DNA of 35,946 nt from the NCBI GenBank assembly GCA_026984935.1, contig JALSRD010000095.1, positions 1 through 35,946 on the forward strand, read 5' to 3'. Numbering within the stretch: position 1 is the first letter of the stretch; each line of letters opens with the position of its first letter. Both the position numbers and the translations under genes were made by a program. A model generated the notes under the pieces. The model was not told where the DNA came from and did not search any database. It was given only the letters and a program-made list of their open reading frames with translations. The stretch comes from Desulfobacterales bacterium (lineage in GTDB: Bacteria; Desulfobacterota; Desulfobacteria; Desulfobacterales; JALSRD01). Shown here piece after piece: positions 1-35,946 of the stretch.

Positions 1-227
1 CCTTGCAGGGCCGCGACTTTTTTCTCCAGGCGCAGCTTCTCGGTGTCCTTGCGCCTATCGAAGGCTTTGGCGCCGTTTTCGAAAAAGGCCTTCTGCCAGC
101 GGTAAAAAACCGTGGGCTGGAGTCCGTACTGGTCACAAAGGTCGGATAGCGGCACTTTATCCACAAGATGCTTTTTAATGATTTGGACTTTCTGTTCGGG
201 CGTGAAATGTCTGCGTTTTCTGGCCAT
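1..227 (-). CDS. IS3-like transposase OrfA (N-terminal part, cut by window edge)
   Basis: The first 75 codons of a transposase OrfA run off the left edge. The product starts MARKRRHFTPEQKVQII and contains a helix-turn-helix of the IS3/IS2 OrfA type: a PLSDLCDQYGLQPTVFYRWQ segment, then the start of a charged helix rich in Lys and Glu. In the family this protein binds the terminal repeats and is joined to the OrfB integrase by frameshifting. The ATG at 227 has a strong Shine-Dalgarno (AGGAGG) about 6 bases upstream, so the start is secure. OrfB and the far end of the element lie outside the window. The element probably ends between about 245 and 260, directly against the restriction-gene remnant, but I could not fix its terminal repeat. 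Confidence 0.8.
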   Translation of the reverse strand, partial: MARKRRHFTPEQKVQIIKKHLVDKVPLSDLCDQYGLQPTVFYRWQKAFFENGAKAFDRRKDTEKLRLEKKVAALQ

Positions 228-243
228 GGTTCTTCCTCCTTAC

Positions 244-259
244 TGTGAAGATTATCACA
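244..259. promoter_or_regulatory. CRP-like palindrome TGTGA-N6-TCACA
   Basis: Sixteen bases form a perfect TGTGA-N6-TCACA palindrome, the textbook CRP/FNR-family half-site arrangement. It lies 17 bases upstream of the transposase start codon. It may equally be part of the insertion-sequence end, or chance. No CRP-family gene is present in the window. Confidence 0.25.
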
Positions 260-261
260 TT

Positions 262-672
262 TTGAGGAAAAATCCAATTCCATCTGAGGCAAAACAGTAT
301 ATGGAAATGTGCCAGAGAGAAGGTACTAGCTTACAACGAGGTATGAATTTCCGTTTGAGAGGCGGTCACTCAGTAATTCTTATGTCGGTTCAAGAAAATT
401 CGCCATACGAAGACCAAATAACGGAAGATGGAACTGTCCTAATCTATGAGGGCCATGATGTTCCAAGATCCAAGGGGGTAACTGACCCAAAGCAGTTCGA
501 TCAGCCTGAATATCGGGGTCCTGCATCTCTGACGGAGAATGGAAAATTTCACCAAGCTGCCCAAGATTATAAGAAAGGGCTGAAAGGTCCGGACATAGTA
601 CGGGTATATGAAAAAATAAAACCAGGTATATGGTCAGATAATGGTTATTTTCACCTTGTTGACTCGTGTTGG
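262..672 (+). pseudogene. Remnant of SRA-like N-terminal domain of an HNH-type restriction endonuclease
   Basis: The reading frame across these bases encodes a domain I recognise from modification-dependent HNH endonucleases (SRA/ScoMcrA-like N-terminal domain). Landmarks are GGHSVILMSV, EDGTVLIYEGHDVP, NGKFHQAA, VRVYEKIKPGIWSDNG and YFHLVDS. In the family this domain reads modified bases and is followed by an HNH nuclease. Here similarity stops near base 670. The frame then continues through about 60 codons of unrelated GC-rich sequence to a stop at 849, so the nuclease is missing. The first ATG in frame is at 301, and I see no good ribosome binding site. The left side abuts an insertion sequence. 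Most likely a dead fragment; family assignment is from memory of the motifs. Confidence 0.6.
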
Positions 673-937
673 GATCGATCATTGCGCGACGCACCTGGAA
701 GGGCTGGGGCCGGGCCGGGGCGACTTGCGGGCATGCTGGAATATCACGCGAAAATATACCCGCTTGCAGGCCCTATAGCGCTCGTTTCAGGGCCGAAAAG
801 TGTGCTAAAAGGGCCTGGCGTACTTATCGCCTGGGATATTGTGCCCTGATAACCCATAGGTTGTCTGGGCCCGATCCCGATGTGGCAACATACGACACAA
901 CATAGCGGCCCCCACAGGGAGAAAGGAGTCTCTTCGG

Positions 938-1435
938 ATGAGTGATGTCAGGATCCAAGCCGTCGTGTCGCAAACGGGCAGGAAAATTATTGGCAGGCTG
1001 CTTCCCGGGACGGATCTCATCAAGGGCATCGAGGCCATGTGCCGCTGTCATGACGTAAAATATGCAAACGTTGTTTCGGTCATCGGCAGTCTCATGGAAG
1101 CCCGGATCGTATATGTTGTTGCTGACGAAGCCGGAAAGAAAGGTATTCGATACGACGATCCCGTATGGCTTGAAGGCCCCCTGGAAATACTCGCCTCGCA
1201 GGGAATAGTGGGCCGCACTGTGGATGATGAACCGAGCATTCACTTGCACTGCTTGATGAGCGACCCGGCAATGACCGTTTACGGCGGACATGTTGTCGAA
1301 GAAGGCAATCCTGTTCTGGTCACTGCGGAAATTTTAATCCAGGAAGTAAGTGATGTGCAGATAATACGAAGGCAGGATGAAGAGACCGGCTTCCCCTTGT
1401 TTTCATTCCATCCAGGGCGTGCCGCGGGTGCCTGA
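938..1435 (+). CDS. PPC/DUF296 domain protein
   Basis: A 165-residue protein that is essentially one PPC (plants and prokaryotes conserved, DUF296/PF03479) domain. The pattern is typical: a GRLLPGTDLIKGIEAMC segment near residues 19-35, VVSVIGSL near 46, GPLEILASQGIVG, then IHLHC and GGHVVEEGNPVLVTAEI in the second half. The domain forms trimers. Bacterial members are often annotated as DNA-binding, but a function is rarely proven. The ATG at 938 is supported by GGAG at 925-928. No other gene shares its direction closely: cooF starts about 700 bases later, so it is probably transcribed alone. Any regulatory role toward the coo operon would be a guess. Confidence 0.85.
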   Translation: MSDVRIQAVVSQTGRKIIGRLLPGTDLIKGIEAMCRCHDVKYANVVSVIGSLMEARIVYVVADEAGKKGIRYDDPVWLEGPLEILASQGIVGRTVDDEPSIHLHCLMSDPAMTVYGGHVVEEGNPVLVTAEILIQEVSDVQIIRRQDEETGFPLFSFHPGRAAGA

Positions 1436-2074
1436 TCTCGGAGCGTACATCCCGCACCCCAAAACCGTGAATCCCAAAACAATTTAAATGTGCCGGTTAA
1501 ATCAGCATATGATGCATTGCAACATAAGGTGCCGTTGAGCTCGTTTCCATCCACCATAGGAAGCTACTGAAATCAACTGAAAAAATATAAAAAGCGCATT
1601 TTATGGTGGACGAATCTTAGCGCAAGTAATATAAAACACTGCAAACGCGACCGTGGCCATGAACCGTTTCCAGGCCGGCAATGCGCATCATCAGGAAAGT
1701 GCCGTTTCAGTGAACGGGGCGGCGGAAGAGCATAAATCCAGATATGCTCATCAACAGGCACAGCGGAGCAGCGGGCCTCAAGGTGGATTGACGATTTGCC
1801 CCTCCCCGCATTCCGATCGCCGGTAATGCCGGCGGATCCGGGATGTGCCGCCGCGGCGTGTCCTTGGCGGAAAAGGCGTGATAATGGCATTGTATCGTAC
1901 GCTCTTTTGGGCCATAGAAAAAAACGTTCCGGAAAGAGACGTTCAATGGGGAATCGGGCACGGTATTGACGGGTGCGGCCCTCTGATGCGTGGAGATTTC
2001 CGGAAAATGCCCCTCGCACAATTCCCGCCCCAGGACTGCCACTATGGACACCGCTGCGGGGGTGTCTCTTTCGC
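1436..2074. other. Long gene-free region upstream of cooF
   Basis: No reading frame here resembles a protein on either strand; the long frames read as arginine- and proline-rich noise without start signals. Two structures stand out. A 9-base inverted repeat (TCCACCATA at 1550-1558, TATGGTGGA at 1602-1610) spans an AT-rich stretch. A GC-rich hairpin, CGCCGG-TAATG-CCGGCG at 1818-1834, extends outward through GATC on both sides with one bulged base. It may hold control sites for the CODH operon or decayed coding sequence. Confidence 0.5.
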
Positions 2075-2104
2075 TTGCCAGCATGGTTGTCGAAAAAATA
2101 TATC
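2075..2104 (+). promoter_or_regulatory. Candidate sigma-70 promoter of the coo operon
   Basis: TTGCCA at 2075-2080 (five of six with the -35 consensus) is followed after 18 bases by TATATC at 2099-2104. This would give a leader of about 20 bases ahead of the cooF start at 2132, with the Shine-Dalgarno at 2119-2127. A 10-base palindrome ATATCGATAT overlaps the -10 region. I found no clear CooA-type or RcoM-type operator. Confidence 0.35.
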
Positions 2105-2131
2105 GATATCTCTAAACGAGGAGGTGTGGCG

Positions 2132-2749
2132 ATGAATACCGTCATGGTCAGGCCGGAGAAATGTATCGGATGCCGGCACTGCGAAATCGCGTGTGCCGTG
2201 GAGCATTCTATCAGCAAGACCCTTTTGGGTGTTATTTCGGAGGACCCAACGCCGAAACCGCGCTTGCATGTTGAAGTCGGGCCGGGGCTGCTCACGTTTC
2301 CCAACCGTTGCCGGCATTGTGACCCCGCGCCCTGCCTGCAGGTCTGCCCTACGGCCGCCCTCTGCCGCGATGTGCAAACGGATTCCGTGATCGTGGACTA
2401 TCCCAAGTGCATCGCCTGCGGTGCCTGCGCCATGGTCTGCCCGTTCGGGATTATCCAGTTCGACAAGACCTGGCAGATCGCCGTCGACCGCCAGGTGAAC
2501 ACCAAGTGCGACCACTGTATCGATCGGCAGCGGGAGGGCCGCATCCCGGCCTGTGTCGAGGCTTGCAAGACCGGCGCCTTGGCGTTCGGAGACATCAATG
2601 AACTCGTCCGGACGAGCCGCAGCGATTTTACATTCAAAGTCCTGAGCGCGCCGCAGACGGAAGTCGAGCTTCCCGAAATTCCCGCCAACATCCGGGCTTT
2701 TCGGAACATCATGAAGAAAATAACCGCAATCGGAATCCTCCGGGATTGA
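2132..2749 (+). CDS. cooF: CooF-type four-cluster ferredoxin
   Basis: A 205-residue polyferredoxin of the CooF/DmsB type, the electron-transfer partner of CO dehydrogenase. Cysteine groups are: C11-x2-C14-x2-C17-x3-C21; CRHCDPAPC plus CP near 60-72; CIACGACAMVCP in the middle; and CDHC followed by CVEAC toward the end. That is enough for four [4Fe-4S] clusters. No signal peptide or Tat motif is visible, so it is cytoplasmic. The ATG at 2132 has a GAGGAGGTG ribosome site; longer upstream starts lack one. Its last codon is 28 bases before cooS. In known systems CooF passes electrons from CooS to hydrogenase or other acceptors; here the acceptor is probably the diaphorase encoded downstream. Confidence 0.88.
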   Translation: MNTVMVRPEKCIGCRHCEIACAVEHSISKTLLGVISEDPTPKPRLHVEVGPGLLTFPNRCRHCDPAPCLQVCPTAALCRDVQTDSVIVDYPKCIACGACAMVCPFGIIQFDKTWQIAVDRQVNTKCDHCIDRQREGRIPACVEACKTGALAFGDINELVRTSRSDFTFKVLSAPQTEVELPEIPANIRAFRNIMKKITAIGILRD

Positions 2750-2777
2750 GACCTGCGTGCGGAAAGGAGGAAAGGCC

Positions 2778-4670
2778 ATGTACATCGATCCAGAATATCT
2801 CAAAGAGACTTCGGAGAAACGATCCTTGGACAAAACGGATCAGGAGATCGTTCAGAAGGCCCTGCAGGACGGTGTGGAGACCGTGTGGGAGCGGCTTGCA
2901 AAACAGCAGCCCCAATGCGGTTTCGGGCAGTTGGGAATCTGCTGCAACCGCTGCGTCATGGGACCCTGCCGCATCGACCCTTTCGGGGGCGAGCCGAAAC
3001 GTGCCGTCTGCGGCGCCACGCGGGACCTGATCGCCGCGCGCAACATCCTCGATGACCTGGCCACCGGCGCCGCCGCCCATTCGGACCATGGACGCGAGGT
3101 GATCGAGGTGCTCCTGGAGACCGCCGAGGGGAAATCCCGGGGCTACCGAATCATGGACGTGGACAAATTAAAGGCCGTGGCGGGCGAGTACGGGATCGAG
3201 ACCCAGGGAAAAAAGAAGGCGGCCATCGCCAAAGCGCTGGCGCTGGCCATGCTGGAAGAATTCGGCACCGTTAAAAACAGGATTCAACTGATCCAGAGGG
3301 CTCCGGACAAAACCCGGGAGATGTGGAAACGCATCGGCATCACTCCCAGAAGCGTGGACCGTGAAATTGTCGAAGCCATGCACCGGGTGCACATGGGCGT
3401 CGGTGCGGATTACGCCAACATTCTGCTGCATGCCCTGAGAACCTCGCTCTCCGACGGCTGGGGCGGCTCCATGATGGCCACGGAAGGCTCCGACATCCTG
3501 TTCGGCACCCCGGCTCCCACCACCACGCACGCCAACCTGGGTGTCCTGAAAAAAGATGCGGTCAACATCGTGCTGCACGGCCACAACCCCATCTTGTCGG
3601 AAATGATGGTCCTGGCGGCCGAAGATGCCGCTTTAAAGAAGCTGGCCAAAGAAAAGGGCGCCAGAGGAATCAACCTCGCCGGCATGTGCTGCACCGGCAA
3701 CGAACTGTTGATGCGCCACGGCATTCCCATTGCGGGCAACGAGCTCGACCAGGAACTGGCCATTGCCACGGGCAGCGTGGAGGTGATGGTCATCGATTAC
3801 CAGTGTATCTTCCCCTCCCTTACCGACACCGCAAAATGCTACCATACACAGGTGGTGTCGACCAGCGAGAAGTCCAAGATCCCCGGAGCCACTCACCTGG
3901 AGTGCCATCCTGAATCGGCCCTGGACACGGCCAGGGAAATCGTGAAACTGGCCGTTGAGAACTTCCCCCACCGGGACCTGCAGCGGGTGAGGATTCCGGA
4001 AAAACCGATGAAGATGATGGCGGGTTTTTCCGAAGAGGCCGTCCGCAGCGCCCTGGGCGGTTCCTACAAGCCTTTGATCGACGCCATCGTTGCCGGAAAA
4101 ATCCGCGGGGCGGTGGGGATCGTAGGCTGCAACAACCCCAAGGTCCAGCAGGATTACGGGCACATCACTCTGGGAAAGGAGCTCATCAAACGGGATATCC
4201 TGGTGGTCGAAACGGGGTGCGCCGCCATTGCCAGCGGCAAGGCCGGACTGCTGCTGCCGGAGGCCGCCGGCCTGGCCGGAGACGGCCTGCGTTCCGTCTG
4301 CGAAGCCCTGAAAGTTCCCCCGGTACTTCACATGGGTTCCTGTGTCGACTGCTCCCGGATTTTGATGCTGGCGGCCAATATCGCCAAAGAGCTGAATGTC
4401 GGCATCGAGGATCTGCCGCTTGGCGGCGCGGCACCCGAATGGTATTCCCAGAAAGCCATTTCCATCGGGGCCTATTTCGTGGCCTCCGGGGTTTTTACGG
4501 TGCTGGACATTCCGCCGAAAATTTTCGGCAGCCCGGAAGTGGTCAATCTTTTAACTGCAGGCCTGAATGGACTCGTCAACGCCGCCTTTGCGGTGGAGCC
4601 CGACCCGGTCAAAGCCGCCGATCTTCTTGAAGAGGTGATTGAAAAGAAACGCCAAGGCCTGGGAATTTAA
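2778..4670 (+). CDS. cooS: Anaerobic (Ni-Fe) carbon monoxide dehydrogenase catalytic subunit
   Basis: A 630-residue CooS that interconverts CO and CO2 at a Ni-Fe-S C-cluster; length is normal for the family. Ligands are complete. C47 and C55 fit the D-cluster at the dimer interface, and C56, C59, C64 and C78 the B-cluster. C-cluster ligands are H269 in LHGHNP, C305 in GMCCTGNE, C343 in DYQCIFP, C451 in GCNNP, C481 in ETGCAA and C522 in GSCVDC. The acid-base lysine is K559 in SQKAISIG. The ATG at 2778 follows GGAAAGGAGG by 7 bases. No acetyl-CoA synthase, hydrogenase or nickel-insertion gene (cooC) is present, so this is a monofunctional CODH. It is followed without a gap by diaphorase genes, pointing to CO oxidation coupled to NAD(P)+ reduction, or the reverse. 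Confidence 0.95.
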   Translation: MYIDPEYLKETSEKRSLDKTDQEIVQKALQDGVETVWERLAKQQPQCGFGQLGICCNRCVMGPCRIDPFGGEPKRAVCGATRDLIAARNILDDLATGAAAHSDHGREVIEVLLETAEGKSRGYRIMDVDKLKAVAGEYGIETQGKKKAAIAKALALAMLEEFGTVKNRIQLIQRAPDKTREMWKRIGITPRSVDREIVEAMHRVHMGVGADYANILLHALRTSLSDGWGGSMMATEGSDILFGTPAPTTTHANLGVLKKDAVNIVLHGHNPILSEMMVLAAEDAALKKLAKEKGARGINLAGMCCTGNELLMRHGIPIAGNELDQELAIATGSVEVMVIDYQCIFPSLTDTAKCYHTQVVSTSEKSKIPGATHLECHPESALDTAREIVKLAVENFPHRDLQRVRIPEKPMKMMAGFSEEAVRSALGGSYKPLIDAIVAGKIRGAVGIVGCNNPKVQQDYGHITLGKELIKRDILVVETGCAAIASGKAGLLLPEAAGLAGDGLRSVCEALKVPPVLHMGSCVDCSRILMLAANIAKELNVGIEDLPLGGAAPEWYSQKAISIGAYFVASGVFTVLDIPPKIFGSPEVVNLLTAGLNGLVNAAFAVEPDPVKAADLLEEVIEKKRQGLGI

Positions 4671-5177
4671 ATGGACGCAGCGCAGCTGGACACCATCGTG
4701 GAAAGATACCCCGGTGCCACCGGAAGGGTTCTCGGGGTCCTCGAACAGGTGCAGCGCCGGGCAGGCTATCTTCCGCGGGATGCGCTGGAATACCTCGCGC
4801 GCAAACTGGCGATGCCCCTCTCTGAACTCTACAGCATCGCTACTTTCTATTCATTTTTCACGCTGGAGGCACTGGGCGAGCATGTGGTGACCGTCTGCAT
4901 GGGAACCGCCTGCCACGTCAACGGCGCTCCCCGGATTGTCGAAAGGCTCGAACGGCTGCTCGATGTCGGGGCCGGTGAAACCACCGGGGACGGGAAATTC
5001 CAGCTGACCACGGCGGACCATGCCTTTTCACTCACGTCGGCCCGCTGTTTTGGGGCCTGCAGCATGGCGCCGGTCCTGCGCATCGACAACCGGATCTTCG
5101 GCTATGTGACGCCGGACAAAATCCCTGCGATCCTGAGGCAGTTCGACTGGGAGGGAAACCATCATCGAAACTATTGA
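4671..5177 (+). CDS. NuoE/HydC-like [2Fe-2S] thioredoxin-fold subunit
   Basis: A 168-residue homologue of the 24-kDa complex I subunit and of HydC/HndA in NAD(P)-linked hydrogenases. The N-terminal helical part contains YLPRDALEYLA and SIATFYSFF. The thioredoxin-fold part carries the four [2Fe-2S] ligands C76 and C81 (CMGTACHV) and C126 and C130 (RCFGACSMAP). The ATG abuts the cooS stop codon with no intervening base and has only a weak ribosome site, so translation is probably coupled. In this family the subunit passes electrons between the NuoF flavin and partner proteins. Placement straight after cooS makes it part of a CODH-diaphorase complex rather than of complex I. Confidence 0.9.
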   Translation: MDAAQLDTIVERYPGATGRVLGVLEQVQRRAGYLPRDALEYLARKLAMPLSELYSIATFYSFFTLEALGEHVVTVCMGTACHVNGAPRIVERLERLLDVGAGETTGDGKFQLTTADHAFSLTSARCFGACSMAPVLRIDNRIFGYVTPDKIPAILRQFDWEGNHHRNY

Positions 5178-6855
5178 AGACCTCCGGAAGGCCGGGAAAC
5201 AGGGTATCGACAAACGCTTTCCAGGCAGGCCGCGCATTGACGTGGGGCTGGCCACCTGCGGCATTGCGGCCGGCGCTGACCGCGTCTACGCGGCCCTGGA
5301 GTCCGCCATCCGGAAACAAGAGCACAATATCCAGCTGCGCCGGGTGGGCTGCATCGGGTATTGCCGTGAAGAACCGCTGGTCAATATTCACCTTCCCGGA
5401 AAACCGCTGGTGATCCTGCACCGGGTGACAGAGGCCGACACCGGCAGGATTCTGCACGCCGCAGCCACAGGCGATGTGCCCCGGGACCTGGCACTCTGCA
5501 GGATCAACGCGTGGGATCCCATTGTCGGGGATAAACTGGTTTTTGGCACGGGCTTTGAGGACATCCCCGCCTATGAAACGACTCCCTACTTTGCGCCCCA
5601 GCAGAAGATTGTCTTGCGGAGTGCAGGACTAATCAATCCGGAGGACATCGATGAATACTTTGCAGTCGGTGGATATACCGCTTTACACAAGGCCATAACG
5701 GAGATGTCGCCGGCTGATGTAGTCCATGAAGTCATCATTTCTGGACTTCGGGGACGGGGGGGCGCCGGCTTTCCCACCGGTTTGAAGTGGAATTTCACCA
5801 AAGAGGAGCAGAGTCTTCGAAAGTACATCATCTGCAACGCCGACGAAGGTGACCCGGGTGCCTACATGAACCGCAACGAGATGGAGAGCGATCCGCACAT
5901 GATCCTCGAAGGGATGCTCATCGGCGCTTACGCTATCGGTGCGCGCGAGGGAGTGATCTATGTCCGGGCGGAGTATCCGCTGGCCATCGAGCGGCTTACG
6001 GCGGCCATCTCCCAGGCGCAGCGCCACGGACTGCTCGGAGAGAACATCTTCGGCACGGATTTCAGCTTCTCCGTTACCATCGCCGGCGGCGCCGGCGCCT
6101 TTGTGTGCGGCGAGGAAACCGCCCTGATCGCCTCGATTGAAGGCCAAACCGGCCGCCCCCGACCCAGGCCGCCCTTTCCCGCCCAAAAAGGGCTCTGGGG
6201 CATGCCCACGAATATCAACAACGTGGAGACCTGGTCCAATATTCCTGTAATTATCCATAGGGGCGGAAAGTGGTTCTCCGGAATCGGGGTGCCAGAAAAC
6301 AGCGGCACCAAGGTCTTTTCTCTGGTGGGGGAAGTGGAATGCGTGGGGCTGGCGGAAGTGCCGCTGGGCACCAGCATTCGCACCCTCGTATTCGACATCG
6401 GCAACGGCGGCCTTCGAGGAAAAGCGATCAAAGCGGTTCAGACCGGAGGGCCCTCCGGCGGCTGTATCCCCGCTTCCCTGTTCGATACGCCCCTGGACTA
6501 CGCGCACCTGACGGAGGTAGGGTCCATCATGGGATCGGGCGGGGTCGTCGTGATGGGCACGGAAACGTCGATGGTGGATACGGCCAGATTCTTCATCGGC
6601 TTTACCGACGAGGAGTCCTGCGGCAAGTGTGTCCCCTGCCGCGAGGGCCTTAAACACATGCTGATGATCCTCGACAAAATCCTGGCCGGCCGGGCGTCGG
6701 TTGCCGATATCGAAATTCTCGAGGAGCTCTCCGGCCTCATCCGCAAAACCTCTTTGTGCGGACTGGGACAGACCGCGCCGAATCCCGTGCTGACCACGCT
6801 CAGATACTTCCGGAACGAATACGAGGCGCTTGTCGAAAGATCCCGATCGTCATGA
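5161..6855 (+). CDS. NuoF/HydB-like NAD(P)H-binding FMN Fe-S subunit, probable non-AUG start
   Basis: About 564 residues if begun at ATC 5161. The order is: thioredoxin-like N-terminal domain with TCGIAAGAD and CIGYC (three cysteines); FMN site GLRGRGGAGFPTG near 196-207; CNADEGDPGAYMNR; NADH-site region GAGAFVCGEETALI and NINNVETW; an SLBB-type domain; and a C-terminal [4Fe-4S] group ESCGKCVPC plus SLCGLGQ (C487, C490, C493, C533). It lacks the extra two-cluster ferredoxin tail of many HydB proteins. Start choice is odd. Between the stop at 5134-5136 and GTG 5242 there is no ATG, GTG or TTG in frame, yet the 27 codons before 5242 read as protein, and GGGAGGG at 5149-5155 precedes ATCATC at 5161-5166. 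GTG 5242 would cut into the first beta strand and has no ribosome site. It overlaps the previous gene by 17 bases. Confidence 0.88.
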   Translation: MIETIEDLRKAGKQGIDKRFPGRPRIDVGLATCGIAAGADRVYAALESAIRKQEHNIQLRRVGCIGYCREEPLVNIHLPGKPLVILHRVTEADTGRILHAAATGDVPRDLALCRINAWDPIVGDKLVFGTGFEDIPAYETTPYFAPQQKIVLRSAGLINPEDIDEYFAVGGYTALHKAITEMSPADVVHEVIISGLRGRGGAGFPTGLKWNFTKEEQSLRKYIICNADEGDPGAYMNRNEMESDPHMILEGMLIGAYAIGAREGVIYVRAEYPLAIERLTAAISQAQRHGLLGENIFGTDFSFSVTIAGGAGAFVCGEETALIASIEGQTGRPRPRPPFPAQKGLWGMPTNINNVETWSNIPVIIHRGGKWFSGIGVPENSGTKVFSLVGEVECVGLAEVPLGTSIRTLVFDIGNGGLRGKAIKAVQTGGPSGGCIPASLFDTPLDYAHLTEVGSIMGSGGVVVMGTETSMVDTARFFIGFTDEESCGKCVPCREGLKHMLMILDKILAGRASVADIEILEELSGLIRKTSLCGLGQTAPNPVLTTLRYFRNEYEALVERSRSS

Positions 6856-7649
6856 TCCGAGTCGTCATCAACGGAAAGGCGTGCACCGCCGAAAAAGGGG
6901 AAAGCCTGCTGTCGGTCGCCAGGCGGAAGGGCATCGACATACCGGCATTTTGCTACGAGGAAACGCTGGCGCCTTACGGGGCCTGCCGCATGTGCCTGGT
7001 AGAGGTCGTCAAAGGCGCCCAGGAAGGCATCACCACCGCCTGCACCCTTGCGGCCGCCGAAGGGCTGGAAGTCCTCACACAAACGTCGGAGATCGTCAGC
7101 CTGCGAAGGGCTCTGATCGAACTGTACCTGGCCCAGGCGCCCAGGTCCGAAGCGATCCGGGCCCTGGCGCAAAGATACGGCATCCAGAAAACACGCTTTG
7201 CCAGAAAGGTTCGTCCGGACGACCCGCTGCAGAACCGATGCATCCTCTGCGGCCTGTGTGTGCGCATTTGTCATGACGTCATGGGGGCCGGCGCGATCAA
7301 CTATATCGGCCGGGGGCATTTCACGGAAATCAACACCCCCTTTTACGAAGAAAGTGCGGTCTGCATGGGCTGCGGCGCCTGCGCCCGGGTTTGTCCGACC
7401 CAGGCGATCGCCTTTGAGGATATTGTACAGACCCGCACCATGAAGTCGTGGAGCGGCACGCGCGTCCCGCTCCACGCCTGCAGCAAGTGCGGAAGGCATT
7501 TCGCCCCGGCCCCCTTTGTGAACTATGCCCGCCAAAAACTCGCCCCTGACCTCCAGCAAACCCCTCTTAGGCTCTGCCCCGATTGTCGCAGCAGGGAAAT
7601 TGCACGCAAGGCCGTTTTACTCAGCACGGGCGCGGCCGTCGCAGACTAG
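6852..7649 (+). CDS. HoxU/NuoG-N-terminal-like iron-sulfur subunit
   Basis: A 265-residue protein matching the N-terminal electron-transfer part of NuoG, HoxU and HydA. Residues 1-75 are a plant-type [2Fe-2S] ferredoxin with C34, C45, C48 and C64. Residues 125-185 hold two [4Fe-4S] motifs: C130, C133, C136, C140 and C171, C174, C177, C181. The tail has two CxxC pairs (C210/C213, C242/C245) that could bind zinc or iron. The histidine-cysteine cluster motif found between these domains in NuoG is absent: the stretch 92-112 has no cysteine. No hydrogenase H-cluster domain follows. The ATG overlaps the preceding stop (ATGA). It presumably bridges CooF/CooS to the flavin subunit. Confidence 0.88.
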   Translation: MIRVVINGKACTAEKGESLLSVARRKGIDIPAFCYEETLAPYGACRMCLVEVVKGAQEGITTACTLAAAEGLEVLTQTSEIVSLRRALIELYLAQAPRSEAIRALAQRYGIQKTRFARKVRPDDPLQNRCILCGLCVRICHDVMGAGAINYIGRGHFTEINTPFYEESAVCMGCGACARVCPTQAIAFEDIVQTRTMKSWSGTRVPLHACSKCGRHFAPAPFVNYARQKLAPDLQQTPLRLCPDCRSREIARKAVLLSTGAAVAD

Positions 7650-7660
7650 TGCTGCTTTTT
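7641..7660 (+). terminator. Weak candidate terminator of the coo operon
   Basis: GCAG at 7641-7644 can pair with CTGC at 7652-7655, followed directly by five T. The stem is only four pairs and overlaps the stop codon of the last coo-operon gene, so it may be inefficient. The convergent M16 gene ends about 57 bases further on. Confidence 0.3.
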
Positions 7661-7716
7661 CCCCTTTTCGCACCCAGCGGAGGGAGAAAGTTCCCTCTAG
7701 CACGCAGCTTACAGTA

Positions 7717-10425
7717 TCAGCGCGGCTCTGGACCGCGTACCACCTGGACGAAGGCGTCCGGCCGCAGGTAGCGTCCAAAGGCGCGCCGAACCTGCCCGGC
7801 GCTGGTTTTGAGGATGTGTCTGGCTGCCCGTTGTGGCGCATTCAGAGGCAGCCGCAGGACTGCCAGGTCGAGGTATCCGCCGGCAATGGAATCGACGGAA
7901 GCCCTGTTTAACAGCGAATCGATGATCAGTAGCCGCTGGGCGCGTACCAGTTCCTGCTCTGTCACCGGCTGCTGCTGCATTTGGCGCAGGTTTTTCAGAA
8001 TCAGGTCCCGGGCTTTGGCGACATTTTGCGGGTCGCAGCCATAGGCCACCATGAAGACGGCGCGATGTACGCCGGCTTCCAGACCGGCACCCACCGTGTA
8101 AACCAGGCCTGTTTTTTCACGCAGGTCACGATACAGCCGTGTGGCGTAGAATCCGCCGGAGAGCACGTGCATCCCGATTTGCAGAACATCGTAGTCCGGG
8201 TTGTCCCGGGTCAGATCGAGGGTCTGGGCCAGGAGCACCGAGTCCTGCACGCGACCCGGATCCGGTATGGTCTGGTACCCGGGAGGGTTGGGCGGCACCG
8301 GCCCCAGGTCGGTTTCTGGCATCGCGCCGGCGGCCCGCCAGCCTCCAAGCGCTGCTGCGATGACACGCTGCGCCCGGGCCGGCTGAATATGGCCGACAAC
8401 GACAATCGTGGTGAGGTCCGGCCGGAACGTGTGCCGATAGTACCGGATGACGTCGCTCAAGTGCAGTGCGTTTACGGTCCGGACCGTGGCCTGGCGCAAG
8501 GTGGGGTCTTTGGGCGGATAAAGGCCGGCGTAAAGCGCCCGCCGGGCTTTGTATGCCGGGCTGCTGATACGGCCGGCGACGGCGTCGGCCACCTGGCGGC
8601 GCACAATTTTGAAAACATGGCGCGTCAGCGGCGGGTCCAGCAGATTTTCGGCCAACAGATGCACTCCCTTTTTAAAGTGCCGTGACAGCACGTTCAGGGA
8701 GAACCGGGCACCCGGCTCCAGTCGGGCGGCAATGGCGTCCAGTTGACGTTCGAATGCCAGACGGCCCATTTTGCGGCTGCCATAGGACAGCATTTCGTCC
8801 AGAACTTCGGCAACGCCCTCCTTGCCCGGCGGCTCCTCCAGAGCCGGGGTCTGTTTGATGCGGCCGTACACACTGACCGTGTCGGAAATGGATTCGGGCT
8901 GTACGATCAGCCGGATCCCGTTGGCCAGGGTCGTCTGGTAGGGCTGCGGCGGTGGCGGCGGCAGCTGCGGGGGTGACTCCAGTTCGCGCGCCCAGGCCGG
9001 CAGCGGCACGGCTGTCAGCTTGGCGGGTGTAAAGGATTCCCGCCCGCGGTAGCCTTTTCCGGCAGAATGCGCTTTGCCGGAAGCACCGGGCGTCAGCACG
9101 GCGGTAATGGCAGTGGCATTGACCAGCCAGCGGCGGGCCACGGCATTGACTTCGGCGGGTTGCACACGCATTTCGGCCCGCCACCAGGCCTCGGGACTGG
9201 CCAGGCCGGCCACGGCCACGGCATCGGACCACTGGGAGGCCAGAGTCTCGACGTCGTTTTTGGAAAACTCGGCATCGGCCTGGGCATAGCGTTTGGCGGC
9301 GGCCACCAGCGCAGGCGGCACGCCTTCGGCCGCGTAGCGTCCCATGATTCCCCGGATTTCTTTCACCAGGCCCTGCCCGCCGGCGCCCTTGGGAAATCCG
9401 GCCACCACAAACCCCATGCCGGCATGCGCAAAGGATTGGGTGGAGAATTCGGCAAAGAGAGCTTTGCCCTTGGCCACCAGGTCGTACAGGGCCGCCCGGC
9501 GGCTGTTGATCACGCGTGCCAGGATGTCGGCAGCCGCTGCCTGGCGGCTGTCGTCGCCCGGCAGGCGATAGGCCACTACGGCCAGGCCGTAGGGCAGATC
9601 GGTTTCGAATCGGATGATCTCGGGTTCCAGGGCCGGCGTTTTTAGGGGCCGCCGCGGCGGCAGTCTGCGTTCGGGAATCGGTTCGAAGAGCCGTTTCACC
9701 ATGGCCAGGGTGCCGGAAACCGGCACGTCGCCCACAATCACCAGCACGGCGTTGTTGGGTGCATACCAGTCCCGGTAAAATTTTTTCAGCATGGCGCCGG
9801 TGGTGCGGTCGAAGGATGCCCTGGTTCCCAGGGCATCGTGGGCATAAGGCGTGCCGCGGAACAGCCCCTCCAGCAGCAGGGCGTACATCCGGTAGGTGGG
9901 GCTGGACAGGTCGCGCTGCACCTCCTGTTCGATGGCCCCTCTTTCGGTGCGCCACTGCGCATCACTGTCATCCACCGACCGCATGCGGAGCGCCTCCACC
10001 CGCAGGGCGGTTTCCAGATCCGCAGCCGGAACGGTGAAGAAGTAACGCGTTACGTCGGCCCGGGTTTCCGCATTGGTGCGTCCACCCATGGCAGCGGTGA
10101 TGGCTGCCAGCTGCTGGGCGGAAAGCCCCGGGCTCCCGCGGAACATCATGTGCTCCTGGGCATGCGCCATGCCGGGAAACCCCGGCGGTGCCTGGTTCGA
10201 GCCCACGCGGTAGTTGACCTGCACCGATACCACCGGGGCCAGCCGGTGGGGTACGATGATGACTTTGAGGCCGTTTTTCAGCGTGCGGCTGACCGCCGCT
10301 TGGGACCCGGAGGCTAGTGCGGGCTGCAAACCCGCGGCCGCCAGAAATACGGCCAGCATTGCGGCGATCCTTTTCGCCGGGGACCGTCGGCAATGGCTGC
10401 AAAGCGATTTTTCAGTGAGCTGCAT
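7717..10425 (-). CDS. Secreted M16 (insulinase/pitrilysin) zinc peptidase, two-domain
   Basis: A 902-residue M16 metallopeptidase with two tandem M16 halves. After a basic stretch comes a hydrophobic segment (residues about 20-38, ending in ALAS) that fits a signal peptide, so the protein is probably periplasmic. The first half carries the inverted zinc motif HAQEH (residues 88-92) and a downstream glutamate near 168 in an ERGAIEQEVQRD context. The second half (from about 490, starting YQTTLANGIRLIV) lacks HxxEH and should be the inactive clamp half. Family members degrade peptides that fit between the halves. The ATG at 10425 has an excellent ribosome site, GGGAGG. It is convergent with the coo operon and appears to be a single-gene unit. 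Confidence 0.92.
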   Translation of the reverse strand: MQLTEKSLCSHCRRSPAKRIAAMLAVFLAAAGLQPALASGSQAAVSRTLKNGLKVIIVPHRLAPVVSVQVNYRVGSNQAPPGFPGMAHAQEHMMFRGSPGLSAQQLAAITAAMGGRTNAETRADVTRYFFTVPAADLETALRVEALRMRSVDDSDAQWRTERGAIEQEVQRDLSSPTYRMYALLLEGLFRGTPYAHDALGTRASFDRTTGAMLKKFYRDWYAPNNAVLVIVGDVPVSGTLAMVKRLFEPIPERRLPPRRPLKTPALEPEIIRFETDLPYGLAVVAYRLPGDDSRQAAAADILARVINSRRAALYDLVAKGKALFAEFSTQSFAHAGMGFVVAGFPKGAGGQGLVKEIRGIMGRYAAEGVPPALVAAAKRYAQADAEFSKNDVETLASQWSDAVAVAGLASPEAWWRAEMRVQPAEVNAVARRWLVNATAITAVLTPGASGKAHSAGKGYRGRESFTPAKLTAVPLPAWARELESPPQLPPPPPQPYQTTLANGIRLIVQPESISDTVSVYGRIKQTPALEEPPGKEGVAEVLDEMLSYGSRKMGRLAFERQLDAIAARLEPGARFSLNVLSRHFKKGVHLLAENLLDPPLTRHVFKIVRRQVADAVAGRISSPAYKARRALYAGLYPPKDPTLRQATVRTVNALHLSDVIRYYRHTFRPDLTTIVVVGHIQPARAQRVIAAALGGWRAAGAMPETDLGPVPPNPPGYQTIPDPGRVQDSVLLAQTLDLTRDNPDYDVLQIGMHVLSGGFYATRLYRDLREKTGLVYTVGAGLEAGVHRAVFMVAYGCDPQNVAKARDLILKNLRQMQQQPVTEQELVRAQRLLIIDSLLNRASVDSIAGGYLDLAVLRLPLNAPQRAARHILKTSAGQVRRAFGRYLRPDAFVQVVRGPEPR

Positions 10426-10837
10426 GCAATTTCCTCCCGTAATCCATTGCGTTCAACCCCGCCGGCTGCCGCTAAAGCGGACATCTATCGGCGTGCGGGT
10501 GGCATTTTACCTGAATCTTGCACAGACAATTTTGAAAACTTATAAAGTTGTAATGTTATCTCATGGTTGTCTATGGATGGAGCGCGATATTTTATAGCGT
10601 CATTGGTATGTTCGGAAACCTTCCATTTTGACTGCAAAATTGTCTGCCCTGCGCGAGCGCCGATTTTCAACCCGGATCTTTACAAAACCACCGCGGTGAT
10701 TTCCTCCCAGCCGTTTCAATGGTTTCCACACCGCCTAAACTGATGGCGGGTAAAAGCCGGCTATCAACGAAACCGCGAAACCGCTCTGGGCGATTGCAAT
10801 CGGTCAGCTCCGGGTGTAACAGTCCTTCCAGAGCCGC
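10426..10837. other. Intergenic region upstream of the M16 gene
   Basis: No gene is recognisable. The middle part is AT-rich and bounded by a 12-base inverted repeat, annotated separately. A 12-base palindrome CGATTGCAATCG lies at 10791-10802. The M16 promoter should be here, but I found no convincing -35/-10 pair. Confidence 0.5.
10523..10646. repeat. 124-bp AT-rich segment with 12-bp terminal inverted repeats
   Basis: CAGACAATTTTG at 10523-10534 is the exact reverse complement of CAAAATTGTCTG at 10635-10646. The enclosed 100 bases are distinctly AT-rich against GC-rich flanks. The size and perfect ends resemble a miniature transposable element, but no flanking target duplication is evident. 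It may instead be a pair of regulator sites in the M16 promoter region. Confidence 0.4.
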
Positions 10838-10859
10838 AAAAACGGTTGGCCGTCAACCG
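10838..10859 (-). terminator. Intrinsic terminator of the liv/acyl-CoA ligase operon
   Basis: Read on the minus strand, CGGTTG-ACGGC-CAACCG forms a perfect six-pair stem with a five-base loop (10843-10859), followed by five T (10842-10838). The stem overlaps the stop codon of the last ligase gene. This is a classical Rho-independent terminator and marks the operon end. Confidence 0.85.
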
Positions 10860-12508
10860 GCAAAAAGATCCTGGTACGTGGTACGCATCTGCCGTTTTAG
10901 GATTTTGCCGGTGGGCGTTTTGGGCAGGGCGTCAACGATGATGACCTTTTTAGGAACCTTGAAGGGGGCCAGCTCGCGGCGGCACAAATCGATGATTTCC
11001 TGCTCCCGGATCGTCTCCCCCTTGCGGGGCACCACGACGGCGGTTACCGCTTCCACCCATTTGGGGTGGCGTACCCCGACGACGGCAGCCTCCTCGACAC
11101 GGCTGTCCAGGTAAATGGCTTCTTCCACTTCCCGCGTGGACACGTTCTCGCCGCCGGTCTTGATCATGTCTTTTTTGCGGTCCACCACCGCGATGTAGCG
11201 GTCTGTATCCAGGATGCCGATATCCCCGGAGTGGAACCAGCCGCCCTGCATGGCGGCCTCGGTTTTTTCCGGGTCCTTGAAATACATGGTCATTACGTGG
11301 GGCCCCCGGCCGCAGATTTCACCGGGCACCCCGGCCGTTTCAACGGGGTTGCCGCGTTCGTCTTCCAGGCGGCTTTCCATGTTCAGGCCCGCCATACCGG
11401 CCGATCCCAGTTTCTGCAGGGCATCTTCGGGCTTGAGCACCGTGTGGTAAGGCGCCAGTTCCGTCTGCCCGTAGTAGTTGTACACCTGGCAGCCGGGCAG
11501 CCGCCGGATCATTTCTTTGAGGATTTCCACCGGCATGATCGAAGCGCCGTAGTAACATTTTTTCAGGCTGGAAAGGTCGTAGCGTTCGAAATCCGGGTGC
11601 CGCAGGATGCCGATCCACACCGTCGGGGGGGCGAAAAACATCGTCGCCCGGTGATCGGCAATGGCCTTGAGGATCTGTCCGATGTCCGGAGAAACAAGCA
11701 CGTTGGTGCCGCCGATCCACAAAAGGGGGTTTAAGAACACGTCCCGCTGGGCGCAGTGGTAGATGGGCAGGGCGTTGACGTTCACGTCATCGGCCGTGTA
11801 ACGGCCGTCGAGGATGCAGCCCATGTACTGGGCCATCAGCGCCTGGTTGCTGATGATCACCCCCTTGGGCCGCGATTCGGTGCCGCTGGTGTAGGTCATC
11901 TGGCAGGGGTCTTGGATGTGCAGCAGCGTATCAGGTTCGGTGGCCGGAAAATTCCGGTACCAGCCGTCGAAGTCCGAAAAACGCCCGTCGACAGGCGGCT
12001 TGCCGATACCCTGGGTCGACCAGATCAGGGTTTTCACCGAGGGCATGTCGTCCAGCACATCCCGGACCAGCTCGTAAAGCCCGTCTTCGACGATGAACAC
12101 GCGGCTTTCCGAGTGATTGATGCAGTAGGTGATGTCTTTGCCGCGCAGCAGGTAATTGATGGCCAGATAGACGGCGCCGGCCTTGCAGCAGCCGAACCAT
12201 GTCAGCACGTGGTGGATGGTGTTGTGCGCCAGGATGGCCACGCGGTCGTACTTTTTCACCCCCAGGTCCAGCAGCGCGTTGGCCACGCGGTTGGCGTCAT
12301 CTTCTAGTTCCGCGTAAGTCATGCGCCGCTTCCCGAAAACCAATGCCGGTTTGTCCGGAAAATGGTATCGACTGCGCCGCAGCATGTCGGCGATGACCCA
12401 GCGGTTGACCCGGTTGTAGCGGTCCATTAGAAATTCGATGTTTTCCCGGTTCAGCGACGCATAACGGGCTTTTTCTGCATCGCTCAGCATAACAGGCGGG
12501 CTGGTCAT
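10853..12508 (-). CDS. AMP-forming acyl-CoA synthetase (distal ligase)
   Basis: A 551-residue member of the ANL superfamily that activates a carboxylic acid to its acyl-AMP and then to the CoA thioester. Motifs are YTSGTESRPKGV (phosphate-binding loop), YYGQTEL, GWFHSGDIG, the hinge region DRKKDMIKTGGENVS and the C-terminal catalytic lysine motif PKTPTGKILKR. The substrate cannot be read from the sequence; medium- or long-chain fatty acids and aromatic acids are both possible. The ATG at 12508 has GAAAGGAG upstream. It is the last gene of the liv operon: a 140-base gap separates it from the other ligase, and an intrinsic terminator overlaps its end. The context suggests it acts on acids brought in by the ABC importer. 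Confidence 0.9.
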   Translation of the reverse strand: MTSPPVMLSDAEKARYASLNRENIEFLMDRYNRVNRWVIADMLRRSRYHFPDKPALVFGKRRMTYAELEDDANRVANALLDLGVKKYDRVAILAHNTIHHVLTWFGCCKAGAVYLAINYLLRGKDITYCINHSESRVFIVEDGLYELVRDVLDDMPSVKTLIWSTQGIGKPPVDGRFSDFDGWYRNFPATEPDTLLHIQDPCQMTYTSGTESRPKGVIISNQALMAQYMGCILDGRYTADDVNVNALPIYHCAQRDVFLNPLLWIGGTNVLVSPDIGQILKAIADHRATMFFAPPTVWIGILRHPDFERYDLSSLKKCYYGASIMPVEILKEMIRRLPGCQVYNYYGQTELAPYHTVLKPEDALQKLGSAGMAGLNMESRLEDERGNPVETAGVPGEICGRGPHVMTMYFKDPEKTEAAMQGGWFHSGDIGILDTDRYIAVVDRKKDMIKTGGENVSTREVEEAIYLDSRVEEAAVVGVRHPKWVEAVTAVVVPRKGETIREQEIIDLCRRELAPFKVPKKVIIVDALPKTPTGKILKRQMRTTYQDLFAG

Positions 12509-12648
12509 GGCAGACTCCTTTCTCTTCGTTGGCGATCCCGGGCAGGCCTTGAAAAACGGCCGGCGGATGTGCCTTTCCTGCGCAACCTCGCTGCATGGGT
12601 TTAGGTTGCGGGGTTTACGATGGGATGCAGCGGCGTTTCACGGATCTG

Positions 12649-14316
12649 TTAGCAGCTGTTTTTCTCTTTCTCGATCCGCCGGGCCTCTTCGTCGCGCACT
12701 TCGCGCCGCAGCAGTTTGCCCACCTTGCTCTTGGGCAGCATGTCGCGGAATTCGATATAGGCGGGCACCTTGTAAGATGCCAGGTGCTTTTTGCACCAGG
12801 CCAGCAGTTCCGCGCCGCCCACGCCGCGGGCGTCCTCCTTGAGCACCACGATGGCCTTGATGCGTTCGCCCACGCGTTCGTCGGCCACGCCCACCACGCA
12901 GGCGCCGATTACCGTGGGGTGGTCCTGGAGCACGGCTTCCACCTCCGAGGCCGACACGCGGTAGCCCTTGTGCTTGATGATGTCCGCCGAACGCTCCACG
13001 TAGACCAGTTCCCCGTCTGCGTCGCGGCGCACGAAGTCGCCCATGCGGCAGTATGTTTTGCCGTTTACTTCCACGCAGAAGCGCCGCGTTTCCTCGGGCT
13101 TGTTCCAGTACTGTTTGAGGGTGTAGGGGGAGCTGACCAGCAATTCGCCGCTTTCCCCCGGCGACCGTGGTTCAAGGGTGGCGGGGTCGACCACCAGGCA
13201 TTCCCGGCTCTCCAGGGGCAGTCCGATGGTGCCCGGCTTGGGCTCGCGGTCGATGCGGCTGTAGCACACATGGCCCACCTCGGTGGAGCCGTAGACTTGG
13301 TAGATGGGGATGCCGAAGCGTGCTTTCCAGCGGTTGAAGACTTCCATGGGCAGCACGTCGCCGCCGCAGAAGCAGTAGGCCAGGCTGCCCAGATCGTAGC
13401 GGTCCAGGCGGTCGTTTTCCAGGATCATGCGGTACAGGGCCGGTACGCCCAGAAACCAGCGCACGCGATAGCGCTGGATGCTTTCGCAGATGGCGTCCAC
13501 CTGGGGCACGGGCATCAGCACCGTGGCGTTGCCCTTGTTCAGCCCCACGGCCATGAACAGGCCCAGGGCCATGATGTGAAACAGCGGGTTTACGGCGATG
13601 TATACGTCGCTTCCCTCCCGCAGGAACGCGCCGGCCACGTCTTCGGTGACGTCGTTGACATAGGAGCTCATGCCGGCGTGGTTGCCGGGCACGCCCTTGG
13701 GGAAACCGGTGGTCCCTCCGGTGTAGAGCAGGTATGAGAGGTCCGCCATGGGATCGATCTCCGCCGGTGCCGTCAGCGGCTTATGGCCCAGCAGGGTCTT
13801 GAAGGTGTGTACTTCCGCTGTCCCCCGATCCACCTTGCCGCTGGGAAGGCAGTCGAAGAGCACCCCCAGCCAGCGTTTCCAGGCCGGCAGCAGGTCCACC
13901 AGGTTGGTGACCACGGTGCGTTTCAGGCCGGTGCCGGCGGCGGCTTCTCTGACGTAGCCGTAGTTGGTGTCCAGGCAGATAATGGTCTCGGCGCCCGAGT
14001 CGTTCAGCATGTAGGCGATTTCGTGGGAGGTGTAGATGGGCGAGACGGGCACGATCACGGCGCCGATTTTCTGTATGCCCAGAAAGGCGATTACCCACTG
14101 GATGCAGTTGGAGAGATAGACCATCACGCGGTCGCCCTTGGTGACGCCCATGTCGGCCAGGGCCGCGCCGAAGCGGTCGCTGAGGTCTCTGAGGCGGGAA
14201 TAAGTGAAGCGTTCGCCCAGGTAGATCACAGCGGTGTTGTCCGGGTAGCGCTCACACATGCGGTCAAAGCGCGTGAAAGTCAGTTCCATCTCTGCGGGCA
14301 GCGGGCAGGCGGTCAT
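12649..14316 (-). CDS. AMP-forming acyl-CoA synthetase (proximal ligase)
   Basis: A 555-residue ANL-superfamily acyl-CoA ligase, clearly different in sequence from the neighbouring ligase. Motifs are YTGGTTGFPKGV, VYGSTEVGH, a YCRMGDFV motif in place of the usual W/H-SGD, VERSADIIKHKGYRVSA and the catalytic-lysine motif PKSKVGKLLRR. I chose ATG 14316, which has AGGAG 11 bases upstream. A GTG at 14328 overlaps the livF stop (GTGA) and is possible but sits on top of that ribosome site. It is translated directly after livF, so importer and ligase are in one transcript. Two different ligases suggest two substrates or chain-length ranges. Confidence 0.9.
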   Translation of the reverse strand: MTACPLPAEMELTFTRFDRMCERYPDNTAVIYLGERFTYSRLRDLSDRFGAALADMGVTKGDRVMVYLSNCIQWVIAFLGIQKIGAVIVPVSPIYTSHEIAYMLNDSGAETIICLDTNYGYVREAAAGTGLKRTVVTNLVDLLPAWKRWLGVLFDCLPSGKVDRGTAEVHTFKTLLGHKPLTAPAEIDPMADLSYLLYTGGTTGFPKGVPGNHAGMSSYVNDVTEDVAGAFLREGSDVYIAVNPLFHIMALGLFMAVGLNKGNATVLMPVPQVDAICESIQRYRVRWFLGVPALYRMILENDRLDRYDLGSLAYCFCGGDVLPMEVFNRWKARFGIPIYQVYGSTEVGHVCYSRIDREPKPGTIGLPLESRECLVVDPATLEPRSPGESGELLVSSPYTLKQYWNKPEETRRFCVEVNGKTYCRMGDFVRRDADGELVYVERSADIIKHKGYRVSASEVEAVLQDHPTVIGACVVGVADERVGERIKAIVVLKEDARGVGGAELLAWCKKHLASYKVPAYIEFRDMLPKSKVGKLLRREVRDEEARRIEKEKNSC

Positions 14317-14324
14317 GTTGCGGG

Positions 14325-15077
14325 TCACTCCTGTACACCGAAATAGGCCGAGCGCACGTCCGGGTTGTCCATCAGCTCTTCACGGCGGCCGTCCATGACC
14401 GCAGCCCCGTTCTCCAGGATGAAGGCATAATCCACGATGGGCATCACCGGCCGGGCGTACTGTTCGGTGACGATGATCGAGATGTGCATCTCGTCGCGGA
14501 TCTGGCGGGTGGCGCGCACCAGTTCGGCCTGCATCAGTGGGCTCAATCCCAGCAGGGGCTCGTCCAGCAGCAGAATTTTCGGCTGTGCCATGAGCGCCCG
14601 TCCGATGGCCAGCATCTGCTGCTCGCCGCCGCTTAAAAACCCGCCGATGCGTTTTTTCAGTTTTTTTAAAGCCGGGAAGATGTCAAAGACGTATTCGATG
14701 GTTTCGCGCGCCTGGGCGGCGCTGGCCAGGTAGGCGCCGATGCGCAGGTTCTCCAGTACGCTGGACTCCTTGAAGATGCGGCGCCGCTCCGGGCACAGCA
14801 CGATGCCCAGGCGCGCCCGCCGGCTGGGCTTGAAGTTCGTGATGTCCTGTCCGCGGTAGGTGATGCGGCCCATCACCGTGATGCGCTCGCCGCCGGCCAT
14901 CTGCGCTTTTCTGCGGATGTCCTCCATGATGCCGGAAAGGGTGTACATGAGCGTCGACTTGCCGGCACTGTTGGCCCCGAAGACACCCACGACCTGGTTT
15001 TCGGCGCAGCGGATGGCGACGTTGTTCAGGGCCAGCATGTTCTCGTAAAAGACCATCAGGCCTTCGGCTTCAAGCAT
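14325..15077 (-). CDS. livF: Branched-chain-type ABC importer ATPase LivF
   Basis: A 250-residue LivF-type ATPase. The Walker A loop is GANSAGKST, the signature LSGGEQQM, and Walker B LLLDEPLLGLSP; the switch histidine region is present but shifted to ...IIVTEQYARPV. LivF pairs with LivG to power uptake through LivHM. I set the start at ATG 15077 because the longer frame lacks similarity to LivF. This ATG overlaps the livG stop by 8 bases. The C-terminal RSAYFGVQE is typical of the family. The tight overlap with its neighbours supports co-translation. Confidence 0.92.
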   Translation of the reverse strand: MLEAEGLMVFYENMLALNNVAIRCAENQVVGVFGANSAGKSTLMYTLSGIMEDIRRKAQMAGGERITVMGRITYRGQDITNFKPSRRARLGIVLCPERRRIFKESSVLENLRIGAYLASAAQARETIEYVFDIFPALKKLKKRIGGFLSGGEQQMLAIGRALMAQPKILLLDEPLLGLSPLMQAELVRATRQIRDEMHISIIVTEQYARPVMPIVDYAFILENGAAVMDGRREELMDNPDVRSAYFGVQE

Positions 15078-15858
15078 GGTCCATGACCTCCCGCACCTCC
15101 CGGGAGCCGAAGTAGGCTTCCTTGACGCGCGCATCGGCCATGACCTCGGCAGGGGGCCCTTCCATGAGCTTGCGGCCGAAGTTCAATACCATCACCCGGC
15201 TGGCCACCTTGAAGAGTTCGCGCAGGCGGTGTTCGATCATGATCAGGGTGATGCCGTCCATCTGCAGACGTTCGATGAGCGGCACCATGCTGGCGATTTC
15301 GCTCATGGAAAGGCCCGAAAAAACCTCGTCGCAGATGATGATTTCGGGTTTTAAGGCCAGGCAGCGGGCCAGCTCCAGGCGCTTGAGGTACCCCGTGGGC
15401 AGCGTGGCGGTGGCCTTGTAGGGCACGTGGGAGTCGCGTTCGAAGCCGATTTCCTCCAAAATGTCGATGCCCACCGTGTGGCGGTCGCCCAGTCTGCCGC
15501 CGCCGCGCCAGCCGCCGGTGCGGCGCGCACGGGGGGAAAACAGGGGTATCACCAGGTTCTTGTAGGCCGGCAGGCTGTAGTAGGGCCGCATGATCTGGAA
15601 GGTGCGCGTAACGCCCATGTCCGCGATTTTATGGGCCGGCTTGCCGGCGATGTCGCGCCCCCGGAACAGCACCTGCCCGGAAGTCAGCCTGATGAAGCCG
15701 GTGATGCCGTTGACGATGGTGGTCTTGCCGGAGCCGTTGGGGCCGATGATGCCCAGGATCTCTCCTTCGTGTACGTCGAAGCTCACCTTTTCCAGGGCCC
15801 GGATGCCGCCGAATGTCTTGGAGAGTTCCTTAACCTGCAGCAGGGGGGCTTGCGTCAT
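15070..15858 (-). CDS. livG: Branched-chain-type ABC importer ATPase LivG
   Basis: A 262-residue LivG-type ATPase with Walker A GPNGSGKTT near residues 36-44 and a conserved MGVTRTFQ Q-loop region. The signature motif is unusual: LPTGYLKRLELARCLA where LSYGQQRRLEIARAL is common. Walker B is IIICDEVFSGLS in place of LLLDEPxAGL, though the DE pair needed for ATP hydrolysis is intact. The switch histidine is in MIEHRL. ATG 15858 overlaps the livM stop (ATGA) and has GGTGG upstream; a GTG 12 bases earlier is an alternative. The divergent signature may mark a subfamily specialised for non-amino-acid substrates. Confidence 0.9.
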   Translation of the reverse strand: MTQAPLLQVKELSKTFGGIRALEKVSFDVHEGEILGIIGPNGSGKTTIVNGITGFIRLTSGQVLFRGRDIAGKPAHKIADMGVTRTFQIMRPYYSLPAYKNLVIPLFSPRARRTGGWRGGGRLGDRHTVGIDILEEIGFERDSHVPYKATATLPTGYLKRLELARCLALKPEIIICDEVFSGLSMSEIASMVPLIERLQMDGITLIMIEHRLRELFKVASRVMVLNFGRKLMEGPPAEVMADARVKEAYFGSREVREVMDHA

Positions 15859-16874
15859 ACCTGTGTCCACCTTTCGAACTGATGGTATTTGCGTTGGGCA
15901 TACACCATGATGCCCTCGCTGCGAAAGACGATGAAGGCCACCAGGATGAGGGCGTAGAAAACAATGCGCAGCGTGCCGAAGTCCCGCAGCAGTTCAGAGA
16001 CAGGCACCAGGATGAGGCATCCGATGACGGGCCCCGCCAGGGTGCCGCCCCCGCCGATCACCGTGGCCGCGATGGGCAGGATGGAAAAGTCCAGGGCGAA
16101 CTGTGAGATTCCGGACCACATGTAGATGTGTACCAGAAAGGCGCCGCTCATGCACCCCATGGCCGCGGTGATGAACACGGCCAGGGCTTTGTAGCGGGTG
16201 ACGTTCATGCCCGAGGCGCGGATCGCCTGGTCGTTGTCCTTGACGCCCCTAAGCACCAGGCCGATGTCGGTGTTCACCAGGCGCCGTACGGCAAAGAGCA
16301 CGATCAGCAGCATGCCGATCACAGCGTACTGCTCGGTCCAGCGGCCGCCAAAGCCGTCGATGCCCATGATGCCGTCGGTGCCGCCCAGGATGTCCAGGGC
16401 CTCGATGACGCGGGCCAGGAAAAGGGGGTACATGAGCGTCACGATGGCGAAGTAAACCCCCCGCAGGGGCAGGCAGGGCAGCAGCAGCAGCGTGCACAGG
16501 GTCGCGCCGATGACGGTGGCCGCAGGTATCGTGGCGATCGGCGGAAGCGCCCAGGCCGTGTTGAGGATGGCGGCCAGATAGCCGCCCACGCCCACGAAAA
16601 AGGCGCCGCCCAGGGAAACCAGGCCCACGAAATGGGCCAGGAAATCGAATCCCACGGCCAGCAGAGCGTAGATGCAGACAATGGAGATCACCCGCTGCCA
16701 GTACATGCCGGGCATGACCAGGGGCAGGGCCAGCAGGCCGGCGATCAGGGCTGCCCGGGGAGCAGTGATGTAGGTCATTTCGCGCCACGACATGAGGCTG
16801 TAAATGCCCTGGCAGCGGACCTTGATGCCGCGGTCAATACGTTCCCTGCGGCGTTGCGGCGTGTTTTGATTCAT
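15855..16874 (-). CDS. livM: Branched-chain-type ABC importer permease LivM
   Basis: A permease of about 339 residues with roughly nine hydrophobic segments. It carries the LivM landmarks AVGFDFLAHFVGLVSLGGAFFVGVG (given here only as its position, about residues 73-97) and RGVKDNDQAIRASGMN, the cytoplasmic EAA-like loop that contacts the ATPases. The N-terminus is long and basic. ATG 16874 (MNQNTPQRR) is the first reasonable start, but the best ribosome site (GAGGAG) is rather far upstream; an internal ATG before TYITAP is an alternative. It overlaps livG by four bases and lies 67 bases downstream of livH. LivH and LivM form the membrane pore. Confidence 0.9.
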   Translation of the reverse strand: MNQNTPQRRRERIDRGIKVRCQGIYSLMSWREMTYITAPRAALIAGLLALPLVMPGMYWQRVISIVCIYALLAVGFDFLAHFVGLVSLGGAFFVGVGGYLAAILNTAWALPPIATIPAATVIGATLCTLLLLPCLPLRGVYFAIVTLMYPLFLARVIEALDILGGTDGIMGIDGFGGRWTEQYAVIGMLLIVLFAVRRLVNTDIGLVLRGVKDNDQAIRASGMNVTRYKALAVFITAAMGCMSGAFLVHIYMWSGISQFALDFSILPIAATVIGGGGTLAGPVIGCLILVPVSELLRDFGTLRIVFYALILVAFIVFRSEGIMVYAQRKYHQFERWTQV

Positions 16875-16941
16875 AATCAATGGCGCCCGCCATCTCCTCA
16901 AGTCGCTTTTAATTTCTGCCGGCTGGCGACTGCAAACTTTT

Positions 16942-17808
16942 TTACACCCTTTCTTCCAGTTCCTTCTGACGTCCGAACAAACCCGAGGGTTTGAGAATCA
17001 GCGTCAGGATGATGGCCAGCAGGGCCACCACCATCTGGTAGTGGGATCCCAGATAGACCACCGTCAGGATCTGGGCAAAGCCGATCAGAAAGGCCGCCAG
17101 CACCGCCCCCATCCAGGATCCCAGGCCTCCCACGATGCATACCGCGATGGCCAGAATCAGGATGTTGTAGCCCGACTCGACCACGATGTTTCCCAAAGGC
17201 AGCAGCAGGACGGCGGCCAGGGCCGCCAGGCCGGATCCGAAGCCCATGGCCACCACAGCCATGCGGTCCGAGTCGATGCCCAGCATCATGGCGGCGCGCT
17301 CGTCCTGGGCCATGCCGCGCAGGGCCAGCCCGATGCGGGTAAAATGCGTAAAGAGCCACAACATGCCCACCACGGCCGCGCCGATGAGCACCACCAGCAG
17401 ACGCTGGTAGTCCACCGAAATGCCGGCCACGGCGAAGCTGCCCTCGATGAACACCGGCAGGGTGTAGCTCATGCCCTTGAAGCCGCCCCAGCGCAGGCCC
17501 TCCAGGATGGCCAGGCCCAGGGCGTAGGAGGCGATGATCTCCGAGATCTCCATGCCCCGCACGCGCACCAGGATGAACTGATAGATGAGGGCGCCGATGA
17601 CGGCGGTGACCAGCATGGCCAGTACGATGGCAACCGGGTAGGGCAGGCCCAGGCTGTTTAAGAAAAACCAGGTGATGAAGCCGGCCAGCACGAAGAGCGC
17701 ACCGTGGGCGAAGTTGGGCAGCCGGCTGGTGCCGTACACCAGGGCAAAGCCCAGGGCATAGAGCGCCAGCGAAACGGAGTTGATGGTGCCGTAGACCAGG
17801 ATGTCCAT
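16942..17808 (-). CDS. livH: Branched-chain-type ABC importer permease LivH
   Basis: A 288-residue polytopic permease of the LivH family. Landmarks are NSVSLALYALGFALVYG and PNFAHGALFVLAGF near the N-terminus, and RGMAQDERAAMMLGID as the ATPase-contacting loop near the middle. GGLGSWMGAVLAAFLIG follows toward the end. It has about eight predicted membrane spans. The ATG at 17808 directly abuts the stop of the substrate-binding protein gene, with only a weak ribosome site, so translation is probably coupled. It partners with LivM. Confidence 0.92.
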   Translation of the reverse strand: MDILVYGTINSVSLALYALGFALVYGTSRLPNFAHGALFVLAGFITWFFLNSLGLPYPVAIVLAMLVTAVIGALIYQFILVRVRGMEISEIIASYALGLAILEGLRWGGFKGMSYTLPVFIEGSFAVAGISVDYQRLLVVLIGAAVVGMLWLFTHFTRIGLALRGMAQDERAAMMLGIDSDRMAVVAMGFGSGLAALAAVLLLPLGNIVVESGYNILILAIAVCIVGGLGSWMGAVLAAFLIGFAQILTVVYLGSHYQMVVALLAIILTLILKPSGLFGRQKELEERV

Positions 17809-19080
17809 CTATTTTTTCATCCATGGCGGCAGCTGGATCTGGCCCTGGGCGATGCTTTTGGGGAAGACCACCACGCGTTTGCCGTTCTGCCACTGGACGA
17901 TGCTGCCTACGGCGCCTTTTTGGGGGTCGAAGCTGGGGATCACCTGGTGGCTTTTGGGATCGAAGCGCAGGCGGCCGTAGACCCCCATGATGTCGGTTTT
18001 TTCGAGGGCCGCCACCACCTTGTCCGGGTCCAGGCTGCCGGCGCGTTCGATGGCGTCTTTGAGCACATATACTGCCATGTAGCTGCTGGAGCAACCCAGC
18101 CCTTCAGGGGCTACTTTCCAGCGCTTGGCATAAGCATTGTAGAATTTCATGGTCCAGGGCGTGGCGTTGCTGGGAGCGTTGCCGGCGTTGACCACGTTGG
18201 CCAGGCAGTAGGCGCCCTTGCCGCCGGTGGCCTTCCAGAAACCGGGCTGTTCGGCGGCTGCCAGGGTCGAGCCGAAGGGCAGGGCCGGAATTTGCATGTC
18301 GTACCACTGCTTGAGCAAAATGGCGCTTTCGGGCATGTCCATCCACAGGCTCAGGATCTGGGAGCCTGTCTTCTTGGCCTTGACCAGTCCCATTGAAAAG
18401 TCGGTGGTGCCCGTGGGATAGATCTCCAGACCGGTGATGGTAAACCCCTTTTTGGATGCCACCTTCTTAAGGATCTTGCCGGCCGCCCGGGCGTGGGCCA
18501 CGTCCTGCACCATGATGAACACCTTGTCCAGGCCGTATTTTTGCTTGATCTCCAGCAGGCTGGTCAGGATTTCTTTGATCAGCCACTTGGCCTCGCCGTG
18601 GATGCGGAAGCAGTATTTGTACTTGTTGTACTTTTTGGCGACCATGGCGTGGTACTTGGGGGACAGCACACCGGTGGTCACGATGGAGACTTTTTTGTAT
18701 TTGGACAGCAACGGCATGGCCGCCAGGGCGGCTTCTGAGCGCACCGGGCCGCCGACGAGAAAGTCGGCTTTCTTGTCCAGGATCAGCTTTTCGACGGCCA
18801 GCAGGGCTTCGCTCACCGGTACGCCGGGTTCCAGGTCGCGGGTGTCGAGAACCTCGATTTTAAACGGCCGCATCTGGCCGCCCACGTTGACACCGCCCTT
18901 GGCATTGATCTCTTCGATGGCCAGCGTGATGGCCCGCTGTGCATCCCAGCCGTAAACGTAGGCCGTAGACAGAGGACAGCCGATGACAATTGGTTTTTCC
19001 GCCCGGGCCGGGCTGCCGGAAACGAGCAGCAGGGCAAGGGCCAGCATGATGGTCAATAGCGTCACAAGCCTGGTTTTCAT
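17809..19080 (-). CDS. livK: Periplasmic substrate-binding protein, LivK/leucine-binding family
   Basis: A 423-residue type I periplasmic binding protein with a clear signal peptide (residues 1-27, ending PARA). The mature start EKPIVIGCPLS is typical of the family, followed by GGVNVGGQ and LVGGPVRSEAALA; the C-terminal lobe has AVYVLKDAIERAGSLDPDKVVAALE. It captures the substrate and delivers it to LivHM. The ATG at 19080 has AAGGAG upstream. It is the first gene of a seven-gene operon that ends with two acyl-CoA ligases, so the ligand is more likely a carboxylic acid (aromatic, dicarboxylic or fatty) than an amino acid. That is inference; the pocket residues were not compared. Confidence 0.9.
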   Translation of the reverse strand: MKTRLVTLLTIMLALALLLVSGSPARAEKPIVIGCPLSTAYVYGWDAQRAITLAIEEINAKGGVNVGGQMRPFKIEVLDTRDLEPGVPVSEALLAVEKLILDKKADFLVGGPVRSEAALAAMPLLSKYKKVSIVTTGVLSPKYHAMVAKKYNKYKYCFRIHGEAKWLIKEILTSLLEIKQKYGLDKVFIMVQDVAHARAAGKILKKVASKKGFTITGLEIYPTGTTDFSMGLVKAKKTGSQILSLWMDMPESAILLKQWYDMQIPALPFGSTLAAAEQPGFWKATGGKGAYCLANVVNAGNAPSNATPWTMKFYNAYAKRWKVAPEGLGCSSSYMAVYVLKDAIERAGSLDPDKVVAALEKTDIMGVYGRLRFDPKSHQVIPSFDPQKGAVGSIVQWQNGKRVVVFPKSIAQGQIQLPPWMKK

Positions 19081-19360
19081 AGCGTTTCTCCTTCTTCGGA
19101 ACGGTTACGGGAAACGACCGATGATGTCGCCGGCCGACAACGGTGTTCAAAGTCCGGGGCACAAACGGCCCTGCCGGGAAAAGGGTGACATCTCTCAAAA
19201 GGCGGCAACCAGTGAAGATTCGCACGTTCTTGAAAACAAGTTGACCCCCGGCTTCCGGGGGGAGGGTTGTAAGAGAGCAAAAATAAATGGGGTTTATAGA
19301 ATAAAACAATGGTCAGGGAATGACGAAAATTTTTTACGATATTACAGAAAACCGGTGGCG
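19081..19360. other. Leader region of the liv operon
   Basis: About 250 bases separate the predicted promoter from livK. It contains no recognisable gene. It does contain a strong hairpin, annotated separately, and an AT-rich stretch at 19265-19345. A long leader is unusual next to the otherwise compact operon. Confidence 0.5.
19245..19261 (-). promoter_or_regulatory. Strong GC hairpin in the liv leader
   Basis: CCCCCGG-CTT-CCGGGGG is a perfect seven-pair stem with a three-base loop inside the predicted liv leader. It is not followed by a T-run on the minus strand, so it is not a standard intrinsic terminator. It could stabilise the transcript 5' end, bind a protein or be chance. Confidence 0.4.
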
Positions 19361-19366
19361 TGTCAA
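19339..19366 (-). promoter_or_regulatory. Near-consensus sigma-70 promoter of the liv/ligase operon
   Basis: On the minus strand a perfect TTGACA (19366-19361) is followed after 16 bases by TAATAT (19344-19339). Transcription would begin near 19332 and run into livK. The region downstream of the promoter is AT-rich. No operator palindrome was obvious. Confidence 0.6.
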
Positions 19367-19471
19367 GCGGGAGGATGGATGTCCGCATGAAAGGGCGAGG
19401 CCCAATGAGGCCCGCTAGGTGCAAAACCGGGTAGATTTGCCGCGTGGACCTGGGGCGCATGGCCGCATTTT

Positions 19472-20194
19472 TCAAACGGAAGTGGCCATCTTCTTCCGGT
19501 TGCCGGCATTGAAACACCAGCCCAGCCAGGAGCCGTGGTGCGACAGGCTGATGTCAATGTTACAGGGTCTGTCGTTGCACAGCACAAACGGCGGCTGTGG
19601 GCGCTTTTTTTCCACGGGACGAATAATCTGCAACTGCGATGTGCGGATTTTAAGCGCCGCGGCGATGGATTTTTTGCAGAAAAATCGCACCAGCGCCGAT
19701 GTTGCGTGGTGAATGGATTCGAGTTCTGCAGGTGTGAAAGCTTTGTGCCACACGGCCTTGTTTTGCCAGGCGGCATGCACTGAGGGCGCGATCTCGCGGA
19801 CGTCTGAAATCATCAAAAATTGCGGCCATGCATCCGCCGGCAAGTTTCCGCCGACAGCGTGGATGTAACCCTTCGTATGCGTGATCAGCGTCGAAAAGGA
19901 GTGGTTCCGATAGACGACTTCAGCCTTAAAAGACGACGCGGCTGTCTGACGGAAAGCGGACACTTCAAATTTTGGGTGCGAAAAGACCGGCGGGCCGCAC
20001 ATTTTCGAGACGAGCTTGAAAGCGCTTTCCTTGGCGGCCCAGAATATCCAGAGCGTTAAGGCAGGGTTGTCGGCCGTATTTATGCAGTCTTGCTCTGCGG
20101 CGGTGAACACCCTCTGCATAAAGCGGGTGTCTTTCGATTTTTCCCGCATGCCCGCTTGGTTTACATCGACGATGTCATTGCCCAGCAGCAGCAA
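19472..20194 (-). CDS. 4'-phosphopantetheinyl transferase
   Basis: A 240-residue phosphopantetheinyl transferase. It moves the phosphopantetheine arm of CoA onto the serine of an acyl carrier protein. The N-terminal half has the AcpS-like GNDIVDV (magnesium ligand Asp) and WAAKESAFK (residues 52-60, with the catalytic Glu and Lys). The C-terminal half has ISLSHHGSW, a histidine-rich segment seen in two-lobed enzymes. The start is TTG 20194 (TTG CTG CTG CTG GGC), since no ATG or GTG lies before the conserved motif. It overlaps the acyltransferase gene by 20 bases and has no ribosome site, so it depends on coupling. As last gene of the lipid cluster it most likely activates the cluster's own ACP. 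Confidence 0.85.
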   Translation of the reverse strand: MLLLGNDIVDVNQAGMREKSKDTRFMQRVFTAAEQDCINTADNPALTLWIFWAAKESAFKLVSKMCGPPVFSHPKFEVSAFRQTAASSFKAEVVYRNHSFSTLITHTKGYIHAVGGNLPADAWPQFLMISDVREIAPSVHAAWQNKAVWHKAFTPAELESIHHATSALVRFFCKKSIAAALKIRTSQLQIIRPVEKKRPQPPFVLCNDRPCNIDISLSHHGSWLGWCFNAGNRKKMATSV

Positions 20195-20936
20195 AGTAAG
20201 CCTGTTCCATGCGTACGAGCCTGCCGGCGATCTGATTGGCGACGTCCCGGGTGGCGCGCAGGCCGGAATAGGCGCTTTCGGGCTTGAAAAGCTCCATATT
20301 CATGTAAAAACGGGCGCCTTTATGCGGTATGTCGCTGTAATTTTTCTGATTATGCCCCCGCAGGTAGACACACAGGACGTGACAGTTGCTCACCTTGTTG
20401 ACCAGCCGGCCGACGCCGTACGTGAATTTATCTTCCTGGATGCGGCCGGTTCGGCTTCTCCCGCCTTCGGGGAAAACTGTGACCGTGTGGCCTTTTCTGA
20501 GAAGGTAGGTGACCTTGTCCAGTGATTTTTTCACGGCTTCCCTGCTGCCGCCGCGGTCGATGGGCACGCAGCTACCCACGTAGCAAAGCGTTCGCAGGAT
20601 GTAATTCTGGTAAAAATTGGCCCGTTCCGGCAAATTCCATGAAAATATCTTGAAAGACTTCATGTAGGACCAGGTGGAAGCCAGGCTCCAGTTTAAGATC
20701 AGTGAGTCGATCTTGGTGAGATGGTTGGAGCACAGCAGTATGGGGCCTTCAACGGTACGCTTGAGGTTCTTGTAATACCTGCGTATCTCGCGCAGATGCT
20801 GAATTCTGTACCTGCCGACAAAACGCATAAGCGCGATTAGCAGAGTGCTCCAGAAAGGCAGGGTGACCCATCCGGCCATGTATTGGATTTTTAATGCAAA
20901 TCTTTCTTTGAATTTGAGATCGTTCATATGCGTCAC
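20175..20936 (-). CDS. PlsC-type 1-acyl-sn-glycerol-3-phosphate acyltransferase family protein
   Basis: A 253-residue acyltransferase of the PlsC/LPLAT family. The catalytic HX4D motif is NHLTKID (H72, D77); the acceptor-binding motif is FPEGGRSR (155-162). A hydrophobic segment near residues 20-40 should anchor it to the membrane. PlsC proteins place an acyl chain on a glycerol phosphate, but the LTKI interior differs from the usual HQSxxD and the acceptor may differ. The start is either GTG 20936, overlapping the ACP stop (GTGA), or ATG 20927; neither has a clear ribosome site. In this cluster it probably transfers the product of the dedicated synthase from ACP to its acceptor. Confidence 0.85.
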   Translation of the reverse strand: MTHMNDLKFKERFALKIQYMAGWVTLPFWSTLLIALMRFVGRYRIQHLREIRRYYKNLKRTVEGPILLCSNHLTKIDSLILNWSLASTWSYMKSFKIFSWNLPERANFYQNYILRTLCYVGSCVPIDRGGSREAVKKSLDKVTYLLRKGHTVTVFPEGGRSRTGRIQEDKFTYGVGRLVNKVSNCHVLCVYLRGHNQKNYSDIPHKGARFYMNMELFKPESAYSGLRATRDVANQIAGRLVRMEQAYFAAAGQ

Positions 20937-21181
20937 TGTATTTTCTTTAAAATCAGGTTTACGCCGTCACCCACCGTGGCGACGGTGTCGGCATCGTCGT
21001 CGTCCACTTCGATGTCAAAAGCATCCTCGAAATCCAGCACGATATCCACCAGGCGGGCGGAATTGATTTCCAGGTCTTCCAGGATCGATGTTTCCATGGA
21101 AATATTTTCTTTCGAAATTTCTTTCTTGCTGTACTGGTTTAAAATTTCAACAACTTTTTCAAATACTTCCTCTCGCGTCAT
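20933..21181 (-). CDS. Acyl carrier protein of the lipid cluster
   Basis: An 82-residue acidic four-helix acyl carrier protein. The phosphopantetheine attachment site is Ser41 in LEDLEINSARLVDIV. The usual DSL triad is replaced by NSA, so this is not the housekeeping AcpP type. The acidic helix III region FEDAFDIEVDDDDAD is typical. The ATG at 21181 has a run of seven G preceded by AA as ribosome site. It lies between the ketoacyl synthase gene and the acyltransferase gene, overlapping the latter by four bases. The altered motif and the linked transferase suggest a carrier dedicated to this pathway. Confidence 0.9.
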   Translation of the reverse strand: MTREEVFEKVVEILNQYSKKEISKENISMETSILEDLEINSARLVDIVLDFEDAFDIEVDDDDADTVATVGDGVNLILKKIQ

Positions 21182-21277
21182 TGAAAGAACCCCCCCTTGT
21201 CATGTTGTGAGATACGCGGCAAGAAAACATCTTAAAAAAATGCCGTCGATCATGGATCGTCCAAAAAACTTCCCGCA

Positions 21278-22564
21278 TCAGGCTGCGCTTTGTTCCCATT
21301 TTTTGAAAAAGATGCAGGTGTTGACATCGCCGAATCCGAAGCTTGCCTTGGCCTGAATTCTCAAATGCGGCGTTTCGCGGGTCTGGCGGACGATGCGCTT
21401 GGAAAACGGCAGCAGTTGTGCATGCAGGTCTTCACAATTTACGGAGCCATGCACGAACCCTTTGTACACCTGCAGAATGCTGGCCACCGACTCCAGTCCG
21501 CCGGCGGCTCCCAGCGAATGTCCGACCAGGGATTTGGTTGCGTTGATCAGCGGGAAATCGTCTGTGTTGCGGTTGAGGGCCTTTGCCCAGTTTTGCACTT
21601 CGAACGGGTCGGCGAAAGTGGCCGTCAGGTGGCCGTTGATGGCATCTACATCACGGCCGCCGATGCCTGCGTCCTTCAGGGCATCGTGGATACAACGCCG
21701 TACACCTGCAGGATTGGGCGCGGTCATGCTGCCGCCCATGCGTTGCCCTCCGCAATTGACGGCCGCACCGATGATTTCAGCGTAAATTCTTGCGCCGCGT
21801 TCCCGTGCGCGGTTAAGATCCTCAAGCATCAAAACACCGGCGCCGGATCCCGGCACGAAGCCTGCAGCGCTGGCACTCATCGGACGCGAGGCTTTTTCCG
21901 GCTCATGGTTGCGGGTTCGGTTCAGGACCCGCATGGCATCGAATCCTGCCCAGATATACGGTGAAGCGCCCTCGGCGCCTCCCGCCAGCATGCGTTGGGC
22001 CAACCCGTTGCGGATGCGGTACATGGCGTCCACAATGGCTTCTGTGCCCGTGGAGCATGCACTGCTGTTGGTCGTCACCTGGTTCCCCAGGGCCAGCAGT
22101 CCGCCGATCCTGGCAGACACACCACTGGCCATGACCTGCTCGACAGCCGTGCTGCCAAGCCGGCGGACTTTTCCGGCGGCCGTCAACGGTACGACCTTCC
22201 CGACAATGGTATCCATGCCGCCGATGCCGGTTCCAATGATGGCACCGGTGCCCCAGTCCACCTCCTGTGAATCATGGGCGGGAACTTCAAAGCCCGCATC
22301 GCGCCAGGCATCGATCGCGGCAATGGATGCGTACCGAATACTGCTGTTCATCGCCAGAAGCTGATCGCTGGAGAAGTAGCGTGCGCTGACTTCATCGATG
22401 TTTTGGGGCACCCCGGCCACCTGGCAGCCGAATTTCAATTCTTCCAGTTCCGGCATGAACCGGATACCGGATTTTCCCGCTCGCAACGCTTTTTCGAAGG
22501 CCTCGATTCCGTGTCCGTTGGGGGCGACGATGCCCAGACCCGTGATGACGACCCGCTTTCTCAT
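21278..22564 (-). CDS. Beta-ketoacyl-ACP synthase, FabF/FabB type
   Basis: A 428-residue condensing enzyme of the KAS I/II type that extends an acyl chain by two carbons with malonyl-ACP. The Cys-His-His set is intact: C170 in SSACSTGTEA, H312 in INGHLTAT and H349 in VGHSLGAAGG, with the supporting lysine K344. The N-HxTxT motif reads NGHLTAT rather than NAHGTST. Length is normal, and no separate chain-length factor accompanies it, so it should act as a homodimer. The ATG overlaps the stop of the FabZ-like gene (ATGA). It presumably does the elongation steps after KAS III initiates. Confidence 0.92.
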   Translation of the reverse strand: MRKRVVITGLGIVAPNGHGIEAFEKALRAGKSGIRFMPELEELKFGCQVAGVPQNIDEVSARYFSSDQLLAMNSSIRYASIAAIDAWRDAGFEVPAHDSQEVDWGTGAIIGTGIGGMDTIVGKVVPLTAAGKVRRLGSTAVEQVMASGVSARIGGLLALGNQVTTNSSACSTGTEAIVDAMYRIRNGLAQRMLAGGAEGASPYIWAGFDAMRVLNRTRNHEPEKASRPMSASAAGFVPGSGAGVLMLEDLNRARERGARIYAEIIGAAVNCGGQRMGGSMTAPNPAGVRRCIHDALKDAGIGGRDVDAINGHLTATFADPFEVQNWAKALNRNTDDFPLINATKSLVGHSLGAAGGLESVASILQVYKGFVHGSVNCEDLHAQLLPFSKRIVRQTRETPHLRIQAKASFGFGDVNTCIFFKKWEQSAA

Positions 22565-23019
22565 TTCTGCTTAATTCCCATCCCGGCAATCGTACCTCGG
22601 CAGACGATCTCGCCGCTTTCTGAAGCAATTTCAGCTTCCACTTTTAGCTTGAGGCGGCGAAAGTATTGCTTTTTCGCCCGGATAACGACGCGTTCGCCCG
22701 GCCGGACGATGCCGCAAAACTCAACTTCCGCCTCCGTGAACACGGTGAGAATTTTCCGGATTTCATCGCGGCCCATCTGCAGGGATGCCAGGTAAATTCC
22801 GTACGCCACAACACCGGTCTGCGCCATGGTTTCCAGCAAAATAACACCCGGGGTAATGGGATTGCCCGGAAAATGTCCGGCGTAAAAGGTTTCATCCTTC
22901 CTGAATGTATAGGCTGAAACAATGCCGTCGTTGTTTAACGCTATGATTTCATCGATAAAGCGAAAGGGTGCTTGCTGGGGTATCAGCGGCAGTATGTCGG
23001 CTTTTGTCAGAGGGTCCAT
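22561..23019 (-). CDS. FabZ-like 3-hydroxyacyl-ACP dehydratase
   Basis: A 152-residue single-hotdog protein like FabZ, which removes water from 3-hydroxyacyl-ACP. The active-site histidine is H49 in AGHFPGNPITPG and the glutamate is E63 in LLETMAQ, spaced 14 residues apart as in FabZ. The start ATG at 23019 lacks a strong ribosome site. It overlaps the following synthase gene by four bases. The cluster also has a FabA-like dehydratase, so two dehydration specificities are available. Confidence 0.88.
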   Translation of the reverse strand: MDPLTKADILPLIPQQAPFRFIDEIIALNNDGIVSAYTFRKDETFYAGHFPGNPITPGVILLETMAQTGVVAYGIYLASLQMGRDEIRKILTVFTEAEVEFCGIVRPGERVVIRAKKQYFRRLKLKVEAEIASESGEIVCRGTIAGMGIKQK

Positions 23020-23090
23020 TTGTCAGCTTCAAGGAAAAAATTTCACAAAATATAATCATTAAGGGGAAAAATACAACCATTTTTTACATC

Positions 23091-23699
23091 TTAGAGCATC
23101 TTTCCGCCAACCGAATTCTCCGACTTGAAGGGATAATCCCTGTAAGCGATACCCTTGAAAATGCCGACTTTGGCATCTTTGATGGTGTAAATGTGCGCAT
23201 CGTCTACAAAAACGTTGCCGCTGCCCACGACCAGCGATGTGTTGCCGCCCTGTAAAACCGAGTACCTTCGCACATCGATTTCGTAGCGCACCACTGCGTT
23301 GTGCGGCCGGATCTGGCCTTCGAAACTCACCTCTTTACAGCCCAGGGCGCGACCGTTGCCCTGGCTGCCGCAGCAGACGCAGTAAAAGCCCAGCAGCTGC
23401 CAGACGGCATCGACGCCCAGGCAGCCGGGCTGTACCGGGTCGCCGTTGAAATGGCACTGGAAAAACCATTCATCGATCTGGACATTTTTTTCGGCCAGGA
23501 TTTTGCCCCTGTTGCCGCGTTTCTCGATTTCGAGAATGCGGTCCACCATGAGGAACGGCGGCGCCGGCAGCCTGGAAAACTCCGCCGGCGGGTCGGCAAC
23601 CAGTCTGCCGTAGGCAAAAGCAATCAGCTCTTCTTTGGCAAATTGCGTTCTTTTCAGAAAATCCTGATAGGTCATGGTGAACACGCGATTCTGTTGCAT
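23091..23699 (-). CDS. FabA-like 3-hydroxyacyl-ACP dehydratase/isomerase
   Basis: About 202 residues, matching FabA. The motif WFFQCHFNGDPVQPGCLG is followed by VDAVWQLLGFY; catalytic residues are H83 and D97, 14 apart as in E. coli FabA (H70, D84). FabA dehydrates 3-hydroxyacyl-ACP and can isomerise the trans-2 to the cis-3 product, the classical route to unsaturated chains without oxygen. Whether this one isomerises cannot be told from sequence. The start is uncertain: ATG 23699 or ATG 23675, neither with a clear ribosome site. A TTG at 23735 would overlap the KAS III gene. Confidence 0.88.
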   Translation of the reverse strand: MQQNRVFTMTYQDFLKRTQFAKEELIAFAYGRLVADPPAEFSRLPAPPFLMVDRILEIEKRGNRGKILAEKNVQIDEWFFQCHFNGDPVQPGCLGVDAVWQLLGFYCVCCGSQGNGRALGCKEVSFEGQIRPHNAVVRYEIDVRRYSVLQGGNTSLVVGSGNVFVDDAHIYTIKDAKVGIFKGIAYRDYPFKSENSVGGKML

Positions 23700-23718
23700 G
23701 TCGTTTGAGGTGCCATCT

Positions 23719-24699
23719 TCATCCGGAGAATTCAATGACCATGCCGGCCCAGGTCAGTCCGGCACCGACGACGATAAGGGCCACGCGGTCACCGGTTTTG
23801 AACCGTTGCCAGTTCTGGCTCAAAACGGTGGGCGCGCCCGAGGCGCCGGTGTTGCCGAAGGCATCGACGTTGAACAGGTGCCGTTTTTCGGCGACGGCGC
23901 ATCGGCGGCAAACGGATTTCAGCATCGTCAGGTTCGCCTGGTGGCCGATAAAATAAGGTGGCGGCCCCGGATATCGTTGAACGATTTCGTGATAACAGTT
24001 CACCGTGCGTTTGATGGCAAAGGACTGCACGGCGCTGCCTTCCTGTCCGAAAAACCCCGTTCTGGGGATGGTGACTTTTTTCCAACCCTGCGGATGCGAT
24101 GTCATCGTGTGGAATGTGACGGCTGCCTTGGCCGGAACCCTGGTTGAAATTACCGCCGCACTGGTCCCGTCACCCCACAAAACCGCTGTTTGCCGGTCCG
24201 TATAATCGACGACACGGGTGTTGTTTTCCGGAGAGACCAGTAAAATGAAATCGGGCAGAGCCTCGGGGTTCATCATACCCACGAAGTGAATCTGGGCGCC
24301 GAAGCTCGAGCAGGCGGAATTCAAATCGAACGCATTGACTTCGAGGCCCAGTTCCGCCGCGATGGTACAGGCTTCGGCCGGTGTTAGCGTCTCCGCCGAG
24401 CAGCCGCCGGCGATGAGCAGCCCGATCTGCTCTTTTGCGATGCCGGCATTTTCGATGGCCATCTCAGCCGCCAGTCGGCCGGTCATGGCGTTGCTGTAAT
24501 CAGAGGCTTCGCTGGCAGCGCGAAGGTCCCGGTTCCTGGTTTCTTTGATGTAGTCGAGCGACAGGACCGTTTTGCGTGTCCGGATGCCCACGCGCTGCAT
24601 GATCCAGTCGTTGTTTGTGCCGATGTCGAGATCTTCTAAGAATTGGTTGTCGATGATGTTGTCCGGGTGAAAATGCCCGATGCCGTGCAGATAAATCAT
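23719..24699 (-). CDS. Beta-ketoacyl-ACP synthase III (FabH-like)
   Basis: A 326-residue thiolase-fold condensing enzyme of the KAS III family, which starts chains from an acyl-CoA and malonyl-ACP. The triad is complete: C130 in NSACSSFG, H253 in IGHQANLTML and N283 in FGNTGASGAP. The ATG at 24699 has GAGGAC nine bases upstream. About 150 bases separate it from the preceding reductase gene. Such stand-alone KAS III genes in lipid clusters often choose an unusual starter; here the starter is unknown, though the nearby acyl-CoA ligase operon could supply one. The latter is speculation. Confidence 0.9.
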   Translation of the reverse strand: MIYLHGIGHFHPDNIIDNQFLEDLDIGTNNDWIMQRVGIRTRKTVLSLDYIKETRNRDLRAASEASDYSNAMTGRLAAEMAIENAGIAKEQIGLLIAGGCSAETLTPAEACTIAAELGLEVNAFDLNSACSSFGAQIHFVGMMNPEALPDFILLVSPENNTRVVDYTDRQTAVLWGDGTSAAVISTRVPAKAAVTFHTMTSHPQGWKKVTIPRTGFFGQEGSAVQSFAIKRTVNCYHEIVQRYPGPPPYFIGHQANLTMLKSVCRRCAVAEKRHLFNVDAFGNTGASGAPTVLSQNWQRFKTGDRVALIVVGAGLTWAGMVIEFSG

Positions 24700-24846
24700 T
24701 TGGGAAAGTCCTCAGGGTTTACGCATACCTTGGTACCGCACTTGTGGCCGGGCAGGGGAGGCGTCTGCACCACTGGCGCCAAGCCCTGAAAACGCTCAGG
24801 CGTGCCGCTGTCGCAGCAACGTTCAGGGGTGGTTTCGGCCTGTCCG

Positions 24847-25794
24847 CTACCCGCTGATATGTTCGCCTCCATCAACGCGGATGATGTTCCCGTTGACCCA
24901 GGCGGCTTCATCCAGACATAGGAGGTAAATGAAATTGGCGACGTCTCGCGGTGTGGTGATGCGGTGGAACGGGTTGCGCCGCTTCGCAGTGGCCTTCAGG
25001 TGGTCACTGCCGGGGATTAGCCGCAGCGCCGGCGTGTCGGTAACCCCCGCCTGAACGATATTGGCGCGGATACCATACGCCGCGTATTCAACCGCAATGG
25101 ATCGGGCAAGGGACTCCAGAACGACTTTGGCGGCCGAAACGGCGGCATAGCCTCTCCAAGCGATTTCGTTGCCTTCGCTGGTAAGCCCTATCACACGGGC
25201 ATCACCGGCAAACATCTTGCGCCTGAAAATTTCCTGGACCCAGGTGGCGAGGCTGCTGCCCATGCTGTAAATCGTTAAGGCAAAGTCTTCCTCCTGCAGA
25301 AGATCATCACTGTTGTATGCGGGAGGTGAGGCAACGTCGCGGAGGCCTTCTTCACCTTCTCGAAATAATCCGTCGCATGCAGACTGCAGCGTTTCCCTTG
25401 GCAGCGCCAGCTTCCGGCTCAGCTGTGTCAGCAGCCGATCGTGCGATGCATGCGTCTGTGGGTGCTCCGGCGCAAGCAGTTTCAAATTGCCGTAGGCGAT
25501 GGAGTGCAGCAGCATGCGGATGCGCCCATTGGTGCGCATGCCGGCCTGCAAACCGTCCAGCACCTGCTGCATGCCCTTGGCAGACAGCGCATTGACGTTG
25601 TATGTCAAAACCTGAACACCGCTATCGCTGAGTTTCTGAAACTCGGGCGTGATGCGTTTCATGGCCCCCTTGCGATCCCGGTGCACGATGCAGATATTCA
25701 TGCCGTGTTGACTCAGTTTCTTGGCTGTCGCCAGACCAAAGCCACTGGACCCGCCCAAAATCAGTGCCCAATAATCCGAATTAAACGTGTGCAT
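24847..25794 (-). CDS. FabI-like short-chain reductase (probable enoyl-ACP reductase) with an insertion
   Basis: A 315-residue short-chain dehydrogenase/reductase. The nucleotide-binding stretch is ILGGSSGFGLATAKKL (about 12-27). The active site is Y216 with K223 in GYAAVSAAKVVLES, seven apart as in FabI enoyl reductases, and LLHSIAYGN (96-104) matches the FabI HSIGFAP strand. It is about 50 residues longer than FabI, with extra sequence around 110-170 near the expected substrate loop. First gene of the lipid cluster, and the likely source of the double-bond reduction step. ATG 25794 has no good ribosome site; a TTG one codon earlier is possible. Confidence 0.78.
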   Translation of the reverse strand: MHTFNSDYWALILGGSSGFGLATAKKLSQHGMNICIVHRDRKGAMKRITPEFQKLSDSGVQVLTYNVNALSAKGMQQVLDGLQAGMRTNGRIRMLLHSIAYGNLKLLAPEHPQTHASHDRLLTQLSRKLALPRETLQSACDGLFREGEEGLRDVASPPAYNSDDLLQEEDFALTIYSMGSSLATWVQEIFRRKMFAGDARVIGLTSEGNEIAWRGYAAVSAAKVVLESLARSIAVEYAAYGIRANIVQAGVTDTPALRLIPGSDHLKATAKRRNPFHRITTPRDVANFIYLLCLDEAAWVNGNIIRVDGGEHISG

Positions 25795-25955
25795 CAAACA
25801 AACCGCATATCAGGGGTTCGAAAAGCATTGAATACGCATTCAGCAGACCCTGTAGCCATCCCGGGCTGCTGCCGCCGGCGTGCTGACGAAACAATCCACG
25901 GATACAGTCTTGCACAAGGGGGATGAGAACCCGCAGCTGTGAAATTACCTGTAAC

Positions 25956-26235
25956 TTAATAAATATATCGAACCCGCTTGTAAAATGCAACCGGTTTCGG
26001 GATTTGCCAGCCGTTTCCGGGATAGGGGCAGTCGCAGGCCGTGGTGACGCCTCCGTTCAGTCCTATGCGGGTGGTATCACCGTAGCTGCCGTCCACTTCA
26101 TAGACGAACTGCTGTGGCATCGCGTCGGTATTCCAGGAAGTGGAAGGAACCGATGTCGTAGCGCTTCTGACCGCGGTGAAAAATGGTTTTGGAGGCTGCA
26201 ATGCGGGCGATGGTTTTCACATCCGGTGGGGTCAT
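25956..26235 (-). pseudogene. Frameshifted SWIM zinc-finger protein remnant
   Basis: From ATG 26235, preceded by AAAAGGA, the minus strand encodes RIAASKTIFHRGQKRYDIGS and FHFLEY, the usual lead-in of SWIM-domain proteins. That frame stops near 26122. A second frame overlapping there continues with YEVDGSYGDTTRIGLNGG and ends in TACDCPYPGNGW, the CxC half of the SWIM zinc motif. The expected CKH half never appears; the frame ends in unrelated IPKPVAFYK... and stops. So one frameshift and a lost C-terminus break the gene. It lies 31 bases downstream of the DUF3786 gene and was probably in its operon. A sequencing error could explain the frameshift but not the missing CKH. Confidence 0.7.
25962..25990 (-). 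promoter_or_regulatory. Candidate promoter of the lipid-biosynthesis cluster
   Basis: On the minus strand TTGCAT (25990-25985) and TATATT (25967-25962, five of six with the -10 consensus) are 17 bases apart. Transcription would start near 25955, about 160 bases before the FabI-like gene. The promoter lies inside the broken SWIM gene, so the cluster may have gained or exposed it when that gene decayed. Confidence 0.45.
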
Positions 26236-26266
26236 TGGGCAACATCCTTTTCGTTGTGCACGCTGT

Positions 26267-27097
26267 TTATGTGGCGTACGGGGGCATGGCCTGTCCGATG
26301 CCGTGGCGCCGGGCGAGCTTTTCGAACATCTGCGTCAGGCCCGTACCCAGTGAAAAAACGGCTCCGATGTCGAGGTTGCGGTTGGCGGTTTCATCGAAAA
26401 GCACGCTCAAGCTGGATCCGAAGCCGTCCTCGGGCCGCTGGTAGCAGATCATCAGGGGGACTCTGGGCAGGGGCTGCAATACCACGGAAATATCGGCGGC
26501 AAACGGATTTTCCACGGGCTGCGCATTGAAAATCTGCACCATGTCGCGAAAGAGATCGGTGTAGCTGTCCGCCACCTGTTGCAGGGCCGCTTCGCATCTT
26601 TTTTGAAAAATCGGGTAAAGGTCCATGCCGTTCTGCAGCTCGCGGAATGCAAGCCAGCGGCCGCTGGGCGTAAGCCCTTTCCCGTAAAGAACGTAGGTTA
26701 AAAACGGCACCGCCACCCAGGGATTGATATGGATATCCGCGGAGAGATTCCCCCTGGAGTCCACGCTAAAATCTTTGCCCAGGACTTTGAGCGTGAGCCG
26801 GCCGCCGGCAAAGCGCGCCCCCAGCCGCCTGGCGGCGGCGGCCAGGTCGATGTGGATAATTTTGCTCTTCAGCCTTGCAAGGTATGCATCCCGGTTCTGG
26901 GCGATACCGGCAGAATGCCCGGCGGTTTTGGCATGCCGGGCAACGGTTTCGGCATCTAGCTTGGGACAGTCGGCAAGCGCCTTTTGGCCCACAAAGACCG
27001 CCCCGGCAAATGCCAGGCAGGTTTTCTTGCCGCACTGTCGGCAGTTGGAGCGGTCCAGCAGTTTGAAGATCTGCAGGGTGGTTATGATCTGCGGCAT
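26267..27097 (-). CDS. Fe-S cluster protein with DUF3786 domain
   Basis: A 276-residue protein with two parts. Residues 15-45 carry a [4Fe-4S] motif of the corrinoid-protein/RnfB type (PF04060-like), C19-x2-C22-x4-C27-x16-C44, in a NCRQCGKKTC...ADCP context. Residues from about 100 on match DUF3786, with the sequence WVAVPFLTYVLYGKGL typical of that domain. DUF3786 proteins occur mostly in strict anaerobes and their function is unknown; some lie near corrinoid or C1 genes. The start ATG 27097 has only GGGAC upstream. The next gene in the same direction is the broken SWIM gene. It is one of the better indicators of an anaerobic host. Confidence 0.82.
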   Translation of the reverse strand: MPQIITTLQIFKLLDRSNCRQCGKKTCLAFAGAVFVGQKALADCPKLDAETVARHAKTAGHSAGIAQNRDAYLARLKSKIIHIDLAAAARRLGARFAGGRLTLKVLGKDFSVDSRGNLSADIHINPWVAVPFLTYVLYGKGLTPSGRWLAFRELQNGMDLYPIFQKRCEAALQQVADSYTDLFRDMVQIFNAQPVENPFAADISVVLQPLPRVPLMICYQRPEDGFGSSLSVLFDETANRNLDIGAVFSLGTGLTQMFEKLARRHGIGQAMPPYAT

Positions 27098-27378
27098 TGT
27101 CCGGTCCCGTCGGTATTGTTTTTAGCTGTCCCCACTGCCCCGCACCCCTTATCAGAACACCGGGCCGGATTCAACATTTGCCCGTCGATGCGTTTGAAAT
27201 GCATCCCGGCAAGCGCTAAAATAATTTTCAAAAGACGTTTTGTTAAACCATTTGGGTCTCAACCGCTCCGACAACATGGCTCGGAAAACGGTGGACTGCG
27301 CGTCACCAATCGAATCGGGCCGTCGCGGATCACCGCCGTCAGGCTCGGCAAGCCATGGCCCCGGTTTTTGCAATGCTT

Positions 27379-29487
27379 TTACGCCTTGCGCTCCCAGACC
27401 GTCAGCTGGGCGATGCCGTGCTGGAATTTGCGGCGCGTTTCGCGGATCACGAACGGCACGTCGCGGGGCTCGTCCAGCAGGCGGAAGTGCACCTGCAGGT
27501 GCGCTTTCAGCCCGTCCAAGGTGGTGTAGGGCTCCCCATCCTTGCGGAAGCCCCCCAGCCAGTTTTCGCGCTGGGTGAATTCTTCCAGCCAGGTGTAGGG
27601 CGAGGCGATCACCAGCAGACCGCCCGTCAGGATGCGGGTGTGGATGTTGTCGAGAAATTGTGCCGGATCGTAGAGCCGGTCGATGAGGTTGGCGGCCAGG
27701 ACCAGGTCGTAGCCCGTGTATAGTGGCTTCAGGTTGGCCGCGTCGGCCTGGGCGAATTCGATGCGCCGGGGCGCCGGATCCAGGCCCAGGTCGGACAGGC
27801 GCTTTTCATGGTAGGATACGATATCGCCCTCTTCGGTGAGTTCATAGTGGATGATCCCCTTTTCCTGCATCTGGAAGGCGATGCGGATGAAGCGCGCCGA
27901 AAAGTCCAGGCCCGTGACGGATTCGAAGCCCGCCGCCAGTTCGAAGGTGGCGCGGCCCACGGCGCAGCCGATGTCCAGGGCACGCCGGCGCGGCCGGTTC
28001 TCGCTGTAGGCCAGGCAAATGCGGGCGCAGGCGCGGGGGAAGTTTTCTACGCCGAAGTAGGACGCCCCGTAGTGCGCTTCGCAGTACTGGGAGACGGCGC
28101 TGTCAGTTTCGTACATGGCCGTGGGCAACTCCAGCGGCTGCCGGGATTCGATGTAGCGGAAGCCAGCGTGCTGGAAGAAATGCCGTCGGAAGGCGTAGCG
28201 CGCATTCCTTGTGGCCTCGTTGCCGGTGGATATCCAGGAGCCGCCCTTGATGAGGTTGTGGCGCGTGTCGAAGGTGGGCGTCGAAAAGTCGTCGTAAAAG
28301 GGATGCACCGCAAAACCTTCGAAGCCGCTGATGGGCGTTTCGGTCCACTGCCAGACGTTGCCGATGATATCGAAAAACTCGCCGAAACGGAAGCGGTTCA
28401 CCGGACATGACGAAGCCCAGTGCTCCAGGTTGATGTTGCCCGGCGCGTGCTCCCAGTACGGCTGGTCGGGGATGTCGTGCAGGTCGCGCAGGCGGTACCA
28501 CTCGTCTTCGGTGGGCAGCCGCAGGGTTTTGCCGGTTCTGTGGCTAAGCCAGTTGCAGAAGGCCTTGGCCTCCAGGTAGTTCACTTCCACGGGCCAGTCC
28601 CAGGGCATGTCGATGATCTGTGCCATGGTTCGGAAGCGGTAGCCGTTTGTTGCATCGACCCAGAAAAGGGGATGCCGCGCGCCGCTGTATTCAACCCAGC
28701 GCCGGCCTTCGTCGGTCCAGTACTCGTGAAGGCCGTAGCCGCCGTCCTGGACGAATTCCAGGTACTCCCGGTTGGAAACCAGGTATTGACTGGCCGCGAA
28801 ATCCCAGACATCGAACTCGTGGTGTCCGTACTCGTTGTCCCAGCCGTACAGCGGATGGTCTTTGGGTTTTCCCAGCACGACGCGGCCGCCCGGCACGGGC
28901 AGCAGGCGGTTCTGCGGTGCCGCGCCGCTGGTAGGGCAGATGTCCCAGATGGGCAGCTGGCGCACCTGGTCGATGGGCAGGCGGCGGATGATCACCGACG
29001 AGGTCTCCAGGTGGATGCGCTGGTGTTCGATGCCCATCAGGATGGCCCAGAAGGGGCTGTCCCAGGTGATCGGCATCTGCAGCGGCAGGCTGTCGATGAC
29101 CGCGTCGACGCGTCGGCGCACCCGGTCGCGGTAGGCCCGGACTGCTTCGACTGAAGGCCAGTCGTAGTGCGCTTCGTCCAGGTCGTCCCAGGACATTTCG
29201 TCCACACCTACAGCGAACATGGATTCGAATTGCGGGTTGATGCGCGTATCGATGATGCGGGCGATGATCAGCTTGTTGATATAAAAAGACGCCGTGTGGC
29301 CCAGGTAGAAGATCAGGGGGTGCCGCAGCGGCTCTGGGCGCAGGTAGAAGGCCCCATCTGCGGCCAGCGTATCGTACAGCTTTTCATCGATGCTGTATGT
29401 CTGGTGAAAATATTGCCGGATTTCCTCGCGCTTTTCAGCAGCGCTGCCGGTGTCCAAAACGATGGTGCGGGTATTGCGGATGTCCAT
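27379..29487 (-). CDS. ovoA: 5-histidylcysteine sulfoxide synthase / 4-mercaptohistidine N-methyltransferase (OvoA)
   Basis: A 702-residue fusion with the full OvoA layout. A DinB-like N-terminal domain supplies the non-haem iron ligands H64 (LGHTASFY) and H155/H159 (GIEHQRIHLE). A formylglycine-enzyme-like sulfatase-modifying domain follows, with LRLPTEDEW, GNVWQWTE and IKGGSWIS between about 320 and 420. A C-terminal SAM methyltransferase has motif I LDIGCAVGRATFEL near 505-518. OvoA joins cysteine to histidine using O2 and later methylates the thiohistidine to ovothiol. ATG 29487 has GGGAGG upstream. No cleavage lyase (OvoB) or other thiol gene is nearby. It is divergent from amtB. An O2-requiring enzyme in an apparent anaerobe is notable. 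Confidence 0.9.
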   Translation of the reverse strand: MDIRNTRTIVLDTGSAAEKREEIRQYFHQTYSIDEKLYDTLAADGAFYLRPEPLRHPLIFYLGHTASFYINKLIIARIIDTRINPQFESMFAVGVDEMSWDDLDEAHYDWPSVEAVRAYRDRVRRRVDAVIDSLPLQMPITWDSPFWAILMGIEHQRIHLETSSVIIRRLPIDQVRQLPIWDICPTSGAAPQNRLLPVPGGRVVLGKPKDHPLYGWDNEYGHHEFDVWDFAASQYLVSNREYLEFVQDGGYGLHEYWTDEGRRWVEYSGARHPLFWVDATNGYRFRTMAQIIDMPWDWPVEVNYLEAKAFCNWLSHRTGKTLRLPTEDEWYRLRDLHDIPDQPYWEHAPGNINLEHWASSCPVNRFRFGEFFDIIGNVWQWTETPISGFEGFAVHPFYDDFSTPTFDTRHNLIKGGSWISTGNEATRNARYAFRRHFFQHAGFRYIESRQPLELPTAMYETDSAVSQYCEAHYGASYFGVENFPRACARICLAYSENRPRRRALDIGCAVGRATFELAAGFESVTGLDFSARFIRIAFQMQEKGIIHYELTEEGDIVSYHEKRLSDLGLDPAPRRIEFAQADAANLKPLYTGYDLVLAANLIDRLYDPAQFLDNIHTRILTGGLLVIASPYTWLEEFTQRENWLGGFRKDGEPYTTLDGLKAHLQVHFRLLDEPRDVPFVIRETRRKFQHGIAQLTVWERKA

Positions 29488-29752
29488 GACAGCCTCCCGG
29501 TGCCTTCTGATATTTAATCCAACACGTCGCATGCCTTCGTGCGGGCGGCGGGGTTGGTCTCATGATCATTAAATATGACCATTATCGAGGGAAACGCAAA
29601 CGCCGGCCGACGGGAACCGGGGATGTGGAGAAATAACGAATATGGAACTTTTTTTTCTTAAAACGACATAATTGTTTGAAATCTTCCGGCAGTTTTTTGT
29701 ATTTCGTACCTATAACACATTAAATCAATTAGTTAATATTTTCCGGGGAGGA
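29488..29752. other. AT-rich divergent intergenic region between ovoA and amtB
   Basis: No gene is seen. The stretch 29560-29745 is markedly AT-rich compared with its surroundings and should hold promoters for both divergent genes. An 8-base palindrome ATGATCAT occurs near 29565. Confidence 0.5.
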
Positions 29753-29768
29753 TGGTCTCATTTTTGCT
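29753..29768 (+). promoter_or_regulatory. Candidate sigma-54 promoter of amtB
   Basis: TGG at 29753-29755 and TTGCT at 29764-29768 give the invariant GG-N10-GC spacing of the -24/-12 sigma-54 element; four of the less conserved positions differ from TGGCACG. It lies about 50 bases before the amtB start, a sensible distance. Nitrogen control of amtB by sigma-54/NtrC is well known in proteobacteria. No NtrC site was identified. Confidence 0.45.
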
Positions 29769-29815
29769 TCAACAGAGAAGATGCATTTGAATTGAAACGC
29801 GCAAGGGGGGAGAAT

Positions 29816-31153
29816 ATGCAAAGGAAGCTGCTGCAACTGGTTATGGGGACATCTTTTCTGGTTCTGGCGCCGCAGGTGATTCTGGCTGCCGACGGGCCGG
29901 CGGTCGATACCGGCACGACGGCCTGGATGCTCACCTCGACGGCGCTGGTGTTGCTCATGGTTCCGGGCCTGGCCATTTTTTACGGCGGGCTGGTGCGTAC
30001 CAAGAACGTGCTGGGCACCATGATGCACAGCTTCGTGGCCATGGCGCTCATCGGGGTGCTGTGGGTGATCTGCGGCTACTCCCTGACGTTCGGCAAAAAT
30101 ATCCTGGGCGGCTTTATCGGCTGGAACTCGGATTATTTCTTTTTAAACGGCATCGATGACGTGATCAAAAATGGTGTGCCCGAGTATGTGCTGGCCATGT
30201 TCCAGGGCAAGTTCGCCATCATCACACCGGCGCTGATTTCCGGCGCGCTGGCCGAGCGCGTCTATTTCCGCGGCTACTGCCTGTTCATTGTGCTCTGGTT
30301 TTTGTGCGTGTACTGCCCGCTGGCGCACTGGATCTGGGCGCCGGACGGGTGGCTGGCGCATGCCGGCGCTGCCGGCGTCATCGATCTGGCCGGCGGCCTG
30401 GTGATCCACGTTTCGGCGGGCGTCAGTGCCCTGGTGGCGGCGCTTTTCCTGGGCCCCCGGCAGGGCTATCCACGCACAACCATGCAGCCCAACAACCTGG
30501 TGCTGACGATGCTGGGTGCCGGGCTGCTGTGGGTGGGGTGGTTCGGCTTCAACGCCGGCTCCACCGTTGCCAGCGGGCTGGCGACGGCCCGTGCGCTGAC
30601 CATGACGCAGGTTGCCGCGGCCAGCGGCGCCCTGACCTGGATGATCATCGAGGCCGTCGTCTTCCGCAAAGCCACCTCGCTGGGGTTTGCCTCGGGGATT
30701 CTTGCAGGTCTGGTGGCCATCACGCCGGCGGCCGGCGTGGTGAAACCCTATGGCGCCATGACGCTGGGGGCCATGTCCTCGCTGGTCTGCTACCTGGCGC
30801 TCAACGCCAAGAACCGCCTCGGCTATGACGACGCCCTGGACTGTTTCGGCATCCACGGTGTGGGCAGCGGCATGGGTGTGCTCCTTTTGAGCTTTTTTAT
30901 CCGCGACAGCTGGATGGCCGGTGCTGCGACGGCCGCCGGCAAATCCGGTTGGACGGTCTTCGATCAGCTGTTGGTCCAGCTGAAAGGAATGGGCGTTACG
31001 ATCCTGCTGGCGGCCGTGGCCACCCTGTTGATCTGTGTGATTGTGGAAAAGACCGTGCGCTTCCGCCTGGATCCGGAAAAAGAGCGTGCCGGACTGGACG
31101 CATCCCTGCACGGCGAGCACGGCTACGACCTGGTCACGTCCTACGCCGCCTGA
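29816..31153 (+). CDS. amtB: Ammonium transporter AmtB
   Basis: A 445-residue ammonium channel with about eleven membrane spans after a short N-terminal hydrophobic segment that may be cleaved (ending VILAAD). The twin pore histidines are H198 in VIHVSAGVSALVAAL and H347 in CFGIHGVG. The C-terminal tail ends AGLDASLHGEHGYDL, the conserved cytoplasmic segment used in PII control. ATG 29816 is chosen because AAGGGGGGAG precedes it; the upstream extension lacks similarity. No glnK/glnB gene is adjacent, which is unusual because amtB and glnK are normally paired. It is convergent with an EamA gene. Confidence 0.95.
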   Translation: MQRKLLQLVMGTSFLVLAPQVILAADGPAVDTGTTAWMLTSTALVLLMVPGLAIFYGGLVRTKNVLGTMMHSFVAMALIGVLWVICGYSLTFGKNILGGFIGWNSDYFFLNGIDDVIKNGVPEYVLAMFQGKFAIITPALISGALAERVYFRGYCLFIVLWFLCVYCPLAHWIWAPDGWLAHAGAAGVIDLAGGLVIHVSAGVSALVAALFLGPRQGYPRTTMQPNNLVLTMLGAGLLWVGWFGFNAGSTVASGLATARALTMTQVAAASGALTWMIIEAVVFRKATSLGFASGILAGLVAITPAAGVVKPYGAMTLGAMSSLVCYLALNAKNRLGYDDALDCFGIHGVGSGMGVLLLSFFIRDSWMAGAATAAGKSGWTVFDQLLVQLKGMGVTILLAAVATLLICVIVEKTVRFRLDPEKERAGLDASLHGEHGYDLVTSYAA

Positions 31154-31261
31154 TTGTGCTGCCGCCGGGGTGTGCAGGCTTTACGACCGGACGCTGTCGC
31201 CCGGTTCTGGGGGCGCACGCAAGCCATCGGAAGCGCAGATGCCTGGGGCCGGGCCCTAGGC

Positions 31262-32155
31262 TCATGGCCGGCGTGCGGCTTTCAGACCCCACAGCTGGGA
31301 AAGCAGCATGCCGGTGAGCATCAGCACACAGCCGGCCGCCGCGCGCAGCGACAGCCGTTCGTCCAGAATCATCCAGCCGCCCAGGGCCGCGAAAACAGCT
31401 TCCAGGCTCAGGATGATGGCGGCATGCGCCGGGTGGGCGCTGCGCTGCACCACCACTTGCAGGGTGTAGGCCACGCCCACCGACAGCAGGCCGCCGTATA
31501 AAATGGGGATGGCCGCCTGCCGGATGGTCTCCATGGCGACGGTTTCGAAAACAAAAGCGACGATCAGGCTGAGCAGGGCGCAGACGGCGAACTGCACCAC
31601 GGCCAGTCCCACGGGGTGGGTTTTGGGAGAGAGCCAGCCGATGATCAGCACGTGCAGGGCCCAGAAAACGGCGCCGATGACCTCCAGCAGATCGCCGGCC
31701 GCGATATGTAAGGACGCTTTGACGCTCAGCAGGTATAGCCCTGTGGCCGCCAGAAAAGCGCCGATCCATGTGCCGGCATCCGTGCGCTGTTTCCACAAAA
31801 GTCCCAGGATGGGCACGATTACCACGTAGAGGCCGGTGATGAAACCGGCCTTGCCGGCGGTGGTATAGAGCAGGCCCACCTGCTGCAGCGATGCGCCGGC
31901 GAAGAGCACGCCGCCGGCCAGTATGCCGCCGCAGAGGCGAACAAACCGGGATTGTAGTGGTTTTCCGGCCGGCAGCATGCGCCGGGAAGCCGCCAGCAGC
32001 GGGAACAGCGAGAAAGACCCCAGTGCGAAGCGCACGCCGTTGAAGGTAAAAGGCCCCACGTAGTCCATGCCCACGCGCTGGGCCACGAAGGCAAAGCCCC
32101 AGATGGCGGCTGCCAGCAGCAGCAGCAGGTCGGATTTTAGGGTGGCACGTTCCAT
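31262..32155 (-). CDS. EamA/DMT-family transporter (first copy)
   Basis: A 297-residue membrane protein with ten predicted helices arranged as two EamA repeats, the drug/metabolite transporter architecture. Landmarks are LLLLAAAIWGFAFVAQR at the start, GKAGFITGLYVVIVPILGL at the end of the first repeat, and SLEAVFAALGGWMILDERL in the second. Family members export amino acids, nucleotides or other metabolites; the substrate cannot be inferred. ATG 32155 has a weak GGGA upstream. It is 47 bases downstream of a second EamA gene in the same direction, so the two may form a pair. Confidence 0.88.
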   Translation of the reverse strand: MERATLKSDLLLLLAAAIWGFAFVAQRVGMDYVGPFTFNGVRFALGSFSLFPLLAASRRMLPAGKPLQSRFVRLCGGILAGGVLFAGASLQQVGLLYTTAGKAGFITGLYVVIVPILGLLWKQRTDAGTWIGAFLAATGLYLLSVKASLHIAAGDLLEVIGAVFWALHVLIIGWLSPKTHPVGLAVVQFAVCALLSLIVAFVFETVAMETIRQAAIPILYGGLLSVGVAYTLQVVVQRSAHPAHAAIILSLEAVFAALGGWMILDERLSLRAAAGCVLMLTGMLLSQLWGLKAARRP

Positions 32156-32202
32156 GGCATATCCCAGACGTAACCTGCAAGAGCCGGACCTTACGTGGTT
32201 GC

Positions 32203-33135
32203 TCAGCCCCTGTAAAGAAAAAAGAGGATGCCGCGCCGGCCGGTGCGCAGGTGAATGGTCAGGATGCCGGCGACGATCAGCAACAGGGCGGTCAGAATTT
32301 TGGGCGTGATCGGCTCGTTGAGCCAAACGCCGCCCAGCACCACGCCGGAAACCGGCATGATGAACAGAAACGAATGGAGTGCCACGGTGCCGTAGCGTTT
32401 GAGCAGGCTGTTCCAGGCCACGAATCCGAATGCCGCACTGATCAGGCTCTGATACAAAAGGGCCCCGATGATCTCGAGATTCACATGGCCGACCATGACC
32501 GGGTCCCACAGCAGGGCTTCGGCAAAGAAGATCGGCACCGACAGGGCCATGGGGTAGAGCACCAACTGGAAGGGCTGAAAATCGTGGATGATGCGCTTGA
32601 CGTATACCGCGCTGCAGGCCCACAGAAAAGTGGCGCACAAAATGGTCAGGTCGCCGGTGCGAAAGTCGGCCGTGATGCCGGCGGTCTCCATGAAGACGAA
32701 GGCCACGCCGCTGAATCCCAGGCAGATACCGATTAATTTGCGGATGGTAATGCGGTCGGATGGAATGAACAGATGGGCCAGAAAAAGGGTAAAGAAAGGC
32801 TGCAGGTTGGCCAGCAGCGTGCCGCGCGAGGCGTTGGTTTTGCTCAGGCCCAGGTAAAACAGCGACAGCTGGGCGGCAAAGAACAGGGTGACGGTGAGCA
32901 TGGCGGGCATTCGGCCGCGCCGGATACGCAGGCCGCGCCTACCGATAAGCGCCCAGAAGAAAATCACCACCGTCGATATGCCGAAACGGATGCCGGCGTT
33001 GGTAAAGGGCCCCAGGCCGGCCAGGCTGATCTTGATGGCCACTGCATTGGCGCCGAAAAGGGCGCATAGGAAAATGGTGAAGAGCGCCGCCGGCAGGGGC
33101 AGGTCATGACTGGCGGTCACGGTGGCATCAGGCAC
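32203..33135 (-). CDS. EamA/DMT-family transporter (second copy)
   Basis: A 310-residue, ten-helix EamA transporter. Typical segments are LCALFGANAVAIKISLAGLGPF, TNASRGTLLANLQPFFTLFLAHLF without a break in similarity, and GVVLGGVWLNEPIT toward the C-terminus (positions about 23-45, 99-123 and 262-275). The start is GTG 33135, supported by AAGGAAG upstream. It is only distantly similar to the adjacent EamA protein, so the pair is not a recent duplication. Substrate unknown. Confidence 0.88.
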   Translation of the reverse strand: MPDATVTASHDLPLPAALFTIFLCALFGANAVAIKISLAGLGPFTNAGIRFGISTVVIFFWALIGRRGLRIRRGRMPAMLTVTLFFAAQLSLFYLGLSKTNASRGTLLANLQPFFTLFLAHLFIPSDRITIRKLIGICLGFSGVAFVFMETAGITADFRTGDLTILCATFLWACSAVYVKRIIHDFQPFQLVLYPMALSVPIFFAEALLWDPVMVGHVNLEIIGALLYQSLISAAFGFVAWNSLLKRYGTVALHSFLFIMPVSGVVLGGVWLNEPITPKILTALLLIVAGILTIHLRTGRRGILFFLYRG

Positions 33136-33200
33136 TTGAGTTCTTCCTTAAAAAGCCTGGCCTGCTGCGTGCGGCATGGCCGGTTGGTGGCAGGGCCGGC

Positions 33201-35141
33201 TTACCACCCTCCCCCGCCACCTCCGCCACCCCCCCCTCCGGAGAAACCACCGCCGCCACTGCCCGACGAGGAGCCCGGTGACTGTGACGCGGCCGATATG
33301 GCGCCGGCGAAAGCACCGCCCAGCCCGGAGGCGAATCCGCTGAGGTTTCCCGCCGAAAAGCGGGTCCCCGCGTACCAGGCCGGCCGGTAGGCATCCTGCG
33401 TGCCGCCGCTGGCCGCCAGTACATCAGCAAACTGCTCGCTCCACTGGTTCTCAACATCCAGGGCCAGGGCATAGGGTAGATACTTTTCAAACAGTTCCGG
33501 AGTCTTATCCGGGGGGTTGAGTATATTCAGACGCTCTTTTTCAGCCACCGACAGAAATTGGCGGAAACCGTCGATCTGGTCCATGATCCTGCGGCCCCGC
33601 AGCGTGGGGGCCTTGATCAGATGATAAAATAGCACGTTTAACGTGATGATCAACAGAAAAAGAAGCGCCGCGGGAAATGTGACGGCCCGCGCAAAGAGAA
33701 TCAGGCCGAAAATCTCTCCGCCGAAAAAGGGCAGCGCAAACAAGCTGATGCCCACCGCTCCGATGCCCGGCAGCAGCGTGTTGAAATCGATTCCGCGGAC
33801 GCTCCGCCAGGCATTGACGACCTTAATGCCGATCAGGGTGCAGCCGGCGGTCCACATGCCCAGCCACAATCCCATGAAGGCGGCGCCGGCCACATCTTGC
33901 GCGGTGAGAATCAGCGCTCCCAGGGTTGCCAGCGACAGGCCGATGCCCGGCACCAGGTAGCCGGAATTGCGGCGAAAGAAAATCCTGGCAAACTCCGCGT
34001 TCAGGCTTTTTTTCAAAGCGCGGACGGCCGCCTGGATCGTGGTGTGGTTGGTGTTTTTCAGCGCGATACGCTGCCCGGTGCCGAAGAGTTGTTCCAGGAT
34101 CTTGCGCTCGCCTTTGGACAGCCCGTTCGGCTGGCCGGCGGCACGCTTTTCCAAAGTGAAAATCTTTTTTTCATTTTCCTCAATTTTCAGCGCGCCTTTG
34201 ACCGCCAGATCGACCACCGCGGCGGCAAAGGCCTTGTGGTCGAATCCCATGCGGCGCACGAAACGGGCGGCGGCCGGTGAAAAACCCTCCGGCGGCGCAA
34301 ACAGCGGGATAACGGTTCCCTTGGCCGGGTCGCGGCCCACGTGCAGCCAGGCAAGGGCATAGTAGAGCAACACCAGGGCGAGCCCCGCAAGCCCCAGGAA
34401 AAACCCAAGATTGTCTTCGACGCTGAAGAGCAGACGCTGCAGGCGCGTGGGTTCGGCCACGAATCCCTTGGGCCAGGCCACGGCGATGGTCAACCCTTCA
34501 CGGGGGCCCAAAGCGCGCGTGGTGACAAAAACCGGATTGCCGCTGTCGTCGATGCGCAAAGCGAAATCTTGCCCTTTGCCGCCGAAACGGCCGGTGTAAG
34601 CGGCCTGTTGCTGCACCTCGGCGCCCGGCGGCAGTGCAACTACAGCACGGACCTTGTCGATGGCAAAGGCCCATCCGTTTCCGGTGACATTCCAGTAGAG
34701 TTCGTCGTAGTCGGCGAAAAATCCGATTTGCCGCTCGCTGCGGTAGGTAAGCGTGTAGGTGTGGGTCCCCGGCGGCAGCCGGCGGTTTTTCTTGCCCATG
34801 TAGATCCGGAGGCCGTTGGACATCTGCCGGATATGGTAGGCTTCGGGGCGGCCGTCGCGCAAGAGCCGCATTATTTTGAAACTCACGCGGTGGGTGCGCC
34901 CGTGGCGATCGGTGTAGCGCGTGGGGAAATCCCGGTAGATGCCGTGGCGGATCCTTTGGCCGGCGCTGACCACGCGGATGTTTTCGGTGACGGTCAGTGC
35001 CCCGCTGGCGGCCACCTGGATATGGCTGTCAAAAACGAGAATGCGCTCCGCTTGCGCGGCCCATGCACCCGGGTTGTACCCGGCAAGGATCAGCATGCTG
35101 AATAAAACGCCTAGCAGAGTTGCTGTATGATCGCGGTTCAT
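33201..35141 (-). CDS. DUF2207 membrane protein with glycine-rich tail
   Basis: A 646-residue membrane protein. A signal peptide (about 1-29, ending AWA) precedes an extracytoplasmic DUF2207 domain with LTVTENIRVV, IRHGIYRDFPTRY and LYWNVTGNGW. One membrane helix follows near 245-265, then a cytoplasmic winged-helix-like region (FDHKAFAAAVVDLAVKGAL), then further helices. The protein ends in a low-complexity tail of Gly and Ser closing with W. Glycine-rich tails are common in the family and in TPM-type proteins and are thought to help membrane association. ATG 35141 has GGAG upstream. lemA precedes it by 48 bases, a conserved gene pair of unknown role. Confidence 0.88.
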   Translation of the reverse strand: MNRDHTATLLGVLFSMLILAGYNPGAWAAQAERILVFDSHIQVAASGALTVTENIRVVSAGQRIRHGIYRDFPTRYTDRHGRTHRVSFKIMRLLRDGRPEAYHIRQMSNGLRIYMGKKNRRLPPGTHTYTLTYRSERQIGFFADYDELYWNVTGNGWAFAIDKVRAVVALPPGAEVQQQAAYTGRFGGKGQDFALRIDDSGNPVFVTTRALGPREGLTIAVAWPKGFVAEPTRLQRLLFSVEDNLGFFLGLAGLALVLLYYALAWLHVGRDPAKGTVIPLFAPPEGFSPAAARFVRRMGFDHKAFAAAVVDLAVKGALKIEENEKKIFTLEKRAAGQPNGLSKGERKILEQLFGTGQRIALKNTNHTTIQAAVRALKKSLNAEFARIFFRRNSGYLVPGIGLSLATLGALILTAQDVAGAAFMGLWLGMWTAGCTLIGIKVVNAWRSVRGIDFNTLLPGIGAVGISLFALPFFGGEIFGLILFARAVTFPAALLFLLIITLNVLFYHLIKAPTLRGRRIMDQIDGFRQFLSVAEKERLNILNPPDKTPELFEKYLPYALALDVENQWSEQFADVLAASGGTQDAYRPAWYAGTRFSAGNLSGFASGLGGAFAGAISAASQSPGSSSGSGGGGFSGGGGGGGGGGGW

Positions 35142-35189
35142 ATGTACTCCGTAACGAGGTTGCGCCCCGGGGGATGCAGACAGGTGCGG

Positions 35190-35744
35190 CTAGAACTGCA
35201 CTTTGGGCACCTGGCGGTCGCCGGGATCCTCGATTTCGAAAAATTCGGCTTTTTTAAAACCGAAAAATCCGGCGATCATGTTGCTGGGGAAAGATTCGAT
35301 TTTAGTGTTCAGGTCGCGTACCGTACCGTTGTAGTAGCGCCGTGCCAGCTGAATTTCTTCTTCAGCAGCGGCCAGCTGTGCCTGCAGATCGAGGAAATTC
35401 TGGTTGGCCTTGAGGTCCGGGTAGGCTTCGGCCACGGCCAGCACACTGGCCAGCGAGCGCGACAGAGCGCCTTCCAGCCGGGCCTTGTCGGCGACGTCGC
35501 TGGCCTTCAGGCTCTGGCTGCGCAGGGAAGTGACCTTTTCCAGCAGCCCGCGTTCGTGCCGCATGTAGCCTTTGACGGCTTCGACCAGGTTGGGGATCAG
35601 GTTGGCGCGCCGTTTGAGCTGTACGTCGATGCCGCTCCAGCCCTCCTGCACCAGATTCCTGGCACGCACCAGGCCGTTGTACATCAGCACCATGGCGCCG
35701 GCCAGCAGGACGCACAGTCCGAGAAGAATAACGATGATGGTCAT
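35190..35744 (-). CDS. lemA: LemA family protein
   Basis: A 184-residue LemA protein. One N-terminal membrane helix (about 3-22) is followed by YNGLVRARNLVQEGWSGIDVQ and LKRRANLIPNLVEAVKGYM, which are the family hallmarks, and by a long coiled-coil-like bundle. The segment AYPDLKANQNFLDLQ is also diagnostic. LemA proteins face the cytoplasm or periplasm on a single helix and their function is not established. ATG 35744 has GAGG upstream. It is followed by the DUF2207 gene. Confidence 0.94.
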   Translation of the reverse strand: MTIIVILLGLCVLLAGAMVLMYNGLVRARNLVQEGWSGIDVQLKRRANLIPNLVEAVKGYMRHERGLLEKVTSLRSQSLKASDVADKARLEGALSRSLASVLAVAEAYPDLKANQNFLDLQAQLAAAEEEIQLARRYYNGTVRDLNTKIESFPSNMIAGFFGFKKAEFFEIEDPGDRQVPKVQF

Positions 35745-35852
35745 GGGATACCTCGTTTTTGCGAAAGACGACGGGTTTTGGCATACGGCCGGTATCGACC
35801 GGCAACGCTGCGGATGTCCCTTTTTCTTATTCGGCGAATGGCCGGCCGAACT

Positions 35853-35946
35853 TTAGACGGACGGATCCGGTACGATGCGCGTGCCGGCACGGCCGGCCAC
35901 TGCCTCTTCGATGGCGTTGATGGAGGTGATCAGCGCCTGGCGGCCG
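35853..35946 (-). CDS. C-terminal end of an unidentified protein (cut by window edge)
   Basis: The minus strand encodes the last 30 or so residues of a protein entering from the right edge: RQALITSINAIEEAVAGR, then AGTRIVPDPSV and a TAA stop at 35853-35855. The GR-ALxxxxAIxEA-xGR pattern resembles the C-terminus of Gfo/Idh/MocA-type oxidoreductases, but this is too short to assign. It lies 108 bases upstream of lemA in the same direction. A GCCGGT-ATCG-ACCGGC hairpin lies between the two genes. Confidence 0.5.
   Translation of the reverse strand, partial: GRQALITSINAIEEAVAGRAGTRIVPDPSV

Follow-up and report, generated by a model that had tools for sequence, protein, structure and literature searches.

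A cluster of eight genes in the window (the whole 35,946-nt stretch of DNA analysed here) is rather probably an accessory, orthogonal type II fatty-acid synthase (FAS) operon, which would make a special, perhaps unsaturated, acyl chain, deliver it to a glycerophosphate-type acceptor, and borrow FabG and a transacylase. An initial annotation of this DNA had proposed that the pathway is a dedicated one, equipped with a carrier and an activating enzyme of its own, and that proposal is supported; its description of the set as self-contained is not, because this copy lacks both the ketoreductase (KR) and the malonyl transacylase (MAT) that many relatives carry. The copy is thus dedicated, but not self-contained.

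Organization of the Gene Cluster

The eight genes in the open reading frame (ORF) list are co-directional and tightly packed on the minus strand at 19472–25797, and the gaps between the scanned genes do not exceed about 150 bases. Pfam and NCBIfam profile matches back the assignment of all eight to families and bear out the enzyme classes named in the initial annotation, and the catalytic motifs inspected in the eight proteins are all intact. The features, in the order of transcription, are:

24847–25797, minus strand: SDR-type enoyl-ACP reductase (ER), predicted, FabL/FabI-like; 316 aa, TTG start
23719–24699, minus strand: KAS III, initiating beta-ketoacyl-ACP synthase; 326 aa, Cys-His-Asn intact
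23091–23735, minus strand: FabA-like dehydratase, possible isomerase; His/Asp as in E. coli FabA
22561–23019, minus strand: FabZ-like dehydratase; 152 aa, His/Glu as in FabZ
21278–22564, minus strand: elongating beta-ketoacyl-ACP synthase (KAS); 428 aa, Cys-His-His intact, NGHLTAT and GFGDVN motifs
20933–21181, minus strand: dedicated acyl carrier protein (ACP); 82 aa, N-S-A at the phosphopantetheine serine
20175–20936, minus strand: PlsC/GPAT-fold acyltransferase; 253 aa, PF01553, NHLTxxD and FPEG motifs
19472–20194, minus strand: 4'-phosphopantetheinyl transferase (PPTase); 240 aa, PF01648, GNDIVD and WAAKES motifs
19339–19366, minus strand: sigma-70-like site lying past the PPTase gene and ahead of the transporter genes downstream; 10/12 match

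The reductase gene, which had been extended to 25990 in the initial annotation, starts at 25797 (in-frame ATG at 25794), in a frame that is open for only 320 codons. The exact start of the FabA-like gene is uncertain, and its overlap with the KAS III gene amounts to 17 bases. Sigma-70-like sites give a weak signal (five found versus 3.7 expected in shuffles), and the site at 19339–19366 weakly suggests that the cluster ends with the PPTase gene. When three KR and two MAT sequences of relatives were run by tblastn against the 36 kb window, neither enzyme was found, and the KR queries matched only the reductase. The absence of a KR noted earlier therefore holds for the window, but it is not a hallmark of the system, since a FabG-type SDR occurs in 15 of 36 loci of the operon family; MAT occurs in 14 of the 36.

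Synthases, Dehydratases, and the Carrier Protein

The active-site residues are conserved throughout the family: the Cys-His-Asn triad of KAS III is kept in 34/34 members, the His and Asp of the FabA-like protein in 32/32, the His/Glu pair of the FabZ-like protein in 42/42, and the GFGDVN motif of the elongating KAS in 43/43. The FabA-like protein exceeds the cut-off of one NCBIfam FabA model (NF003509, 204 bits, cut-off 124) and falls below that of another (TIGR01749, 162.6, cut-off 238.15). The divergent NSA motif of the ACP, already remarked upon in the initial annotation, holds up and characterises the family, N-S-[AS] being present in 38/38 members (N-S-A in 35 and N-S-S in three). The motif counts of this section, the Y-X6-K count of the reductase, and the acyltransferase motif counts contain both L038 and L049, which represent the same contig stretch; L038 was dropped from the KAS tree, the distances, the AU test, and the presence counts.

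In the tree, the KAS forms a clade apart from FabF, FabB, ApeO, and ApeR (SH-aLRT 100 versus the FabF, FabB, and Ape KSs), with long branches on the ApeO/ApeR side. This position outside the ApeO/ApeR side speaks against a degenerate aryl-polyene cluster, a reading that is very improbable. The E. coli CFT073 apeA–R cluster does share the type II KS, ACP, dehydratase, and LPLAT classes with the window (PMC8253772), and the LPLAT is represented by the PF01553 protein in the window and by ApeD, which is annotated as an LPLAT. However, CFT073 has both genes of the KS/chain-length factor pair, whereas the window has a single elongating KS with an intact Cys and no chain-length factor. No KR is clustered, an ER with a Y-X6-K motif is present, and the eight genes include no acyl-ACP synthetase, thioesterase, or outer-membrane exporter, so that the aryl-polyene assignment was rejected, as it had been in the initial annotation.

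The Predicted Enoyl Reductase

In the enoyl-ACP reductases FabI and FabL, a Y-X6-K motif replaces the Y-X3-K motif of FabG. In an alignment of the reductase family that included E. coli FabI and FabG, the FabI-type Y-X6-K was found in 51/51 family rows (L038 and L049, from one contig, both counted), whereas the additional SDRs in relatives have Y-X3-K like FabG in 26/26 cases. For this reason, ketoreduction by the FabI-like protein, one of two options offered in the initial annotation, is disfavoured, and the SDR was rejected as a ketoreductase; the other option, a housekeeping FabG, is present in the genome. The label FabI-like itself is apt for the Y-X6-K motif but not for the profile match, as the best NCBIfam match is FabL, with a score under the cut-off of that model. 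FabL is also the best PDB match of the structure model (pLDDT 92.3; Z 31.7/31.5). Because a further SDR follows within 1 Z unit (Z 30.7), the fold does not decide between ER and KR. The protein is longer than FabL, and helices 113–130 and 134–146 fall in the extra stretch. Judged by its residues and model, the window SDR is a predicted FabL/FabI-type enoyl-ACP reductase.

The Acyltransferase and the Nature of the Acceptor

The acyltransferase keeps NHLT..D in 31/31 family members, while FPEG is less constant (F in 30/31 and E in 29/31). Its sole Pfam match is PF01553, with no family of the lipid A type. In the structure ranking of its model (pLDDT 92.8), GPAT1 (Z 17.2) is followed by 7zkq_T, an assembly protein of complex I (Z 16.9), and PlsC (Z 16.3), with LpxM at Z 10.5; these Z scores come from a second structure comparison, as no more than two matches reached E ≤ 0.001 with Foldseek by itself. 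A fatty acyl chain handled by a PlsC-type acyltransferase, as proposed in the initial annotation, is supported.

The lower score of LpxM than of PlsC and the absence of a lipid A type family argue against an AcpXL-kind pathway, in which a very-long-chain acyl group would be made for lipid A or a hopanoid, and which is decidedly unlikely here. The rhizobial acpXL-fabZ-fabF2-fabF1-adhlA2-lpxXL cluster, with six genes, serves the very-long-chain acyl group of lipid A, and its logic is similar in that a dedicated ACP is accompanied by its own KAS (FabF), FabZ, a dehydrogenase, and an acyltransferase, with no gene named as a ketoreductase in the portion of PMC11901934 drawn upon. The window shares the dedicated ACP, but it has one elongating KAS where two adjacent FabF genes are expected, its acyltransferase is of the PlsC/GPAT fold and not of the LpxXL/LpxL type, and it adds KAS III, FabA, the SDR reductase, and the PPTase; it was therefore rejected as an AcpXL cluster.

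Housekeeping Fatty-Acid Synthesis in the Same Genome

According to the initial annotation, the cluster would be a housekeeping one if it held the only FAS genes of the organism. Other FAS genes are present, however: a FabG adjoining a DSL-type ACP (AcpP) and FabF lies on contig C6, a FabZ-type protein on C100, and FabH on C35 and C60. Because of these genes, and because the cluster's KAS III and ER are absent at E ≤ 1e-40 from a genome of the same genus (G395, 97% complete), the cluster is not the housekeeping FAS, and it was rejected as the sole or main type II system.

It is nevertheless conceivable, if quite unlikely, that the cluster is a backup or main route to ordinary unsaturated fatty acids, with FabA and the KAS making monounsaturated membrane chains and the reductase acting as the enoyl reductase of the genome. 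Apart from the window FabA, no stand-alone FabA-type protein was found in the genome, the remaining PF07977 matches being FabZ-type (window and C100) or belonging to a 1051-aa frame on C39 that contains four such domains, and Y-X6-K is found in none of five other SDRs checked in the genome, a set that does not include the SDR match on C89. Against this stand the same-genus genome just described and the rarity of the reductase in the order, where 39 of 389 genomes (about 10%) have it. A FabK-like protein is also found in the genome itself (265.6 bits, under the cut-off of 453.1), as well as in G395 and two others among the 30 searched genomes, and a housekeeping role would give a separate ACP and PPTase no purpose. 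The corresponding check for a FabV-type enzyme was uninformative, as the PF12241 profile matched 0/14 control genomes.

No stand-alone FabD above the cut-off was found in the genome by a search that was positive in 9/14 control genomes, and the only MAT domains that it found are parts of large frames on C57 and C54, the former holding a multidomain protein of the KS-MAT-ACP(n)-KR kind away from the cluster. The lack of a match to FabD slightly lowers the odds of the accessory-operon reading.

Distribution and Probable Acquisition

The cluster belongs to a conserved operon family found in records of ten phyla, the majority of which are metagenome-assembled genomes. In 35 of the 36 loci with a complete set of ER, FabZ, KAS, and ACP, these genes are consecutive, in the order given and on a single strand; the script counted 34, L041 failing only through two unrelated KS genes that precede its operon, and the sole exception is the rearranged locus L080. 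Pairwise distances of the cluster genes correlate (r 0.77 to 0.93). No flanking protein family except MAT is shared by more than 6 of 52 loci, which indicates that the operon is a bounded unit. Seven of 53 named loci (L088–L094), with weak SDR matches of 26–38% identity, were left out.

Presence was counted twice, from ORFs called by a codon-usage script and by tblastn on the strand of the operon, and the counts are lowered by loci cut at contig ends. KAS III is present in 25/36 loci by ORFs versus 27/36 by tblastn, and PPTase in 26/36 versus 30/36, while the counts for KR, MAT, FabA (26/36), and LPLAT (27/36) are the same both ways, the LPLAT loci being partly different. Among 20 stretches fetched from the same order, KR is present in 14 of the 19 where it could be judged; L136 ends before that point, L134 begins too late for MAT, and L136, L139, and L145 match L043, L045, and L061, respectively, in the length of their contigs. 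FabA was not found in 10/36 loci, so isomerisation is not essential to the whole family. The acyltransferase was not found on the operon strand in 9/36 loci, including Bacteroidota loci with a type III PKS-like gene, so acceptors other than a phospholipid are conceivable as well. In favour of the accessory-operon reading, L041 and L147 additionally carry a PlsY-like gene close to the operon.

The Bacteroidota loci invite the reading that the operon supplies acyl chains for a phenolic lipid, a hydrocarbon, or another non-glycerolipid product, which is quite improbable. In the Chitinophaga and Aquimarina relatives, ER-FabZ-KS-ACP adjoins a gene resembling those of type III PKSs (DpgA model match, under the cut-off) and a flavoprotein gene. 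A methyltransferase-like gene, judged by eye, lies beside them. Elsewhere in the genome under study, a KAS III of the OleA-like PRK09258 family occurs with hydrolase and AMP-ligase genes. These Bacteroidota copies, however, are an outgroup with 44–45% ER identity in which FabA, KAS III, and LPLAT were not found, and the type III PKS-like family is present in only those 4 of 52 loci and in none of the window's eight genes.

The G+C content of the cluster is 55.6%, against a mean of 61.5 and a minimum of 57.0 among 137 overlapping stretches of the same size from this genome, none of which is as low (L112, shorter than the stretch size, was left out). Acquisition is made less certain by the AU test, which does not reject a tree that places the window copy together with eight further copies from its phylum (p-AU 0.255, from a quick tree with no mixture model), and by the presence of the reductase in about 10% of the order. 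The reductase was found neither in plasmid records at E ≤ 1e-30 nor in viral contigs. The operon probably passes between lineages as a unit, and the copy in this genome was probably acquired.

Relation to Other Secondary FAS Systems

It is possible, although unlikely, that the operon is a dissociated, oxygen-independent counterpart of Pfa, that is, a mobile type II synthase with a private ACP, FabA- and FabZ-like dehydratases, and its own reductase, which would pass unsaturated or polyunsaturated chains to phospholipid through its own acyltransferase. The fuller relatives have the same activities as Pfa-type secondary lipid (PUFA) synthases, namely KS, MAT, KR, a FabA-like dehydratase, ER, ACP, and PPTase (PMC3098273). 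The window cluster differs in having one ACP and no fused multidomain enzyme, and in adding KAS III, FabZ, and LPLAT; with eight free-standing proteins and no KS-MAT-ACP(n)-KR protein, it was rejected as a Pfa synthase proper.

Extra FASII gene sets are also found in deltaproteobacteria, and the Kuenenia and Desulfotalea clusters have been proposed for anaerobic PUFA and ladderane synthesis (PMC2649909). The window KAS keeps Cys-His-His, unlike three Kuenenia paralogues, and the eight genes include no radical SAM or phytoene-dehydrogenase-like gene, so this assignment was rejected as well. Literature searches covering open PMC texts listed no description of the operon.

Proposed Pathway and Implications

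In the favoured reading as an accessory operon, the dedicated ACP would be armed by the linked PPTase, after which KAS III would start the chain on it and the dedicated KAS would extend it, as their intact residues suggest. Ketoreduction would be borrowed from the housekeeping FabG, and malonyl groups would be loaded from outside the cluster, with the MAT domains of the genome's type I synthases as candidates. FabZ and FabA would carry out dehydration and the FabL/FabI-type reductase the reduction, while isomerisation by FabA may keep a double bond without oxygen. The PlsC/GPAT-fold acyltransferase would then move the finished chain from the ACP to the glycerophosphate-type acceptor, yielding a special phospholipid or other glycerolipid.

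As records of ten phyla contain this conserved FAS operon and its private carrier protein, many environmental bacteria may make an unknown membrane lipid or lipid-linked product. The private ACP with its N-S-A motif, the KAS with GFGDVN, and the PPTase offer handles for finding that product and for asking how one cell separates two fatty-acid lines, and the operon provides a way into the question of how anaerobes place double bonds.

Gene layout and surroundings

The cluster consists of eight genes on the minus strand (19472-25797), all facing the same way and several overlapping or nearly so. They are transcribed in the order enoyl reductase (ER), KAS III, FabA, FabZ, KAS, ACP, acyltransferase and phosphopantetheinyl transferase (PPTase), and Pfam and NCBIfam searches assign every one of them. 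The ER gene, first of the operon, starts at 25797 (in-frame ATG at 25794), and the cluster end at 25990 given in the initial annotation lies about 190 bases too far out. In the roughly 470 bases upstream, an 81-aa open reading frame stands alone on the cluster strand, and a transporter gene set (Liv-type by eye) starts downstream. The flanking features are:

26267-27097, minus strand (as the cluster), upstream of it: DUF3786 protein with an N-terminal FeS domain (Pfam)
27379-29532, upstream of the cluster: OvoA fusion joining 5-histidylcysteine sulfoxide synthase and a methyltransferase; scores far exceed the NCBIfam cut-offs
19366-19339, minus strand, downstream of the cluster where the transporter set begins: promoter-like site

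The OvoA fusion sits in a probable anaerobe.

Catalytic residues and structural models

The Cys-His-His of the KAS and the Cys-His-Asn of the KAS III are intact, FabA retains its His/Asp and FabZ its His/Glu, and the acyltransferase (NHLTxxD, FPEG) and PPTase (GNDIVD, WAAKES) carry their motifs. When aligned, the Y-X6-K of the cluster reductase coincides with that of E. coli FabI, whereas E. coli FabG, ApeQ of the aryl-polyene cluster and the extra SDRs of related loci have Y-X3-K; on a recount, Y-X6-K occurs in 51/51 family reductases and Y-X3-K in 26/26 extra SDRs. This difference argues that the cluster SDR would be an enoyl reductase rather than the missing ketoreductase (KR), and ketoreduction by the FabI-like protein, proposed earlier, is disfavoured. 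The AlphaFold2 model of the reductase (pLDDT 92.3) matches FabL best (Z 31.7 and 31.5), with another SDR no more than one Z unit below (30.7). The acyltransferase model (pLDDT 92.8) scores higher against human GPAT1 (Z 17.2), PlsC (16.3) and plant GPAT (15.1) than against PatA (10.9) and LpxM (10.5), so that a glycerophosphate-type acceptor is the best guess from the model.

Spread and signatures of the operon family

A scan of genome contigs gave 53 loci from 80 candidate stretches, 7 of the loci being weak SDR matches; the others, with six loci from a phylum search, hold the operon or parts of it. In L048, L052, L053, L066 and L074, some of which are truncated at contig ends, the reductase lacks other FAS genes of the set alongside, an SDR excepted. 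By record, the KAS proteins come from ten phyla (Pseudomonadota, Myxococcota, Thermodesulfobacteriota, Spirochaetota, Bdellovibrionota, Chlamydiota, Acidobacteriota, Bipolaricaulota, Elusimicrobiota and Bacteroidota), although most records are MAGs and single assignments may be wrong. The order ER-FabZ-KAS-ACP on one strand is kept in 35 of the 36 loci with all four genes. Among sampled genomes, own genome included, the reductase is found in 7/395 of the phylum (E<=1e-40) and 39/389 of the order. The reductase match falls in two separate pieces in contigs G552:C1, G594:C44 and G707:C59 and in genome G586. Literature searches over open-access papers turned up no description of the operon.

The divergent ACP motif noticed at the outset (NSA, not DSL) is borne out across the family: all 38 members have N-S-A or N-S-S, where E. 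coli AcpP reads DSL and both ApeE and ApeF read DSI. The family KAS has GFGDVN (43/43; GFGGTN in FabF and FabB) and [NS]GH[LF][TS][AGS]T versus NAHGTST or NSHGTST. In a quick tree with long outgroup branches, the KAS clade is separate from FabF, FabB, ApeO, ApeR and the genome's own FabF (SH-aLRT 100), and two further KS genes of locus L041 group on the outgroup side. The distances of the cluster genes correlate (r 0.77-0.93; p 0.003, the lowest value attainable with 299 permutations), which would also be expected from shared organism ancestry.

The missing ketoreductase and transacylase

Of the same 36 loci, 15 have a FabG-type SDR, 14 a FabD-type transacylase (MAT), 11 both and 18 neither; one extra SDR and one transacylase that were scanned best match the FabG and FabD models, both below cut-offs. 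In 20 further stretches from the same taxonomic order, three of them duplicating loci already counted, KR is present in 14/19 and MAT in 18/19 judgeable cases. The window copy has neither, and tblastn finds no remnant of either, confirming the absence of a ketoreductase. It must therefore borrow both: a borrowed FabG would supply ketoreduction on the cluster's ACP, and malonyl loading would proceed through a borrowed malonyl transacylase. There is a published precedent for cross-use, in which FabD is replaceable by the MAT domain of PfaA (PMC8174602).

Variation among related loci

A KAS III of a second kind follows the PPTase, with none at the usual place, in L036, L138 and six of the 20 further stretches (L135; L139, which shares a contig with L045; L140; L143; L144; and L151); the two scanned (L036, L143) belong to the PRK07515 family. 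Since this enzyme is present where the usual one is missing, the initiating step is conserved though its enzyme is swapped. A large protein (1385-1669 aa within the fetched sequence) lies downstream of the operon in L042, L044, L051 and L057; the one scanned (L044) begins with a biotin carboxylase and perhaps supplies malonyl-CoA. Four loci of Bacteroidota carry both a type III PKS-like gene and a flavoprotein.

One gene family divergently adjoins the operon in L037, L038, L039, L040, L045 and L049 (L038 and L049 being one contig), and a similar-looking protein of L133 matches sigma-54 activators. In two loci that belong to one genus, a PlsY-like gene scoring below the PlsY cut-off (L041:5469-6083 and L147:260-829) precedes the MAT gene of the operon by about 2.4-2.9 kb; after the PPTase, L147 also carries a KAS, a gene similar to AGP acyltransferases and what by eye is another ACP-like gene. 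In L037 and L039 the PPTase similarity comes in two parts about 1 kb apart, in the latter locus (13094-15085) within one 663-aa frame, so that a domain may have been inserted into the PPTase at the usual site of the acyltransferase gene.

Housekeeping fatty acid synthesis

Whether these are the genome's only FAS genes was checked, and a separate housekeeping set was found: contig C6 encodes FabG, an AcpP of the DSL type and FabF as neighbours, C100 a FabZ-type protein, and C35 and C60 FabH. The cluster is thus not the housekeeping FAS. Across all contigs of this 99.45% complete genome, no free-standing FabD exceeds the cut-off, which the search passed in 9/14 control genomes; the matches are MAT domains embedded in large type I frames, at 204.6 bits on C57 (cut-off 260.9) and 134 bits on C54. 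The housekeeping FAS is likewise without an evident FabD: both FAS lines may use the MAT domain of a Pfa-like protein, a divergent gene may have escaped the search, or the gene may fall into a gap of the assembly. In G395, a genome of the same genus, neither the cluster KAS III nor the ER has a match at E<=1e-40. A FabK-like protein, found in the own genome, in G395 and in two other genomes (30 searched), scores 265.6 bits, below the FabK cut-off of 453.1, and is a likely candidate for the housekeeping enoyl reductase.

The Pfa-like multidomain protein on C57 has KS, AT, ACP, KR and DH domains, and on C39 a protein that has four FabA domains is followed by an OleA-like KAS III of the PRK09258 family, a hydrolase and an AMP-ligase; the two together are possibly a long-chain olefin pathway. 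A ketosynthase domain (PF00109) also occurs in a protein of 2610 aa encoded on C54 (L106:4149-11981).

Origin and nature of the cluster

At 55.6% G+C, the cluster lies below all 137 overlapping stretches of its size taken from ten own-genome regions and the window flanks, which average 61.5% and reach down to 57.0%. This low value and the patchy distribution suggest that the cluster was acquired by this genome. In the concatenated tree the window copy does not group with the remaining copies from its phylum, although a joint group is not rejected (p-AU 0.255). The cluster belongs with known dedicated FAS and secondary lipid clusters, as a variant of them. With the odds slightly reduced by the lack of a free-standing FabD over the cut-off, we lean towards regarding it as an accessory and orthogonal type II FAS that has a carrier, an activator and an acyltransferase of its own.
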